Assembly (NCBI GenBank): GCA_024642525.1
Contig: JAHEAX010000059.1
Span: forward strand, 186,001-250,000
DNA: 64,000 nt
Direction: 5' to 3'
Origin: Erythrobacteraceae bacterium
Lineage (GTDB): Bacteria; Pseudomonadota; Alphaproteobacteria; Sphingomonadales; Sphingomonadaceae
The position numbers and the translations under genes are program-made. Under the pieces are notes generated by a model. It was given only the letters and a program-made list of their open reading frames with translations, searched no databases and was not told the origin of the DNA. This document shows positions 1-64,000 of the stretch, piece after piece; the first letter of the stretch is position 1, and each line of letters opens with the position of its first letter.

Positions 1-45
1 GACAAGGTGACGTGAGCGGCCCGTTGGGCTAGAGATTCGCGCCAA

Positions 46-1710
46 ATGCTGACTCAGCTATCCATCCGCAACATCGTCCTGATCGAGGCGCTGGACCTGT
101 CCTTTTCCGGCGGGCTTGGCGTGCTGACGGGGGAAACGGGCGCGGGCAAGTCCATCCTGCTCGACGCGCTTGGGCTGGTGCTGGGCAACCGTGCGGAAAC
201 ATCGCTGGTGCGCGCCGGTGCGGAACAGGCAAGTGTCACTGCCAGCTTCGAATTTTCGCGTATGCCTGACCAGATAAAGCAAGTGCTGGCCGATGCCGAG
301 ATAGAAACAGAACAGGGCGAACCGCTGATCCTGCGCCGACGTATCAAGGCAGATGGCGGGTCCAAGGCTTTCGTCAACGATCAGCCTGTCGGGGTTGCGC
401 TGTTGCGCGAACTTGCGCCGTCACTGGTCGAATTGCACGGTCAGCATGATGATCGCGGCTTGGTGAACCCGCGCGGACACCGCGCCCTGCTGGACCAGTT
501 CGCCGATTCCGATGTGTCGGGCGTGGCATCGGCATGGCAGGCATGGCGCAAGTCGGCCGATCGGCTGGCCGAAGCGCGCAATGCCGTGGATCAGGCCAAG
601 GAAGACCAGGACCTGCTGTTGGCATATCTGGCCGAATTGACGGAACTGGAACCCCAGGCAGGCGAAGAAGCGCGGCTGGCAGGCGCGCGATCGGATATGC
701 AGAAAGGCGAGAAGCTTTCGGGCGATCTGGAAGAACTCCGCCATATCTGGGAAGGGTCGAATTCGCCGCTTGCCTCGCTCAGGACAGCTGCGCGAAAGCT
801 GGACCGCATCGCGCCGGAACATCCGCTGCTTGCAGAAGCGCTGGCCGCGCTTGACCGCGCCGTGATCGAAGCAGGTGAGGCAGAGGACAAGCTCAACGAA
901 GCAGCCGGCGCGCTATATCACGATGCCGAAGCGCTCGACATTGCCGAAACGCGGCTGTTTGAACTGCGCGCGCTGGCGCGCAAGCACCGCTGCGAAGTGG
1001 ATGCATTGCCCGAATTGATGCGGTCCATGCGCGAACAGCTGGATGCGATCGAAGGGGGCGAGGCAGAGCTTGATTCCCTCGAAGCGGCAGAGCGCGACAC
1101 GCACCAGATTTACCGAGCGCGGGCCGAAGCGATGCATGCCAACCGCGTGACTGCCGCCATGCGGCTTGATGATGCGGTGGCAAGCGAACTTGCCCCGCTC
1201 AAGCTAGATGCGGCACGTTTCAAAACGGCTGTCTCGGACCTGCCGGAAGACCGCTGGGGCCCGAGCGGGATGGATGCGGTCGAATTCCTCATCGCTACCA
1301 ATCCAGGCGCGGATTTTGCGCCGCTGGGCAAGATTGCCTCGGGGGGCGAACTATCGCGCTTTATCCTGGCGCTGAAGGTGGCGCTGGCGGAAAAGGGCGG
1401 GGCTGCCACCATTATTTTCGACGAAATCGACCGCGGTGTGGGCGGCGCGGTTGCCAGCGCCATTGGTGAACGGCTGGCACGCCTTGCAGATGGCGGGCAG
1501 CTGCTCGCCGTCACGCACAGCCCGCAAGTCGCCGCGCGCGGCGGTCAGCACTACATGATCGCCAAATCATCCCACGGGACGGTGACCAGAACCTCGGTCG
1601 CTCTGCTCGATTCTGCAGGCCGCAAGGAAGAAATCGCCCGGATGTTGTCGGGCGCTGAAATCACTGCAGAGGCCCGCGCACAGGCTGACCGCCTTCTGGC
1701 AGGTGTCTGA
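46..1710 (+). CDS. recN: DNA repair protein RecN
   Basis: RecN is an SMC-like ATPase that acts at DNA double-strand breaks in recombinational repair. The 554-residue product has the usual family length. A Walker A motif (GETGAGKS, residues 29-36) opens the N-terminal ATPase lobe, followed by a helical coiled-coil middle (about 150-350). The C-terminal lobe carries the ABC signature (SGGELSR, about 431-437), Walker B (IIFDEID, about 456) and an H-loop (VTHSPQVAARG, about 490). The ATG at 46 begins the conserved MLTQLSIRNI start. It ends 5 bp from the convergent DUF2165 gene. The upstream gene lies outside the window. Confidence 0.97.
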   Translation: MLTQLSIRNIVLIEALDLSFSGGLGVLTGETGAGKSILLDALGLVLGNRAETSLVRAGAEQASVTASFEFSRMPDQIKQVLADAEIETEQGEPLILRRRIKADGGSKAFVNDQPVGVALLRELAPSLVELHGQHDDRGLVNPRGHRALLDQFADSDVSGVASAWQAWRKSADRLAEARNAVDQAKEDQDLLLAYLAELTELEPQAGEEARLAGARSDMQKGEKLSGDLEELRHIWEGSNSPLASLRTAARKLDRIAPEHPLLAEALAALDRAVIEAGEAEDKLNEAAGALYHDAEALDIAETRLFELRALARKHRCEVDALPELMRSMREQLDAIEGGEAELDSLEAAERDTHQIYRARAEAMHANRVTAAMRLDDAVASELAPLKLDAARFKTAVSDLPEDRWGPSGMDAVEFLIATNPGADFAPLGKIASGGELSRFILALKVALAEKGGAATIIFDEIDRGVGGAVASAIGERLARLADGGQLLAVTHSPQVAARGGQHYMIAKSSHGTVTRTSVALLDSAGRKEEIARMLSGAEITAEARAQADRLLAGV

Positions 1711-1715
1711 AGCCC

Positions 1716-2201
1716 TTATTCCGCCTCGGGCTGACCAAGGTGGAGCAAGGTAAAGAAGCCAAGCGCGGCAAAGGTGAACGCGCTGCTTGCCGACCCTTCT
1801 CCAATTTCGGTCTGCCACATCTGATGCGCTGCTGAACCCAAAACGGTGAACAGGCCAAACCATGTGAAAATGGCCAGACCTGCACCCAGTTTTGCCATAT
1901 TCTTGGCCGCCGCGAATGCTGCTGCGTCCTTGCGCGCATTCCACAGCCGCATTGCGCCAAGCAGGCAGATGACAGCAGTTGCTGATTCCGCGATAAGCAC
2001 GGCAATCGTCGGTATCCAGGCCATGGCAGGTGACAGCGAAGGCAGGAAGGTTTTGGGATAAGCAACATGATCGGCATGGCTCAGCACATAGGCAAGGCTG
2101 CCATGCGCCCGATCAAGATTGACGAAGTTGTTGATGACGAAAAACAACGCCATCAATCCCAATAAAGCTGTGAATAGCGCCTTCAGATTTCGGTCGAGCA
2201 T
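1716..2201 (-). CDS. DUF2165-family small integral membrane protein
   Basis: A 161-residue protein with four predicted membrane segments (about 7-30, 60-87, 102-126, 140-156) and short polar loops. The pattern, including an ALFFVINNFVN first helix and HADHVAYP in the following loop, matches the DUF2165 family of predicted small integral membrane proteins. Its function is unknown. It lies between convergent recN and divergent ligA, 65 bp from the ligA start, so its promoter probably sits in that short gap. No catalytic motif is visible. Confidence 0.75.
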   Translation of the reverse strand: MLDRNLKALFTALLGLMALFFVINNFVNLDRAHGSLAYVLSHADHVAYPKTFLPSLSPAMAWIPTIAVLIAESATAVICLLGAMRLWNARKDAAAFAAAKNMAKLGAGLAIFTWFGLFTVLGSAAHQMWQTEIGEGSASSAFTFAALGFFTLLHLGQPEAE

Positions 2202-2218
2202 CGGTATCCCCCCAATAG

Positions 2219-4342
<2,124 letters not shown>

Positions 4343-4348
4343 CGTGCG

Positions 4349-5050
4349 TTATTGCTGGGTAGGTTCTACCCACTGCATCACTCCGCCTGCAAAAGGCGTC
4401 CACCAACCGGTCTTGATCCCGGCATCGGCAAGGGTGTCGCTGGTCCACTGGTTGCAGGTGTTGCCAAGCGTATATCGGCCGGGCGCATCGTAGAACACGT
4501 CATAATCAGTATAGCCGCGATAGACCTTGCGCGGCCCTGCTGGCGGCAAATCGGCCTCGATATTGCGGACGAGCCTTGCGTATTGCCGGGTGCTGATCCG
4601 CAGATTCCTGTGGTCTGGCCCCGGCGCAGGCCGGACATAATGCGCAACATGGAGCAGTCCATCGCCGCCCACCGTCACCACCCGCAGCGCGGTTGCCGGA
4701 GAAAGGTCGGTCCATTCAGGCGTATTCAGGAAAACCTCGCGTTCGCCCCAGCTGATCGACACATGGGTATAATCACGGTGCGGTCCGGGTAGGTCGCTTG
4801 CCGGAAAATTGGTCCGCCAGTCTTTCTGAGGGGTTACCAGTGGCAGGACCAGTGCGGTGTGGATGCCGTTGGTTTCGACCATGATGGTGATCCCATGTTC
4901 CGGTTCCTGCCAGCCGGAATTTCGCGGGATGGCTGCGCCCACCCAAGCGCTGATCAGGAATAGCGCCAGAAGGACAGCCGCCGCGCAACTGGCGCGCACC
5001 AGCCATTTCAGGATGCTTTTGACAGGTCTCGCCGACGGCTTTGCAGTCAT
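4349..5050 (-). CDS. DUF2459 (TIGR02117-like) membrane-anchored protein
   Basis: A 233-residue protein with an N-terminal membrane anchor (about 12-40) and a periplasmic domain typical of DUF2459, a family of unknown function. Family-like stretches include GITIMVETNGIHT, VSISWGEREVFLN and the C-terminal NTCNQWTSDTL, whose Cys and Asn-Gln resemble a nucleophile site seen in NlpC-like folds; that comparison is inference. The ATG at 5050 overlaps the prmA stop by 4 bp (ATGA), so translational coupling favours it over the ATG-less extension to 5074. It is the last gene of an SDR-prmA-DUF2459 minus-strand run. Confidence 0.75.
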   Translation of the reverse strand: MTAKPSARPVKSILKWLVRASCAAAVLLALFLISAWVGAAIPRNSGWQEPEHGITIMVETNGIHTALVLPLVTPQKDWRTNFPASDLPGPHRDYTHVSISWGEREVFLNTPEWTDLSPATALRVVTVGGDGLLHVAHYVRPAPGPDHRNLRISTRQYARLVRNIEADLPPAGPRKVYRGYTDYDVFYDAPGRYTLGNTCNQWTSDTLADAGIKTGWWTPFAGGVMQWVEPTQQ

Positions 5051-5961
5051 GCTTCGCGGCGTTTGCGCAGCCACAGGATTGACCAGTCGCCATTCACCAG
5101 CCGCGCGGCAAGACGGAAGCCTGCCCTGCGATATGCGCTGCGAACCTGCGCTTCCTGCGTGGTCAGCAACCCGGCCAGAACCAGACTGCCGCCTGCAGGC
5201 ACCGCAGCGGCGAAATCGGGCACCAGTTCCACCAGCGGCCCTGCGAGAATATTGGCGAGCAGCAAATCATACGGTCCGCGCGCTTCGATCAGCGGATGGT
5301 CCATTCCATCTGCGACCACCATGGTCAGTTGGCCGGGGCCTGCGCCCATCGGAACATGGTTGGTTGCGCAGTTTTCCTCGACAACAGGTACGCAAACGGC
5401 GTCGATATCGGTCGCCAGCGCCAATGCACGGGGCCACAGCGCCAGCGCACCAAACGCCAATAAACCGGTGCCGCTGCCAATATCGGCAATATTCCGCGCC
5501 TGCACGCCGCGGCGTTTCATGGTGGTCAGCATCGCAAGGCAACCCGCAGTCGTTTCATGCTGGCCGGTGCCGAATGCCTGGCTCGCCGGAATGACCAGGT
5601 CTGTAATGCCTTTTTGGGTGCATGGCGGATGGTCCGGCGAACGGACATGGAAACGCCCTGCGCGGATCGGCTCCATTCCGCGCTGGCTCAATGTCAGCCA
5701 GTCAGTGACGGGTATTTTCTCGACCGAAAAGGCGGGTGCCTTACCTTGGAACAACTTTGTCAGTGCTTTCTTTTCAACCGCGCCTGGTTTGCGCGGGCAC
5801 CATGCTTCCAGAACCCATTCGTCGGGCTTGTCTTCGGCAATTTCGCTGCCCGAAATAACCAGTTCGGGGTCCCAGTCCTCAATCTCGTCATGGGCTAGCA
5901 AGGCGGCCTGCACCACAGGCTTCGGCGCAAATCCCGATAGCTTCCAGCTTTCAGCGGACAT
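5047..5961 (-). CDS. prmA: Ribosomal protein L11 methyltransferase PrmA
   Basis: SAM-dependent methyltransferase that modifies ribosomal protein L11 at lysines and the N-terminus. The 304 residues include the family's AFGTGQHETT block (about 129-138), the SAM-binding DIGSGTG (about 160-166), the acidic ATDID at the next strand and the catalytic LLLANILAGPLVEL motif. ATG at 5961 (MSAESWKL) is preferred to the GTG at 5970. It overlaps the end of the upstream SDR by 11 bp. The gene is part of a tight minus-strand run. Confidence 0.93.
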   Translation of the reverse strand: MSAESWKLSGFAPKPVVQAALLAHDEIEDWDPELVISGSEIAEDKPDEWVLEAWCPRKPGAVEKKALTKLFQGKAPAFSVEKIPVTDWLTLSQRGMEPIRAGRFHVRSPDHPPCTQKGITDLVIPASQAFGTGQHETTAGCLAMLTTMKRRGVQARNIADIGSGTGLLAFGALALWPRALALATDIDAVCVPVVEENCATNHVPMGAGPGQLTMVVADGMDHPLIEARGPYDLLLANILAGPLVELVPDFAAAVPAGGSLVLAGLLTTQEAQVRSAYRRAGFRLAARLVNGDWSILWLRKRREA

Positions 5962-6661
5962 AGCTGGCACCGTTTGCGTCCAGCGTTGCGCCGGTCATGC
6001 TGGGCGGGGCATCCAGCGCGCAAAATGTTGCAATGGTCGCAATTTCTTCAGGCTCTGCCACACGGCCGAGCGGGATGTCTGCCAACAGCCCGGGTCCGCC
6101 GCGACTGGATAGATAATCGCCTGCCATCGCGGTGTCGGTAAAACCGGGGGTAATTGCGAAGCTCAGGATCGATTCCTTCGCATAGGCACGGGCAATGGTC
6201 TTGTGCATGGCAAGCATACCGCCCTTGGCGGCGGCATAGTGCCAGTGTGCTGGCGAATCGCCGCGATGGCCGGCGCGGCTGGCGATGTGGACAATCCGGC
6301 CCGGAACGCCGCGCTCCTGCCAGTGACGAACGGCGAAACGGGAAAGCTGTGCTGCAGAAGTGAGGTTGACCCGCACCGTGTCTTCCCAACCCGCCAGCCA
6401 GTCATCATCGGTGGAATCGAGCGGAGTCGCGGAAAACAGCCCGGCATTGTTGATCAGCACATCCAGCGTGCCGCCGCTGCGTTCCAGCGCTGCCTGCCAC
6501 AATTCTTCGGGTGCGCTTGCATCCGCAAGGTCGGCACCTATCGTATCTGCATCATGGGCGCGTGAAGCATGGCCGATAACGGTCGCGCCGCGGGCCTGCA
6601 GCTGCTTGCGGATGGCGGCACCAATGCCGCGGCTGGAACCTGTAAGAAGTATGTTTGTCAT
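5951..6661 (-). CDS. SDR-family oxidoreductase
   Basis: A classical short-chain dehydrogenase/reductase of 236 residues. It has the Rossmann TGSSRGIGAA motif (about 7-16), INNAG in the middle, a Ser then YAAAK catalytic pair and a C-terminal tail ending TLDANGASYVR. Similarity to FabG-like 3-oxoacyl reductases is general, so the substrate cannot be named. It is the first gene of the run leading to prmA and the DUF2459 gene and is divergent from sdhC, with about 124 bp between the two starts. Confidence 0.88.
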   Translation of the reverse strand: MTNILLTGSSRGIGAAIRKQLQARGATVIGHASRAHDADTIGADLADASAPEELWQAALERSGGTLDVLINNAGLFSATPLDSTDDDWLAGWEDTVRVNLTSAAQLSRFAVRHWQERGVPGRIVHIASRAGHRGDSPAHWHYAAAKGGMLAMHKTIARAYAKESILSFAITPGFTDTAMAGDYLSSRGGPGLLADIPLGRVAEPEEIATIATFCALDAPPSMTGATLDANGASYVR

Positions 6662-6785
6662 GGAAGAACACCGATAATCGCGGGATGGCTGTAAAGATAG
6701 ACGCCTTATCCTTTGTCCCGCGCCTTGCCTAAGCCGCCTGTTTCGCTAAGGAAGCGCCTAGAAATTGCACAACCGGAAAACCCAT

Positions 6786-7166
6786 ATGGCCGAACGTCCA
6801 CTATCACCGCATCTGAGCATCTGGAAATGGGGGCCGCATATGCTGGTTTCCATCCTGCACCGGATTACCGGCGACGGGTTGGCGCTGGTCGGGCTGGGGG
6901 TGCTGGTCTGGTGGCTGGGCGCAATTGCCAGCGGACCGGACGCCTATACGACTTTCAGCGATGTCATGACTTCGCCGCTGGGCTATATCGTGCTGGTTGG
7001 CCTCAGCTGGTCGTTCTTCAGCCATATGTGTTCGGGCCTGCGCCATTTTGTGATGGACCTGGGTGCTGGATACGAACTCGATACAAACCGCATCTGGTCC
7101 ATCGCCAGCCCGATCCTCGGCATTCTGCTGACGGCTGGGTTCTGGGCGCTAGTGCTGTACGCTTGA
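6786..7166 (+). CDS. sdhC: Succinate dehydrogenase cytochrome b556 subunit SdhC
   Basis: Membrane anchor subunit of complex II, binding heme b and ubiquinone. The 126-residue protein begins MAERPLSPHLSIWKW and has the typical RPLSPHLxIW start, SILHRITG before helix 1, and HMCSGLRHFVMD, which supplies the axial heme histidine. Three membrane helices are visible. ATG 6786 gives the family N-terminus; the upstream in-frame ATG at 6765 adds seven unlikely residues. It opens the sdhC-sdhD-sdhA operon. Confidence 0.95.
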   Translation: MAERPLSPHLSIWKWGPHMLVSILHRITGDGLALVGLGVLVWWLGAIASGPDAYTTFSDVMTSPLGYIVLVGLSWSFFSHMCSGLRHFVMDLGAGYELDTNRIWSIASPILGILLTAGFWALVLYA

Positions 7167-7178
7167 GGATATTGGATA

Positions 7179-7562
7179 ATGGGTAACGGAACCTCCATCG
7201 GCCGCGTGCGCGGCCTCGGCCCGGCGCACCACGGCGCGCATCACTGGCTCCTTCAGCGCTTCACCGCAGTCGGCAATCTGCTGCTGGTGCTTTGGTTTGT
7301 CGCATCGCTGGTGATGATGCAGGACCTTGGTTATTCCGCCGTGCGCGAATGGCTTTCCAAGCCGCTTTCCGCCACCGCCATGGCGCTGCTGCTGGTCAGC
7401 ACGTTCTGGCACGCACGCCTTGGCCTGCAGGTGCTGGTTGAAGATTACGTCCACACGCCGGGCAACAAGTTTGCTGCCCTGCTGCTGCTGAACTTTGCCG
7501 CATTGGGCGGCGCTGCATTCAGCATTTTCTGTGTTGTCCGCATTGCATTGGGAGCTGCCTGA
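7179..7562 (+). CDS. sdhD: Succinate dehydrogenase membrane anchor subunit SdhD
   Basis: Second hydrophobic anchor of complex II (127 residues). It has an N-terminal [12 protein letters not shown] segment, three membrane helices and the family pattern [15 protein letters not shown], whose His and Asp-Tyr region contributes to heme and quinone binding. It starts 12 bp after sdhC, and its last base is the A of the sdhA ATG, giving a one-base TGATG overlap and tight coupling. Confidence 0.93.
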
Positions 7563-9376
7563 TGGCCGCTGATACTTCCGCCTACAAGATTATCGACCAC
7601 ACTTATGACGTAGTCGTCGTGGGTGCGGGCGGTTCGGGCCTGCGCGCCACCATGGGCGCTGCCGAAGCTGGCCTTCGCACTGCCAATATCTCCAAGGTTT
7701 TCCCGACCCGCAGCCATACTGTTGCAGCGCAGGGCGGCATTGCCGCCAGCCTGGGCAACAATACCCCCGACCATTGGTCGTGGCATATGTATGACACGGT
7801 AAAGGGGTCTGACTGGCTGGGCGATCAGGACGCGATCGAATATCTGGTTCGCGAAGCGCCGCAGGCGGTTTACGAGCTGGAACATGCAGGCGTTCCGTTT
7901 TCCCGTAACGAAGACGGCACCATCTACCAGCGCCCGTTCGGCGGCCATATGCAGAATATGGGCGCAGGCCCGCCAGTGCAGCGCACCTGCGCCGCGGCTG
8001 ACCGCACCGGCCATGCCATGCTTCACGCGCTCTATCAGCAGAGCCTGAAGTATGATGCGGACTTCTTCATCGAATATTTCGCCATCGACCTGATCATGAA
8101 GGACGGCAAATGCGTTGGCGTGATCGCCATGTGCATGGATGATGGCACCATTCACCGTTTCCGCAGCCACTCGGTCGTTCTGGCCACAGGCGGCTATGGC
8201 CGCTGCTATTATACCGCGACTTCAGCCCACACCTGCACCGGCGATGGCGGCGGCATGGTGCTGCGCGCTGGCCTGCCGTTGCAAGACATGGAATTCGTGC
8301 AGTTCCACCCGACCGGCATTTACGGCGCGGGCGTGCTCATTACCGAGGGCGCACGCGGTGAAGGTGGCTATCTGACCAACTCAGAAGGCGAACGGTTCAT
8401 GGAACGGTACGCCCCGTCCGCCAAGGATCTCGCCAGCCGCGACGTTGTATCACGCTCCATGGCGCTGGAAATGCGCGAAGGGCGCGGCGTTGGTCCTGAA
8501 AAGGATCATATCTACCTGCATCTTGATCATATTGATCCGAAGGTGCTGGCAGAAAGGCTGCCCGGCATTACCGAAAGCGGCAAGATTTTTGCCGGTGTCG
8601 ACCTGACGCGCCAGCCACTGCCGGTAACGCCAACGGTCCATTACAACATGGGCGGCATACCCTGTAACTACCACGGTGAAGTCGTAACCATCGGCGCGGA
8701 TGGCAATCCTGAAACGGTCATTCCAGGCCTGTTCGCCGTTGGCGAAGCAGCCTGTGTTTCCGTGCACGGTGCAAACCGCCTCGGTTCCAATTCACTGATC
8801 GATCTGGTGGTGTTTGGCCGTGCGACCGGCCACCGTCTCAAGGAAATCATCAAGCCCGGCACATCGCATGACGAACTGCCTGCTGACAGTGCCGATATGG
8901 CGCTGGGCCGTCTTGACCATTTCCGCCACGCCAATGGCGGTTCGCCAACGGCGGAAATCCGTTCGGAAATGCAGAAGACGATGCAGAAACATTGCGCCGT
9001 GTTCCGTGACAGCGCTCTTCTTGCTGAAGGCGTTGAGATGATGAAGAAAACCAACAAGCGGATGGAAGATGTCCACGTCTCCGACCGCTCGCTGATCTGG
9101 AATTCGGACCTGATCGAGACGCTGGAGCTCGACAATCTGATGGCGCAGGCTTCTGTCACCATCAATTCTGCGGAAAACCGCAAGGAAAGCCGCGGCGCCC
9201 ACGCGCATGAAGATTTCCCCGAGCGTGACGACAAGAACTGGATGAAGCATACTGCCGTCTGGTTCGAAGGCTGGGGCGGCAAGGGCGGCGATGTGAAGAT
9301 CGATTATCGCCCGGTCCACGAATATACGCTGACGGACGATATCAAATATATCGAACCCAAGAAGCGGGTTTACTGA
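7562..9376 (+). CDS. sdhA: Succinate dehydrogenase flavoprotein subunit SdhA
   Basis: Catalytic FAD subunit of complex II, oxidising succinate to fumarate. The 604 residues include the dinucleotide site [12 protein letters not shown] (about 17-29), the covalent flavin site [10 protein letters not shown] (His about 52), the substrate-binding [21 protein letters not shown] block and the C-terminal IEPKKRVY that is standard for the family. It is the last gene of the operon: a perfect terminator starts 13 bp after the stop, and sdhB is not next to it. Confidence 0.98.
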
Positions 9377-9388
9377 CCACCGAAATCT

Positions 9389-9427
9389 GGCCGGATGGAA
9401 CCAAGGTGTTCCATCCGGCCCTTTTCT
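9389..9427 (+). terminator. Rho-independent terminator of the sdhCDA operon
   Basis: A perfect 13-bp inverted repeat, GGCCGGATGGAAC (9389-9401) with GTTCCATCCGGCC (9408-9420), closed by a 6-nt loop and followed by CTTTTCTT. It begins 13 bp after the sdhA stop, so transcription of the operon should end here. This supports the reading that the operon lacks sdhB. Confidence 0.93.
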
Positions 9428-9585
9428 TCGTAGCTTTGTCATGAGCGGTAACATCGGGCCGGTAGCGCGCTGCCGACTCTGTGACTGCGCGCCTTGCCAA
9501 TGAAAAAGTGCTGATTTCAGCCCCGCAAACCTGATAATTTGCATACGAAAAGAGGATCTTAAAGCCATTCATCAGGCATTCAGTT

Positions 9586-9616
9586 TACAAGTGTAGTCAT
9601 TACGCCTACAGATGTA
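9586..9616. promoter_or_regulatory. Tandem BlaI/MecI-type operators
   Basis: Two palindromes of the form TACA-N2-TGTA sit upstream of the BlaI-like gene: TACAAGTGTA (9586-9595) and TACAGATGTA (9607-9616). Their centres are 21 bp apart, two helical turns. BlaI/MecI repressors are known to bind TACA/TGTA dyads as dimers, so these are probable autoregulatory operators. They end 24 bp before the start codon at 9641. Confidence 0.8.
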
Positions 9617-9640
9617 ATCTCAATGCCGGGGAGGGCATGA

Positions 9641-10027
9641 ATGCCTGCGAATAACGATAAGCCAGAACGCATTAGCGAAGCTGAACACGCAGTCATGGAA
9701 GCCCTGTGGCAGCGTAGCCCGCTGACAGCTTCGGAGGTGTGCGACGAAGTTTGCGACACACGCGAATGGAGCCTGGCAACGGTCAAGACATTGCTGTCCC
9801 GCCTGGTTTCGAAACAGGCCGTATCGACCAAACCCGATGGCCGGCGCTTTCTTTACAGCCCGCTGCTGGAACGGACCGAATATACAGGTTCGGAATCGCG
9901 GCGGCTGGTTGACCGGTTGTTTGGTGGCCGTGCCGCGCCTTTGTTTGCCCAATTGGCGGAAGCAGAGGCTCTGACAGAGGATGATCTTTCAGAAATGGAA
10001 GCTCTGCTGCGGGAGCTGAGGAAATGA
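9641..10027 (+). CDS. BlaI/MecI-family transcriptional repressor
   Basis: A 128-residue winged-helix repressor (Penicillinase_R family). The N-terminal DNA-binding domain shows the family sequence ISEAEHAVMEALW, then LTASEVCDEV and SLATVKTLLSRLVSKQAV (recognition helix, about 50-67), followed by a dimerisation tail. Family members are inactivated when their partner M56 protease is activated. The stop overlaps the start of the M56 gene by 4 bp (ATGA). Two TACA-N2-TGTA operators precede it, which implies autoregulation. No beta-lactamase gene is adjacent, so the regulated process is unknown. Confidence 0.92.
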   Translation: MPANNDKPERISEAEHAVMEALWQRSPLTASEVCDEVCDTREWSLATVKTLLSRLVSKQAVSTKPDGRRFLYSPLLERTEYTGSESRRLVDRLFGGRAAPLFAQLAEAEALTEDDLSEMEALLRELRK

Positions 10028-11577
10028 CCGGCTGGTGGATTGAAACGCTCGTCTGGACTGGTCTGCTGATCGGGCTGGTTCTGCTGCTGCGTGGCACGGT
10101 TTCGCGGCATATGGGGCCGCAGGCTGCTTATGCACTGTGGCTGCTGCCGTTTCTGCGCCTGGTTCTGCCGCCGCTGGTGCTGCCGGCATGGCTTGCACCT
10201 GCACCGGAAGCCGCGCCCGAATACGCTCTCTATGTCGTCGATGCTTCTGCCGCGCCGCTGGACCAGGCTACGGCTGTTGCCGCCGAACCTGCGGCATGGG
10301 CCTCGATAATTCTGGCTGTCTGGCTTGCTGGCGCAGCCGTGTTCCTTGCGGTTCGCTTTACCGGTTATTTCCGGATGCGCGCCGCCATGCTGATGGAGGG
10401 TCGCCCGGTGGGCGAGGTCGGGGCGGTGAGGTTGGTTGAAACACCTGCAGCCACTGCCCCGATTGCCTTTGGCGTGCTGGACAAGGTGGTTGCGCTGCCT
10501 ACCGGCTTCATGGCCATGCAGGACAGGCAGCGGCGCGATCTGGCGCTGGCTCACGAACTGGCCCACCACGGCGCAAATGACCTGCTCGCCAATATGGCAG
10601 CGCAGCCTTTGTTTGCGCTTCACTGGTTCAATCCGCTGGCTTGGCTGGGATGGCGTGCCATGCGCCGTGACCAGGAAGCGGCCTGTGATGCCCGCGTCAT
10701 TGCGCAGTGCGGATCGTCCGAAAAAGCCACTTACGCCGCGATAATCGCCGGTTTTGCCGCGGGGCCGAATGTCGCCCTAGCTGCGCCGATGGCATGCCCG
10801 ATTTTGGGCGAAAAAAGCATAATCCATCGTTTGAGGAGCCTGACAATGTCCGATATTTCACCCCGTCGCCGCCTGGCTGGCCGCATACTGATCGGCGCCG
10901 CCGTACTGGCGTTGCCGATGACCGCGACCATTTCCTACGCCGAAGGTCTGACCGAGCCGAATGCGCCGCCAGCACCTTTTGCGCCGCCTGCGCCGCCATC
11001 GGCACCGCAGGCACCTGATGCGCCGCTGATGTGGCAATCAAGCGACGGCACGGAATTCGAGCAGGTTTTCGAAGTGGAAAGTGATGGTGAAGATGGCGCA
11101 GAAGCAGGCCAGAAGAAGGTCCGCCGGGTCATCCGCATGAGGCAAGCTGCTGATGCCGAAGGCCAGGAGAAGATGGCAAAGGAAATGGAAATCAAGATCC
11201 GAAAGCTTGAAAATCTTGCAGAACTCAAGCAGTTGAAGAGTATCGAAGCCATGGAATCCCTCCGTCATCTGGAGGAGCTGAAGAGTATCAAGGAACTTGA
11301 TGGCAAGCACATCGCCATGATCGTCCGCAAGTCGATGGAAGATGTGCCCAATGTCGTCATATCTTGCGAAGGCGAAAGCTTCGTCAGTGAAACGAAAAGC
11401 AAAAATGGCCGTCAGATGATCAAGATCTGCACCGACAAGGTGGGGGCAGAGGCGATCAAGGGCATGAAGGAAGCGCGAGCAGAAATCGCAAGAGAAAAGG
11501 AACTCGATAGCGAAACCCGCGCCGAAATCCTCAAATCGCTCGACGAGCAGATTGCAACGATGGGCAAGAAAAACTGA
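10024..11577 (+). CDS. BlaR1/MecR1-like M56 membrane metallopeptidase
   Basis: A 517-residue membrane zinc protease paired with the upstream BlaI-like repressor. N-terminal membrane helices span about 5-25, 33-60 and 93-115. The zinc site is HELAHH (about 177-182) with a downstream EAACDARV (about 219) that supplies the third ligand. A last helix (about 288-308) leads to a Pro-Ala-rich linker (APPAPFAPPAPP) and a charged, coiled-coil-prone C-terminal region (about 350-517). The penicillin-binding sensor domain of true BlaR1 is absent. So the ligand, if any, is not evidently a beta-lactam; that is inference. Confidence 0.88.
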   Translation: MTGWWIETLVWTGLLIGLVLLLRGTVSRHMGPQAAYALWLLPFLRLVLPPLVLPAWLAPAPEAAPEYALYVVDASAAPLDQATAVAAEPAAWASIILAVWLAGAAVFLAVRFTGYFRMRAAMLMEGRPVGEVGAVRLVETPAATAPIAFGVLDKVVALPTGFMAMQDRQRRDLALAHELAHHGANDLLANMAAQPLFALHWFNPLAWLGWRAMRRDQEAACDARVIAQCGSSEKATYAAIIAGFAAGPNVALAAPMACPILGEKSIIHRLRSLTMSDISPRRRLAGRILIGAAVLALPMTATISYAEGLTEPNAPPAPFAPPAPPSAPQAPDAPLMWQSSDGTEFEQVFEVESDGEDGAEAGQKKVRRVIRMRQAADAEGQEKMAKEMEIKIRKLENLAELKQLKSIEAMESLRHLEELKSIKELDGKHIAMIVRKSMEDVPNVVISCEGESFVSETKSKNGRQMIKICTDKVGAEAIKGMKEARAEIAREKELDSETRAEILKSLDEQIATMGKKN

Positions 11578-11632
11578 AGACCCTTGTTTACCGCAATCCA
11601 GTCGCGGTCAATCATGTCGGGTTTTCAGCCAG

Positions 11633-11661
11633 CGGGGGCGGCCATCGGCTGCCCCCGTTTA
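11633..11661. terminator. Hairpin terminator after the M56 peptidase gene
   Basis: CGGGGGCGGCC (11633-11643) pairs with GGCTGCCCCCG (11647-11657) with one G-T wobble and a 3-nt ATC loop, followed by TTTA. It lies 56 bp after the plus-strand stop and before the end of the convergent minus-strand gene at 11693. It best fits the plus-strand transcript; service to the minus strand is uncertain because that side lacks a clear T tract. Confidence 0.7.
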
Positions 11662-11692
11662 TCCATGTGCAGGGTTGATACTCCCTGCCGCG

Positions 11693-12352
11693 TTAGTCCG
11701 GGGCTTTTTGCACCACCGGATCGGAAACGAAAGTGACCCCGGCTGAGCCCGTTCCTTCTTCCACGATGACTTCGCCGTCCCTGGTCGTTTCAGCTGGCGG
11801 GCTCTTTGCGACTTCGACCTTAATGAAAGCGGGGCGGGCCGGATAGGGACAGCCCTTCTGTTCGCCAAGGCCCTTCAGATAGCCGCGTCGCACGGCGCCT
11901 GCAAAAATGGCTTCCTGAAAATCGCGCTGATGGTCCGCCGCGCCTGACAGTTCGCGAATGATCCCCCGAAACGGGATGAACGAACTCACCGCGCTCTTGG
12001 CAATCTTGCCGATGGTTATGTCGCGCCGCTGCCCGGTGTCGATGTCGAGATCGTCACCCAGCACACGGTCGAGCCCCGCGATCTCCGCGCCGATTTCCTT
12101 GCAACCTGACAGGCCCGCATTGTCATAAGGCGACACGGCAGCGAGTTTGAGAACATCGGGTATTTCATCGCGGGTCAGGTTGAGGTCGGTGATGGGTGTT
12201 GAGGCAACATCAATCGCATCCGGGCCGCGGCCACGGACAACCTCGTCATCATCCTGGGCTGCAAGCGGGGTGGCCAGAATGACCAGCCCGCCGGCAACGC
12301 CTATTTTCAGACTAGCGGCGCAAGTCCGCAAACGTATCGCATTGATCTTCAT
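11693..12352 (-). CDS. Secreted hypothetical protein
   Basis: A 219-residue protein whose function I do not recognise. ATG 12352 gives a typical signal peptide (MKINAIRLRT, hydrophobic GVAGGLVILATPLAAQ) with likely cleavage after the AQ near residue 33. The mature part starts with an acidic DDDEVVRGRG stretch and contains GCKEIGAEIAGLDRVLG and ITIGKIAKSAVSSFIPFRG, with no catalytic motif visible. It overlaps the end of the upstream zinc peptidase gene by 41 bp, implying cotranscription with it. A longer in-frame extension to 12466 would run deep into that gene and would lack a leader. Confidence 0.7.
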   Translation of the reverse strand: MKINAIRLRTCAASLKIGVAGGLVILATPLAAQDDDEVVRGRGPDAIDVASTPITDLNLTRDEIPDVLKLAAVSPYDNAGLSGCKEIGAEIAGLDRVLGDDLDIDTGQRRDITIGKIAKSAVSSFIPFRGIIRELSGAADHQRDFQEAIFAGAVRRGYLKGLGEQKGCPYPARPAFIKVEVAKSPPAETTRDGEVIVEEGTGSAGVTFVSDPVVQKAPD

Positions 12353-13184
12353 CACCGGTTTCCAAACCACGTTTGAGCCACTGCATCCGCTGTGCGCTGG
12401 ATCCGTGGGTAAAGCTTTCTGGGCTGACGCGCCTGCCAGCATTGCGCTGCAAGGTATCATCGCCAATGGCTGCTGCGGCCGTCATGCCTTCTTCCATGTC
12501 GCCCGGCTCGATCAGGTTGCGGTTCTTCCCCGCCCAAACGCCGGCATAGCAATCTGCCTGCAATTCGATCCTGACCTGAAGATCATTCGCAGAGCGCGGA
12601 TTTTGTTGCTGCGCGCTCCTGATCTGGTCGGCCATGCCGGTCAGTTTCTGGACGTGGTGGCCATATTCATGCGCCATCACGTAATAGCGGGCAAAGTCGC
12701 CGCCTGCACCCAATTGACGCTGCATTGTATCGTAAAATGCGGTGTCGATATAGATGCCCTGGTCGGTGGGGCAGTAAAATGGCCCCATCTCGCTGGACGC
12801 ACCGCCGCAGCCGGAGTTGGTCCGGCCGCTGAACAGGGTCAGCGTTGGCTGGGAGAATGTGATATTGGCCTGCTGGAACAGCGGTTGCCACGTCTGGTTC
12901 AAGGAACTCAGCGCGTTGCACGCTTCCAGTGCATACCGCCCGTCGTTGCAGGCTTCCGACCCTTGCGCGCCTGCGGTGGTGGTCTGCTGCGTCTGGCTTG
13001 ACTGCTGCATTCCGTCGATCGCGCCAATGGTCTGCAACGGGTCTGCGCCGAAGACGAAATAGGCTATCGCAGCCAGCACAATGGTTCCGCAACCGATTTT
13101 TCCGCCACCGCCGCCGGGGAAACCGCCGCCACCGCCGCCACGGCGGACCTGGATGCTGTTTGGATCGAATCTGTTGAGTTTCAT
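12312..13184 (-). CDS. YpfJ-type neutral zinc metallopeptidase
   Basis: A 290-residue member of the putative neutral zinc metallopeptidase family (PF04228, YpfJ-like). After a Gly-rich cytoplasmic start (RRGGGGGGFPGGGGG) comes one membrane helix (about 32-46). The zinc motif HEYGHH is at about 172-177, and ELQADCYAGVWA (about 208) supplies the third ligand. The start MKLNRFDPNSIQVRRGG is the family norm. Substrates are unknown. It is divergent from the 3-hydroxybutyrate dehydrogenase gene and overlaps the downstream secreted protein gene. Confidence 0.92.
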   Translation of the reverse strand: MKLNRFDPNSIQVRRGGGGGGFPGGGGGKIGCGTIVLAAIAYFVFGADPLQTIGAIDGMQQSSQTQQTTTAGAQGSEACNDGRYALEACNALSSLNQTWQPLFQQANITFSQPTLTLFSGRTNSGCGGASSEMGPFYCPTDQGIYIDTAFYDTMQRQLGAGGDFARYYVMAHEYGHHVQKLTGMADQIRSAQQQNPRSANDLQVRIELQADCYAGVWAGKNRNLIEPGDMEEGMTAAAAIGDDTLQRNAGRRVSPESFTHGSSAQRMQWLKRGLETGDEDQCDTFADLRR

Positions 13185-13297
13185 GCGCCTCCCCTTCGCG
13201 AGCCTTTCGGCCCTGCCGTTATTGCTGGACAGGCGAGTGCAGGCCAGCGAAAATGGAATTCAGTAATCTGTTTCCTTCCAACCTGTTCGAGGTCCAA

Positions 13298-14053
13298 ATG
13301 TTCCTGTCCGGCAAACGCGCACTCGTCACTGGCTCCACTTCCGGCATCGGGCTCGCAATTGCGCGCGCCTTTTCTGCAGAAGGTGCCGAAGTAATTCTCA
13401 ACGGCTTTGGCGACGAGGAGTTGATTGCCGGTTTGCGAGAAGAGTTGGGCGCATCCCACGTCAACGCCGACCTGCTGACGAAGGAAGGCTGTGAGGAACT
13501 GATGGCCAATGCAGGGCCGGTCGATGTGCTGGTCAATAATGCCGGGATGCAGCACGTGGCCCCGGTGGATGATTTTCCGGTCGAAAAATGGGATGCCATC
13601 ATCGCGCTCAACCTGACTGCCGCATTTCATACCGTGCGGCTGGCCGTACCCTATATGCGCGAGCAGGGATGGGGCCGCATCATTAACACCGCCAGCGCCC
13701 ATTCCAAGACCGCATCGCCTTTCAAGAGCGCGTATAATGCGGCCAAGCACGGGCTTGACGGGTTTACCAAGACCATCGCGCTGGAACTTGCGCAAACAGG
13801 TGTCACCGCCAATTGCATCAGCCCGGGCTATGTCTGGACGTCGCTGATCGAAAGCCAGATCCCCGATACGATGAAGGCACGCGGCCTGACGCGGGAACAG
13901 GTGATCAATGATGTGCTGCTGGCGAAACAGCCGACGAAGAAATTTGTCCAGCCTGACGAAGTGGGCGCGCTTGCGGCATTCCTGTGCCGTCCGGAAGCAG
14001 GCAATGTGACCGGTGCGAACTGGAGCATCGACGGCGGGTGGACCGCCGAATAA
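13298..14053 (+). CDS. 3-Hydroxybutyrate dehydrogenase (SDR family)
   Basis: NAD-dependent interconversion of 3-hydroxybutyrate and acetoacetate, used in polyhydroxybutyrate and ketone-body metabolism. The 251-residue SDR has TGSTSGIGLAIA (about 9-20), NNAGMQHVAPVDDFP, a Ser in TASAHSKTASPFKSAY and the YNAAK catalytic pair. Family-specific features include TANCISPGYVWT, the lid KQPTKKFVQP and the C-terminal SIDGGWTAE. ATG 13298 (MFLSGKRALVTG) is the family start; the in-frame ATG at 13253 would add 15 atypical residues. A terminator follows. Confidence 0.9.
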   Translation: MFLSGKRALVTGSTSGIGLAIARAFSAEGAEVILNGFGDEELIAGLREELGASHVNADLLTKEGCEELMANAGPVDVLVNNAGMQHVAPVDDFPVEKWDAIIALNLTAAFHTVRLAVPYMREQGWGRIINTASAHSKTASPFKSAYNAAKHGLDGFTKTIALELAQTGVTANCISPGYVWTSLIESQIPDTMKARGLTREQVINDVLLAKQPTKKFVQPDEVGALAAFLCRPEAGNVTGANWSIDGGWTAE

Positions 14054-14070
14054 ATCATCGGAAGCAAGGG

Positions 14071-14097
14071 GGCGTGATTCGCCGGTCACGTCTTTTT
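14071..14097 (+). terminator. Rho-independent terminator
   Basis: GGCGTGA (14071-14077) pairs with TCACGTC (14086-14092; one G-T pair) around an 8-nt loop and is followed directly by TTTTT. It lies 18 bp after the 3-hydroxybutyrate dehydrogenase stop and before the M28 peptidase start at 14140. Confidence 0.75.
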
Positions 14098-14139
14098 CGG
14101 GGGCTGAATGAAGTGACTTTGGGGCGTTGTGGATATCGG

Positions 14140-15636
14140 ATGCGCCGTCTGGCTGCGCTCGTTGCTGCCAGCCTGGTGGCGGCTTGCGCCACTGTGCCAT
14201 CTGCGCCTGATGCGCCGTCCAACAGCCTGCCGGTGCTCGAAAAGGCAATGGCAGAACATATCGCCATCCTTGCCAGTGATGATTTCGGCGGGCGAAGGCC
14301 CGCAACGGCGGGGGAGGAAAAGACCCTCGAATATCTCACCATCGCGTGGCAATCGGCCAAGCTGGAGCAGGGCACGAACAAGCCTGCCAGCCCATGGCTC
14401 GCCCCGATTGATCTGGTTCGCAGTACGCCTTCACAAAGCAAGGTCGGATTTGTCCGCGGCGGGCGGCAAATCGCGCTGCCTGAAGGGTCGGTCATCGCCT
14501 TTGCATCAGGTCAGCGCGCATTGCTTGAACTGGCCCCGATGGTGTTTGTCGGCAGGCAATGGCGCGAACTTAACCGGGCGGAGCTGACAGGTCGCGTTGC
14601 GGTGATGCTGTGGGGCCATCCCGAACAGTCCGAACAGCGCGACGCGCTGTTGGAAAAAGGGGCAAGCGGCGTCCTTGCCATTGTCCAGTCACGCACGGAG
14701 CTGGCGCAACTGACCGAGCGGCGCAATGCGGGGACTTACCGCCTTGCGGATGATAGCGCCGGCGCGGTTCTGGATGGATATCTGGCACCCGACGCTGCCG
14801 AAACCCTGTTCGGTCAGGCAAATTTTGTGCGTTGGCGCGATGCAGCCGGCACGGCAGGTTTCAGGCCGGTGCCGCTTCGCATGGCCGTCTCTATGGAAGC
14901 AACTTCGACGACAGCGCCTGTGCAGACGCACAATCTCATCGCGCGCATAGCAGGGCAGCGTCCCGAAGCTGGCGCAGTGTTGCTGATGGCGCATTGGGAC
15001 CATTTCGGCACTTGCGGCACGCAAGGCGATAATGCGCCCCAGGCCGACACTCTTTGCAATGGCGCGGTCGATAATGCCAGCGGTCTGGCCATGCTGACAG
15101 AACTTGCCCGCAGGTTGGCAGCGGGGCCGAAAATGGACCGCGACGTCTATTTCGTGGCCACATCGGCTGAGGAATGGGGCCTTCTGGGTGCACGGGCCTT
15201 TGTGCAGGACCCGCCGATACCACTTGACACCATCGTGGCCGGTTTCAACATCGATTCCATCGCAATTGCGCCGCGCGGTGCGCCGGTGGCCATTGTAGGG
15301 GAAGGGCTGACCCCGCTCGATGATGCAATAAAGGCGATAATCCAATCAGAAGGGCGCACGCTGGGCGACGAGGAATTTGCCGCCGGTTTCGTGCGCAGGC
15401 AGGATGGCTGGGTGCTGCTGCAGCATGACGTGCCGATGCTCATGGTATCAAGCGCATTTGCCGATCGGGCCTTGCTCGATCGCTATACGAAGGAGCGGTA
15501 CCACCAGCCCACCGACCAGGCTGACAAGGTGGAGCTCGGGGGTGCCGCGCAAGACCTGCTGCTGCACCTCGCGCTGGTCCGATATTTCGCAAATACCGCT
15601 ACATATAGTCCGGCAGGCACCTCCACTGGCGGATAA
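14140..15636 (+). CDS. M28-family zinc peptidase lipoprotein
   Basis: A 498-residue secreted lipoprotein aminopeptidase-type enzyme. The leader MRRLAALVAASLVAAC ends in a lipobox Cys at residue 16. A PA-like insertion lies at about 100-240. The two-zinc M28 site is complete: HWDHFG, NGAVDNASG, the TSAEEWG glutamate pair, FNIDS and a late HQPTDQAD histidine. ATG 14140 was chosen because only it gives the lipoprotein signal; the open frame runs 52 codons further upstream without one. The natural substrate is unknown. Confidence 0.88.
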   Translation: MRRLAALVAASLVAACATVPSAPDAPSNSLPVLEKAMAEHIAILASDDFGGRRPATAGEEKTLEYLTIAWQSAKLEQGTNKPASPWLAPIDLVRSTPSQSKVGFVRGGRQIALPEGSVIAFASGQRALLELAPMVFVGRQWRELNRAELTGRVAVMLWGHPEQSEQRDALLEKGASGVLAIVQSRTELAQLTERRNAGTYRLADDSAGAVLDGYLAPDAAETLFGQANFVRWRDAAGTAGFRPVPLRMAVSMEATSTTAPVQTHNLIARIAGQRPEAGAVLLMAHWDHFGTCGTQGDNAPQADTLCNGAVDNASGLAMLTELARRLAAGPKMDRDVYFVATSAEEWGLLGARAFVQDPPIPLDTIVAGFNIDSIAIAPRGAPVAIVGEGLTPLDDAIKAIIQSEGRTLGDEEFAAGFVRRQDGWVLLQHDVPMLMVSSAFADRALLDRYTKERYHQPTDQADKVELGGAAQDLLLHLALVRYFANTATYSPAGTSTGG

Positions 15637-15715
15637 TTCGTGCGCGCCCCCTAGCGAGTGTCACAAACTGCGGTTACATGGGCCGCCACGAATCCCCCGC
15701 GCGCGGCATTTTTGA

Positions 15716-17206
<1,491 letters not shown>

Positions 17207-17215
17207 GGACATTAC

Positions 17216-17290
17216 ATGAAACCGATCGTTCGCCGGATGCCACATGGCAGCAGCCTCGTGGCGGATGACGCTGCGATACCGCGCACATGA
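17216..17290 (+). CDS. Possible 24-residue peptide between guaB and the methyltransferase gene
   Basis: The 80-bp gap between guaB and the next gene contains an ATG-started 24-codon frame, beginning 9 bp after the guaB stop. Its TGA overlaps the next ATG by 4 bp (ATGA), the arrangement used for translational coupling. The product (MKPIVRRMPHG start, AAIPRT end) is Arg-rich at the N-terminus and matches nothing I recognise. It may simply be a coupling leader or chance. No clear Shine-Dalgarno sequence supports it. Confidence 0.25.
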   Translation: MKPIVRRMPHGSSLVADDAAIPRT

Positions 17291-18468
17291 TACCGGGCGC
17301 ACGCGTTCAGGCAGCAATCGAACTTCTCGATTCCATCATCGAAGCCGCCTGCAATAATGGCGCGCCTGCCGACCGGTTGATTGCTGAATATTTCCGCGCA
17401 CGCCGCTATGCCGGAAGCAAGGACCGTCGCGCTGTGCGCGAACTGGTCTACGCCGCGATACGCGCCTGCGGCCCTGTTCCAGCCGATGGCAGGGCAGCAA
17501 TGTTGCGCCTTGCCCAGACAGACTCTGAAATACTGCACCTGTTCGACGGTGTCGGGCACGGGCCTGCACCGGTCGATCCATCCGAAACCCCGGCACAAGG
17601 CGGGATTGCGCCGCAATGGCTGGCCCAACAGCTTGCCGCTTCGGATATCCATGGTGATGAAGCAGAGGCGCTGCTGGGCCGTGCGCCATTGGATCTGCGC
17701 GTCAACACTTTGAAAACAGACCGCGCCACGGTGGTATTGCCTGAAGAAGGCGGCAAGCTGGCGGCAGAACAGGGCCTGCGGTTCGAAGCAGGCACGCAGG
17801 TCGAACAGTGGGATGCCTTCAAGGCCGGCATGGTCGAAGTGCAGGACCACGGCAGCCAATGGGCCTGCCGCGCCATGGCTGCAAAACCGGGCGAAACCAT
17901 AATCGATCTGTGCGCAGGGGCCGGGGGTAAAACCCTCGCGCTGGCTGCCATGATGCAAAATAACGGCACGCTGATTGCCAGCGATACAGATCGTGGCCGC
18001 CTGTCCCGCCTGCCGGCGCGTGCAGAGCGGGCAGGGGCAGGCATGATCGAAACCGTGCTGCTCAATCCGGGCAGGGAGCTGGAGATGCTGGCCGACTGGC
18101 AGGGCAAGGCCGATGGCGTGCTGGTGGATGCGCCATGTTCGGGCACCGGCACATGGCGGCGCAACCCCGAAGCGCGCTGGCGGCTCGATGAACGCCAGCT
18201 TGAACGCTATGCCGAAACGCAGTCACGCCTGCTCGACATTGCTGCCACGCTGGTGAAACCGGGTGGCCGGATAAGCTACATCACCTGTTCGCTGCTGGAT
18301 GAAGAAGGGCGGGACCGTGTCCAGTCCTTTCTTGCCGAACATCCCGGCTGGACTGCAATCGAGAATGGCGTGACCATCGGGCGGCCACGAGGCAGCGGCA
18401 CGCGGCTCACCCCGTTTCATGATGGCACGGATGGATTTTTCGTCGCGAGTCTATGTTCTCCGTGCTAG
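17287..18468 (+). CDS. RsmB/NOP-family RNA (cytosine-5) methyltransferase
   Basis: A 393-residue SAM-dependent RNA m5C methyltransferase. The N-terminal part (about 1-150) resembles the NusB-like region of RsmB (RRYAGSKDRRAVRELVY). The catalytic domain has DLCAGAGGKTLALA for SAM, the motif IV cysteine in DAPCSGTGTWRRNP (about 283) and the nucleophile region YITCSLLDEEG (about 333). RsmB modifies C967 of 16S rRNA in E. coli; the exact target here is inferred. It is a little shorter than E. coli RsmB (about 430). Confidence 0.85.
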   Translation: MIPGARVQAAIELLDSIIEAACNNGAPADRLIAEYFRARRYAGSKDRRAVRELVYAAIRACGPVPADGRAAMLRLAQTDSEILHLFDGVGHGPAPVDPSETPAQGGIAPQWLAQQLAASDIHGDEAEALLGRAPLDLRVNTLKTDRATVVLPEEGGKLAAEQGLRFEAGTQVEQWDAFKAGMVEVQDHGSQWACRAMAAKPGETIIDLCAGAGGKTLALAAMMQNNGTLIASDTDRGRLSRLPARAERAGAGMIETVLLNPGRELEMLADWQGKADGVLVDAPCSGTGTWRRNPEARWRLDERQLERYAETQSRLLDIAATLVKPGGRISYITCSLLDEEGRDRVQSFLAEHPGWTAIENGVTIGRPRGSGTRLTPFHDGTDGFFVASLCSPC

Positions 18469-18539
18469 CCAGTGAGACTATGGCAAGTTCCTCTCGCCTT
18501 TACCGATCTGGTCCGCGGATTGATCTGATGGAGTTTTTC

Positions 18540-19043
18540 ATGCGCTTTGCACCTGCCGCCGCTGCCCTTTCAGTTCTGTTCGCAGTGAGCGCGAGCGTGG
18601 GCAACAGCGCGCCTGAAAAAGGTGATCCGCGCGCTTTGATGCTCATCGCCGAAGGCCGCGCCGCACTCAATGCAGGCGATGCGCAGAAGGCAATCGACGC
18701 TTACGAGGCTGCGCTGGCGGTTGACCCGGCATATACCGGCGTTTTTGTGGCTTTGGCAGAAGCGGCTCGCCGTGAAGGCTTGCAGGGCAAGGCCATCACC
18801 TATTACCGTGAAGCGCTTGCTCGTGACCCTGGCAATCTGGCCGCCATTGCCGGTGAAGGCGAAGCGCTGGTTGAAAAGGGCGCGGTTGAAAAGGCCCGCC
18901 TCAGCCTGAACAAGCTGGAATCAATGTGTGGCAGCGGCTGCGTAGAAACCAGGGCGCTGGCTGCTGCAATCGCACAAGGCCCTCAGCCGCGTGTGCTGAC
19001 GGCAGAAGCAGTCATGCCCAACGCGGTTGTCACCAAGAACTGA
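18540..19043 (+). CDS. Secreted tetratricopeptide-repeat protein
   Basis: A 167-residue protein with a cleavable signal peptide (MRFAPAAAALSVLFAVSAS) followed by two to three TPR units, for example GDAQKAIDAYEAALAVDPAY and GKAITYYREALARDPGN. A short Cys pair (CGSGC) near residue 124 may form a disulfide. It probably acts as a periplasmic protein-interaction scaffold; partner and pathway are unknown. ATG 18540 gives the signal peptide; ATG 18528 four codons earlier is possible. It is convergent with rppH. Confidence 0.8.
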   Translation: MRFAPAAAALSVLFAVSASVGNSAPEKGDPRALMLIAEGRAALNAGDAQKAIDAYEAALAVDPAYTGVFVALAEAARREGLQGKAITYYREALARDPGNLAAIAGEGEALVEKGAVEKARLSLNKLESMCGSGCVETRALAAAIAQGPQPRVLTAEAVMPNAVVTKN

Positions 19044-19060
19044 ATTTCCGGCGGGCTGGT

Positions 19061-19567
19061 TCAGACCAGTTCGCGGAATGCATCGAGCACGGTGCGATAG
19101 ACGCGCCGCTTGAACGGCACGATCCGTTCAGGAAGTGTGTGCGGATCGACCCATTGCCATTCGCTGAATTCCGGCGGATTATGCGCTTCCAGATTGATGT
19201 CAGCGTCAGAGCCGGTGAAGCGCAGCAGGAACCATGTCTGGCGCTGGCCGCGAAATTTTCCGCCCCATAATTTGCCGATCAGTTCATCCGGCAGGTCATA
19301 GGCGATGTCATCATCCATCCGGCGAAGGATGGTGGCATGGGCAGAGGTAACGCCGGTTTCTTCATGCAGCTCGCGCAGTGCGGCGGCTTCGAGGTCTTCA
19401 CCATCGTCCACGCCGCCTTGCGGCATTTGCCACCATACTTCGTCAGTGCCCATCGTTTCGCGGGCATCGATCCGCTTGCCGACAAAGACCTTGCCATCCG
19501 CGTTGACCAGCATGACGCCCACACACGGGCGATAGGCATCCGGTCGCAGCACTTCAGTTTCGTTCAT
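19061..19567 (-). CDS. rppH: RNA pyrophosphohydrolase RppH
   Basis: Removes pyrophosphate from the 5' end of mRNA, starting decay. The 168-residue Nudix protein has a canonical Nudix box from Gly51 to Val73 (GGVDDGE, then RELHEETGV). It also carries RppH-type flanks: YRPCVGVML, DEVWWQMPQGG, and GQRQTWFLLRF. Its ATG overlaps the stop of the upstream esterase gene by 4 bp (ATGA), so the two are translationally coupled. Confidence 0.92.
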   Translation of the reverse strand: MNETEVLRPDAYRPCVGVMLVNADGKVFVGKRIDARETMGTDEVWWQMPQGGVDDGEDLEAAALRELHEETGVTSAHATILRRMDDDIAYDLPDELIGKLWGGKFRGQRQTWFLLRFTGSDADINLEAHNPPEFSEWQWVDPHTLPERIVPFKRRVYRTVLDAFRELV

Positions 19568-20514
19568 TCAATTCGTCCCAGCATCATTTTCATGGCTTGC
19601 AGCAGTGTCTCGAGATCTTTTTGCGCGCTTGGAATCGCTTTGCGCAAATTGGTAAACCCGTGAATGCTTCCCTTGAATTCAAGATAGGTCACATCGGTTC
19701 CCATCTGGATAAGATGGGCGGCATAGCGCCTGCCTGAATCGCGCAAGGGATCAAGCCCTGCAGTGCACAGCACAGTGGGCGGCGTGTCGGAGCAGTCGCC
19801 CAGCATCGGGTAATTGCGGGCATCGGTAGGGTCAGCCGCATATTGTTCGGAAAACCATTCCATCGTCGCGCCGGTCAGCAGGAAGCCCTTGGCAAAATCG
19901 AGGAAGCTCTTGTGCTCCGAAACATCGTCGGCAACCGGATAGATGGGCACTTGCATGATAACCGGCACTTCAGCGGGATTTGCGGTCAGCTGGTTGGTGG
20001 TGACGATTGTCAGATTGCCACCGGCACTGTCACCAATGGTAATGAGACCGGTTGCCTTGCGGCCAAGTTCCGCAGGAGAAGACGCAACCCAGCGCGCTGC
20101 CGCTTCGCAATCATCAGGAGCTGCGGGAAAGGGCGCTTCTGGCGCAAGGCGGTAGTCGACTGCCACCACGGGCATATCCATGGATGCAGCAATTTCGGTG
20201 CACAGATTGTGGTGCGATTCCAGATCGCCGATCACGAAACCGCCGCCATGGAAAAACATGATGACGGGGCCTGGCTCGCGCGTATCGCGCGGGTCATAAA
20301 GGCGCAGCGGTATGTCGCCGCCGGGGCCGGGACAGGTCAGGTCCTTGATGACGGCAAGTTCGCAGGCATCCTTTTCTACCATTGGCCCCATGGCCACATA
20401 GCTCTGGCGGCCTTCTTCCAGCGGCGAATCCTCGAGCGCCATTCCGCCCATCTGTTCCAGCATGGCCAGAAAACCACGGACATCATCGCGCACATAATGC
20501 TCTGTATCGGCCAT
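19564..20514 (-). CDS. HSL-family alpha/beta hydrolase (esterase/lipase)
   Basis: A 316-residue hormone-sensitive-lipase-type esterase. It has the oxyanion motif HGGGF (89-93), YRLAPEAPFP, the nucleophile GDSAGG (Ser163), an Asp in CTAGLDPLRD and the catalytic His in GSIHGF. ATG 20514 (MADTEHYVRDD) is chosen over an upstream start at 20574 because the extra residues are not family-like. It is the first gene of an esterase-rppH pair and is divergent from korA. The substrate is unknown, probably short acyl esters. Confidence 0.88.
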   Translation of the reverse strand: MADTEHYVRDDVRGFLAMLEQMGGMALEDSPLEEGRQSYVAMGPMVEKDACELAVIKDLTCPGPGGDIPLRLYDPRDTREPGPVIMFFHGGGFVIGDLESHHNLCTEIAASMDMPVVAVDYRLAPEAPFPAAPDDCEAAARWVASSPAELGRKATGLITIGDSAGGNLTIVTTNQLTANPAEVPVIMQVPIYPVADDVSEHKSFLDFAKGFLLTGATMEWFSEQYAADPTDARNYPMLGDCSDTPPTVLCTAGLDPLRDSGRRYAAHLIQMGTDVTYLEFKGSIHGFTNLRKAIPSAQKDLETLLQAMKMMLGRIE

Positions 20515-20687
20515 ATCGTCTCTCTCCCAATATCTGTTTGTCGCCAGCCTAAACACGATCGCACGCTTTTTCACTCGACTTTTTGTCCATGACGGAGAAA
20601 AACTTCATTGCGGGAGACAGGCAGGGTGCATAGGTGCCGGCCTGAGACATAAAGCGCCGAAGAACTGGCGCGCGATAAGGAATTTTC

Positions 20688-22622
20688 ATGGCTACTTCAG
20701 CCGTTATCAAGCCCCAGGAAACACCAGCCCCAGAAGCAGTGGTCGTCCGGTTCGCCGGCGATAGCGGTGACGGGATGCAGCTGACCGGCGGACAATTTAC
20801 CCTGTCCACCGCCCTTGCGGGCAATGACCTCGCCACTTTCCCGGATTTTCCGGCTGAAATCCGCGCGCCGCAAGGCACGCTGTTTGGCGTTTCTGCATTC
20901 CAGATCAATTTCGGCAGTCGCGAAATCAACACGGCAGGTGACGCGCCCGATGTGCTGGTGGCGATGAACCCCGCTGCACTGAAGGTAAACCTTGCTGCGC
21001 TGAAGCCGGGCGGCCTTGTCATCATCGACACGGGCGAATTCACCAAGCGCAACCTCGACAAGGCGAAATATGATGTCAGCCCGCTTGACGATGGCAGCCT
21101 GGCCAAGTGGGATGTGCTGGCTTTCGATATTTCCGCACTGACGATCGAAGCCGTCAAGCCTTTCGGCCTTGGTAACAAGGATGCGCTTCGCTCCAAGAAC
21201 ATGTGGACGCTGGGGCTGGCGCTGTGGATGTTTGATCGCCCGCGGGACCCCATCCATGCGTGGCTGAAGGCCAAGTTCAAATCCAAGCCCGATATCGCCG
21301 ATGCCAATATCGCGGCGCTCGATGCCGGCCATGCCTATGGCGAAACGGCAGAACTGTCGGGGCCGATCAAGCAGATGCACATGCCGCCGGTTGAAAGCGC
21401 GCCGGGCCTGTATCGCACGATTACTGGCGCAGAAGCGATTTCGCTTGGCCTCGTGGCTGGCGCGCAACTGGCGGAACTGCCGATGTTTTTTGGCGGCTAT
21501 CCGATCACCCCTGCATCGGCCATTTTGCACCATCTGGCGCGGCTGAAGGAATTCGGCGTCACGACATTCCAGGCGGAAGATGAAATCGCGGCGATCTGTT
21601 CTGCAATCGGTGCATCCTATGCAGGGCAGCTGGGTGTCACCAGTTCCTCCGGCCCGGGCATTGCACTGAAGACAGAGGCCATGGGCCTTGCGATCATGAC
21701 CGAACTGCCGCTGGTCATCGTCAACAGCCAGCGCGGCGGGCCGTCGACCGGCCTTCCCACCAAAACCGAGCAGAGCGATCTTTATCAGGCAGTCTATGGC
21801 CGCAATGGTGACGCGCCGATGCCGGTGGTGTCCTGTTCCAGCCCGAGCGACGCGTTTGAATGCGCCATCGAAGCATGCCGGATCGCGGTGGAATACATGA
21901 CCCCCGTAATGCTTCTGACAGATGGCTATATCGCCAATGCCGCAGAACCATGGGCAGTGCCTGATCCTGCCAGTTACGCGCCTTTCCCAGCGAAATTCCT
22001 GCAGGAAAAGAACGGCGGCGACACGCTTCTTCCCTACAAGCGCGATGCCAAGGGCGCACGCCCGTGGATCAAGCCCGGCACTCCGGACCTGATGCACCGG
22101 ATCGGCGGTATCGAGAAGGCGGTGGACACCGGCCACATCGATTATTCGCCGCAGAACCACCAGACCATGACGGATGCCCGCATCGGCAAGGTGCTGGGCG
22201 TGACTGTGCCAGATCAGGAAGTGGCGCTGGGCGAAGCGTCGGGCAAGCTGGTCGTGGTTGGCTGGGGGTCTACCTTTGGCCCCATTCACCAGGCCGTCCG
22301 CCGCGCGCGGGCAAAGGGTCTGGATGTCAGCCATGTGCATGTGCGCCACATCTGGCCGCTGCCGAAAAACCTCGGCACGTTGCTGCACAGTTATGACAAT
22401 GTGCTGGTGCCCGAAATGAACACCGGTCAGTTCAAGACCGTGCTGCGCGACCAGTATCTGGTCGATGCACAGCCTTTGACCAAGACCAGCGGCCAGCCAT
22501 TCGCGATTTCCGAACTGGAAACTGCCATTGCCAAGTTCTTCGACGGCGTTCCCGACAATGAAGGCGGCGAAGTCAGCGTCAACGAAACCCAGCTTCCTAG
22601 CCCCAAGGCGGAAAACCCATGA
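20688..22622 (+). CDS. korA: 2-Oxoglutarate:ferredoxin oxidoreductase, fused gamma-alpha subunit
   Basis: Large subunit of a 2-oxoacid:acceptor oxidoreductase that makes acyl-CoA from a 2-oxoacid with ferredoxin as electron acceptor. The 644 residues fuse the gamma domain (about 15-200; RFAGDSGDGMQLTGGQ) to the alpha domain (about 235-620; GGYPITPASAILHHLA, TSSSGPGIALKTEAMG, SQRGGPSTGLPTKTEQSDL). The fused KorA plus KorB layout matches the two-subunit KorAB type described in Mycobacterium; 2-oxoglutarate as substrate is inferred from that. Its end overlaps korB by 4 bp. Confidence 0.9.
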   Translation: MATSAVIKPQETPAPEAVVVRFAGDSGDGMQLTGGQFTLSTALAGNDLATFPDFPAEIRAPQGTLFGVSAFQINFGSREINTAGDAPDVLVAMNPAALKVNLAALKPGGLVIIDTGEFTKRNLDKAKYDVSPLDDGSLAKWDVLAFDISALTIEAVKPFGLGNKDALRSKNMWTLGLALWMFDRPRDPIHAWLKAKFKSKPDIADANIAALDAGHAYGETAELSGPIKQMHMPPVESAPGLYRTITGAEAISLGLVAGAQLAELPMFFGGYPITPASAILHHLARLKEFGVTTFQAEDEIAAICSAIGASYAGQLGVTSSSGPGIALKTEAMGLAIMTELPLVIVNSQRGGPSTGLPTKTEQSDLYQAVYGRNGDAPMPVVSCSSPSDAFECAIEACRIAVEYMTPVMLLTDGYIANAAEPWAVPDPASYAPFPAKFLQEKNGGDTLLPYKRDAKGARPWIKPGTPDLMHRIGGIEKAVDTGHIDYSPQNHQTMTDARIGKVLGVTVPDQEVALGEASGKLVVVGWGSTFGPIHQAVRRARAKGLDVSHVHVRHIWPLPKNLGTLLHSYDNVLVPEMNTGQFKTVLRDQYLVDAQPLTKTSGQPFAISELETAIAKFFDGVPDNEGGEVSVNETQLPSPKAENP

Positions 22623-23653
22623 ACCAGATGACCAAGATCGAAACGACTTTGAAGGATTGGGAAACCGATCAGGAAGTCCGCTGGTGCCCTGGCTGCGGCG
22701 ATTACGCCATTCTGAAGGCAGTGCAGCGCACATTGCCCCAGCTTGGCGCCAATCCTGCCAACACGGTCTTCATTTCCGGCATCGGCTGTTCCAGCCGTTT
22801 CCCTTATTACATGGAAACCTATGGCTTCCACACCATCCATGGCCGCGCACCTGCGCTGGCAACCGGGGTGAAGCTGGCCAATCCGGAACTCGATATCTGG
22901 CTTGTAACCGGTGATGGTGACGGTCTTTCCATTGGCGGCAACCACATGATGCATGTGCTGCGGCGCAATGTGAACATGCAGATCATGCTGTTTAACAACG
23001 AGATTTACGGTCTGACCAAAGGGCAGGCATCGCCCACCAGCCGTGAAGGCACCAAGAGCCCGTCGACGCCGCTCGGTTCGTATGACCGGCCTGCGAACCC
23101 ATGCGCTTTCGCGCTGGGTTCAGGCGCGCGTTTTGTCGGCCGAGGGTTTGACGTATCAAAGAACCTGCCCGAAGTGCTGAAGGCAGCCCATGCCCATCAG
23201 GGCGCAGCGTTTATCGAAATTTTCCAGAACTGCATCGTCTACAACAAGGACGTGTTCGAAGATTTTGCCGCGCCCAAGGGTGCCGAAGACCGTCAGCTGT
23301 GGCTGGTTCCGGGCGAACCGATGCTGTTCGCCAAGGGCACCAAGGGCATCGCGCTTGACCGTGACAAGCTTGCGCTCACTGTGGTGGATGTGGCGGATGA
23401 AAACTGGGCCAGCGCAGGCGTGCTGGTGCATGATGCAACCAACCGCAGCCTGGCACATTTGCTGGTCGAAATGCCATTTGGTCCGTTTCCGATGGCGCTG
23501 GGCGTTCTCTATGATGATCCGCGCCCGACATTCGAAGCTGCGGTGATCGAGGAACGCGCCAAATCGAGCGCGGGCAAGGAACCCAATCTCGCCAAGCTGC
23601 TGGCCAAGGGCCAGACCTGGACGGTGGACGACAAGGCTGGCCATCCCGCCTGA
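22619..23653 (+). CDS. korB: 2-Oxoglutarate:ferredoxin oxidoreductase beta subunit
   Basis: TPP-binding subunit partner of KorA (344 residues). It shows RWCPGCGDYAIL (about 21), GIGCSSRFPYYMETYG, the TPP-Mg motif TGDGDGLSIGGNH (about 97) with LFNNEIYGLTKGQ, and Cys residues that would hold a 4Fe-4S cluster with the CPGC pair. Start codon overlaps the korA stop (ATGA). No ferredoxin gene is adjacent. Confidence 0.92.
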   Translation: MNQMTKIETTLKDWETDQEVRWCPGCGDYAILKAVQRTLPQLGANPANTVFISGIGCSSRFPYYMETYGFHTIHGRAPALATGVKLANPELDIWLVTGDGDGLSIGGNHMMHVLRRNVNMQIMLFNNEIYGLTKGQASPTSREGTKSPSTPLGSYDRPANPCAFALGSGARFVGRGFDVSKNLPEVLKAAHAHQGAAFIEIFQNCIVYNKDVFEDFAAPKGAEDRQLWLVPGEPMLFAKGTKGIALDRDKLALTVVDVADENWASAGVLVHDATNRSLAHLLVEMPFGPFPMALGVLYDDPRPTFEAAVIEERAKSSAGKEPNLAKLLAKGQTWTVDDKAGHPA

Positions 23654-23677
23654 CGCATAATTAATTTCCGGTTTTTT

Positions 23678-23702
23678 TGAACCACCCACTTCGTCAGACG
23701 TT
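23678..23702 (+). promoter_or_regulatory. Possible EcfG-like promoter upstream of the EF-hand lipoprotein gene (weak)
   Basis: TGAAC (23678-23682), a 16-bp spacer and CGTT (23699-23702) lie about 55 bp before the start at 23758. The alphaproteobacterial general-stress sigma factor EcfG recognises GGAAC-N16/17-CGTT, so this has one mismatch. A one-mismatch site can easily arise by chance at this window size. Confidence 0.25.
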
Positions 23703-23757
23703 GGGGGTGAAAACCGCTGCGCCCCCCAGATGCAGCATTTTTGGAGAATGTAGTTTC

Positions 23758-24279
23758 ATGAAGACGATCAAGGCGAATGTAATCCTGGCAACCGGCATGG
23801 CGCTCGCACTGGCGGCTTGCGGCGAAAAGGAAGCCGCCGAACCAGCAACTGAGCAAACCGAAGAAGTAGCCGTTGCGCCGCAGGAATTTGATCCTGCAAG
23901 CCGCGACTATACGCTCTCTGCTGCTGCGCAAGAGCGCCGCGACGGCTTCGACCAGGCCGCTTTCATGAGTGAATTTGACGGCTATCGCGCAGATGCTGCG
24001 CCCAAGGCTGATGCCGCAGGTGCAGACGGCGCTGCAACCGCAGCGGACCGAGGCGCAATGAACTGGTCATCACTCGACCGTGATGCAGATGCCAATCTTA
24101 CAGTGGCAGAATATGCCATCTGGGCAATTGCGCTCGACCCTGCAGCGGCCGACGCAAAGGTTACGGCAGAACAGGCTGCTAAGGCCGCTGATTCCTTCTT
24201 CTATTACGACCTCGACGGTGATGGCTTCCTGTCGCAGCGCGAATTCACTTCGGCTCGTCGAGGCGAAGATTTCGGCTAA
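23758..24279 (+). CDS. EF-hand domain lipoprotein
   Basis: A 173-residue lipoprotein: leader MKTIKANVILATGMALALAAC with lipobox Cys at residue 21, then an acidic, Ala-rich linker. Two EF-hand loops follow: DRDADANLTVAEY and DLDGDGFLSQREF, both with Asp at positions 1, 3 and 5. It probably binds calcium in the periplasm; its role is unknown. ATG 23758 is selected because it yields the lipoprotein signal; the 27-codon upstream extension does not. A terminator follows the stop. Confidence 0.85.
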   Translation: MKTIKANVILATGMALALAACGEKEAAEPATEQTEEVAVAPQEFDPASRDYTLSAAAQERRDGFDQAAFMSEFDGYRADAAPKADAAGADGAATAADRGAMNWSSLDRDADANLTVAEYAIWAIALDPAAADAKVTAEQAAKAADSFFYYDLDGDGFLSQREFTSARRGEDFG

Positions 24280-24301
24280 ATCTTCAGACCGTGCACATGA
24301 T

Positions 24302-24335
24302 AAAGGCGGCGGGGTAACCTGCCGCCTTTTCTTTT
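24302..24335 (+). terminator. Rho-independent terminator
   Basis: AAAGGCGGC (24302-24310) pairs perfectly with GCCGCCTTT (24321-24329) across a 10-nt loop and is followed by TCTTTT. It lies 22 bp after the EF-hand lipoprotein stop and 25 bp before the next start. Confidence 0.88.
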
Positions 24336-24360
24336 GGCGGCATGGCGTTACGCCAAGGGC

Positions 24361-25296
24361 ATGGACAATCTGACGCACAGCCTGGTGGGGGCGCTCATCG
24401 GGCAGACAGGGCTCAAACGCAAAACCGGCCTTGCCATGCCGGCCCTTATCATCGGGGCCAATATCCCTGATATTGATGCCGCCTGCATCGTCTACGGGGT
24501 GGAAAGCCTGGCCATGCGCAGGGGCATAACCCACGGCCCGATTGCATGGGTGCTGCTTCCCCTGCTGCTGGCGTGGCTGCTCTACGGGTTTGACAAGTGG
24601 CAAGTAAAACGGGGCAAGCGGCCTCAGGGGCGATTGCCTGTGCATTTTGGTTGGCTCTACGCATTGTCATTCATTGCCTGCCTGTCGCATCCGGCGCTGG
24701 ACTGGCTCAACGTCTATGGCATCCGTTTGCTTGAACCATTTTCCAGCCAGTGGTTCTACGGCGATACGCTGTTCATCATCGATGTGTGGCTGTGGCTGGG
24801 CATGGGCTTCGCCTTGTGGCTGTCCATGCGAAAGGAAAGGCGCGGGCTGAACTGGCGCGCGCCTGCCCGCACCGCATTGATGGGCGTGCTTGTTTATGTG
24901 GGTGTCAATTACGGCATCAGCCAGACAGCCAAGGCGTCGATGCGCGCCGATGTGCCTGCCGGGGCCGATGTCATCGCCAATCCGCCGCCATTGGCATTCT
25001 GGAAGCGCGAACTGGTATACAGCGGCAGATCGGGGCAGTGGCTGCAATCTGCCTATGTGCCTTTCAGCGGCCGATTACCCGTTGCCCGCCTTGCAGTTGG
25101 CCAGTGTGCCAATGCGCTGGAACTTGCCGGCGACCACGCAGAACGGGATGCGTTTCTCTTCTGGTCGCGCGCGCCATTTGCCGAAGTGATGGAAGACGGG
25201 ACTATCCGGCTGCGCGATGCACGTTTTTACGACCCGCTGGCCCGTGACCGGTTTGCAGTTACGCTGCCGGCCCAGGCGTGCGTGCCTTTTCGGTAA
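24361..25296 (+). CDS. YdjM-like membrane-bound metal-dependent hydrolase
   Basis: A 311-residue integral membrane protein of the YdjM/LexA-binding inner-membrane hydrolase family (PF04307). The conserved start MDNLTHSLVGALIG, IPDIDA at about 36-41, RGITHGP (about 53-59) and LSHPALDWLNVYG supply the His/Asp residues of the putative metal site. Four to five membrane helices occupy the first 200 residues and a soluble C-terminal domain follows. The start is at ATG 24361. Its last 38 bp overlap the end of the convergent PAP2 gene. Confidence 0.8.
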   Translation: MDNLTHSLVGALIGQTGLKRKTGLAMPALIIGANIPDIDAACIVYGVESLAMRRGITHGPIAWVLLPLLLAWLLYGFDKWQVKRGKRPQGRLPVHFGWLYALSFIACLSHPALDWLNVYGIRLLEPFSSQWFYGDTLFIIDVWLWLGMGFALWLSMRKERRGLNWRAPARTALMGVLVYVGVNYGISQTAKASMRADVPAGADVIANPPPLAFWKRELVYSGRSGQWLQSAYVPFSGRLPVARLAVGQCANALELAGDHAERDAFLFWSRAPFAEVMEDGTIRLRDARFYDPLARDRFAVTLPAQACVPFR

Positions 25297-26041
25297 TTTT
25301 GTCCAGTTTTTGCGCGGTCTCGCTTTCGGCTGCGGCTTTTGCGGGACGGAAGAACATGGCTGAGGCGAGAAATGCCCAGCCCGCACCGCCCAGCCAACCA
25401 GCAGTAACGTCACTGGGGAAATGCACACCAAGCCAAACGCGGCTGGTCGCAATCAGCAGCGACAGCACAATTGCCACGCCGACGATGGTGTAACGCACGG
25501 AATGCCGTGCGCTCATCGTCGCAAAGGCAAGCGCGATAGCGATGTAGATCATGGCCGAATTGAAGCTGTGTCCGCTCGGGAAACTGTTGCCGCCTGCTTC
25601 GGTGAGGTGCGGCACAATTTCGGGCCGGGCGCGGCCGAACCACAGTTTCATCTGCACTTCGACCAATGTGCCGGTCATGGCAGTCAGCGCGAGCAGAAAT
25701 GCCTCGCGCCTCAATCTCAGGAAGAGCAGGGCGATAACCGCGCCTATGACCATCATGGTCATGATCAATGTTCCGCCCAAAGCCGTCATGTCGCGCAGGG
25801 CTTCGAGGACTGCAGGCGAACCGATGGGAGTTAGATCACCGCCATTGCGCCAGAAAAGCAGACCGGTCCTGTCGAACGCCGATGTGCGGTCATGGTGGAC
25901 CAGCCAGGCCATGACGGCAAAGCCCGACCAGCAAAATACGGTGACGATAACCGCTTTAACAGGATCGATCCGCCAACCGCGTTCTGGCAGGGTCAGGGTT
26001 TCTGCGGGAAGATGCTCATTCTTGTCGTCGAGATGATCCAT
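25259..26041 (-). CDS. PAP2-family membrane phosphatase
   Basis: A 260-residue type-2 phosphatidic acid phosphatase-like membrane enzyme. All three family motifs are present: KLWFGRARPE (motif 1), SFPSGHS (motif 2) and SRVWLGVHFPSDV (motif 3), with six likely membrane helices. It may dephosphorylate lipid phosphates such as undecaprenyl pyrophosphate; the substrate is inferred. ATG 26041 (MDHLDDKNEH) is preferred; a longer frame to 26080 would read through the inverted repeat shared with the divergent phr gene. Confidence 0.88.
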   Translation of the reverse strand: MDHLDDKNEHLPAETLTLPERGWRIDPVKAVIVTVFCWSGFAVMAWLVHHDRTSAFDRTGLLFWRNGGDLTPIGSPAVLEALRDMTALGGTLIMTMMVIGAVIALLFLRLRREAFLLALTAMTGTLVEVQMKLWFGRARPEIVPHLTEAGGNSFPSGHSFNSAMIYIAIALAFATMSARHSVRYTIVGVAIVLSLLIATSRVWLGVHFPSDVTAGWLGGAGWAFLASAMFFRPAKAAAESETAQKLDKITEKARTPGPAA

Positions 26042-26047
26042 GTTGGT

Positions 26048-26074
26048 GGAACAGCCTTGGGGACAAGGCGTTCC
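26048..26074 (+). promoter_or_regulatory. Dyad and perfect EcfG-type promoter match between PAP2 and phr
   Basis: On the plus strand GGAAC (26048-26052), exactly 16 bp, then CGTT (26069-26072) match the EcfG general-stress promoter consensus of Alphaproteobacteria, 20 bp before the phr ATG. The same bases form an inverted repeat: GGAACAGCCTTG and CAAGGCGTTCC around GGGA, with one bulged A. On the minus strand it reads GGAAC-N16-TGTT toward the PAP2 gene. It may therefore be a promoter, a palindromic operator, or both. Confidence 0.5.
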
Positions 26075-26091
26075 CTGCAAGAAGGGAAATC

Positions 26092-27480
26092 ATGGCAACA
26101 CCGCAGATAGTATGGCTCCGCAGGGATTTGCGGCTGGCTGACCAGCCAGCATTTCACGCCGCGGCGCAGGCAGGGCCGGTGGTGCCTGTCTATGTGCTGG
26201 ACGACGAAATTGCAGGCCACCACGCATATGGCGGCGCATCGCGCTGGTGGTTGCATAACAGCCTGAAATCGCTGGATGCACAGCTTGCCAGCCACCATTC
26301 GCGCATAGTTCTGCGCAAAGGCAATGCGGTGGAGGAATTGGCCGCCATCTCCCGGCAAATGGGCGCCGCGCCTGTCCATGCGCTGCGCCATTATGAACCG
26401 TGGTGGCGCAAGGCGCAGGGATTGCTGGCCGAAAAGGTCGATCTGCATCTTTACGATGGCAATTACCTGCTGCCCGCAGGCGCAGTCACCACTGGTTCCG
26501 GTTCACCCTACAAGATCTACACCCCCTTTTCGAAAGCGGTGATGGAACATATGCCGCCGCGCGATGTGTTGCCGGAGGCCGGAACGATCAGCCACCCGGA
26601 CAGCTGGCCCGATAGTGACGATCTGGCAGATTGGGGCCTGTTGCCTGATCGGCCTGACTGGGCCGATGGATTGCGGGATTTCTGGGAAGTTGGCGAAGCT
26701 GCCGCCCATGAACGGCTCGAAGAATTCGAAGATATCGTCTCGGACTATGACCAAGGACGCAATCTGCCTTCAAGGGATGGGTCATCGCGCCTCTCCCCGC
26801 ATCTTCATTTCGGTGAAATTTCGCCCGCGCAGATCTGGCATAGACTGCAAGGCCGCAGGGGTGATGGGTGGCAGACCTTCGCGAAGGAGCTTATCTGGCG
26901 CGATTACGCGCAGAATGTCATCTGCCAGTTTCCTGCCTATCCCACTCAATCATACCGTGATGGCTATGGCGAAGGACTGTGGCGTAACCCCAACCGCGGG
27001 CATCTTATCGCACAAGACCTGCAGGCATGGCAGCAGGGGCGCACAGGATACCCCATCGTGGATGCAGGTATGCGCCAGCTTTGGCAGACCGGCTGGATGC
27101 ATAACAGGGTGCGGATGATCACCGCCAGTTTCCTCGTCAAACACCTGCTGATCGACTGGACTCATGGCGAACAATGGTTCTGGGATACGCTGGTCGATGC
27201 CGATTATGGCAGCAATGGCGTAAACTGGCAGTGGACTGCCGGCACGGGTGTCGATTCAAATATGTTCGTGCGTATCATGGCGCCGCTGACGCAGTCGGAA
27301 AAATTCGATGCGGCCAGATATATCAGGGAATATGTTCCTGAACTTGCAGAATTATCCGATGCCGATATCCATGATCCGCCGCCCTTGCTAAGGCCGGATT
27401 CCTACCCTGAAAAGATCATCGGCCACAAGGAAGCGCGTGAACGCGCGCTGGCTGCGTATCGCGAAATGAAGGGCGGCTGA
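26092..27480 (+). CDS. phrB: Deoxyribodipyrimidine photolyase
   Basis: Light-driven repair of cyclobutane pyrimidine dimers. The 462-residue class I photolyase has an N-terminal antenna domain (IVWLRRDLRLADQPA) and a C-terminal FAD domain. Diagnostic stretches include SPHLHFGEIS, WRDYAQNV, GYPIVDAGMRQLWQTGWMHNRVRM, WFWDTLVDADYGSN, NWQWTAGTG and the C-terminal YIREYVPEL. A good Shine-Dalgarno (AAGGGA) precedes the ATG. It is followed 37 bp later by cfa. A stress-type promoter element lies just upstream. Confidence 0.95.
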   Translation: MATPQIVWLRRDLRLADQPAFHAAAQAGPVVPVYVLDDEIAGHHAYGGASRWWLHNSLKSLDAQLASHHSRIVLRKGNAVEELAAISRQMGAAPVHALRHYEPWWRKAQGLLAEKVDLHLYDGNYLLPAGAVTTGSGSPYKIYTPFSKAVMEHMPPRDVLPEAGTISHPDSWPDSDDLADWGLLPDRPDWADGLRDFWEVGEAAAHERLEEFEDIVSDYDQGRNLPSRDGSSRLSPHLHFGEISPAQIWHRLQGRRGDGWQTFAKELIWRDYAQNVICQFPAYPTQSYRDGYGEGLWRNPNRGHLIAQDLQAWQQGRTGYPIVDAGMRQLWQTGWMHNRVRMITASFLVKHLLIDWTHGEQWFWDTLVDADYGSNGVNWQWTAGTGVDSNMFVRIMAPLTQSEKFDAARYIREYVPELAELSDADIHDPPPLLRPDSYPEKIIGHKEARERALAAYREMKGG

Positions 27481-27517
27481 TCTTGCCCCTGATGGCTTGG
27501 GGCGGCATAGGGATTTC

Positions 27518-28756
27518 ATGACGACAGCGGGTTATGGCAGAGGCGGGGAACTCCTGGCAGGCGCTGCACGGTTCGAACGCGAACCGGGTGTTCTTGCACG
27601 GTTGATTGCGCCCGGTTTTCACAAGGTTCTGGACAAGGTCGACCAGGGAATGGAATTCGGCTCCATCACCGGCAGGCTTCCCGATGGCACGACACGTATC
27701 CTTGGCGGCCGAAAACCCGGCTTTGATGCCGAAGTTATTCTGCACGACTGGCGCGGACTGATGCGGCTTGCCACCAATGGTTCCATCGGCTGGTACCAGG
27801 CGTGGGAAGCAGGCGAATGGGAAAGCCCCGATCCGGTATCAGTGTTCGCCCTGTTCAGCGTAAACGGAGAAGCCCTGGGCGACACCGGACGAGCCAAGGG
27901 GCCGTTCCGCTGGATTGCACGGCTGGCCCATTGGTCCAACCGCAACACCCATTCCGGTTCGCAGCGCAATATTCACGCCCATTATGACCTGGGCAATGAT
28001 TTCTACGCCCAGTGGCTGGACCCGACGATGAGCTACTCCTCGGCACTATTTGCCGATGAAGATGATCTGGAACGTGCGCAGCGCCGCAAATGGGAACGGC
28101 TGGCAGAACGGCTGGGCAAACCCGAAACTGTCCTTGAAATCGGCTGCGGCTGGGGTTCGCTTGCAGATTACCTAGCGGGCAGGGGCGCCAGAGTTACCGG
28201 CATCAGCCTGTCGGACGAACAGCTGGCATGGGCGCGGGCGCGACATGACAAGTCGATTGATTTTCGCAAGCAGGATTACCGCGATGTCGATGAACAGTTT
28301 GACGCCATCGTCAGTGTCGAAATGGTGGAAGCGGTTGGCCGCGAATATTGGCCGTCCTATTTTGACTGTATCGCAAATAATCTGAAATCCGGCGGGCGTG
28401 CGGCCATCCAGTATATCTCCATGGAAGATTCGCTATTCGATGCCTATGCGACCAGCGCCGATTTCATCCAGGCTTATATTTTTCCCGGCGGCCTGCTGAT
28501 CAAGACGAGCGAATTCAAAGAGCTTGCAGCAGAGCGCGGGCTTGCATGGGAAGACCAGCAGGACTTCGGCAGTCACTATGCCCGCACGCTGAAAATCTGG
28601 CGCGAAAACTTCGATGCGGCATTGGCCGAGGGGCGGCTGCCAGCAGGTTTTGACGAGAAATTCGCACGACTTTGGCGGTTTTATCTGATGTATTGCGAAG
28701 GCGGGTTCCGGGGTGGCAGCATCGATGTGCATCAGGTCACCCTGATAAAAACATAA
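27518..28756 (+). CDS. cfa: Cyclopropane-fatty-acyl-phospholipid synthase
   Basis: SAM-dependent methylene transfer to unsaturated acyl chains of membrane phospholipids. The 412 residues include an N-terminal lipid-binding domain, HYDLGNDFYAQWLDPTMSYSSALF, the SAM site VLEIGCGWGSLADYLA (about 206-221), EMVEAVGREYW and YIFPGG, all typical for the family. ATG 27518 (MTTAGYGRGG) is taken as start; an upstream in-frame codon at 27497 adds seven residues. In Rhodobacter sphaeroides photolyase and cfa genes belong to one photo-oxidative stress regulon, which agrees with the adjacency here. Confidence 0.93.
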   Translation: MTTAGYGRGGELLAGAARFEREPGVLARLIAPGFHKVLDKVDQGMEFGSITGRLPDGTTRILGGRKPGFDAEVILHDWRGLMRLATNGSIGWYQAWEAGEWESPDPVSVFALFSVNGEALGDTGRAKGPFRWIARLAHWSNRNTHSGSQRNIHAHYDLGNDFYAQWLDPTMSYSSALFADEDDLERAQRRKWERLAERLGKPETVLEIGCGWGSLADYLAGRGARVTGISLSDEQLAWARARHDKSIDFRKQDYRDVDEQFDAIVSVEMVEAVGREYWPSYFDCIANNLKSGGRAAIQYISMEDSLFDAYATSADFIQAYIFPGGLLIKTSEFKELAAERGLAWEDQQDFGSHYARTLKIWRENFDAALAEGRLPAGFDEKFARLWRFYLMYCEGGFRGGSIDVHQVTLIKT

Positions 28757-28790
28757 TCGGGACCAAAACGGCCCTTGGGAGAGGAACACA

Positions 28791-29969
28791 ATGATGAGGA
28801 AATTTTCGGCGGCGTTTGCCTGCGCCCTTCTTGCAGGGTGCGCAGCGGCAAATACGCCTGTTCTCACCGCTGCACCTGTTGCTCCGCTGCGGACACCATC
28901 GGTTGAGCGGGCGCCTGAAGATCTCAACGTCTTGTTCTGGAATGATGCACAGCGCAGCGACCGGTTTCGCGCCATGGAAGACTGGTTTGCAGGTTATGAA
29001 GTGCCTGCCGCAGCCAAGGTCCGCAGTTTTGCCCAGGGTCCGGCCTATGATCGCGAGCTGCGTGCCAGCATTGCCGAGTTCGTTTCAAGCACCAATTCTG
29101 CCGGTGTTATTGTAATTCAGGACGGCAAGATCCGGAACCAGACTTATGGCCTCGGCTTTGATGCCAAGCAGCGCTGGACCAGTTTCTCGGTTGCAAAATC
29201 TTTCACATCCACTCTGCTCGGCGCCGCAATCAAGGATGGATATATCGCGAGCCTCAAGGATTCTGTGGCGCGTTATATTCCCGAAATGAAAGGCACTGCT
29301 TACGAGAATGTGACAGTTGAGCAGCTCGCCACGATGACATCGGGCATCCGCTGGAACGAGGATTATACTGATCCCAACAGCGACGTGGGGCAAATGGGCG
29401 CAATTATTGCCGCGCCAGGTGAAGATGCCATTGTTAACCAACTGAAAGCTCTGCCGCGTGAAGCACCGGCAGGCGAGAAATTCGTCTACAAGACAGGCGA
29501 AACCAATCTGCTGGGCGTTCTGGTCGAACGCGCCACAGGCAAAAGCCTGGCTGAATATTCGAAGACCAAGATTGTCGATCCGGCAGGATTTGAAGCGCCC
29601 ATGTTCTGGATGGTCGAACCATCGGGCCGCAATATTGGCGGCTGCTGCCTGTCACTTCGGCTGGCAGATTATGCCCGGATGGGCCAGTTCGTGCTTGAAG
29701 GCGGAGACGGCGTGGTGCCTGCAGGCTGGTTTGCGGCTGCGGGCGCGCCGCAGGTCAAATTCGGGGATACCGGCTATGGCTATGGCTACCAGTGGTGGAC
29801 CTATCCCGGCAGCAATTTTGGCGCGCAGGGCATTTTCGGGCAGGCCATCACCATCGTTCCTGAACACAGGCTGGTGGCTGTAGCAGTCGGCAATTGGTCC
29901 ACTGCGTCGAGCAATGAAAAGCGCGCAAAGTGGCAGAAACTCATCCAGTCGATTGCAGCGGCTGACTGA
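28791..29969 (+). CDS. Serine hydrolase lipoprotein (class C beta-lactamase-like fold)
   Basis: A 392-residue secreted lipoprotein (MMRKFSAAFACALLAGC leader, Cys17) with a beta-lactamase/transpeptidase-like domain. The active-site SxxK is SVAK (Ser133, Lys136); YKTGETNLLG about 230 is in the place of the Tyr motif; SLRLADYARMGQF and VAVAVGNWS follow. It resembles 6-aminohexanoate-dimer-hydrolase-type esterases more than true beta-lactamases, so a peptidase or esterase role is likelier; inferred. A GGGAGAGG ribosome site precedes the ATG. Confidence 0.85.
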   Translation: MMRKFSAAFACALLAGCAAANTPVLTAAPVAPLRTPSVERAPEDLNVLFWNDAQRSDRFRAMEDWFAGYEVPAAAKVRSFAQGPAYDRELRASIAEFVSSTNSAGVIVIQDGKIRNQTYGLGFDAKQRWTSFSVAKSFTSTLLGAAIKDGYIASLKDSVARYIPEMKGTAYENVTVEQLATMTSGIRWNEDYTDPNSDVGQMGAIIAAPGEDAIVNQLKALPREAPAGEKFVYKTGETNLLGVLVERATGKSLAEYSKTKIVDPAGFEAPMFWMVEPSGRNIGGCCLSLRLADYARMGQFVLEGGDGVVPAGWFAAAGAPQVKFGDTGYGYGYQWWTYPGSNFGAQGIFGQAITIVPEHRLVAVAVGNWSTASSNEKRAKWQKLIQSIAAAD

Positions 29970-29992
29970 GACGCTGCCAGTCAGCCGCTGCA
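29954..29992. terminator. Long hairpin between convergent genes
   Basis: A perfect 15-bp inverted repeat, TGCAGCGGCTGACTG (29954-29968) and CAGTCAGCCGCTGCA (29978-29992), with a 9-nt loop. The left arm overlaps the stop codon of the serine hydrolase gene (29967-29969), and the right arm ends 11 bp before the stop of the convergent PilZ gene. There is no T tract on either side. So it may block transcription or protect the 3' end rather than act as a classical terminator. Confidence 0.55.
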
Positions 29993-30002
29993 CATCGGCA
30001 GG

Positions 30003-30353
30003 TCAGCTGACGCTGCGATAAACCCCGTTGCCGAGGTAGCGCGACACGATGTTGTCGTGGACGATCGGGCTGAGCAATTCGGCAAAAGCGCAGCCGACGA
30101 TGCTGTTGTCCCACCAGATCACTTCTGCCTGGAGTGATTCGAGCCCCGGCAGCGTGACCCAGCACAGCTGGCCTTCATGCATCCGGTTTATGGCAGCAGC
30201 CGAAAAGCCGGAAATCGAAAGATCATGCACCACGGTCTGGAATGAACGACCACCAGAGGCGCGCAATTGGCCTGGAATGGTCAGCTTGGTCCGCACACCA
30301 CAGCGGTCTTCCTGCGCGGCGATTTCGTATCGTTCTTGCGTATCGATTACCAT
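30003..30353 (-). CDS. PilZ-domain protein
   Basis: A single-domain 116-residue PilZ protein. Arg residues in EDRCGVR (about 16-21) and the DLSISGF motif (about 44-50, matching D/N-x-S-x-x-G) form the usual cyclic di-GMP binding surface. The rest is beta-barrel-like and ends with a short helix. It probably responds to c-di-GMP to control motility, polysaccharide or cell-surface functions; the target is unknown. It lies alone, convergent with the serine hydrolase gene. Confidence 0.87.
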   Translation of the reverse strand: MVIDTQERYEIAAQEDRCGVRTKLTIPGQLRASGGRSFQTVVHDLSISGFSAAAINRMHEGQLCWVTLPGLESLQAEVIWWDNSIVGCAFAELLSPIVHDNIVSRYLGNGVYRSVS

Positions 30354-30479
30354 CGAAGCAGGCCCCTTGCTTGAATCAAGGCCTTTCCGGAATATTTCCC
30401 GTCAGGCTTTTTACACCCTGACCGGTCCTGCTTTACGGATCGTTGCGCGTCATGCTTAAGGAATTTTTACCAAGCTTGG

Positions 30480-31205
30480 TCAGTCGACGCGAAGACGGTG
30501 GCTGGTGGGGAAATCTTCCAACAGCAAAGCGGAAATTTTCTCGGCAACTACATGGGCTTCCTTGACGGTTTTCGGGTCTTCGCCGGGATAGGCCTTGGCA
30601 CGCATAGTGGTGCGGGTCGCACCGGGGTCGACGATGGCGACACGCACGCCGCCGATCTTTTCGACTTCCTGCGCATAACTGTCGAGAAGCGACTCAAACG
30701 CTGCCTTGGTTGCACCATAGGCTGACCAGAACGGGCGCGGCTTGGAACCGACACTGCTGGTGAGGCCAATGACCCGGCCGTGGCCGCTGCGCTTCAGCAA
30801 CGGGTCAAACGCCGTCAGTAATACCTGCGTTGCCAGAATGTTGGTGGTAATTGCCTGGTTGAACTGCTTGGGCTCAATCTGGGTAACTGGTGTGAGGGTC
30901 GGCAAATAGGCAGCTGAAATCACGAGGATATCGAGCTTGTCCCACCGGCCCGCGATGGCTGCTGCCAGACGCGCAATGGAATCGCTTTCCGTCAGATCCA
31001 TCGGCGCGATTGTGGACTGGCCGCCTGCATCGTGAATGGCATCCTCGATGCTTTCCAGCGCCTTCACATCGCGGCCAGTCAGGATGACATGCGCGCCATC
31101 CCTGGCCAGCTGGATGGCGGTGGCAGCGCCAATGCCGCGGCTTGAACCGGTCACAAGCGCAACGCGCCCGTCGAGGGGCCTGGTCGTCAAATCGGAAGAA
31201 GTCAT
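30480..31205 (-). CDS. SDR-family oxidoreductase downstream of purF
   Basis: A 241-residue short-chain dehydrogenase with TGSSRGIGAATA near the N-terminus, the catalytic Ser in LTSSVGSKPRPFW and YGATK (Tyr/Lys). Its ATG shares one base with the purF stop (TGATG), so it is translationally coupled to purF. An alternative TTG one codon earlier exists. The substrate cannot be inferred from the sequence; the coupling to purine synthesis is probably only organisational. Confidence 0.87.
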   Translation of the reverse strand: MTSSDLTTRPLDGRVALVTGSSRGIGAATAIQLARDGAHVILTGRDVKALESIEDAIHDAGGQSTIAPMDLTESDSIARLAAAIAGRWDKLDILVISAAYLPTLTPVTQIEPKQFNQAITTNILATQVLLTAFDPLLKRSGHGRVIGLTSSVGSKPRPFWSAYGATKAAFESLLDSYAQEVEKIGGVRVAIVDPGATRTTMRAKAYPGEDPKTVKEAHVVAEKISALLLEDFPTSHRLRVD

Positions 31206-32671
31206 CAAGCGACCTTGTCGAAGGAAAGTTGGGCGTTCTTGCCTTCACGCCGCGCAAGGTCGGTCAGTGAAGTGGGGTAATCACCCGAGAAGCAGGCATC
31301 GCAGAATTGCGGGCAGCTTTTCTTGCGCTGTTCCACGCCGACTGCCCGGTAGAGGCCGTCGAGCGAAACGAAGGCAAGGCTGTCGGCCCTGATGAATTCG
31401 CGCATCGGTTCCAGTTCCATCCGCGCGGCCAGCAGCTTGGACCGTTCCGGCGTATCCACGCCGTAGAAGCAGCTGTGCGCGGTTGGCGGGCTGGCAACCC
31501 TGAAGTGGACTTCTGCAGCCCCGGCCTCGCGCATCATCTCGACAATCTTGAGGCTGGTGGTGCCGCGCACAATGGAATCGTCGATCAGGACAATGCGCTT
31601 GCCTTCCACCAGGGCGCGGTTGGCATTGTGCTTGCGTTTCACGCTGGAATTACGAGCGCCGTCGGATGGCTGGATGAAGGTCCGGCCGACATAGTGCGAA
31701 CGGATGATGCCGAGTTCGAATGGCACACCGGATTGCTGCGAATAGCCAATTGCTGCCGGCACGCCGCTGTCCGGCACGGGGATGACCAGATCGACATCAG
31801 CCGGGCTTTCCAGCGCGAGCTGTGCACCGATGGCCTTGCGCACGGAATAGACCGAACTGCCGCCGAAGATGGAATCTGGCCGGCTGAAATAGACATGTTC
31901 GAAAATGCAGGGGCGGGGCGAATGCTTGCCGAAGGGGTGCAGCGACTGGATGCTGCCATCAAAATCGACCTTGATGAGCTCGCCCGGTTCCACTTCGCGC
32001 ACCAGTTCTGCGCCGATGACATCGAATGCCACGCTTTCGCTGGCAAAAATGACGGATTCGCCCAGCTTGCCCATCACCAGCGGGCGAATGCCCAGCGGGT
32101 CGCGGCAGGCAATCATGCCTTCCGGCGTCATGACGATGAGCGAATAGGCGCCTTCGACCATGCGCAGGGCATCTACCAGCCGGTCGATCATGGTCGGATA
32201 CCGGCTGGTGGCGACCAGATGGATGATGACTTCTGTGTCGGACGTGGACTGGAAAATCGCGCCGCGGCCAACCAGTTCATGCCGCAGCGTGCCGGCATTG
32301 GAGATATTGCCATTATGCGCGACGGCGAACCCGCCCGAGGCAAGATCGGCATAAAGCGGCTGCACATTGCGCAGGCCCGAACCCCCGGTGGTGGAATAGC
32401 GGACATGGCCTGCTGCCATGAAGCCGGGCAATTCGGCGATGGCATCGCTGGACGAGAAGTTTTCAGCCACATGGCCAGTGCCGCGGCGGGAATAGAATTC
32501 CGTGCCGTCGAAACTGGTTATCCCGGCAGCTTCCTGCCCACGATGCTGCAAGGCATGGAGACCCAGCGCGGTGATCGCGGTGGCATCGGCTGCGTTGATC
32601 GCGCCGAACACACCGCACTCTTCGCGCAGCTTGTCGCCATGCTCGTCATGAAACGGGTCGGTAAAGTTCAT
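31205..32671 (-). CDS. purF: Amidophosphoribosyltransferase PurF
   Basis: First committed enzyme of purine synthesis, forming phosphoribosylamine from PRPP and glutamine. The 488-residue protein has an 18-residue propeptide before the catalytic Cys (EECGVFG), the glutaminase domain (HALQHRGQEAAGI, GHVRYSTTG, HNGNISN) and the PRTase site VLIDDSIVRGTTS. Cysteines near the C-terminus (CPQFCDACFSGDYP) and one at CFYG suit the Fe-S type enzyme. ATG 32671 has an AGAGAA ribosome site; upstream in-frame starts to 32743 give an implausible leader. It is divergent from lolC. Confidence 0.95.
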   Translation of the reverse strand: MNFTDPFHDEHGDKLREECGVFGAINAADATAITALGLHALQHRGQEAAGITSFDGTEFYSRRGTGHVAENFSSSDAIAELPGFMAAGHVRYSTTGGSGLRNVQPLYADLASGGFAVAHNGNISNAGTLRHELVGRGAIFQSTSDTEVIIHLVATSRYPTMIDRLVDALRMVEGAYSLIVMTPEGMIACRDPLGIRPLVMGKLGESVIFASESVAFDVIGAELVREVEPGELIKVDFDGSIQSLHPFGKHSPRPCIFEHVYFSRPDSIFGGSSVYSVRKAIGAQLALESPADVDLVIPVPDSGVPAAIGYSQQSGVPFELGIIRSHYVGRTFIQPSDGARNSSVKRKHNANRALVEGKRIVLIDDSIVRGTTSLKIVEMMREAGAAEVHFRVASPPTAHSCFYGVDTPERSKLLAARMELEPMREFIRADSLAFVSLDGLYRAVGVEQRKKSCPQFCDACFSGDYPTSLTDLARREGKNAQLSFDKVA

Positions 32672-32860
32672 TTTCTCTGGTCGCCCGCTGCTGTCGGGAT
32701 ATGGCGCGTTCAATGGCGATGTTGCGGGCATATTACAACCCAAAGACTGGTCAAAGGCGGGCGAATGTGGGGCTTAAGTCAGGCGAATGCAGATAATTGT
32801 GCGGCAGATTTCATTGCAGCGACAGGAAAGCCTGCCTAAACGGCGTTCAGCATACCGCGC

Positions 32861-34132
32861 ATGTTCCCAATTAAAGCAGAGCGAACACTCTTGATCCTGA
32901 CCCCTTTCGAATGGACCATCGCCAAGCGGTATATGATGCCCGGCCGCGGCGAAGCCTTTATCGCTCTGGTCGCCGGAATCAGCCTCGTGGCTGTCATGCT
33001 CGGCGTTGCTGCCCTAATCATCGTGATGAGCGTGATGAACGGTTTTCGCGCGGAACTGCTCGACAAGATTGTCGGGCTGAACGGCCATGCCATCGTGCAG
33101 GCCTATGGCGGCAGGCTGGATAATTGGGAAGAAGTGCTGCAGGACGTCCGTGAAACACCGGGCGTGGTCAGTGCTTCCCCGCTGATTGAGCAGCCGCTGC
33201 TGGCCAGTTTCAATGGCCGGGTCGAGGCCATTCTGGTGCGCGGCAATACGCAGGCGGATATTGCGCAGCTGGGCAAGAAACTGGTTGCCGGCAATATGTC
33301 GGAACTGACACCTGGCGCGGGCAAGGTTGCCATTGGTGCAAGGCTGGCGGAAAATATCGGCGCGCGGGTAGGTGATACCATCACCGTTATCAATCCTGCA
33401 GGCAGGTCGACCCCCTTCGGCACAGTGCCGCGGCAGGTGGGCTATGAAGTGGCCGCGCTGTTTGAAATTGGCGTGTTCGATTACGATCAGGCTTTTGTCG
33501 TCATGCCCATTGCCGATGCGCAGACATTGCTGCTGACTGGCGACAGTATCGGCATGATCGAAGTGAAAACGGTGGATGCCGATCAGGTCGGAGAAATTCT
33601 CGAACCGGTGAAGCAGAAGCTGGCGGGAAGGGCTGTCGTTTCTGACTGGAAGACCATCAACGCGTCCCTGTTCGAAGCGCTGGCAGTAGAACGTGTCGCC
33701 ATGTTCGTCGTGCTGTCCATCATCGTGCTGGTGGCAGTATTCAATATCCTGAGTTCGCTTATCATGCTGGTGCGCGCCAAGACGCGTGACATCGCCATCA
33801 TGCGGACCATGGGCGCAACACGGCGCAGCCTGCTCAAGATTTTCGTTACCACTGGTTTCGTGGTTGGCGCGCTGGGTACGATTGCCGGTCTGGCGCTGGG
33901 CTTCACCTTCCTGTTTTTCCGGCAATCCATCGTCCATGCCATCCAGTTTGTGACCGGCATCGAATTGTGGGACCCGTCCATCCGGTTCCTGTCTGAACTG
34001 CCTTCGCGCACCGACCCGGCAGAAGTCGTGACGATCAGCATCATGGCACTGGTGCTGAGCTTCCTTGCCACCTTGTACCCCGCACTGAAGGCGGCGAGCA
34101 CCGATCCGGTGCAGGTGTTGCGTTATGAATGA
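32861..34132 (+). CDS. lolC: Lipoprotein-releasing ABC transporter permease LolC/LolE
   Basis: Inner-membrane permease that extracts outer-membrane lipoproteins and hands them to LolA. The 423-residue protein has an N-terminal helix (about 31-53) starting after [16 protein letters not shown], a large periplasmic domain (about 55-275), and three C-terminal helices with the conserved [14 protein letters not shown]-like coupling segment (here [19 protein letters not shown]). One permease gene only is present, as in the LolF-type systems of many non-enterics. Its end overlaps lolD by 8 bp. Confidence 0.92.
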
Positions 34133-34814
34133 TGTATCGATGACTTCGCCAATCGTAAAACTCACAGGTCTCACGCGTTCGTTCGAACAGGGCGGCGTGC
34201 GGATCGACGTGCTGCGCGGCATAGATCTGGCGATCAGGCCGGGCGAAATCGTGGCGCTGGTCGGCCCTTCGGGGTCCGGCAAATCGACCCTGCTTCAGGC
34301 GGTTGGGCTGCTGGAAGGCGGCTTTGGCGGCTCGATCGAGATTGCAGGCGTTGACGCCACTCGTCTGGGTTCAGATGGCCGTACTGGCCTTCGCCGCGAT
34401 CATCTCGGCTTTGTCTATCAGTTCCACCACTTGCTGCCCGATTTCAACGCGCGGGAAAACGTCGTCCTTCCGCAATTGGTAGCGGGCAAAACCCGAGAAG
34501 AGGCAGATGCACGCGCAGGCGAACTGCTCGATGTGCTCGGCCTCGGCGCCCGCAAGGAACACCGCCCCAGCCAGCTTTCCGGCGGCGAACAACAGCGCGT
34601 TGCCGTGGCGCGCGCATTGGCCAATCGCCCCCAGCTGGTGCTGGCGGACGAGCCAACGGGCAACCTGGATGAGGCAACTTCGGACAAGGTGCTGGAACAA
34701 TTCCTACAGCTTGTCCGCGAAGAAGGCAGTGCGGCCATCGTTGCCACCCATAATGAACGTCTGGCAGCACGGATGGACCGTGTGTTTCGCCTGCATGAAG
34801 GCAAATTGGAATAA
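34125..34814 (+). CDS. lolD: Lipoprotein-releasing ABC transporter ATPase LolD
   Basis: ATPase partner of the permease just upstream. The 229 residues include Walker A GPSGSGKS (47-54), the Q-loop [17 protein letters not shown] that is characteristic of LolD/MacB ATPases, signature LSGGEQQR, Walker [11 protein letters not shown] and the switch His in ATHNE. Two starts are possible: ATG 34125 and ATG 34140. The first overlaps the permease stop and is preferred. Confidence 0.94.
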
Positions 34815-34816
34815 TC

Positions 34817-34841
34817 GGACCCAAGGGCGCTATAATGCGTT
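34817..34841 (+). promoter_or_regulatory. Possible promoter elements upstream of the 92-residue protein gene
   Basis: GGACC (34817-34821), 16 bp and CGTT (34838-34841) differ from the EcfG consensus (GGAAC-N16-CGTT) by one base. The spacer itself contains TATAAT (34831-34836), a perfect housekeeping -10, although its best -35 partner (TTGGAA, 34806) is 19 bp away. One of the two probably drives the small gene at 34864. Confidence 0.35.
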
Positions 34842-34863
34842 GGTAAATTGAAGGAGATTTACC

Positions 34864-35142
34864 ATGACCGACCGTCCATCAACCTTTCATGCCCACGTCG
34901 AAAATTCGGGTAACATCGACTGGGATGATCGCGCCTCGCTGCACCGCAAGGATGATGGACATGGCGTACTGGACGGAGCAAAGGGTTTGCGCCGCGGCAC
35001 ATTGGCAGAGCTTGTCAGGCATGTGATGGCGCTGCCCGAATCGGACCGTGCGCATTACGTCATCCAGAAAGCGGGCGACCACCTGCTGGATACAGCCGAG
35101 ATTGCCGCACTCTCACGGCGCGATGACTTTCCCGCTGGCTGA
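34864..35142 (+). CDS. Hypothetical 92-residue protein
   Basis: I do not recognise this family. The protein is small, hydrophilic and slightly acidic, with many His and Asp residues (NIDWDDRASLHRKDDGHG) and a helical second half (TLAELVRHVMALPESDRAHYVIQ). There is no signal peptide or membrane segment, so it is probably cytoplasmic. A strong Shine-Dalgarno, AAGGAGA (34851-34857), is ideally spaced from the ATG, which supports real expression. It has its own promoter-like region after lolD. Confidence 0.7.
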   Translation: MTDRPSTFHAHVENSGNIDWDDRASLHRKDDGHGVLDGAKGLRRGTLAELVRHVMALPESDRAHYVIQKAGDHLLDTAEIAALSRRDDFPAG

Positions 35143-35244
35143 CGGCAAAGTTTCTGGTCGAGGTAGATCAGCCCGTCGCCGCATTAGAATTGCATGGTGC
35201 AGGCGACCTGTGGCCAACCCTTCCGCATAAACGGGGGATTGATA

Positions 35245-35778
35245 ATGATTACGATGCTGGCCTCACTCGCGATGCTGCAATCTGTGGCTGCAGCCAAGCC
35301 ATCCTCTCCGCCAACACCTCCACCCGCGTGTGATACTCCGGCACATTCCGGCTTCGATTTCTGGATTGGCGAATGGGATGTCTTTCCCAATGGCGGGCAG
35401 AAACAGGTCGCACGCAGCAAAATCGAAAAGCTCTATGCAGGCTGCGCCATTCGCGAAAACTGGATGCCGCTTCAGGGCGCAGGCGGCGGAAGCTTCAATT
35501 CGCTCGATCCTGTAACGGGCCGATGGCACCAGACATGGGTCGGTTCTTCACCAGGCCGGGTTGAATTTGAAGGTGGGATGGCTGACGGCAAGATGGTGCT
35601 CAATGGATATTGGGCGGCAATTGGCGGCCCCGGCAAGGACGGGCTGGTCCGCATGACCTATACCGCGCAAGATCCTGACACTGTGCGACAGCATGGCGAA
35701 GTATCCTACGATTACGGGTTAAGCTGGACGACCAGCTTCGATCTGATCTACCGACGCCGCGAGGAGAATTCGCAATGA
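35245..35778 (+). CDS. Secreted DUF1579-like protein
   Basis: A 177-residue protein with a signal peptide (MITMLASLAMLQSVAAA) and a Pro-rich start of the mature part. The core FDFWIGEWDVFPNG, CAIRENW, DPVTGRWHQTWVGSSP and GLSWTTSFDLIYRR match a widespread group of secreted lipocalin-like proteins related to DUF1579; function unknown. ATG 35245 gives the signal peptide; the codon at 35194 does not. Its stop overlaps the glutathione peroxidase start by 4 bp (ATGA), suggesting a coupled expression unit. Confidence 0.65.
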   Translation: MITMLASLAMLQSVAAAKPSSPPTPPPACDTPAHSGFDFWIGEWDVFPNGGQKQVARSKIEKLYAGCAIRENWMPLQGAGGGSFNSLDPVTGRWHQTWVGSSPGRVEFEGGMADGKMVLNGYWAAIGGPGKDGLVRMTYTAQDPDTVRQHGEVSYDYGLSWTTSFDLIYRRREENSQ

Positions 35779-36254
35779 GCACGATAGCAGACTTCACCGC
35801 GCAGTTGCCCGATGGCAGCGAGATCGACTTGGCTGAAAAGCAGGGCAAGGTGCTGTTGGTGGTCAACACCGCGAGCAAATGCGGATTTACGCCTCAATAC
35901 GAGGGGCTTGAAGAACTGCACCGCAACTATGCCGACAAGGGCTTTGAAGTGCTCGGCTTCCCCTGCAACCAGTTCGGCAACCAGGAACCGGGCAATGCGG
36001 AAGAAATCGCGACATTCTGCAAGCTGACTTATGACGTGACTTTTCCGGTCATGAAAAAGGTGGATGTAAATGGCGACAATGCCAGCCCCCTGTTTGACTG
36101 GATGAAGAAGGAAGCGCCGGGCCTGATGGGATCAAAAGCGATCAAGTGGAATTTTACCAAGTTCCTGATTGACCGCGAAGGCAATGTCGTGCGCCGCTAC
36201 GCGCCGACGGACAGGCCTGAGACGATTGCCAAGGACATTGAAAAGCTCCTGTAA
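35775..36254 (+). CDS. Glutathione peroxidase (thiol type)
   Basis: Reduces hydroperoxides with thioredoxin or glutathione. The 159 residues carry the active-site Cys in NTASKCGFTPQY (about 36), FPCNQFGNQEPG with its Gln and a second Cys, and KWNFTKFLID with the catalytic Trp-Asn. It has Cys, not selenocysteine. Translationally coupled to the upstream secreted protein gene and followed 29 bp later by a small membrane protein gene. Confidence 0.93.
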   Translation: MSTIADFTAQLPDGSEIDLAEKQGKVLLVVNTASKCGFTPQYEGLEELHRNYADKGFEVLGFPCNQFGNQEPGNAEEIATFCKLTYDVTFPVMKKVDVNGDNASPLFDWMKKEAPGLMGSKAIKWNFTKFLIDREGNVVRRYAPTDRPETIAKDIEKLL

Positions 36255-36283
36255 TTTTGCTGCGACTGGCGGACTGGATTTCC

Positions 36284-36604
36284 ATGATTGATGCATTGCA
36301 GGTGTGGTTCCTGTCCCTCGGGGCGGATTATGGCGTGAACCCGTGGATTTTCGGTGGCATCTATGTTGGCGCAATTCCTTTTTTCTTTCTGTCGATAGGC
36401 TGGCTGGTACGCCGCGCGCGGGCAGGGCAATCCACCGTTCTGCCGACAATGCTGGCCGGATTTTTCTTCGTGTCGGCCTATCTCTATCTTGCCATTGCTG
36501 GCCGTAACATTCCGCTGTGGGTCTGGATATTTCTCGCCGTGCTGGTGATCTATGGCGCGTGGTCGACCATCAGGGACACGCGGCGTAAAATTCGCGAAGG
36601 CTAA
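36284..36604 (+). CDS. Small membrane protein of unknown function
   Basis: A 106-residue protein with three membrane helices (about 21-41, 53-71 and 76-93) and a positively charged C-terminus (RDTRRKIREG). No family recognised. ATG 36284 is used; an in-frame start at 36257 is possible and would add nine residues. It follows glutathione peroxidase closely, so the genes from 35245 to 36604 probably form one transcript. Confidence 0.65.
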   Translation: MIDALQVWFLSLGADYGVNPWIFGGIYVGAIPFFFLSIGWLVRRARAGQSTVLPTMLAGFFFVSAYLYLAIAGRNIPLWVWIFLAVLVIYGAWSTIRDTRRKIREG

Positions 36605-36702
36605 TAGCCGCCAAAACCACGTGACGCTTGATTGCAGAAGTGCAAGACAGGCAAAATTCCGGGTCGCACCGAGAAATCAATCAGGTTTCAGCGAGGTGCG
36701 GT

Positions 36703-37950
36703 ATGGACGGACTTGAGGTTTCCAAGGCAACCCCGGTGCTGCAGTCCGAACGGGTAGCAGAACTTGATGTCCTGCGCGGATTTGCCCTGTTCGGCGTGCT
36801 CGTTTCCAATTTTGTCGGCTTTGCTGGCGGAGGCTTGATGGCCACCGACAACCAGCTTCACGCTCTTCCTACGTCCCAGATTGACCACGTGGTGGACTTC
36901 ATCGTCCAATGGCTGGTGGTGAACAAGGCCAACACCCTGTTCGCAACGCTGTTCGGGCTTGGTTTTTACATCCAGATTTCGCGCAATGGTGACCGGCCCG
37001 GTTTTACGCGCCGCTATTCCCGGCGGCTGTTCTGGCTGCTCGTTTTTGGCGTCCTTAACTTTACCCTCCTGTGGGTGTGGGACATTCTCAATCTCTATGC
37101 CGTGAGTGGGTTTCTGCTCCTGGCCGCGCGCGGGTGGAGGACGCGGACGATGGTGATTGCAGGCTTCGTCCTGGCCTTGATGTCGAGCCAGGTTCTGGAA
37201 GCCGTTGCTGACATGGCAGGATATCAACTGATGGACTGGGACCCGTATGGCGATGCGGCGGTGCTGGCGCGGCAGGCTGCCAGCGGCGCGGGCGATTACC
37301 CCGCACTTGTCGCCCTGTTCTGGCGATATACGTGGGGCGAATGGTTCGCTGGCGGATTTTTCTTTGCCTGGATTGCCTATGCAGGGGGACGGTTCCTGCT
37401 GGGTGCCGCCATCGGGCGCAGCGGAATCGTTGACAATCTGCCCGGTGTCGCCCCCTTCTTGCGGCGTTTCCGCAATATTGTCCTGCCTGCCGGTCTGTTG
37501 TTCGCGCTGGCGCTTGTGTCCATGGATGCAGGTTTCTTTCCAGTCGGGAAGGAAACTGCCCAAGTGCTGATTGCCTTCCTTACTTCGCCAAGCGCCTTGC
37601 TTCTGGCTGCAGGCTATGCGGCGATGATCGCCGCCGGCTGGCAGTCAGCCCTCGGCAAGGCGGTGCTCGCGCCCCTGCGGCCGGTCGGACAGATGGCGCT
37701 GACCAATTATCTGATGCAGGGCTTTGCCTACGCCTTTGTCTTGTTCGGAATTGGCCCCGGCCTCGCGCTTGGCGGCAAGATTGGCACGGCACTGGTGGTG
37801 GTGATCTGCATCGTGTTTTTCGCGTTGCAAATTGTGTTCAGCCAATTGTGGCTGGCGCGTTATCGCTTCGGTCCGATGGAATGGTTATGGCGCTGGCTTA
37901 CCTATGGCGGAAGCGCCCCTGTTATGCGCCGCGAACTTGCGGCTGGCTGA
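36703..37950 (+). CDS. DUF418/YeiB-family membrane protein
   Basis: A 415-residue multi-pass membrane protein (about ten helices). The start RVAELDVLRGFALFGVLVSN, ATLFGLGFYIQ, RRLFWLLVFGVLN, PVGQMALTNYL and the C-terminal WLARYRFGPMEWLWRWLTYG are standard for the DUF418 family. Members are predicted membrane acyltransferase-like or transport-related proteins without a firmly assigned role. ATG 36703 gives the family-length protein; the open frame extends 25 codons upstream. Confidence 0.85.
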   Translation: MDGLEVSKATPVLQSERVAELDVLRGFALFGVLVSNFVGFAGGGLMATDNQLHALPTSQIDHVVDFIVQWLVVNKANTLFATLFGLGFYIQISRNGDRPGFTRRYSRRLFWLLVFGVLNFTLLWVWDILNLYAVSGFLLLAARGWRTRTMVIAGFVLALMSSQVLEAVADMAGYQLMDWDPYGDAAVLARQAASGAGDYPALVALFWRYTWGEWFAGGFFFAWIAYAGGRFLLGAAIGRSGIVDNLPGVAPFLRRFRNIVLPAGLLFALALVSMDAGFFPVGKETAQVLIAFLTSPSALLLAAGYAAMIAAGWQSALGKAVLAPLRPVGQMALTNYLMQGFAYAFVLFGIGPGLALGGKIGTALVVVICIVFFALQIVFSQLWLARYRFGPMEWLWRWLTYGGSAPVMRRELAAG

Positions 37951-38022
37951 TCTGATCGGGTTTTCCATAAGTAATGCAATTGCGGCCTTGGAAGACAGCC
38001 AAGAGCGCGCCATTATCAGACC

Positions 38023-41000
38023 ATGGCTTTTGCTCCTTTCGTCCCCTTGCGCGTCATGTCCTCCTATTCGCTGCTTGAAGGCGCGATAGACCCCAAGGCG
38101 ATTGCCAAACTGGCGAAAGAACGCGGCTTTCCTGCCATTTCGATTTGCGACCGTAATGGCCTTTATGGGGTCGTTGCCTTTGCGTCTGCGTGTTTTGGTG
38201 AAGGCGTCCAGCCGATCATCGGCACCCTTCTTGGCATTGCCCGCGATGCAGAAGGGCGTCAGGTCGATTATCTGCCGCTGCTCGCGCAGGACGAGGCGGG
38301 GTATGACAATCTGTGCCACCTCGTCAGCAGGGCGCATCTTGACCGGCCGCTGGAATTTGAACCCCATGTCCAGCTGAGTGATCTGGAAGGTCACACCGAT
38401 GGTCTTATCGCGCTGACCGGCGCTGGCGAAGGCGCGTTGTCGCGCTTGCTCGCCGAAGGGCAGCAGACCCATGCGGATGCAATGTGCGACCGGCTGCAGG
38501 CACTTTTCCCGGGACGCCTTTATGTCGAACTCGCCCGCCGCAGCAGCGCGGTGCAGGACAACGCCGAAAAGGCGTTGATCGAACTTGCCTATGCGCGCGA
38601 TCTTCCGCTGGTTGCGACCAATCCGGCCAATTTTGCCGAACCGCATATCCACAAGGCGCATGATGCGATGCTGTGCATTGCAGGGTCCACCCATATCGAG
38701 GCGGAAGACAGGGTCCGGTCCAATCCGGAAGCCTTCGTAAAATCCGCCCCGATGATGGAAGAGCTGTTCGCCGACTTGCCCGAAGCGATCCAGAATACAC
38801 TCACGGTGGCGCAGCGCTGCGCCTTTGCGCCGCCTGACCGCAAGCCGATCCTGCCCAGCCTTGCAGGTGATCTGGAAGGCGAAGTCAGATTGCTGGCGGC
38901 TGATGCGCGTGCCGGTCTCGATGCGCGGCTTGCGCCCTATGGCGAGATGAGCGCGGAAGAGCGCAAGGTCTATGATGACCGCCTTGCCTTCGAAATCGAC
39001 GTAATCACCGGAATGGGTTTTCCGGGCTATTTCCTGATCGTTGCCGATTTCATCAAATGGGCCAAGGATAACGACATTCCGGTGGGGCCGGGCCGTGGTT
39101 CCGGCGCTGGTTCGCTGGTCGCATGGGCGCTGACGATCACCGATCTTGATCCGATCAGGCTGGGGCTGCTGTTCGAACGCTTCCTCAACCCTGAACGTGT
39201 TTCCATGCCCGACTTCGACATCGATTTCTGCGAAACACGGCGCGGCGAAGTCATCCGATACGTGCAGGCGAAATATGGCGCCGATCACGTGGCGCAGATC
39301 ATCACTTTCGGTAAGTTGAAAGCCCGCGCCGTGCTGCGCGATTGCGGCCGCATCCTGCAGATGAGCTACGGGCAGGTGGACCGGCTGTGCAAGATGGTGC
39401 CCAACCATCCCACCGATGCCTGGACATTGCCGCGCACGCTCAACGGTTCGGCCGAATTCAAGCGTGAGTATGACAATGAGCCCGAAGTAAAGCGGCTGGT
39501 TGATCTTGCGATGGACCTTGAAGGGTTCCCGCGCAATTCATCCACCCACGCCGCCGGTGTGGTGATCGGCGACCGCCCACTGGCGCAACTGGTTCCACTC
39601 TACCGCGATCCACGCTCGGATATGCCGGTGACCCAGTTTGACATGAAGCATGTCGAAAGTTCGGGACTGGTCAAATTTGACTTTCTCGGCCTCAAGACGC
39701 TTTCGGTGCTGCAGAAAGCCGTCAAGTTGCTGGAAAAGCGCGGGATTACTCTCGATCTCTCGACGCTCGCCTGGGATGATCCGTCGGTTTACAAGCTGCT
39801 CCAGTCCGGCAACACCGTGGGTGTTTTCCAGCTGGAATCGGAAGGTATGCGGCGCACGCTTGCTGCGGTGAAGCCGACCAATTTCGGTGACATTATCGCT
39901 CTCGTGTCGCTGTATCGACCTGGCCCGATGGATAATATTCCGCTGTTCGGCAAACGTAAGAACGGCGAAGCCGAAATCGCCTATCCGCACGAAAAGCTGG
40001 AAGGCATCCTGTCAGAAACTTACGGCATTTTCGTCTATCAGGAACAGGTGATGCAGGCCGCGCAGATCCTGGCCGGATATTCGCTGGGCGATGCAGATTT
40101 GCTGCGCCGCGCGATGGGCAAGAAAGTCCAGGCAGAAATGGATGCGCAGCGCCAGCGGTTTGTCGACGGGTGCAAGACAGTTTCGGGAATTGACGCGAAG
40201 CAGGCCAACGAACTGTTCGATTTGATCGACAAGTTTGCAGGTTACGGCTTCAATAAATCCCACGCTGCTGCCTATGCCTTGCTTGCCTATCAGACAGCAT
40301 GGCTGAAAACACATTACCCGCATGAATTTTACGCAGCGTCGATGTGTTTCGACATGCACCAGTCTGAAAAGCTGGCTATTTTCGTGGATGATATGCGCCG
40401 TTCCGGCCACGCGCTGGAAGGCCCGTGCATCAACCGGTCAGAGCCTGAATTCAGCGTCGAACGCACCGATGATGGATATGCAGTGCGCTATGCACTCGCC
40501 GGAATTCGCAACGTGGGCGAAAAGGCCATGGCCGCCATTGTTGCCGAACGCGAAGCGCATGGCTGGTTTGAAAACCTGCAACAATTGTTCGAGCGTATTC
40601 CGCAAGGCTCCATGAACCGCCGCCAGCTTGAAGGCCTTGCTTGCGCAGGTGCGCTGGACAAGTTGGAGCCCAACCGCGCCAGAATTTTCGAGAACGCCGA
40701 AATGCTGCTGGCGGTGGCCGATGCGGCAGAGCGCGAACGCAGCAGCGGGCAGGGCGGCTTGTTCGGCGGGGACGAGCACGAAGGCGCATCCGCGGTGCAT
40801 CTGGCCGATACGCCCGAATGGTCGCGCGCTGACCGCATGGCGAAAGAACGCGAGAATTTCGGTTTCTATTTCTCCGCCCATCCGGTGGAACAATATCGCG
40901 CTGTTGCCTCGGCCAATGGTGCGCGCAGCTATGCCAGCCTGATGGGCGGCGGCGCACCTGCCGGCGGCCGTGCGCCTGCCGTGATGGCGGCCATGGTGGA

Positions 41001-41499
41001 AGGGGTTAAGCGCGGCAAGACGCGCCGCGGCAAGGACTTCGTCAGGGCAAGTTTTTCGGATTCGTCTGGCCAGTTTGACGCGGCCTGCTTTGAAGAATCA
41101 CTGGTGGAAAGCTTCACCAGATGGGCGGCAGACGGCACCTGCATCCTGCTGAATGTCGAACTCGATTCGCCCAGCCCTGATGAACCGCCGCGGATCACCG
41201 TGCGCGGCGGCCGGCCGCTGGATGAAGTGAAGGGCGGTTCGCGGATGCTCTTGACCCTCGACATTCACAGCGTGGATGCGCTGCATGATCTCAAGATGGA
41301 ACTGATCCCCGGCGCGGATGGTCGCGGCGAAGTGTTGGCGCGCCTGCACACCGGAAACGGGGCAGAACCGCTGGTGCGCCTTGGCCGTGATTTCCAGCTG
41401 GATGGCGAGCTGGCGGAAAGGCTGGAACAGATGGAAGGCTTGTCCAACGTATCGCTTTCCACCCGCCGCGGTGCCACCCATCTGCGTCTTGTTGCCTGA
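38023..41499 (+). CDS. dnaE: DNA polymerase III alpha subunit DnaE
   Basis: Replicative polymerase of 1158 residues. The N-terminal PHP domain begins FVPLRVMSSYSLLEG, where the metal-binding HLRxH pattern of many DnaEs is replaced (P8, M12). The polymerase core has PGRGSGAGSLVAWAL, the catalytic aspartates in MPDFDIDF (about 400) and the third in KFDFLGLKTL (about 548). Fingers, thumb, HhH and OB regions follow (RPGPMDNIP, GYGFNKSHAAAYALLAYQTAWLK). It starts in an ATG well after the DUF418 gene. The antisense frames across it are shadows. Confidence 0.97.
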   Translation: MAFAPFVPLRVMSSYSLLEGAIDPKAIAKLAKERGFPAISICDRNGLYGVVAFASACFGEGVQPIIGTLLGIARDAEGRQVDYLPLLAQDEAGYDNLCHLVSRAHLDRPLEFEPHVQLSDLEGHTDGLIALTGAGEGALSRLLAEGQQTHADAMCDRLQALFPGRLYVELARRSSAVQDNAEKALIELAYARDLPLVATNPANFAEPHIHKAHDAMLCIAGSTHIEAEDRVRSNPEAFVKSAPMMEELFADLPEAIQNTLTVAQRCAFAPPDRKPILPSLAGDLEGEVRLLAADARAGLDARLAPYGEMSAEERKVYDDRLAFEIDVITGMGFPGYFLIVADFIKWAKDNDIPVGPGRGSGAGSLVAWALTITDLDPIRLGLLFERFLNPERVSMPDFDIDFCETRRGEVIRYVQAKYGADHVAQIITFGKLKARAVLRDCGRILQMSYGQVDRLCKMVPNHPTDAWTLPRTLNGSAEFKREYDNEPEVKRLVDLAMDLEGFPRNSSTHAAGVVIGDRPLAQLVPLYRDPRSDMPVTQFDMKHVESSGLVKFDFLGLKTLSVLQKAVKLLEKRGITLDLSTLAWDDPSVYKLLQSGNTVGVFQLESEGMRRTLAAVKPTNFGDIIALVSLYRPGPMDNIPLFGKRKNGEAEIAYPHEKLEGILSETYGIFVYQEQVMQAAQILAGYSLGDADLLRRAMGKKVQAEMDAQRQRFVDGCKTVSGIDAKQANELFDLIDKFAGYGFNKSHAAAYALLAYQTAWLKTHYPHEFYAASMCFDMHQSEKLAIFVDDMRRSGHALEGPCINRSEPEFSVERTDDGYAVRYALAGIRNVGEKAMAAIVAEREAHGWFENLQQLFERIPQGSMNRRQLEGLACAGALDKLEPNRARIFENAEMLLAVADAAERERSSGQGGLFGGDEHEGASAVHLADTPEWSRADRMAKERENFGFYFSAHPVEQYRAVASANGARSYASLMGGGAPAGGRAPAVMAAMVEGVKRGKTRRGKDFVRASFSDSSGQFDAACFEESLVESFTRWAADGTCILLNVELDSPSPDEPPRITVRGGRPLDEVKGGSRMLLTLDIHSVDALHDLKMELIPGADGRGEVLARLHTGNGAEPLVRLGRDFQLDGELAERLEQMEGLSNVSLSTRRGATHLRLVA

Positions 41500-41596
41500 G
41501 ATTTCCTGACGTTTTCGCATTGGTGTTCGCGCAAACATACTTGCGCGCAGGCGCCCAATCGCGAATGATGTGACAAAGAAAATCTGGGAGAATGAA

Positions 41597-43195
41597 ATGT
41601 TGGGTGCGATGCAGGACTGGGACCTCAAGGTTACCCATTTGATCGACCATGCCGCGCGCGAACATGGCACACGCGAAATCGTTACATATTGGGCGGACGG
41701 CAGTGAAACCCGCACAAACTGGGCCGGTATCCGCCGCGATGCGCTGAAGATGACGCAGGCGCTGCGTGCGGCTGGCATCGGGAAGGGCGACCGCATTGCA
41801 ACCTTGGCAATGAACCATTCGCGCCACCTTGTTACCTGGTATGGCGCAGTCGGCGTTGGCGGCATTCTGCACACCATCAACCCCCGCCTGTTTGAAGACC
41901 AGCTGGAATATATTGCCAACCACGCAGAAGACCGCGTCCTGTTGTATGATGCCGCATTCCAGCCGATCATCGACAAGATGAAGCCGCACTGGAACACGAT
42001 AGAGCATTACATCTGCTTCGACAGCGGCGACCATTCGCCCAGTTTCGAAGACTGGATTGCTGCCTATGACGACGATACCGAATGGGCCGAAGTGGACGAG
42101 CGCGATCCGTGCATGCTTTGTTACACCAGCGGCACCACCGGCAATCCCAAGGGCGTGCTGTATGAACACCGTTCAACCATGCTCCATGCCGTGCTCGGCA
42201 TCCAGCCAGCCAGTTTCGATTTTGACGCGCGCAGTGTCATGCTGCCGGTTGTGCCCATGTTCCATGCGGCAAGCTGGGGCCTGCCATGGGCCGGCGCTGC
42301 AACCGGGGTGAAATTCGTCTATTCTGCCGTAAACGAGCCAACCGTTCTGTGTGAATTGATGAAGCGCGAAGGTGTTACCCATTCTGCTGGCGTGCCGACC
42401 GTATGGCTCAGCATTTTCCAGCATTGCGATGCCACGGGTGAGCCGCTGCCAAAGCTGCAGCAGGCCATAATCGGCGGTTCTGCCGCACCGCGTTTCATGA
42501 TCGAACGGCTGATGAAGAACGGTGCGCGCGTGGCCCATGCCTGGGGCATGACGGAAACCAGCCCGATCGGCACCGTGGGCGCGCCAACGCATAATTGGGA
42601 CGAGCTGAGCTTCGACGAACAGGTCGATATCGTAACCCGCCAGGGCCAGCCGATTTTCGGCGTTGAATTGCGCACTGTGGACCTTGATGATTTCACCAGG
42701 GAATTGCCGCGTGATGGCAAGACATCGGGTGCGCTGCAAATCCGCGGGCCATGGGTCATCAAACGCTATTTCAAGGCCGAAGAAGACGCGACCACGCCGG
42801 ACGGCTGGTTCGATACTGGCGATGTCGGCGTGATCTGGCCCAATGGCACCTTGCAGCTGACCGACCGGACCAAGGATGTCATAAAGTCTGGCGGCGAATG
42901 GATCAGCTCGGTCGAGTTGGAAAATGCCGCAGTGGGCCATCCGGCAATCGCCGAAGCTGCGGCAATTGGTATGCCGCACCCCAAATGGGACGAACGGCCG
43001 GTTTTGTTCGTGGTGAAAAAGGAAGGGCAGGACGTTTCTGCCAGCGAGGTGAAGGATTATCTCAGCGATCACGTTGCCAAATGGTGGCTGCCTGATGCGG
43101 TGGAGTTCGTGGATGATATTCCACACACCGCAACAGGCAAAATCAGCAAGAAGGACCTGCGCGCCCGCTTTGCCGATTATACGCTGGAGGCCTGA
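41597..43195 (+). CDS. Medium/long-chain acyl-CoA ligase
   Basis: Activates carboxylic acids to acyl-CoA through an acyl-AMP intermediate. The 532-residue ANL-superfamily enzyme has the P-loop [17 protein letters not shown], the [11 protein letters not shown] motif, DWFDTGDV-like GWFDTGDVG, the hinge [15 protein letters not shown] and the catalytic Lys in [15 protein letters not shown] 41597 has a GGGAG ribosome site 7-8 bp upstream and gives MLGAMQDW, the usual start of this fatty acyl-CoA synthetase group. The chain length preferred is not evident. A DUF1330 gene starts 3 bp after the stop. Confidence 0.9.
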
Positions 43196-43198
43196 CCG

Positions 43199-43627
43199 GT
43201 GAATTACATCAACCCCACGCGCGAGGCTTTTGATTTTTTCAAATCCCTGCCGCGAGACAGGCCGATCCACATGCTCAACCTGCTGCGTTATCGCGATGTG
43301 GCAGAATATCCCGATGGCCATCCCAATGCAGAAAAGGGCTGGACCGGGCAGCGTGCCTATGAAGAATATGGCAAGACGTCCGGTCCCATTTTCCAGCGGG
43401 TTGGCGGCAGCATCATCTGGCGCGGCAAGTGGGAAGCGATGGTGACAGGGCCGGATGACAAGCATTGGGAAGATGCCTTTGTTGCCCAATACCCCAATGC
43501 AGGCGCCTTTCTGGAAATGATTACCGATCCGGAGTATCAGAAAGCCGTGGTCAACCGCGGCGCGGCCGTGCTCGACAGCAGGTTGATCCGCTTTGCACCG
43601 GGCGTTGCCGGGGACGGGTTTGGGTGA
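43199..43627 (+). CDS. DUF1330-family protein
   Basis: A 142-residue ferredoxin-like (dimeric alpha-beta barrel) protein. PIHMLNLLRYRDVAEY, AYEEYGKTSGPIF and DPEYQKAVVNRGAAVLDSRLIRFAP are standard for DUF1330. No enzymatic activity is established for the family. It starts with GTG only 3 bp after the acyl-CoA ligase stop, and its own stop overlaps the GNAT start (GTGA), so the three genes are one coupled unit. A role linked to the ligase's acyl substrate is possible but inferred. Confidence 0.8.
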   Translation: MNYINPTREAFDFFKSLPRDRPIHMLNLLRYRDVAEYPDGHPNAEKGWTGQRAYEEYGKTSGPIFQRVGGSIIWRGKWEAMVTGPDDKHWEDAFVAQYPNAGAFLEMITDPEYQKAVVNRGAAVLDSRLIRFAPGVAGDGFG

Positions 43628-44133
43628 CAGGCGGGCAGACTATCAGGCCTGCTTCCAGTGCAGATATCCCTGCCATTGCGGCAATTTACGCCCATCATGT
43701 TGAACATGGCACGGCGACATTCGATACAGAAGCCCCGGATGAGGCAGTCTGGCAGGACAAGCACCGATCCATCACCGCGCGGGGCTGGCCTTTTCTTGTT
43801 TGCGAAAGAGACGGTGAAACGGTTGGCTATGCTTATGTCACGCAGTTTCGCGACCGGGCGGCCTATTCCATCACCTGCGAGAACAGTATCTATGTCGCTG
43901 CATCCGATGTGGGGCAGGGTGTTGGCACCACCTTGTTGACAGCCCTGCTGGCCGCTGCCCGCGATGCCGGTTTTGAACAGGTCATCGCGGTGATTGGCGG
44001 GGGCGAACCTTCATCAGTGGCGCTGCACCAGAAATGCGGTTTTGCCCGTGCGGGGCGGATGCGGAATGTCGGGCGAAAATTCGGCAGGAAACTCGACACT
44101 GTCTATATGCAGCACGATTTACTGGCAGGTTAG
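43624..44133 (+). CDS. GNAT N-acetyltransferase (phosphinothricin acetyltransferase-like)
   Basis: A 169-residue GNAT enzyme with the pattern of the phosphinothricin/methionine sulfoximine N-acetyltransferase subgroup: IRPASSADIPAIAAIYAHHVEHGTATFDTEAPD, YVTQFRDRAAYSITCENSIYV, and the acetyl-CoA loop VGQGVGTTL. It likely acetylates an amino acid or analogue. Start is GTG 43624 with a 4-bp GTGA overlap to the DUF1330 gene; no ATG is available in a better place. The 3' end overlaps by 4 bp the stop of the convergent radical SAM remnant. Confidence 0.85.
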   Translation: MTGGQTIRPASSADIPAIAAIYAHHVEHGTATFDTEAPDEAVWQDKHRSITARGWPFLVCERDGETVGYAYVTQFRDRAAYSITCENSIYVAASDVGQGVGTTLLTALLAAARDAGFEQVIAVIGGGEPSSVALHQKCGFARAGRMRNVGRKFGRKLDTVYMQHDLLAG

Positions 44134-44414
44134 ATCAGTTGCATCTGGCCGCTAAGGTCCGGCCTTTGGAATTGCGAACAATCAAGTTCGAACCCGGCCT
44201 TGCCAATGCCGGCCCGTTTACATGCAAGCCTGAACCGCGCCCGGAATAGATCCGCCCAGACACCGCCCGGCTTCATGCGGGTGAAGAAATCGGGATCATT
44301 GTCGCGGCCGTTGCGGATTTGCCGGACGATGCTCATCACCTTGTCGCCGCGTTCAGGGTAATGAACAGACAGCCACTCGCGAAACACCGGGGCGACTTCA
44401 TGCGGCAGGCGCAG
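44130..44414 (-). pseudogene. C-terminal remnant of a PA0069-family radical SAM protein
   Basis: The minus strand from 44414 to 44130 encodes about 94 codons. They match the C-terminal end of the PA0069-family radical SAM proteins: LRLPHEVAPVFREWL, HYPERGDKVMSIVRQIRNGRD, then LDCSQFQRPD and a normal stop. The matching frame is cut by a TGA at 44417-44415, exactly where family similarity ends. The N-terminal part, including the radical SAM CxxxCxxC core, is absent, so this cannot be a working enzyme. The first potential start inside it is GTG 44387. The remnant lies in the position and orientation of the next gene of the moaB operon. The family call is from memory of the C-terminal pattern. 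Confidence 0.7.
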
Positions 44415-45078
44415 TCATTACCCCTGCCGAATCAAATGAGATAGCGTGTTGGGTTTGTGGCTCACCATGCAGCGTCATTGAAACAAAACTGGAACATAGG
44501 TTACTGTGATGAGTACAAAACTATTTTCGAAAGCATGAATAATTAAGCAGTTATCGGATTGTCGTACCTATGGGGCACTTGGTCCCAAGCAAGGTGCAAA
44601 ATCAAAAACATTTACCCTCTTTATCCACGCCGAATCATAAACTCTTGCCTTCGCTTTCAGGCCTCCCACAGATATAAGAGATACAGGCAACGCGATTGGA
44701 CACCAAATCCAGTTGCGGGGGAATGGAAAGCCCGCTGTCCTAAGAAACCTACGGCCCCTTCCATAAGGGCTGTAGCGCGGCTTCGACGCCGTCCACGGCT
44801 TTCCATTCCTCAGCCAATATACCTGTTTGAATTTGGCGTTCAAGGTCGCTGTCGACAGGTTATTTCAGCTTCTGCCCCTCGTATAGGGACAATCATCCTA
44901 TCCAGAAAGCCGTACAGTTCTCCTTTGGTGAGTACTGCCCGAAATTCTTTCGCCAACTTGCTTCCGGTGAAGTACGTGGTCAAGAGGTCTGAGGGGGCGC
45001 ATCCTTTCCCGTTAAGCTCCTCGGCTGCTATCTTAGGGCGGAGGGTGCTTCACACAGCTACGGTGACAGGAGTACACG
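44415..45078. other. Gene-poor low-G+C insert between the radical SAM remnant and moaB
   Basis: About 660 bp without a convincing intact gene. By hand count 44461-44640 is about 40% G+C and 44821-44880 is 50%, against roughly 60% or more around it. It replaces the missing N-terminal part of the radical SAM gene. I see no terminal inverted repeats, target duplications, integrase or tRNA. A plus-strand frame of 237 codons (44559-45272) runs on into antisense moaB and is not believable. A broken minus-strand frame is listed separately. Confidence 0.7.
44752..45049 (-). pseudogene. Candidate frameshifted ORF inside the low-G+C insert
   Basis: On the minus strand, an open frame from 45049 to 44843 (69 codons, no ATG near its start) reads like protein: ELNGKGCAPSDLLTTYF, SKLAKEFRAVLTKGELYG, FLDRMIVPIRGAEAE, then TGA. 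The next frame continues in a protein-like way from about 44853 to 44752: VDSDLERQIQTGILAEEW, KAVDGVEAALQPLWKGP, then TAG. Joining them by a single +1 shift gives about 98 codons. I do not recognise the family. It may be a decayed fragment of a transferred gene or chance. Confidence 0.3.
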
Positions 45079-45606
45079 TCAGGCTTCGCGCAAGCGTGGC
45101 ATCAGTTCGACAAAATTGCAGGGGCGGTTGCGGCTATCCAGCTGTTCCGCAAGGATACCGTCCCAGCCATCCTTCACTGCGCCGTTCGAACCGGGAAGGG
45201 CGAAGATATAGGTCCCGCGCGCAACCACGGCGCAGGCGCGTGACTGGACAGTGCTGGTGCCAATGGTGTTGAAGCTGAGCCAGCGGAACAATTCGCCAAA
45301 GCCGGGTATATCCTTGTCCTTCACCCGGTCCAGCGCTTCCGGCGTCACATCGCGCCCGGTCAGCCCGGTGCCGCCGGTGGAAACAATGGCATCGATGGAC
45401 GCGTCGTTGATCCAGGCATCCAGCTGGCTTGCAATAATCGCTGCATCATCCTGCAAGATAGTGCGGGCGGCCAGATTATGGCCTGCCCTGGCAATCCGGT
45501 CTGCGAGAATATCGCCCGATGTATCATCTGCCGCCGTGCGCGTATCCGACACGGTCAGCACGGCAATGTTGATCGGCTTGAAACTGCGGGACTGGTCCAC
45601 CGCCAT
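45079..45606 (-). CDS. moaB: Molybdenum cofactor biosynthesis protein MoaB
   Basis: MoaB/Mog-family protein of 175 residues, involved in adenylylation of molybdopterin in molybdenum cofactor synthesis. It has INIAVLTVSDTRTAADDTSG, the MPT-binding STGGTGLTGRDVTPEAL loop (about 96-112) and FALPGSNGAVKDGWD near the C-terminus. Its ATG shares one base with the lytic transglycosylase stop (TGATG). The region immediately downstream on the same strand is the low-G+C insert. Confidence 0.93.
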   Translation of the reverse strand: MAVDQSRSFKPINIAVLTVSDTRTAADDTSGDILADRIARAGHNLAARTILQDDAAIIASQLDAWINDASIDAIVSTGGTGLTGRDVTPEALDRVKDKDIPGFGELFRWLSFNTIGTSTVQSRACAVVARGTYIFALPGSNGAVKDGWDGILAEQLDSRNRPCNFVELMPRLREA

Positions 45607-47384
45607 CAGTTGCGCGAACCCAGGCGGACACCGGCGCTGCCCGAAAGGCCGGGGAAGGTCGGCCAGAGGCCCTGTGCGAGTGCAACGCGGCTTTCCGATG
45701 CGCCGCCAGCCTGGCGTTCATACATCCAGTAATTGCGCATCACGATGGACACATAACCGCGCGTTTCCCAGTAGGGGATGGATTCCATGTAGAGCAGGGG
45801 GTCGCCCTGATCGCGAATTTCGCTGTTCCAGCGCGTCACGGGGGTAAGGCCGGCGTTATAGGCGGCCATGATCTTGGGCAGCAGCCCGCCGGTTGCGCGG
45901 CTGTCACGCAGCGATTCAAGATTGCGCTGACCGAAGGCGAGATTGACCGACGGATCTGCCAGATTGGCATAGCTCGCATTCATGTTGAGCGACGGTGCAT
46001 GTTCGCGCGCGGCAATCGGCATGATCTGCATCAGGCCTTTGGCACCTGCGGGGCTGACCACGGCTGTGCGGAAATTGGATTCCTGCAAAGCATGAGCATA
46101 GGCCAGCGCCGGATCGACTTTCCAGCCGGTGGTTGGCTGCCATTTTGGCGCTGGATAACGCAGGGCAGGTTCAGCACGGGCACCGCGCGGCGCATTATGC
46201 GCCATCCACAATTGGGTGGATGGCAGGCCCAGTTCACGCGCCAGCCGTGACAATTCGTCATACTGGTCAGGATCGCCGATGGACGCCTGGTGGCGCAGAA
46301 CTTCGTCAGCAAGACTGTCCTGACCGATTTCTGCCAGCGCCACGGCTGTGCGGACATTTTCCACACCGCGAACGCGCTGCCAGTCTGTCATGGTGAAGTC
46401 AGGCGTTTCGTATGCGCGTGGCAGGTCCTTGTTCAGCTGCTCTGCGGCCAGCATTCCGTATAAGGTTTCATCAAGCCGCGCTGCGCCGCGCAGCAACTCC
46501 GATGCCCTTTCCGGCTGGCGGCAGCGCACATGGGCGCGCGATGCCCAGTAATAGCCTGCAGCGGTCAGTTCCACATTGGTGGAACCGCGGGCAGTACGTC
46601 CAAACGCATCCGCTGCTGTTTCACAATCACCCATGCGCCATGCGGCAAGCCCGGCCACCCAGTCGCCTTCGGCAACCCACGGGCCGGACCCTTGCTTGAC
46701 CGTTTGGGCAACGGCCAGTGCGGCAGGGTCGTTGTTTTCAATGTAATAGCTGAAGGCAACGCGCTGGCGCCATTCGGCCCGCGCGGCGGAAGAAAGGCCC
46801 GCATCGATCCCGTCTAGCAGCAGGCGTGCACCATCGGGATCGTCATTCTTGATATGTTCGAGAATGGCGGATTTGACCTGTTCGGGCATCGTGCCATCAG
46901 ATGTTTCGCGCGGCCTGATCCGCTTGGATGCATAGGGCTGCGGGATGAAGCTCTGTTCACGTGGCAGTGGCGGCGCATATTCCAGCCCTCGCTTGAGGCC
47001 GAGGTTGATAAGCTGCGACGCCTGCGGCAATTCGCGGCCTTGTGCCAGCCATGCGTTGATGGCGGGCAATTCTACCCGTGGGCTGTTGGCGTGGAGGTAA
47101 TATTCCGCCTTCGCCATCTGGTGCAGCGGCCCCTCGGCGCGCTCTGCCAGCATCAGGTCCACGCGCGACCAGTCTTCCTTGTCGATTGCGCTGAATAACG
47201 ATGCATAATAATCGCGGTCAGCGCGGCTCAGCAATTCCGGCACGGAACTGTTATGCGCACGGGCGCTGAAATATTCCGCCGAACTGCTGTTGGCCAGAAC
47301 AGGGGTCGCGGCAGCAAGCGCGCCAATTGCGCAGATAAGCCCCGCGCCTGTCTTCATGCCGATTGTATATTTCACGTCAGCCAT
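45606..47384 (-). CDS. Soluble lytic murein transglycosylase
   Basis: A 592-residue periplasmic Slt70-type enzyme that cleaves peptidoglycan glycan strands. A signal peptide (GLICAIGALAAATPVLA) precedes a long alpha-helical superhelix (about 40-420). The C-terminal SLT domain has the catalytic Glu in HALQESNFRT, SPAGAKGLMQIMP, and AAYNAGLTPVTRW. Start choice is between ATG 47384, which overlaps the UDG-like gene by 8 bp, and ATG 47357, which gives a more classical leader (583 residues). The open frame continues to 47717 but without a leader. Confidence 0.9.
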   Translation of the reverse strand: MADVKYTIGMKTGAGLICAIGALAAATPVLANSSSAEYFSARAHNSSVPELLSRADRDYYASLFSAIDKEDWSRVDLMLAERAEGPLHQMAKAEYYLHANSPRVELPAINAWLAQGRELPQASQLINLGLKRGLEYAPPLPREQSFIPQPYASKRIRPRETSDGTMPEQVKSAILEHIKNDDPDGARLLLDGIDAGLSSAARAEWRQRVAFSYYIENNDPAALAVAQTVKQGSGPWVAEGDWVAGLAAWRMGDCETAADAFGRTARGSTNVELTAAGYYWASRAHVRCRQPERASELLRGAARLDETLYGMLAAEQLNKDLPRAYETPDFTMTDWQRVRGVENVRTAVALAEIGQDSLADEVLRHQASIGDPDQYDELSRLARELGLPSTQLWMAHNAPRGARAEPALRYPAPKWQPTTGWKVDPALAYAHALQESNFRTAVVSPAGAKGLMQIMPIAAREHAPSLNMNASYANLADPSVNLAFGQRNLESLRDSRATGGLLPKIMAAYNAGLTPVTRWNSEIRDQGDPLLYMESIPYWETRGYVSIVMRNYWMYERQAGGASESRVALAQGLWPTFPGLSGSAGVRLGSRN

Positions 47385-48156
47385 CCGTCCATTGGAGCCA
47401 GCGGCGCCAGAACCGTTCGCGGCGGGCCGGTGAACGTAACAGTTCCGCCAGCCCTTCTGCGCCCAATACAGGCACGCTGCGACCTTCATGGTTGAAATCC
47501 GGTAAAAAGGCAGCGCCTTGCGCCATGTCGTGTCCAAGAAGCGCCCAGATGTTGCGCCCAAGGACGCAAATCCTGTCCGGCTCGGCAAGTTTGATGTGAT
47601 GATGCAGCAAATCAGCCAGCCCGGCTTCGTGCAGGCCAGGAAAATCTGCCATCGGCGTATGGCGCGGCAATGCGGACGCGAGGTAAAGGTTTTCCGCGGC
47701 GGTGCCGGTGGCAGCAATGATATTGGACAGGAATTTGCCCAGCGGGCCCGACAGGAGGCTTTGGCTATCCTGCGCTTCGGGTTCTGCCACGATCACCATC
47801 AGCGAAGGCTTGTGCCTGCCGCGCGGCGCAATGCGCGGGAAACTGCCCCCTTCATCGAGGCTGGGCTCTGCCAGCCACCAGCTTTGAAAGGATGCGAGAT
47901 CGGTGGGCCAGCTGTCTTTCGGTCCGCCAAGAGGCGGCTTTTCCTGCACGGCGGCGATTTTCTTTTGAGGGGCCGTGCCTTCCACGAATGTTGGCTGAAG
48001 GCTTTCCGGCATCGCCTCTGCCGGTTCATGCTCGAGCCAGTTTTTCGCTACGTCATTGTAGTCCTGATCGACGCCTGCATCCTGCCACCACGCCTGTGCG
48101 GCGGCGAATTCTTCGGCCAGCGTGAGCGGCGGAACGGGCGTTTTTGGGTCATTCAT
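47377..48156 (-). CDS. Uracil-DNA glycosylase-superfamily protein, degenerate
   Basis: A 259-residue protein related to family 4-type uracil-DNA glycosylases. The C-terminal half (about 117-255) keeps the fold pattern: GPLGKFLSNIIAATG, NLYLASALPRHTP and ICVLGRNIWALLGHD. Motif 1, normally GEAPG with downstream Glu-Asp, reads VAEPEAQD (about 123-130), and the HPS/HPA motif 2 is replaced by LGAEGLAELLRSP. The Fe-S cysteines are missing. Glycosylase activity is therefore doubtful. The N-terminal 110 residues are poorly conserved and acidic. It heads the UDG-transglycosylase-moaB operon. Confidence 0.75.
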   Translation of the reverse strand: MNDPKTPVPPLTLAEEFAAAQAWWQDAGVDQDYNDVAKNWLEHEPAEAMPESLQPTFVEGTAPQKKIAAVQEKPPLGGPKDSWPTDLASFQSWWLAEPSLDEGGSFPRIAPRGRHKPSLMVIVAEPEAQDSQSLLSGPLGKFLSNIIAATGTAAENLYLASALPRHTPMADFPGLHEAGLADLLHHHIKLAEPDRICVLGRNIWALLGHDMAQGAAFLPDFNHEGRSVPVLGAEGLAELLRSPARRERFWRRWLQWTDG

Positions 48157-48270
48157 GGTGTGGGGCAGGTCTTGACCTGCCGCGCCGCAGCAATCAAGGC
48201 TTTATGGCACATCTGGCCAAGAGTTTTGGCCGCCAGTTTTGAATTACAATTGTTCGAAGGAATTTCCGGG

Positions 48271-49917
48271 ATGAGCGAACGCGAATCGATGCCTTGCGAC
48301 GTAGTAATCGTCGGCGGAGGCGTAGCAGGCCTTGCCGCTGCGATCCGTCTCAAGCAGATCAATGACGAACTGGAAGTCGTGGTTCTCGAAAAGGGCTCGG
48401 AAATCGGCGCGCATATCCTGTCAGGCGCAGTGGTTGACCCCAAGGCGTTGGACGAATTGTTCCCCGAATGGCGCGATATGAATTGCCCCATGTCGCAGAC
48501 CCCGGTCACGGACAATTGGCACTGGGTTCTTTCGAAGGGCAAGCATTATGCAATGCCGCATCTCGCGATGCCCCCCTTCATGTCAAACAAGGGATGTTAC
48601 ACCGGTTCGCTGGGCAATCTGACCCGCTGGCTGGGCGAACAGGCCGAAGGTCTGGGCGTGATGGTATTCCCCGGTTTTCCGGCATCGGAAGTGATGTTTG
48701 ACGAAGCAGGCGCGGTTTCGGGCGTGGTGACGCAGGACATGGGCGTGGCGGCAGATGGCAGCCACAAGCCCGATTACCAGCCGGGCATGGAAATCCATGC
48801 GAAATATACACTGTTCGCCGAAGGCGCGCGGGGCAATCTTACCAAGCAGATGAAGGCCCGTTTCAGCCTTGAGGCAGATTGCCAGCCGCAAGTCTATGGC
48901 CTCGGCATCAAGGAGTTGTGGGATATCGATCCTGAAAAGCACGTTCCGGGCCGCGTCATTCACACACAGGGCTGGCCCCTGTCCGAAACGGACACCTGGG
49001 GCGGCGGTTTTCTTTATCATCAGGCCAATGGCCAGGTCGCACTCGGCTTTGTCACTGCGCTTGATTACAAGAACCCCTATGTTTCGCCATTCCAGGAATT
49101 CCAGCGCTGGAAGACGCATCCTGCCATCCGTGAATATCTCGAAGGCGGCAAACGCGTTTCCTACGGCGCGCGGGCGATTAACGAAGGCGGCTGGCAATCC
49201 GTGCCCAAGCTGGCTTTCCCGGGCGGCGCGTTGATTGGCTGTGCGGCCGGTTTCGTCAATGTGCCGCGCATCAAAGGCAGCCACACCGCGATGAAGAGCG
49301 GGATGCTGGCAGCTGAAAGCATTGCGGCGGCAATCGCATCGGGCGCTGAAAAGACCGAATTGGCTGATTACGAAGCGAACCTGCGTGAGAGCTGGATCGC
49401 CAGGGAATTGAAGCTGGTGCAGAATGCACAGCCTGTCATCGCCAAGTTCGGCGGGGATGTCGGCACGGTTCTGGCTGGTATCGACATGTGGATGCGCCAG
49501 CTGAAAATCGGCCTGCCGATTTCGATGAAGCACGAACCGGACTATGAAGAAACTCAGCGCGCCGACCTGTTCAAGCCGATCGATTATCCCAAGCCTGATG
49601 GTGTCATCAGTTTCGACCGCCTGACCTCGGTTGCATATTCCTATACCAATCACGCAGAAGACCAGCCCAACCACTTGAAAGTGAAGGATATGGCGCTGCA
49701 GGAAAGCAGCGAGCTGGAAGTCTATGCCGGCCCGTCCACCCGGTATTGCCCGGCAGGGGTTTACGAATGGGTGATCGAAGACGGCAGCGATCCGAAGTTC
49801 GTGATAAATTCGCAGAACTGCGTTCATTGCAAGACCTGCGATATCAAGGACCCGAACCAGAACATAAACTGGACGACGCCGGAAGGCGGCGGCGGGCCAA
49901 ACTACCCGAACATGTGA
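48271..49917 (+). CDS. Electron transfer flavoprotein-ubiquinone oxidoreductase
   Basis: Inner-membrane-associated enzyme that passes electrons from ETF (fatty-acid and amino-acid dehydrogenases) to ubiquinone. The 548-residue protein starts with the FAD site VVIVGGGVAGLAAA (about 10-23), keeps GAVVDPKALDELFPEW, and ends with a 4Fe-4S domain. Its cysteines lie in CPAGVYEW (about 493) and NCVHCKTCDIKDP (about 517, 520, 523), with the family C-terminus GGGGPNYPNM. Start at ATG 48271; the open frame extends upstream to 47518 only because of antisense coding. ispE follows after 10 bp. Confidence 0.95.
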   Translation: MSERESMPCDVVIVGGGVAGLAAAIRLKQINDELEVVVLEKGSEIGAHILSGAVVDPKALDELFPEWRDMNCPMSQTPVTDNWHWVLSKGKHYAMPHLAMPPFMSNKGCYTGSLGNLTRWLGEQAEGLGVMVFPGFPASEVMFDEAGAVSGVVTQDMGVAADGSHKPDYQPGMEIHAKYTLFAEGARGNLTKQMKARFSLEADCQPQVYGLGIKELWDIDPEKHVPGRVIHTQGWPLSETDTWGGGFLYHQANGQVALGFVTALDYKNPYVSPFQEFQRWKTHPAIREYLEGGKRVSYGARAINEGGWQSVPKLAFPGGALIGCAAGFVNVPRIKGSHTAMKSGMLAAESIAAAIASGAEKTELADYEANLRESWIARELKLVQNAQPVIAKFGGDVGTVLAGIDMWMRQLKIGLPISMKHEPDYEETQRADLFKPIDYPKPDGVISFDRLTSVAYSYTNHAEDQPNHLKVKDMALQESSELEVYAGPSTRYCPAGVYEWVIEDGSDPKFVINSQNCVHCKTCDIKDPNQNINWTTPEGGGGPNYPNM

Positions 49918-49927
49918 GCCGCGCCGC

Positions 49928-50740
49928 TTGCCATTGACCGAAATTGCCTATGCCAAGATCAACCTCGCGCTGCATGTCCGCAAGCGGCGCGAGGATGGCT
50001 ATCACGAGTTGGAGACGCTGTTCGCCTTCGTCGACCAGGGCGACCTGTTGACGGCGGCATCTGCCGCGCAGGACGAGTTAAGAATTTTTGGCGAGTTTGC
50101 GCCGCAACTTACTGGTTCCTTTGATAATATTGTTTCGAAGGCGTTGGGCAAGCTACCCCATGCTGGCGGTATCAGTATAAATTTGGAAAAGCGTCTGCCA
50201 GTTGCCGCAGGGCTTGGCGGTGGTTCGGCCGATGCGGGCGCGGTATTCCGGCTGGTGCGCGAAATGCATGGCTTGCCCGATGACTGGCACGAGCGTTCGG
50301 CAACATTAGGCGCAGATGTGCCAGCCTGCGTGGAAAGCCGCGCTTGCGTCGGACGGGGGACGGGCACCGATCTTGAGCCGGTCGCCAATGATCTGGCAGG
50401 CACTGCCGTTTTGCTGGTCAACCCGCGTGTGCCGCTTTCCACAGGCCCCGTGTTCAAGGCATGGGACGGCCAGGACCGTGGCAGCCTGCCTGAAGGAACA
50501 GCCAGCGAAGTTGCGTTGGCAGGCCGAAACGATCTGGAATGGCCCGCCATATCGCTCTGCCCGCAGATTGCAGACGTGCTCGCCGCACTTTCTGAAACAG
50601 AGAGCATTCTGGCGCGTATGTCTGGTTCCGGGGCAACGTGTTTTGCCCTTTATCGCAGTCATGACGTCATGCGTGATGCCGCAGAAAGACTTGCTTCGAG
50701 CCATCCCGGCTGGTGGCAGATGCAAGGAGCGCTACGATGA
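49928..50740 (+). CDS. ispE: 4-Diphosphocytidyl-2-C-methyl-D-erythritol kinase IspE
   Basis: GHMP kinase of the MEP isoprenoid pathway. The 270 residues include EIAYAKINLALHV with Lys10, the ATP loop PVAAGLGGGSADAGA (91-105), the catalytic Asp in TLGADVPAC and MSGSGATCFALY near the end. No ATG is available: TTG 49928 gives MPLTEIAYAK, closest to the family start, with TTG 49934 as alternative. It is 10 bp after the ETF-QO stop and overlaps the next gene by 4 bp (ATGA). Confidence 0.93.
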   Translation: MPLTEIAYAKINLALHVRKRREDGYHELETLFAFVDQGDLLTAASAAQDELRIFGEFAPQLTGSFDNIVSKALGKLPHAGGISINLEKRLPVAAGLGGGSADAGAVFRLVREMHGLPDDWHERSATLGADVPACVESRACVGRGTGTDLEPVANDLAGTAVLLVNPRVPLSTGPVFKAWDGQDRGSLPEGTASEVALAGRNDLEWPAISLCPQIADVLAALSETESILARMSGSGATCFALYRSHDVMRDAAERLASSHPGWWQMQGALR

Positions 50741-51468
50741 TCGACGGACTGCCCTATCGCCAGGTTGGCGAGCCGGTCCCCGGCCGGATAGTTTGCGTTG
50801 CCGACCATGCATCCAACTTCGTGCCGGATGATGTGCCGCTGGGCATTCCTGCACAATTGCTGGAAACCCACATCGCGGTTGATCTGGGTACGCAGGCCAT
50901 TGCCGACATCCTTGCCCGCAGGCACGCCATCCCTGCACATATTGCCGCAATCAGCAGGCTGGTATGCGACCTGCATCGTGAAGAGGATTCGCCGTCAGTC
51001 GTGCCGACCACCTCTGATGGGCATACCATTCCGGGCAATATCGGTGCCGATATCGAAGGACGGCTGAACAGGTTTCACCGGCCCTATCACGGCGCATTGG
51101 GTGCATGGCTGGATGCAGCAAGGCCAGAACTTATCGTTTCCCTGCACAGTTTTACCCCTATGCTGGAAACCAGTGACGAGGAAAGGCCCTGGGAAGTGGC
51201 GCTGCTGTATAATCAGGATGACCGGGCAGCGCGCCATGCCATCCGACTGTTTTCGCAGGAAGGGCTGACCGTCGGCGACAACGAGCCTTATTCGGGCAAG
51301 CTGCTGAATGCGACCATGGACCGCCACGCCGAAGCGCATGGACGCCCCTATCTGACCATCGAAATACGCCAGGACCAGATCGCAACAAGGGCGCAGCAGG
51401 CCCGCTGGGCAGCGCTGGTCACCGACATTGCCAACCGCACGGCACTGGCGCTGGAAAGCGAACGCTGA
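50737..51468 (+). CDS. N-formylglutamate amidohydrolase family protein
   Basis: A 243-residue FGase-family hydrolase. Family blocks are visible: VCVADHASNFVPDD with the zinc-ligand-like Asp-His, RLVCDLHREEDSP, HRPYHGAL, IVSLHSFTPML and LTIEIRQDQI. The family hydrolyses N-formylglutamate in histidine degradation, but stand-alone members like this one, away from hut genes, may act on other amides. ATG 50737 overlaps the ispE stop (ATGA), so it is coupled to ispE. Confidence 0.85.
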   Translation: MIDGLPYRQVGEPVPGRIVCVADHASNFVPDDVPLGIPAQLLETHIAVDLGTQAIADILARRHAIPAHIAAISRLVCDLHREEDSPSVVPTTSDGHTIPGNIGADIEGRLNRFHRPYHGALGAWLDAARPELIVSLHSFTPMLETSDEERPWEVALLYNQDDRAARHAIRLFSQEGLTVGDNEPYSGKLLNATMDRHAEAHGRPYLTIEIRQDQIATRAQQARWAALVTDIANRTALALESER

Positions 51469-51592
51469 TCGCAGGGCGGGAAGCCCCCTTGGACCGCATC
51501 GTAGAAATTCTGTTTCGGTAGGCAGCTTCTGCTAAGGTAGTAACCCGTCAGGGCCACTTTCTACCAGAAGCCCGCGAAACCGGAGCCTGATC

Positions 51593-53449
51593 ATGCCTGC
51601 CTATCGTTCCCGCACTACTACTCATGGTCGCAACATGGCCGGCGCCCGCGGTTTGTGGCGCGCAACAGGCATGAAAGATGGAGATTTCGGCAAACCGATT
51701 ATCGCTGTGGTCAACAGCTTTACCCAGTTTGTGCCGGGGCATGTGCATCTGAAAGACCTCGGCCAGATGGTGGCCCGCGAGATCGAGGCTGCAGGCGGCG
51801 TCGCCAAGGAATTCAACACCATCGCAGTCGATGACGGAATTGCGATGGGGCATGACGGAATGCTCTATTCACTCCCCAGCCGCGACCTTATCGCTGACAG
51901 TGTGGAATATATGGTCAACGCGCATTGCGCGGATGCCATGGTGTGCATTTCCAATTGCGACAAGATTACGCCGGGTATGCTGATGGCCGCAATGCGGATC
52001 AATATCCCGGTTGTCTTTGTATCGGGCGGACCGATGGAAGCAGGCAAGGTCGTGCTGAAAGGCAAGGAAAAGGCCCTCGACCTGGTGGATGCAATGGTGG
52101 CCGCCGCCGATGAAAGCTACACCGACGAGGAAGTTACCGCGATTGAACGCTCGGCTTGCCCGACTTGTGGCAGCTGCTCCGGCATGTTCACTGCCAATTC
52201 GATGAATTGCCTGACAGAGGCGCTCGGCCTTTCGCTGCCCGGTAATGGATCGACGCTGGCAACCCATGCGGACCGCCAGCAATTGTTTCTGCGTGCAGGG
52301 CGGCTGATCGTGACGCTGGCAAAGCGTTATTACGAAGAAGATGATGAAAGCGTGCTTCCGCGCGCCATCGCCAGTTTCTCCGCCTTTGAAAATGCCATGT
52401 CGCTGGATATTGCCATGGGCGGCAGCACCAACACCGTGCTGCATCTGCTGGCTGCGGCGCATGAAGCGGGTGTCGATTTCACCATGGAAGATATCGACCG
52501 CCTCTCGCGCCACGTGCCGTGCCTGAGCAAGGTCGCGCCTGCAAAGTCGGATGTTCACATGGAAGATGTCCACCGCGCAGGCGGCATCATGGCCATTCTG
52601 GGCGAGCTGGACCGTGCGGGCCTGCTCAATACTGCGCTACCCACTGTTCACAGCCCGACAATGGCCGATGCGCTGGATGATTGGGACATTGTGCGGACAG
52701 GCAACCCCAGGGTGCATGAATTCTTCAAGGCAGCGCCCGGCGGCGTGCCAACTCAAACCGCGTTCAGCCAGGATCGCCGGTGGGATGAAGTGGATGCAGA
52801 CCGCGTTGGCGGTGTCATCCGCAATGCGGAAAATGCCTTCAGCCAGGATGGCGGGCTCGCCGTGCTGTCGGGCAACATCGCACTTGAAGGCTGCATCGTC
52901 AAAACCGCTGGGGTGGACGAAAGTATTCTCAAATTTTCAGGGCCTGCCAAGGTTTACGAGAGCCAGGATGACGCGGTGACTGCAATCCTGACGGGGCAGG
53001 TGGTGGCAGGCGATGTCGTGGTTATCCGCTACGAAGGGCCGCGCGGCGGGCCGGGTATGCAGGAAATGCTCTACCCGACCAGCTATCTCAAATCGAAGGG
53101 GTTGGGCGCGGCCTGCGCGCTGGTCACCGACGGGCGGTTTTCGGGCGGCACTTCTGGTTTGTCGATCGGCCATGCTTCGCCAGAAGCCGCCGAAGGCGGC
53201 GCAATCGGGTTGGTGGAAAATGGCGACCGGATCGATATCGACATTCCCAACCGGACAATCTCTCTTGCCGTTAGTGACCAAGAACTGGCCGCAAGGCGCG
53301 CTGCCATGGATGCGAAGGGCGATGCCGCATGGCAGCCTGCAAAGCCGCGCGAACGGGCCGTGTCGGCCGCATTGCAAGCCTATGCCGCAATGACCACCAG
53401 CGCTGCGCGCGGTGCAGTGCGCGATGTGACGCAGCTGAAACGCCGATAG
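51593..53449 (+). CDS. ilvD: Dihydroxy-acid dehydratase IlvD
   Basis: Fe-S dehydratase forming 2-oxo acids in valine, leucine and isoleucine synthesis. At 618 residues it has the full family length. The start [27 protein letters not shown] is canonical (given here as positions 1-27). Cluster cysteines occur in [12 protein letters not shown] (about 119-123) and [11 protein letters not shown] (about 190). Later motifs include [22 protein letters not shown] 4-bp gap separates it from the following lipoprotein gene. Confidence 0.97.
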
Positions 53450-53453
53450 GTAG

Positions 53454-53831
53454 ATGACCGGAATGCGATGCAGCTACCTGCCCATTATGGCTATGGCTGC
53501 GATGCTGGGTGGCTGTTCGGCAGACGCAGGTCAGCGCCAGGCACAGGAAGGCGCAGAACGGATAGAATGCGCGCTGGGTGAAGGGAGCGATTTGGCACCG
53601 GACTGCCTCGTGGAACGCCGTGCCAAGGGTGGCGAGCGGATTTTGGTGGTGCGTCACCCGGATGGCGGGTTCCGGCGATTCCAGCAGGTGGATGGCGGGC
53701 GCGGGCTGATCGTTGCTGATGGATCGGATGATGCACAACGCAGTCTCGACGGGGAAATGCTCGACATTACTGTTGGAAATGACCGGTATCGCTTCCCTGC
53801 AAGAACAACTGCCGGTGGCTATGGCGAATAG
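53454..53831 (+). CDS. Small lipoprotein of unknown function
   Basis: A 125-residue predicted lipoprotein: leader with MAMAAMLGGC, lipobox Cys about 21. The mature domain contains a likely disulfide pair (IECALGEGSDLAPDCLVE) and a beta-rich region (GERILVVRHPDGGFRRFQ, then GNDRYRFPA). Two starts, ATG 53454 and ATG 53463, are possible. It begins 4 bp after ilvD and overlaps the nnr start by 11 bp, so it is in the same transcript. No family recognised beyond sphingomonad-type hypothetical lipoproteins. Confidence 0.75.
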   Translation: MTGMRCSYLPIMAMAAMLGGCSADAGQRQAQEGAERIECALGEGSDLAPDCLVERRAKGGERILVVRHPDGGFRRFQQVDGGRGLIVADGSDDAQRSLDGEMLDITVGNDRYRFPARTTAGGYGE

Positions 53832-55215
53832 TCAGATCCTGACAGTCGCCGAGATGCGCTCTGCAGAACAGGCACTGATGGACGGCGGCACCGATGTTCA
53901 TCAATTGATGCAGCGGGCAGGGTGCGGCGCAGCGGAATGGGTCTGGCGCATTGCCGCAGGGCGGGGCGTGACGGTCCTTTGCGGCCCGGGCAATAATGGC
54001 GGCGATGGCTATGTGATTGCGGAAAGGCTGCGACAACGCGGCCTGCCAGTGCAGGTCATTGCTGCAATGCCGCCTGCGACAGATGCGGCGGTCCGGGCGC
54101 GGAAGGGCTTTGGCGGCGATGTGATGTCGACCGACAGCAAGGCTTCGGGCGCAATATTCGTCGATTGCCTGTTCGGTTCAGGTCTCACCCGCGAATTGTC
54201 TGACGAACTGGCTCAATTGCTCGTTCGTCTGGCGAGTAGCCATGCTTACAGCATCGCCATCGACGTGCCGAGCGGGGTTGAAAGCGACCAGGGCAAGATC
54301 CTGGGGCCGCAGCTCGAATATGATCTCACCATATCGCTTGGTGCATGGAAGCGGGCACATTTCCTGATGCCGGCGATGGGCCTTATGGGCATATTGCGGC
54401 TGGTGGATATCGGTGTGGCCAAGTCAGATGCGTCTGCCCAGTTAATCGAACGACCTTCCCTTGCCGCGCCGGCTGTCGACTCCCACAAATACCGCCGCGG
54501 CCTGCTGGCTGTGGTTGGCGGTCAAATGCCCGGTGCTGGGATGCTTGCCGCCCGTGCGGCAATGTATGGCGGCGCAGGCTATGTAAAACTGTTCTCGGAC
54601 CATCCATTGGCCAGCGCACCTGATGAATTGGTGCTGGAAGGCGGCGAACTCGCAATTGCATTGGCGGATGGCAGGCTGAATGCGATTTTGGCAGGGCCGG
54701 GTCTCGGGCGTGAGCAGGCAGCGCAGCACCGCTTGGCGGAGGTGATGCGCCGCGATGCACCAACCGTGCTTGATGCTGATGCCCTTGTGCTGCTGAAGCC
54801 GGGAATGCTCGCCAATAGGTGTGCTGCATTCATCGTAACTCCGCATGAAGGCGAATTGGCCCGATTGGAGGCAAGTTTCGGGATTGTTGGCGCGGAAGGG
54901 AAGGTAGCCCGGGCGCAGGAATTGGCGCGGAGGCTGGGCGCCATTGTCATCGCCAAGGGGCCCGACACAGTGGTGGCTGCGCCCGATGGCCGGCTTGCCA
55001 TGGCAAATCGCGCGTCATCATGGCTTTCCACCGCTGGAACAGGCGATGTACTCGCGGGCATCGTAGCTAGCAGGCTGGCAACCGGCGCAGACCCTTTTGA
55101 TGCTGCGTGCCAGGGTGTGTGGCTCCACGCAGAGGCTGCACATATCGCCGGTGTCGCTTTTACTGCAGCAGAACTGGCGCAAGAGGTCGCACACGCTTAC
55201 TCAGCCTGCCTGTGA
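53821..55215 (+). CDS. nnr: Bifunctional NAD(P)H-hydrate epimerase/dehydratase
   Basis: Repairs hydrated NAD(P)H. The 464-residue fusion has an N-terminal epimerase domain (LTVAEMRSAEQ, VLCGPGNNGGDGYVIA about 56-71, DVPSGVESDQG) and a C-terminal ADP/ATP-dependent dehydratase (about 220-464; GQMPGAGMLAARAAMYGGAGYV, VTPHEGELARL, AKGPDTVV, STAGTGDVLAG). ATG 53821 gives the family start (MANSQILTVAEM). Its end overlaps the RNA methyltransferase start by 4 bp (GTGA). Confidence 0.93.
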   Translation: MANSQILTVAEMRSAEQALMDGGTDVHQLMQRAGCGAAEWVWRIAAGRGVTVLCGPGNNGGDGYVIAERLRQRGLPVQVIAAMPPATDAAVRARKGFGGDVMSTDSKASGAIFVDCLFGSGLTRELSDELAQLLVRLASSHAYSIAIDVPSGVESDQGKILGPQLEYDLTISLGAWKRAHFLMPAMGLMGILRLVDIGVAKSDASAQLIERPSLAAPAVDSHKYRRGLLAVVGGQMPGAGMLAARAAMYGGAGYVKLFSDHPLASAPDELVLEGGELAIALADGRLNAILAGPGLGREQAAQHRLAEVMRRDAPTVLDADALVLLKPGMLANRCAAFIVTPHEGELARLEASFGIVGAEGKVARAQELARRLGAIVIAKGPDTVVAAPDGRLAMANRASSWLSTAGTGDVLAGIVASRLATGADPFDAACQGVWLHAEAAHIAGVAFTAAELAQEVAHAYSACL

Positions 55216-56414
55216 GCGAATCAAAAACAATTATCCGCGTTGCCGCCAAAGGTGACGGCGTTGCCGCCGACGGTGCCCATTTCAAGGGTACTGCCCCCGG
55301 CGACATCGTTGCGCCTGATGGCAATATCGAGCGCGGCCCGCACCATGTCACGCCGCCGTGTCGGCATTTCGGAGTGTGCGGCGGGTGCCAGTTGCAGCAT
55401 TGCGACGAGGAGACCCTGCGCGAATTCGTCACCTCTCGCGTGACCAATGCGGCCCTCAAGGAAGGGCTGGAAGTGGGCGAATTGTTGCCTGCGCATCTTT
55501 CGCCCCCACGCAGCCGCCGTCGCGCCACGCTGCATATCGCCAACACTGGCGGTAAACCGCAAATCGGCTTTCGCGAGGCTGGCTCCCACAAGATCGTGGA
55601 TATGCAGGAATGTGAAATCCTGCGGCCTGAACTTTTTGCGTTGGTCAGCCCGCTGCGCAAGATGATGGCGCGCCGGTCGGGCCGCTATGCTGTCGATGTC
55701 GAACTTTCGCTTACAGATCAGGGCGTTGACTGTTCCTTGAAAAACCTTCCCGTCGAAGGGTTGGAGCAAACTGAAGCCATGCTGGATTTTGCGCGGGACA
55801 ATGCGCTGGCGCGGCTGACGCTGGATCAGGGTTATGGCCCTGAAGCGGTCTGGGAGCCGGAACCTGTAACCGTCAGCTTTGCAGGCGTGCCGGTCGGCTT
55901 CCCCAGCGGCAGCTTTCTGCAGGCCACCGCTGACGGAGAAAGCGCTCTCGTCGCCGATGCCCGCAGCTGGCTGGATGGCAGCAAGCTCATTGCAGACCTG
56001 TTTTCAGGCCTTGGCACTTTTGCCTTTGCCTTGGCTGGGCCTGCAAAGGTTCTTGCCGCAGAAGCCGCCCGCGATGCACATTTTTCCTGCAAGGCTGCAG
56101 CCGGATTTGCCAACCGGCCAGTGCACGCCATGCACCGTGACCTGTTTCGTAACCCGCTGCAACTCGATGAATTAAATCGCTTTGATGCAGTCGTGCTCGA
56201 TCCGCCGCGCGCCGGGGCGAAGGACCAGGCCGCTTTGCTGGCGCAAAGCGATGTGCCGCGCATTGTCTATGTCAGCTGCAATCCATCAAGCTGGGCGCGT
56301 GACGCTGCGCGGCTGGCGGCATCGGGTTATCGGTTGGAAAAACTGCATCCGGTGGGGCAGTTCCGCTGGTCGACCCATGTCGAACTGGCGAGCCTTTTCG
56401 TAAAAGCGGGCTGA
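55212..56414 (+). CDS. TrmA/RlmD-type 23S rRNA (uracil-5)-methyltransferase
   Basis: A 400-residue SAM-dependent RNA m5U methyltransferase. The N-terminal Fe-S cluster site is CRHFGVCGGC (Cys50, 56, 59) plus MQECEIL (about 137). The catalytic domain has LFSGLGTFAFAL, DPPRAG and the nucleophile motif VYVSCNPSSWARD. The exact target uridine is not determined by sequence alone. GTG 55212 is the likely start because it overlaps the nnr stop (GTGA) and begins a compact TRAM-like region. It converges with hydrolase 1 at 8 bp. Confidence 0.88.
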   Translation: MSESKTIIRVAAKGDGVAADGAHFKGTAPGDIVAPDGNIERGPHHVTPPCRHFGVCGGCQLQHCDEETLREFVTSRVTNAALKEGLEVGELLPAHLSPPRSRRRATLHIANTGGKPQIGFREAGSHKIVDMQECEILRPELFALVSPLRKMMARRSGRYAVDVELSLTDQGVDCSLKNLPVEGLEQTEAMLDFARDNALARLTLDQGYGPEAVWEPEPVTVSFAGVPVGFPSGSFLQATADGESALVADARSWLDGSKLIADLFSGLGTFAFALAGPAKVLAAEAARDAHFSCKAAAGFANRPVHAMHRDLFRNPLQLDELNRFDAVVLDPPRAGAKDQAALLAQSDVPRIVYVSCNPSSWARDAARLAASGYRLEKLHPVGQFRWSTHVELASLFVKAG

Positions 56415-56421
56415 GCGCTGT

Positions 56422-57207
56422 TCAGGTCCTGAGGGCGATGAGCAGCTGCTGGTATAGCCATTCGCGGGCATCGGCTTCGCTGTAGGAATGGCCGGCGCCC
56501 TCGCATCGGGCAATGCGTGCATCACTTGCATCCCAAGCGTTTTCGAAGTTTTGCGCCGTTCGGTCCTTCATTGCCAAAAGTATGCGTGAAGGACCGTCGA
56601 AGGCTTGCAGCCCGTCTGCCATTTCTGCGGCAAGGGAAGACCCGGCAGCCGCAGGTCTTGCTGCTGCGCCAAGCCCCTTGAAAAGCTTCCCAAAGTTTAC
56701 ATCGCCTGTAAGAAGTCGCTTTATCTCTTTAGGATTTTGTATTTTTTCCAAATAGCGGCTGCGGATGGCCTTGGGGGGCATAGGCCTCTGGTTGCTGGCT
56801 GAATTTTCATCTTCGACCCATGGATTGGACAGAACCAGCCCATCACAGCCTACGCCGCCTGCCAGCATCAGCGCGCTTGCGGCGTCGCAATTGCCGAACC
56901 CGATAACGCGGGTCACTTGCGGCGCCATTGCGCTGAATGCCGCCAGCGCGGCTGCAATATCATTCCGGCTTTTGCGAAAACCGCGATTTTCCCCGCCACT
57001 ATCGCCAATGCCGCGGCGGTCAAAACGGAAAACCGGAAATCCTGCCTTGGCAATTCTTGCTGCAAGCAAAGCCTGGCCGGAAAATGCACCGGAACGGATT
57101 TCATTTCCTCCGCTGACCACCAGCAAGCCGGTGCTTGAAGGCGCAGTGTCCAATGTGCCTGCCAAACTGCTGTTTGAGCAGGAAAAAGTCAGATGAAGAC
57201 GTTTCAT
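56422..57207 (-). CDS. Exosortase A system-associated hydrolase 1
   Basis: A 261-residue alpha/beta hydrolase resembling TIGR03100, a family found beside XrtA/PEP-CTERM polysaccharide genes. It keeps VSGGNEIRSGAFSGQ, DRRGIGDSGGE and the elbow GFGNCDAASA, where the nucleophile position holds Cys107 rather than Ser, and a C-terminal GAGHSYSEADAREWL with the His. The substrate is unknown; an acyl-carrier or polymer-linked ester is suggested by neighbours. Its ATG overlaps the upstream gene stop by 4 bp. The stretch 56701-56760 is low in G+C (about 37%). Confidence 0.87.
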   Translation of the reverse strand: MKRLHLTFSCSNSSLAGTLDTAPSSTGLLVVSGGNEIRSGAFSGQALLAARIAKAGFPVFRFDRRGIGDSGGENRGFRKSRNDIAAALAAFSAMAPQVTRVIGFGNCDAASALMLAGGVGCDGLVLSNPWVEDENSASNQRPMPPKAIRSRYLEKIQNPKEIKRLLTGDVNFGKLFKGLGAAARPAAAGSSLAAEMADGLQAFDGPSRILLAMKDRTAQNFENAWDASDARIARCEGAGHSYSEADAREWLYQQLLIALRT

Positions 57208-57833
57208 AAGCTGATCATGCTCATGGCGATGATCGCAGCCAGTGCATCTGCCTGCGGCGGGCTTTCACCCGGTTCGGCGCGCAGCCAAAGGCCGGAGCCG
57301 CCAAGCTGTTCCTGCTCGACAAGCGCTTGCTGGCTGTCGGGGATGGCGACTGCCTGTTGGAGATCGTTGAAAAGCTGCGGACCGAATTGCCAGCCTGCCA
57401 GTTGAACGCCGCACTTGCGCCCGATGGTAGAAAGGCTTTCAAGGCCGTCTTCGCCGCCAGCTTCCCTTGCAGATACGCTCTGGGCCATCACCAGCGATCG
57501 AAGGGCCTTGGCCCCTGTCAGCGGTGCAAACCGCCATCCGGGCAGGTTCGCAGGGGCTACTACAGCTCCAGCGCGCAAGGACAGGACATGGGTCGCACCG
57601 AAATGGTCTGCCGCAGCACGTGCAGCCTGCCGCCAGCAGGCCAGCGATTGCTTTTCCAGAGGCTGGCGGCTTTCGTTACAACCGGGCAAATCTGGCAGGA
57701 AACTGTCGATGCCCGACATATCCAGCCGATGCATCACTTCCACCGTCTGGCGGCGCATCTTGTTGGCTTCGTCGAACATAGCGGGGAAAATGATGAGCCG
57801 ATGGGTGCGGCCACCGTCGAATGTCAGGACCAT
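57204..57833 (-). CDS. Degenerate alpha/beta-hydrolase-like protein of the XrtA locus (hydrolase 2-like)
   Basis: A 209-residue protein placed where exosortase A-associated hydrolase 2 usually sits. Residues 14-55 (IIFPAMFDEANKMRRQTVEV, then SFLPDLPGCNES) echo the HPFAEEMNKSRR and DLxGxGxS blocks of that family. The nucleophile elbow reads LSLRAG (84-89) instead of GxSxG, so catalysis is doubtful. ATG 57833 is used; TTG 57860 is an alternative start, and the frame is open further upstream. Coupled by ATGA to hydrolase 1. Assignment to the hydrolase 2 family is tentative. Confidence 0.6.
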   Translation of the reverse strand: MVLTFDGGRTHRLIIFPAMFDEANKMRRQTVEVMHRLDMSGIDSFLPDLPGCNESRQPLEKQSLACWRQAARAAADHFGATHVLSLRAGAVVAPANLPGWRFAPLTGAKALRSLVMAQSVSAREAGGEDGLESLSTIGRKCGVQLAGWQFGPQLFNDLQQAVAIPDSQQALVEQEQLGGSGLWLRAEPGESPPQADALAAIIAMSMISL

Positions 57834-57892
57834 TTCTTCAGCTGTTGCGCCGCTTTCCAACGAGCAAGGCCAGGACGTGAATTTTCTGTTGG

Positions 57893-58246
57893 TCAGCTTT
57901 CCAGCGCCCTGGTTTCGGCAAATGTCAGCAGGCCGCCGTATGTTTCCAGCATTTCGCCATCGACATCCTCATCCTCGATGATGATGTCCAGCCGGTCTTC
58001 CATTTCGGTAAACAGGGTGGCGACAGCCATGGAATCCAGTTCCGGAAGATGACCGAAAAGGCCGGTCTCATGGTCGAAACCATCGACCTGCGCCTGATCG
58101 AGCGCAAGGACATCGCGCAGGATGGCGCGCAGCAGTGTGTCCACATTGGTGCAGGCTGGCACTCGGCCTGCCTTATCCGAAGCGGAATGGTTGCCGCCCG
58201 TTTCGTCATTACCAACGATCGGGTCCTGTTCGGGCTCGATAATCAT
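57893..58246 (-). CDS. Acyl carrier protein of the XrtA-associated locus
   Basis: A 117-residue acidic protein with an ACP fold in its second half. The phosphopantetheine attachment Ser is Ser72 in LPELDSMAVATLFTEME. The N-terminal 35 residues are a variable extension. ATG 58246 (MIIEPEQDP) is preferred over the start at 58267. It is not beside fab genes but between a FemAB-like acyltransferase and the hydrolases, so it probably carries an acyl group made by the nearby ligase. That role is inferred. Confidence 0.85.
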   Translation of the reverse strand: MIIEPEQDPIVGNDETGGNHSASDKAGRVPACTNVDTLLRAILRDVLALDQAQVDGFDHETGLFGHLPELDSMAVATLFTEMEDRLDIIIEDEDVDGEMLETYGGLLTFAETRALES

Positions 58247-58297
58247 TTGCTGGTATTTCCCCTGCAATTATCGCCTTCGCTAAAAGGCTGTTGGCCC

Positions 58298-59284
58298 TTA
58301 GCTTCGCCGCAAAGCGCGTGCAACCCGTGCCGCGAACTGGCGGGCCAGAAGCGGCCAGGCCGCCAGCTGGGCGGGGTCGAGGCAATCCAGCCGGTATCGC
58401 GGTCGGGCCAATTCCATCCAGTGTGCCTTGTAGGGATCATTGCCCGTACCGAAATCAACGAGATCCACCTTGTCCTTGTCGATTACATGTTCGAGCAATG
58501 CCGCCGTCAGTATCGTCCCGGCAGAAAGCGATTTGTGTGCTTCCAGATGGGCAAGCTTATGGATGTAGGCAATTCCGCCTTCGACAGTCCAGAATTGTGC
58601 GGCAATCGGCTTACCATCATGCAAGGCCAGACCCAGCCGCAATCTGCCCGCTTCGCCTTCCGCATTGGCAAAGTTTCGCAGCAGGTTTGGCGCGCCTTCT
58701 TCAGGCTTCCAGCTGGCGGCATAGATTGCTTCGTAGATACTCCAATTATCATCATAAAATACAGTAATAATATTGATATCAACTTTGCTGGCTTTGCGTT
58801 TTAACGTCGTACGGAGCGGGCCGGGAAGACCTGCACGATATACTTCGAACGAGCGGCCATTTACGGGCAGGACATGATTGAGATCGCATTGGGTGCGCTG
58901 CACATGCCAGCCAGCTTTGCGAAATGCATGCTCCAGCATGGCGGTTGACCCATCTTCATCAGGCAGAGGGGCAAAAGTGATGTGGTGGGTTTGGGATTTG
59001 AGATCAGTCGCCAAGGCATCCAGCAGCCGTTTGTCTGGCGTGTCACCGCTCAACATGGGCTGCCAGGTGAAGCTGTACCAGTTGCGCATGGCATCGAGCG
59101 ACTTTGCGGATGGGGTAAGGGGAAGTGCGATTGCATCATCGCCATCGCGCGCCAGCGCCACAAAGAGCCTGGTGCCCTCATCTTGCAACAGGGCGAACCA
59201 TTCCGCGCGGCCAAAAGGCCCGGCAGCTTGTGCAATCGTCCCTTGCAGAACGTTAACCGTGCCGTGATAGCTGACCGCAACCAC
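58298..59284 (-). CDS. FemAB/CelD-like GNAT protein, XrtA-associated
   Basis: A 328-residue protein with a GNAT/FemAB-like acyltransferase domain (about 110-300): SFEVYRAGLPGPLRTTLKRK, LRLGLALHDGKPIAAQFW, HKLAHLEAHKSLSAGT and VDFGTGNDPYKAHW. These are typical of the CelD/BcsL and XrtA-associated acetyltransferase-like group. Start is probably GTG 59284, only 27 bp from the divergent ligase start; the open frame to 59353 would overlap that gene. The stretch 58741-58800 is about 28% G+C by hand count, far below its surroundings. Confidence 0.75.
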   Translation of the reverse strand: MVAVSYHGTVNVLQGTIAQAAGPFGRAEWFALLQDEGTRLFVALARDGDDAIALPLTPSAKSLDAMRNWYSFTWQPMLSGDTPDKRLLDALATDLKSQTHHITFAPLPDEDGSTAMLEHAFRKAGWHVQRTQCDLNHVLPVNGRSFEVYRAGLPGPLRTTLKRKASKVDINIITVFYDDNWSIYEAIYAASWKPEEGAPNLLRNFANAEGEAGRLRLGLALHDGKPIAAQFWTVEGGIAYIHKLAHLEAHKSLSAGTILTAALLEHVIDKDKVDLVDFGTGNDPYKAHWMELARPRYRLDCLDPAQLAAWPLLARQFAARVARALRRS

Positions 59285-59311
59285 CCGTTCTGGTCCCTTT
59301 CTGGAGCCCCG

Positions 59312-60853
59312 ATGCCAATTCAGTCCAACCCCGAGGTCAGGCCGATAGACCACCTAGCCGATTGCGGCGAGGGGAGCGACCCTGCCTTGGTGCTTCGTGA
59401 CCGGACCCTTAGCTACAGCGAGTTAAGGATGCGTGTCGGCAGCCTTGCTGCCTGGCTATCCGCGCACATTGGCGAAAGAGGCGCCCGTGTTGCCAGCTGG
59501 GCAGCAAAGGGTGAATTGACCTGTCTTCTGCCGCTTGCGGCAGCACGTGCCGGGTTTGTCCATGTTCCGGTCAATCCGCTGCTCAAACGTGCGCAGGTTT
59601 CGCATATTTTGCACGATAGCGGCGCGAGCATGTTGCTGGGGACGAAGGCACGTCTGGAAACGCTGGAAGCTGGCGATATTCCGGCAGGATGCGCGGTGAT
59701 GGATGAAGCCTGCCTGTGGGATGAGGTTGACGGGTTTGACGGCGCACTTGGCCCGTCGGACGCTGACCCCGCCGAATTGAGCGCCATTCTTTACACTAGC
59801 GGTTCGACCGGGCGGCCCAAGGGAGTGATGCTAAGCCATGCGAATATGTGGCTGGGTGCTGTCAGCGTGGCGGATTACCTTGGCATGGCGGCAGATGATG
59901 TCACTCTTGCTGTGCTCCCGCTTTCATTCGATTATGGTCAGAACCAGCTTTTTTCCACCTGGATATCGGGCGGTGCAGTGGTGCCGCTCGACTATCTGTT
60001 CCCGCGCGATGTGGCGAAGGCCTGTGCGAAACACGGAATAACCACGCTGGCTGCGGTCCCGCCATTATGGGTGCAACTGGCGGAACTCGACTGGCCTACA
60101 GAAGCAAGCGCACCGCTCTGCCGGCTGACAAACAGCGGTGGGGCGCTGACAGAAGGGCTGGTTCGCGATTTGCGGGACATTTTCCCGCATGCACGGCTGT
60201 TTCCCATGTACGGGCTGACGGAAGCCTTCAGATCGACCTATCTCGACCCGTCGCTGGTCGATGCTCACCCCACTTCTATGGGCAAGGCGATCCCCTTCGC
60301 CGAAATCCTCGTCATTGATGATAAGGGAAACATTGCTGCCGAAGGCGAGGAAGGCGAACTGGTTCATTGCGGGCCGCTGGTGGCGCAGGGATATTGGCAG
60401 GACCCGAAACGGACGGCAGAACGCTTCAGGCCCGCGCCTTCAGGGTCGGAATATGGCGGCACCGCCGTATGGTCAGGGGACCGGGTCTTGCGCGATGGCG
60501 ATGGTTTGCTCCATTTTGTAGGGCGGCGCGATGCCATGATCAAAAGCGCAGGCAACCGGATAAGCCCGCAGGAAGTGGAAGACGCTGCACGGGCAACCGG
60601 CCTTGTTTCAGAAGCCGTTGCGCTGGGGGTGAAGGATGACCGGCTGGGGCAGACTGTCCATCTGGTCGTGCGCGCCGCACCGGATGTGAACGCAGGCGAA
60701 GCTGGCAGCGCAGCAGATCAACTGTCAAAGATGCTTGCAAAGGAGCTGCCGAATTTCATGCAACCCAAGGTAATACACTGGCGCGATGCAATGCCGCTCA
60801 ACCCCAACGGCAAGATCGACCGGGTCGCGCTTGCGCAGGAGATCGGCGCATGA
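59312..60853 (+). CDS. Acyl-CoA ligase (AMP-forming), exosortase A system-associated
   Basis: A 513-residue ANL-superfamily ligase of the TIGR03098 type. It has the P-loop LYTSGSTGRPKGVMLSH, MYGLTEAFRSTYLDP, the hinge GRRDAMIKSAGNRISP and the catalytic Lys in LNPNGKIDR. It may load an acyl group onto the nearby acyl carrier protein. ATG 59312 has a GGAG ribosome site 7 bp upstream. Its stop overlaps the decarboxylase start by 4 bp (ATGA). Start lies 27 bp from the divergent GNAT gene. Confidence 0.9.
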   Translation: MPIQSNPEVRPIDHLADCGEGSDPALVLRDRTLSYSELRMRVGSLAAWLSAHIGERGARVASWAAKGELTCLLPLAAARAGFVHVPVNPLLKRAQVSHILHDSGASMLLGTKARLETLEAGDIPAGCAVMDEACLWDEVDGFDGALGPSDADPAELSAILYTSGSTGRPKGVMLSHANMWLGAVSVADYLGMAADDVTLAVLPLSFDYGQNQLFSTWISGGAVVPLDYLFPRDVAKACAKHGITTLAAVPPLWVQLAELDWPTEASAPLCRLTNSGGALTEGLVRDLRDIFPHARLFPMYGLTEAFRSTYLDPSLVDAHPTSMGKAIPFAEILVIDDKGNIAAEGEEGELVHCGPLVAQGYWQDPKRTAERFRPAPSGSEYGGTAVWSGDRVLRDGDGLLHFVGRRDAMIKSAGNRISPQEVEDAARATGLVSEAVALGVKDDRLGQTVHLVVRAAPDVNAGEAGSAADQLSKMLAKELPNFMQPKVIHWRDAMPLNPNGKIDRVALAQEIGA

Positions 60854-62076
60854 AGCCAGTCGGTCCCATTCCGCCGGGATTTGCCGCGATTGACGGTGAA
60901 CTTGCGATTGGCGGTCAGACGACCACGCAACTGATGGGGCAGGCAGGCGAAGGTCCAATCTTTGTCTATTCGCGCGTCATGCTGGAAAACCGTGTGGCAC
61001 GGTTACGTGCGGCGCTGCCGCATCGCCTCGGAATAAATTATGCCATAAAAGCCAATCCTTTCGCCCCGATACTTGAGAGTATGTCGGCAATGGTGGACGG
61101 CTTCGACATTGCCTCTGGCGGTGAACTTCGCCTGGCCATCGGTGCCGGAATAGATCCTTCGCGGATCAGTTTCGCAGGGCCGGGAAAGCGTGATGCAGAA
61201 CTTAAGGCCGCGGTCGAAGCCGGTGTCACGCTGAATATCGAATCTGCTGGTGAATTGCGCCGCGCGCTAAGGATTGGTGATGCCTTAAGTGCAACTCCCA
61301 AGCTAGCCCTGCGGGTGAACCCCGATTTCGAACTGCGTGGTTCGGGCATGAAAATGGGCGGAGGTGCCAAGCCATTTGGCATCGACCAGTCTGAAATACC
61401 CGCGCTTGCCCGCGAATTGATCGCCGCTGGCGCGCAGTTTCGCGGGTTGCATATTTTCACCGGAAGCCAGTCGCTCGACACCGGGGCGATCATTGAAGCG
61501 CAGGGCAATGTTCTGGCACTGGCTGGGACGCTTGCGGATGAAATCGGCGCGGCATTGCCCAAGCTCAACATGGGTGGCGGTTTCGGCATTCCTTATTTTC
61601 ACGGCGATACGCCTATTGACCTTGCTGCCATCGGTGCGGCCTTGTCAGATAGGTTCGGGAACCTTCCCGAAAATCTTGAAAATACAGAATTTTGTATCGA
61701 ACTCGGGCGCTATCTCGTGGGTGAGGCCGGCGTCTATCTGACAACAATTCTCGATCGCAAGGAAAGCCACGGCGAAACCTATCTCGTCACAGATGGCGGC
61801 TTGCACCATCAATTGGCTGCATCGGGCAATTTCGGCACCGTGGTAAGGCGCAATTACCCCGTTGCCATCGCCAACAGGTTCACTGCGGAGGCGGAAGAAG
61901 TTGCCAATGTGGTTGGCTGCCTGTGTACCCCGCTCGACCGGTTGGCGGACAAGGCGCATTTGCCGCGTGCAGATGTAGGCGACATCGTCGCTGTTTTCTG
62001 CGCCGGTGCCTATGGTGCCACGGCGTCCCCCTCGGCATTTCTTGGTCAGGGCCCGGCGCGCGAAATATTGTTATGA
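60850..62076 (+). CDS. PLP-dependent decarboxylase, exosortase A system-associated
   Basis: A 408-residue fold-type III PLP enzyme related to diaminopimelate and ornithine decarboxylases (TIGR03099-like). The PLP Lys is in NYAIKANPF (Lys67). Other features are FDIASGGELRLA, HIFTGSQ, GGGFGIPYF for phosphate binding, and a late CTPLDRLAD with the active-site Cys. Substrate unknown. Coupled to the ligase gene. The 178-bp gap that follows probably contains a promoter for the export gene; it holds a GATAAGG...CCTTATC dyad (62134-62163). Confidence 0.9.
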   Translation: MKPVGPIPPGFAAIDGELAIGGQTTTQLMGQAGEGPIFVYSRVMLENRVARLRAALPHRLGINYAIKANPFAPILESMSAMVDGFDIASGGELRLAIGAGIDPSRISFAGPGKRDAELKAAVEAGVTLNIESAGELRRALRIGDALSATPKLALRVNPDFELRGSGMKMGGGAKPFGIDQSEIPALARELIAAGAQFRGLHIFTGSQSLDTGAIIEAQGNVLALAGTLADEIGAALPKLNMGGGFGIPYFHGDTPIDLAAIGAALSDRFGNLPENLENTEFCIELGRYLVGEAGVYLTTILDRKESHGETYLVTDGGLHHQLAASGNFGTVVRRNYPVAIANRFTAEAEEVANVVGCLCTPLDRLADKAHLPRADVGDIVAVFCAGAYGATASPSAFLGQGPAREILL

Positions 62077-62254
62077 TCTAGCCCTTTCACTGTCCTGTTT
62101 CGGGACTTGGGTGATTAACGGCATCGTCCGGGCGATAAGGCTAACGGTATATTCACCCTTATCAGCGAGGAAGCATTCTTGAACCACAGGTTCGAAGGGC
62201 AGGTCGCTCCTGTTCTCCGCTTGATAACCTGCACCAGGGCAAGGATGCGCATCG

Positions 62255-62899
62255 ATGCCGAGTACCAATTTCACCCGCCTGCTGGCCAGCTGTGCCGTGC
62301 TTTCACTGACCCTTACCGGCTGCGCCGCCAGCAGCGGCAATGAACTGCCGCCTGCGTCCTTTGTGGCGATGGAGCAGGGGCCGGGCGAGGAATACATCAT
62401 TGGTCCGCTTGACGAATTGACCATCCACGTATGGCGTAATCCGGAATTGGGCGCTGAAAAAATCCAGGTCCGCCCTGATGGCCGGATCACCACTCCGCTG
62501 GTCACTGACATGGCAGCTGTGGGCAAGACCCCCACGGCGCTGGCACAGGATATTCGCGAGAAATTGTCGCAATATATCGAGGAACCGCTGGTTTCGGTCA
62601 TTGTGAACAAGTTTGCGGGCACTTTCAGCCAGCAGATCAGGGTGGTGGGCGCGACTGAACAACCTGCCTCCATACCCTATCGTGCGAACATGACCGTGCT
62701 CGATGCAATGATCGCAGTGGGCGGTCTTTCCGAATATGCCGCCGGCAACCGGGCCAAGCTGATCCGTTTCGACAGGAATACCGGCGGGCAGGAAGAATAT
62801 GCGCTGCGCCTGGGCGATCTGCTGAAGAAGGGCGAGAGCAAGGCCAATGTCACGCTGATGCCGGGTGATGTCATCATCATCCCGGAAAGCATGTTCTGA
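62255..62899 (+). CDS. Polysaccharide export lipoprotein (Wza/EpsE-like), XrtA-associated
   Basis: A 214-residue outer-membrane polysaccharide export protein. The leader ends in LSLTLTGC (lipobox Cys 23). The Poly_export domain shows YIIGPLDELTIHVWRNPEL and VRPDGRITTPLV; a SLBB-like domain follows (IRVVGATEQPASIPYRANMT, MIAVGGLSEYAAGN) and the protein ends with MPGDVIIIPESMF. The small size matches the TIGR03027 export proteins of exosortase A loci. The chain-length determinant gene starts 17 bp after its stop. Confidence 0.92.
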   Translation: MPSTNFTRLLASCAVLSLTLTGCAASSGNELPPASFVAMEQGPGEEYIIGPLDELTIHVWRNPELGAEKIQVRPDGRITTPLVTDMAAVGKTPTALAQDIREKLSQYIEEPLVSVIVNKFAGTFSQQIRVVGATEQPASIPYRANMTVLDAMIAVGGLSEYAAGNRAKLIRFDRNTGGQEEYALRLGDLLKKGESKANVTLMPGDVIIIPESMF

Positions 62900-62915
62900 G
62901 GGATATGCGCGCGCC

Positions 62916-64000
62916 ATGAACGAGGTTTTCGACGAATTGAGGGCAGCAGCCTATTCGGTGTGGCATCGCCGATGGCTGGCGCTTGCCATTGCCTGGGGTG
63001 TCTGCATCCTCGGCTGGCTGGTGGTCGCGCTGATCCCCAATTCCTATCAGTCGGATGCGCGTATTTACGTGCAGCTTGAAGATGTGCTGTCGCAGCAAAT
63101 CGGGATCGCTGGTGGCGGTGAACGCGATATCACCCGCGTGCGCCAGACACTGACCAGCTCTGTGAACCTCGAAAAGGTGATCCGTTCCACCCGTTTGGGC
63201 AATGGCGTGACCAACCAGCGCGAAATGGAAGCTGCGATTGCAGAGCTGACCAAGAATGTCAGCGTCAAGAGCCAAGAAGACAATCTCTTCGAACTGAGCG
63301 CGACCATCGGTCATGGCGATCTGTCGGATAGCCAGAATGCGGAACTGGCGCGCGATGTAGTGCAGAAACTGATCGACATTTTCCGCGAGGAAAACATTGC
63401 CGGCAATCGCGGTGAAGTGGCGGAAACGCTCGTGTTTCTCGACCAGCAGTTGAATGACCGCAAACGCGAACTGGAAGTTGCCGAACAGCGCCGACTGGCG
63501 TTTGAGGCGCAGAACCCGGAAATGGTCGGCGGTAGTCTGGCCCTGGCGACCAAGGTTCAGGGCCTGCGCAGTGAACTGCGCGGCGTGGAAGCCGACCTTG
63601 CCGCCGCGCAAAGCGCGCTGGCGGCCATTAACGGCCAATTGGCCGGCACACCGCGAACTCTGTCGACGCCGGGTGAAGGTGGGGGCGCGCGTAATGCATT
63701 GGCCCAGTCCGAATCGCAGCTGGCCACGGCACAGGCACGGGGCCTTACCGATAGCCATCCCGATGTGATTGCATTGAAGCGGCAGATACAGCTGCTGAAA
63801 CGGCAGGCAGCCAGGGAAAACCCCGATGTGGGCGGCACGCCCAACCCGGCCTACAGCTCCATGGTATCCATCCGCGCTGAACGCGAAGCCAATGTTCAGG
63901 CGATGGTGGCGCGCAAGGCTGCATTGCAGTCGGATGTGGCATCGATGATGGCCAACCAGGCCAGCGAACCCGCCGCTGCCGCAGAAGCCAACCGCATCAG
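62916..64000 (+). CDS. Chain-length determinant (Wzz-like) protein, XrtA-associated, partial
   Basis: The reading frame from ATG 62916 is open to the window end (361 codons, no stop). Translation begins MNEVFDELRAAAYSVWHRRW, followed by a membrane helix (LALAIAWGVCILGWLVVALI, about 21-40) and NSYQSDARIYVQLEDVLSQQ, typical of Wzz/TIGR03007 proteins. A long coiled coil follows (about 170-330; LVFLDQQLNDRKRELEVAEQ). A second helix and the C-terminus should lie outside the window. It likely controls polymer length together with the export lipoprotein upstream. Confidence 0.9.
   Translation, partial: MNEVFDELRAAAYSVWHRRWLALAIAWGVCILGWLVVALIPNSYQSDARIYVQLEDVLSQQIGIAGGGERDITRVRQTLTSSVNLEKVIRSTRLGNGVTNQREMEAAIAELTKNVSVKSQEDNLFELSATIGHGDLSDSQNAELARDVVQKLIDIFREENIAGNRGEVAETLVFLDQQLNDRKRELEVAEQRRLAFEAQNPEMVGGSLALATKVQGLRSELRGVEADLAAAQSALAAINGQLAGTPRTLSTPGEGGGARNALAQSESQLATAQARGLTDSHPDVIALKRQIQLLKRQAARENPDVGGTPNPAYSSMVSIRAEREANVQAMVARKAALQSDVASMMANQASEPAAAAEANRI

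Follow-up and report, generated by a model that had tools for sequence, protein, structure and literature searches.

A near-palindromic EcfG-type element as a probable two-way promoter between divergent photolyase and PAP2 phosphatase genes of a sphingomonad

The short gap between a photolyase gene (phr) and a divergent PAP2 phosphatase gene in an Erythrobacteraceae bacterium holds a 27-bp near-palindrome, GGAAC-N17-GTTCC. This core, at 26048-26074, is most probably (we put the probability at roughly 0.8) a bidirectional promoter for EcfG, the general-stress sigma factor, that would be used by one polymerase at a time. We analysed the element in a window of 64,000 nucleotides (contig JAHEAX010000059.1, positions 186,001 to 250,000), which supplies the coordinates used here, and compared it with loci of relatives and with other sites in the same genome. 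What carries the proposal is the sequence of the element, its conservation, its dependence on gene layout, and the presence in this genome of nepR, an ecfG-like gene and phyR. The features of the region are collected in Table 1.

EcfG promoters are described as having a -35 box GGAAC or GCAAC and a CGTT-like -10 box at a spacing of 16-17 bp (PMC7083833, PMC6599016, PMC3892343). For S. granuli, CGTT is reported as the consensus -10, TGTT as one of the frequent -10 boxes, and GCAAC as a known alternative -35 (PMC7083833), while the Sphingomonas melonis EcfG motif is given as GGAAC-N17-20-GTT (PMC6599016). The gap between the PAP2 ATG (26041, minus strand) and the phr ATG (26092) runs from 26042 to 26091 and measures 50 bases, one more than the 49 bp stated in the first-pass annotation of this DNA. 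That annotation had also read GGAAC-N16-CGTT upstream of the photolyase and, on the PAP2 side, GGAAC-N16-TGTT. Direct reading confirms both, the former at 26048-26072 on the plus strand and the latter on the minus strand of the same bases, from 26074 to 26050; the minus-strand reading arises from GTTCC at 26070-26074, which is GGAAC in reverse complement. As GTTCC also holds the -10 GTT, GGAAC-N17-GTTCC is in its letters an EcfG promoter from either end. EcfG-type boxes, GGAAC-N16/17-CGTT-like, are therefore present on both strands of the core and share bases, with each -35 overlapping the -10 of the other strand: AAC at 26050-26052, inside the phr -35, is the complement of the GTT in the PAP2 -10. 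Each box would double as a -35 for one strand and a -10 for the other.

Table 1. Features of the PAP2-phr region, in window coordinates
Feature	Position	Strand	Basis
PAP2 phosphatase gene, 260 aa	25259..26041	-	Pfam PF01569, E 2.3e-20
phr, DNA photolyase, 462 aa	26092..27480	+	Pfam PF03441 and PF00875
Cyclopropane-fatty-acid-synthase-like gene, 34 nt past phr	27515..28756	+	Pfam PF02353
Symmetric core GGAAC-N17-GTTCC, 27 bp, near-palindrome; proposed two-way EcfG promoter	26048..26074		direct read and conservation
GGAAC, putative -35 box of phr	26048..26052	+	direct read; consensus as described in PMC7083833, PMC6599016
CGTT, putative -10 box of phr	26069..26072	+	direct read; matches S. granuli consensus
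GGAAC, putative -35 box of PAP2	26070..26074	-	direct read; CC after forward GTT follows gene layout
TGTT, putative -10 box of PAP2	26050..26053	-	direct read; among frequent S. granuli -10 boxes
Inner inverted repeat GCCTTG-GGGA-CAAGGC, arms 26054-26059 and 26064-26069	26054..26069		direct read
AAGGGA, possible Shine-Dalgarno sequence of phr	26082..26087	+	direct read

The region had been described as built around a single dyad. It contains instead two inverted repeats: GGAAC/GTTCC on the outside and GCCTTG/CAAGGC on the inside are half a base out of register, so that the hairpin carries a bulged A. The hairpin is stable for its composition (z -3.22, 61 nt folded as DNA). An RNA hairpin or attenuator was ruled out, since the dyad lies upstream of both predicted starts, and a terminator was set aside, as the genes diverge.

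The one-way motif by itself is not above chance, and its support comes from position and conservation. GGAAC-N16/17-CGTT has one match in the window against 0.79 expected, and it occurs 36 times in the whole genome against 110 times in a reversed-letter control. The argument therefore rests on comparison. The comparison drew on 150 phr loci. Eighty of them are named loci, the best of 586, and a family-wide search supplied 30 loci plus 40 more upstream stretches; these last two sets together represent 70 of the 83 genomes in which that search matched phr. For several loci the phr start was extrapolated from an alignment. At 31 of the 150 loci, 29 of them distinct, a PAP2 homologue lies next to phr and divergent from it. 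The strict symmetric site, GGAAC-N17/18-GTTCC, is present at 24 of these 29, and the site with GCAAC allowed at 28, so that the conservation check proposed with the first reading of the dyad was run and passed. The relaxed motif, G[GC]AAC...GTT[GC]C, was found in just 17 of 29,000 letter-shuffled 100-nt upstream regions of the divergent loci; it was chosen after the first sites had been seen. At L070, L090, L093 and L103, GCAAC replaces GGAAC in one direction, which breaks the symmetry yet would keep a usable -35. A sphingomonad-like phr-PAP2 locus with the symmetric site also occurs in a record titled 'Actinobacteria bacterium 21-64-8' (L077), probably a mislabelled or mixed assembly.

The same comparison bears on whether the dyad is an operator, the site of a dimeric repressor or activator that governs both genes. 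The symmetry of the arms and the unusually good inner hairpin in the window would suit such a site, although among relatives only the outer five bases are conserved. Inner coaxial positions pair in 60 of 243 cases over the 28 sites, below the shuffled-spacer mean of 68.8, and the spacing between the arms is 17 in 9 sites and 18 in 19. EcfG promoters tolerate this variation, and fixed dimer sites usually do not. The spacer in relatives is thus neither palindromic nor of one length, and its lack of symmetry argues against an extended operator. In addition, the departures from symmetry are to GCAAC, a known -35, and loci without a divergent PAP2 gene retain a one-way promoter rather than half a dyad and another promoter. 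We consider an operator very improbable, and the repressor version of it, which the first-pass annotation had offered beside a shared promoter, is disfavoured. Conservation among relatives falls on the bases of the two EcfG promoters. The inner arm of the window, at 6 bp, is the longest among the 28 sites, where the second longest measures 4, and shuffling the window spacer gave this length in 20 of 20,000 trials; the inner inverted repeat is probably not functional and a peculiarity of this genome, the long hairpin being due to chance or lineage-specific.

Should the GTTCC symmetry be there for PAP2, loci in which PAP2 is not divergent would be expected to lack it. We compared the divergent loci with 114 distinct phr loci without a divergent PAP2 gene (L094 was dropped, with too little sequence). 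A forward EcfG-type site lies within 100 nt at 18 of these 114 loci and was not found within that distance at the other 96, so EcfG control of phr is not general. The bases CC after the forward GTT, which complete the reverse GGAAC, are present at 25 of the 29 divergent loci and at none of the 18 forward sites elsewhere (Fisher p 1.6e-9, ignoring relatedness); at 4 of the 18 the bases are GC, which would suit a reverse -35 of the GCAAC form. A further one-way example in the genome under study is the phyR promoter, where AA follows GGAAC-N16-CGTT. Across a FastTree tree of 103 photolyases, the divergent state must have switched 11 times or more and the CC state 10 times or more. Seven independent supported pairs drawn from all loci gave, on average, 5.7 in which CC goes with the divergent state and 0 against (median p 0.031). 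When only loci that have a forward site are considered, five pairs remain, 4.3 with and 0 against, which is not significant (median p 0.125). Collectively, these counts suggest that the second promoter orientation is retained only where a gene lies there, and the earlier idea that one site could drive both genes is favoured by the comparison, both by the symmetric site in 28 of 29 loci of this layout and by the distribution of CC.

The layout data also address a simpler arrangement, in which EcfG would use the element to transcribe phr alone, GTTCC would be symmetric by coincidence or through an extended -10 preference, and PAP2 would be transcribed from elsewhere. This is consistent with L032 (identical in sequence to L113), which is divergent yet has a one-way site, CGTTCA, without a reverse -35, and with the one-way sites at the 18 phr loci without a divergent PAP2 gene. 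The contrast in CC between the two layouts, however, shows that CC is not a general preference of forward promoters. Further evidence against a promoter for phr only is the position of the PAP2 start, as the last T of the reverse -10 stays 8-10 nt from the PAP2 ATG in 26 of 28 loci (8 nt in the window; L133 and L137 are the exceptions). We regard this arrangement as unlikely. PAP2 homologues about 1 kb from phr are present at ten further loci (L038, L049, L051, L060, L064, L065, L067, L097, L125 and L135), with no EcfG site within 110 nt of their extrapolated starts. Nine of these ten homologues are 39-46% identical to the window PAP2 and are probably paralogues; the L097 homologue is 62% identical and may be an orthologue without the site. 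Similar short stretches that resemble dispersed intergenic repeats recur immediately before phr across several species, CTTCGACA..GCTCAG.. and GAAACAAGTTCAGCATGACGG, at L052, L079, L086, L117, L118, L132 and L136, and at L074, L078, L085 and L091.

On the phr side, the last T of the -10 lies 8-9 nt from the ATG in 20 of 28 loci, and the other eight phr genes begin 19 nt (window) to 57 nt from the -10, the phr start of L133 being approximate. A Rhizobium NT-26 RpoE2 promoter whose start was mapped by 5' RACE is given as GGAAC-N18-TT-N8-G (PMC6011840), and we read the final G as the start base. The distances to the ATGs observed here fit this spacing. By analogy, the window PAP2 mRNA should start at its own ATG (26041), 8 nt past the -10, and the window phr mRNA is expected to start near 26081; in the 20 loci with short distances on the phr side, both mRNAs would be leaderless or nearly so. 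The -10-to-ATG distances in the sequences therefore hint at leaderless mRNAs. In S. melonis, several EcfG-dependent genes have the motif 2-10 nt from the predicted start codon (PMC6599016). Mapping in Sinorhizobium meliloti yielded 171 leaderless starts, every one of them at AUG (PMC3616915).

The genome encodes NepR. On contig C49, the gene of an EcfG-like ECF sigma factor lies just after nepR, PhyR is encoded on the same contig, and a CHASE-HWE histidine kinase gene is divergent from nepR. The kinase/nepR intergenic region contains a second symmetric site, GGAACCAAAGAAGCGCATCTTCGTTCC (G000:C49:18910-18936, the same as L214:4411-4437). Among the 30 best-scoring nepR loci (88 of 99 genomes had a match, 58 of them outside this set), 27 have the strict symmetric site and 29 have the kinase divergent from nepR. 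Of the three loci that lack the strict site, L239 has GTTTC and no kinase was found there, L258 has GTTAC, and L256 has no site. Both starts at kinase/nepR lie tens to hundreds of bases from the site, so these mRNAs would have leaders. The nepR site is relevant to the question of whether another ECF sigma factor with a similar motif, and not EcfG, uses the phr/PAP2 element. Photolyase control by another ECF factor does exist, in that R. sphaeroides phrA is under RpoE (PMC5830050). Against this, the EcfG pattern described for a sphingomonad in the cited sources is GGAAC or GCAAC with CGTT, TGTT or GGTT, and the same symmetric site precedes nepR-ecfG itself. Use by a different ECF factor thus has little probability, and we retain EcfG as the factor that would recognize the core.

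The symmetric arrangement seems to be limited to a few loci per genome. Genome counts gave no excess of symmetric sites over the reversed-letter control, which differs in coding bias and carries little weight either way. The genome under study has six symmetric sites: those at phr/PAP2 and kinase/nepR are near the starts of divergent genes, the site at C35:20824 lies between divergent ORFs that are 224 and 343 bases away, and three are inside ORFs. Across five genomes we found 24 symmetric sites, 20 of which could be placed by a rough longest-ORF call, 14 falling within an ORF and 6 in gaps between ORFs. Two of the 14 were assigned wrongly because of spurious ORFs, namely the known phr site and one nepR site, and the unplaced sites are three of G073 and the nepR site of the genome under study. 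For control sites, 21 were found and 16 placed, 15 of them inside ORFs and 1 between. A further set of 20 stretches selected by eye, many of them for their AT-rich spacers, enters the counts only through the five that belong to the genome under study. A symmetric site between ORFs in another genome (G060, L228:2002-2029) lies 36 nt before a 284-aa minus-strand ORF, for which Pfam gave no hit, and 274 nt before a plus-strand ORF of 232 aa.

The relative position of the boxes sets the phr/PAP2 site apart from systems already described. It is similar to the EcfG/SigT/RpoE2 (ECF15) promoters of the alphaproteobacterial general stress response, with the same boxes and 16-17 bp spacing, and unlike the usual promoters of this class in that two of them are superimposed. 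The bidirectional promoters of E. coli reported by Warman and colleagues are pseudo-symmetrical, and one polymerase excludes the other (PMC12825309); the phr/PAP2 DNA is likewise pseudo-symmetrical, with two mutually exclusive polymerase orientations expected. In the E. coli type as described there, the symmetry is in a shared -10 and the starts are beside or within the element, whereas at phr/PAP2 the symmetry relates -35 to -10, the two boxes exchange roles over 27 bp, the sigma factor would be of the ECF type and both genes start beyond the element. Divergent phyR and nepR-ecfG units with EcfG-dependent promoters (PMC4814048) are a further parallel, two divergent units whose dependence on EcfG is reported there and proposed here; the cited passage, however, describes promoters for each unit and not one superimposed site, and phr and PAP2 are not regulators. 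The HrpL-dependent hrpJ promoter beside divergent hrpL also combines an ECF factor with a divergent region in which polymerase at one promoter affects the other, but that case is described with two different sigma factors and adjacent promoters without shared symmetric boxes (PMC5263251). Our searches of open-licence papers turned up no account of EcfG promoters superimposed on one symmetric site; in the single paper where 'bidirectional' occurs together with 'EcfG', the word refers to BLAST hits. The phr/PAP2 site belongs to a known kind of element but has a new geometry, and its reading as a two-way EcfG promoter appears well supported by the comparison of relatives.

We infer the following course of events at the site. 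EcfG-RNA polymerase would occupy the core in one orientation at a time, a rightward polymerase transcribing phr, probably with the cyclopropane synthase gene, and a leftward polymerase transcribing PAP2. When PhyR frees EcfG from NepR, phr and PAP2 would be switched on together, and the ratio of the two would depend partly on the two -10 boxes, CGTT for phr against the probably weaker TGTT for PAP2. It is probable that phr and the cyclopropane-fatty-acid-synthase-like gene form one operon; a homologue of the latter follows phr at 24 of the 28 divergent loci with enough downstream sequence and at 56 of 78 of the other phr loci. A beta-lactamase-fold gene (PF00144; 28791-29969, plus strand) is located downstream of the cyclopropane synthase gene. 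To judge from gene function, the three products (photolyase, membrane-lipid phosphatase and cyclopropane synthase) would suit a general stress response.

As the EcfG -35 and -10 boxes are nearly reverse complements, the gain of two bases would turn a one-way promoter into a two-way one. At phr/PAP2 these two bases (CC) come and go with gene layout, which allows the function of bidirectional promoters to be tested beyond E. coli on natural variation that can be counted. As a design for expressing two genes together, both probably leaderless, it is very small, with about 40-41 bp between the ATGs in compact loci, and the same arrangement is suggested at the master locus of the stress response. 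Palindromic EcfG promoters may then be a recurrent either-or device in the family, a proposal to which we give even odds: one such promoter would serve two leaderless genes at phr/PAP2 and another the kinase and nepR-ecfG at the master locus, and the outputs, kinase versus sigma/anti-sigma and repair versus membrane genes, would be set by competing orientations of one polymerase and tunable by single bases.
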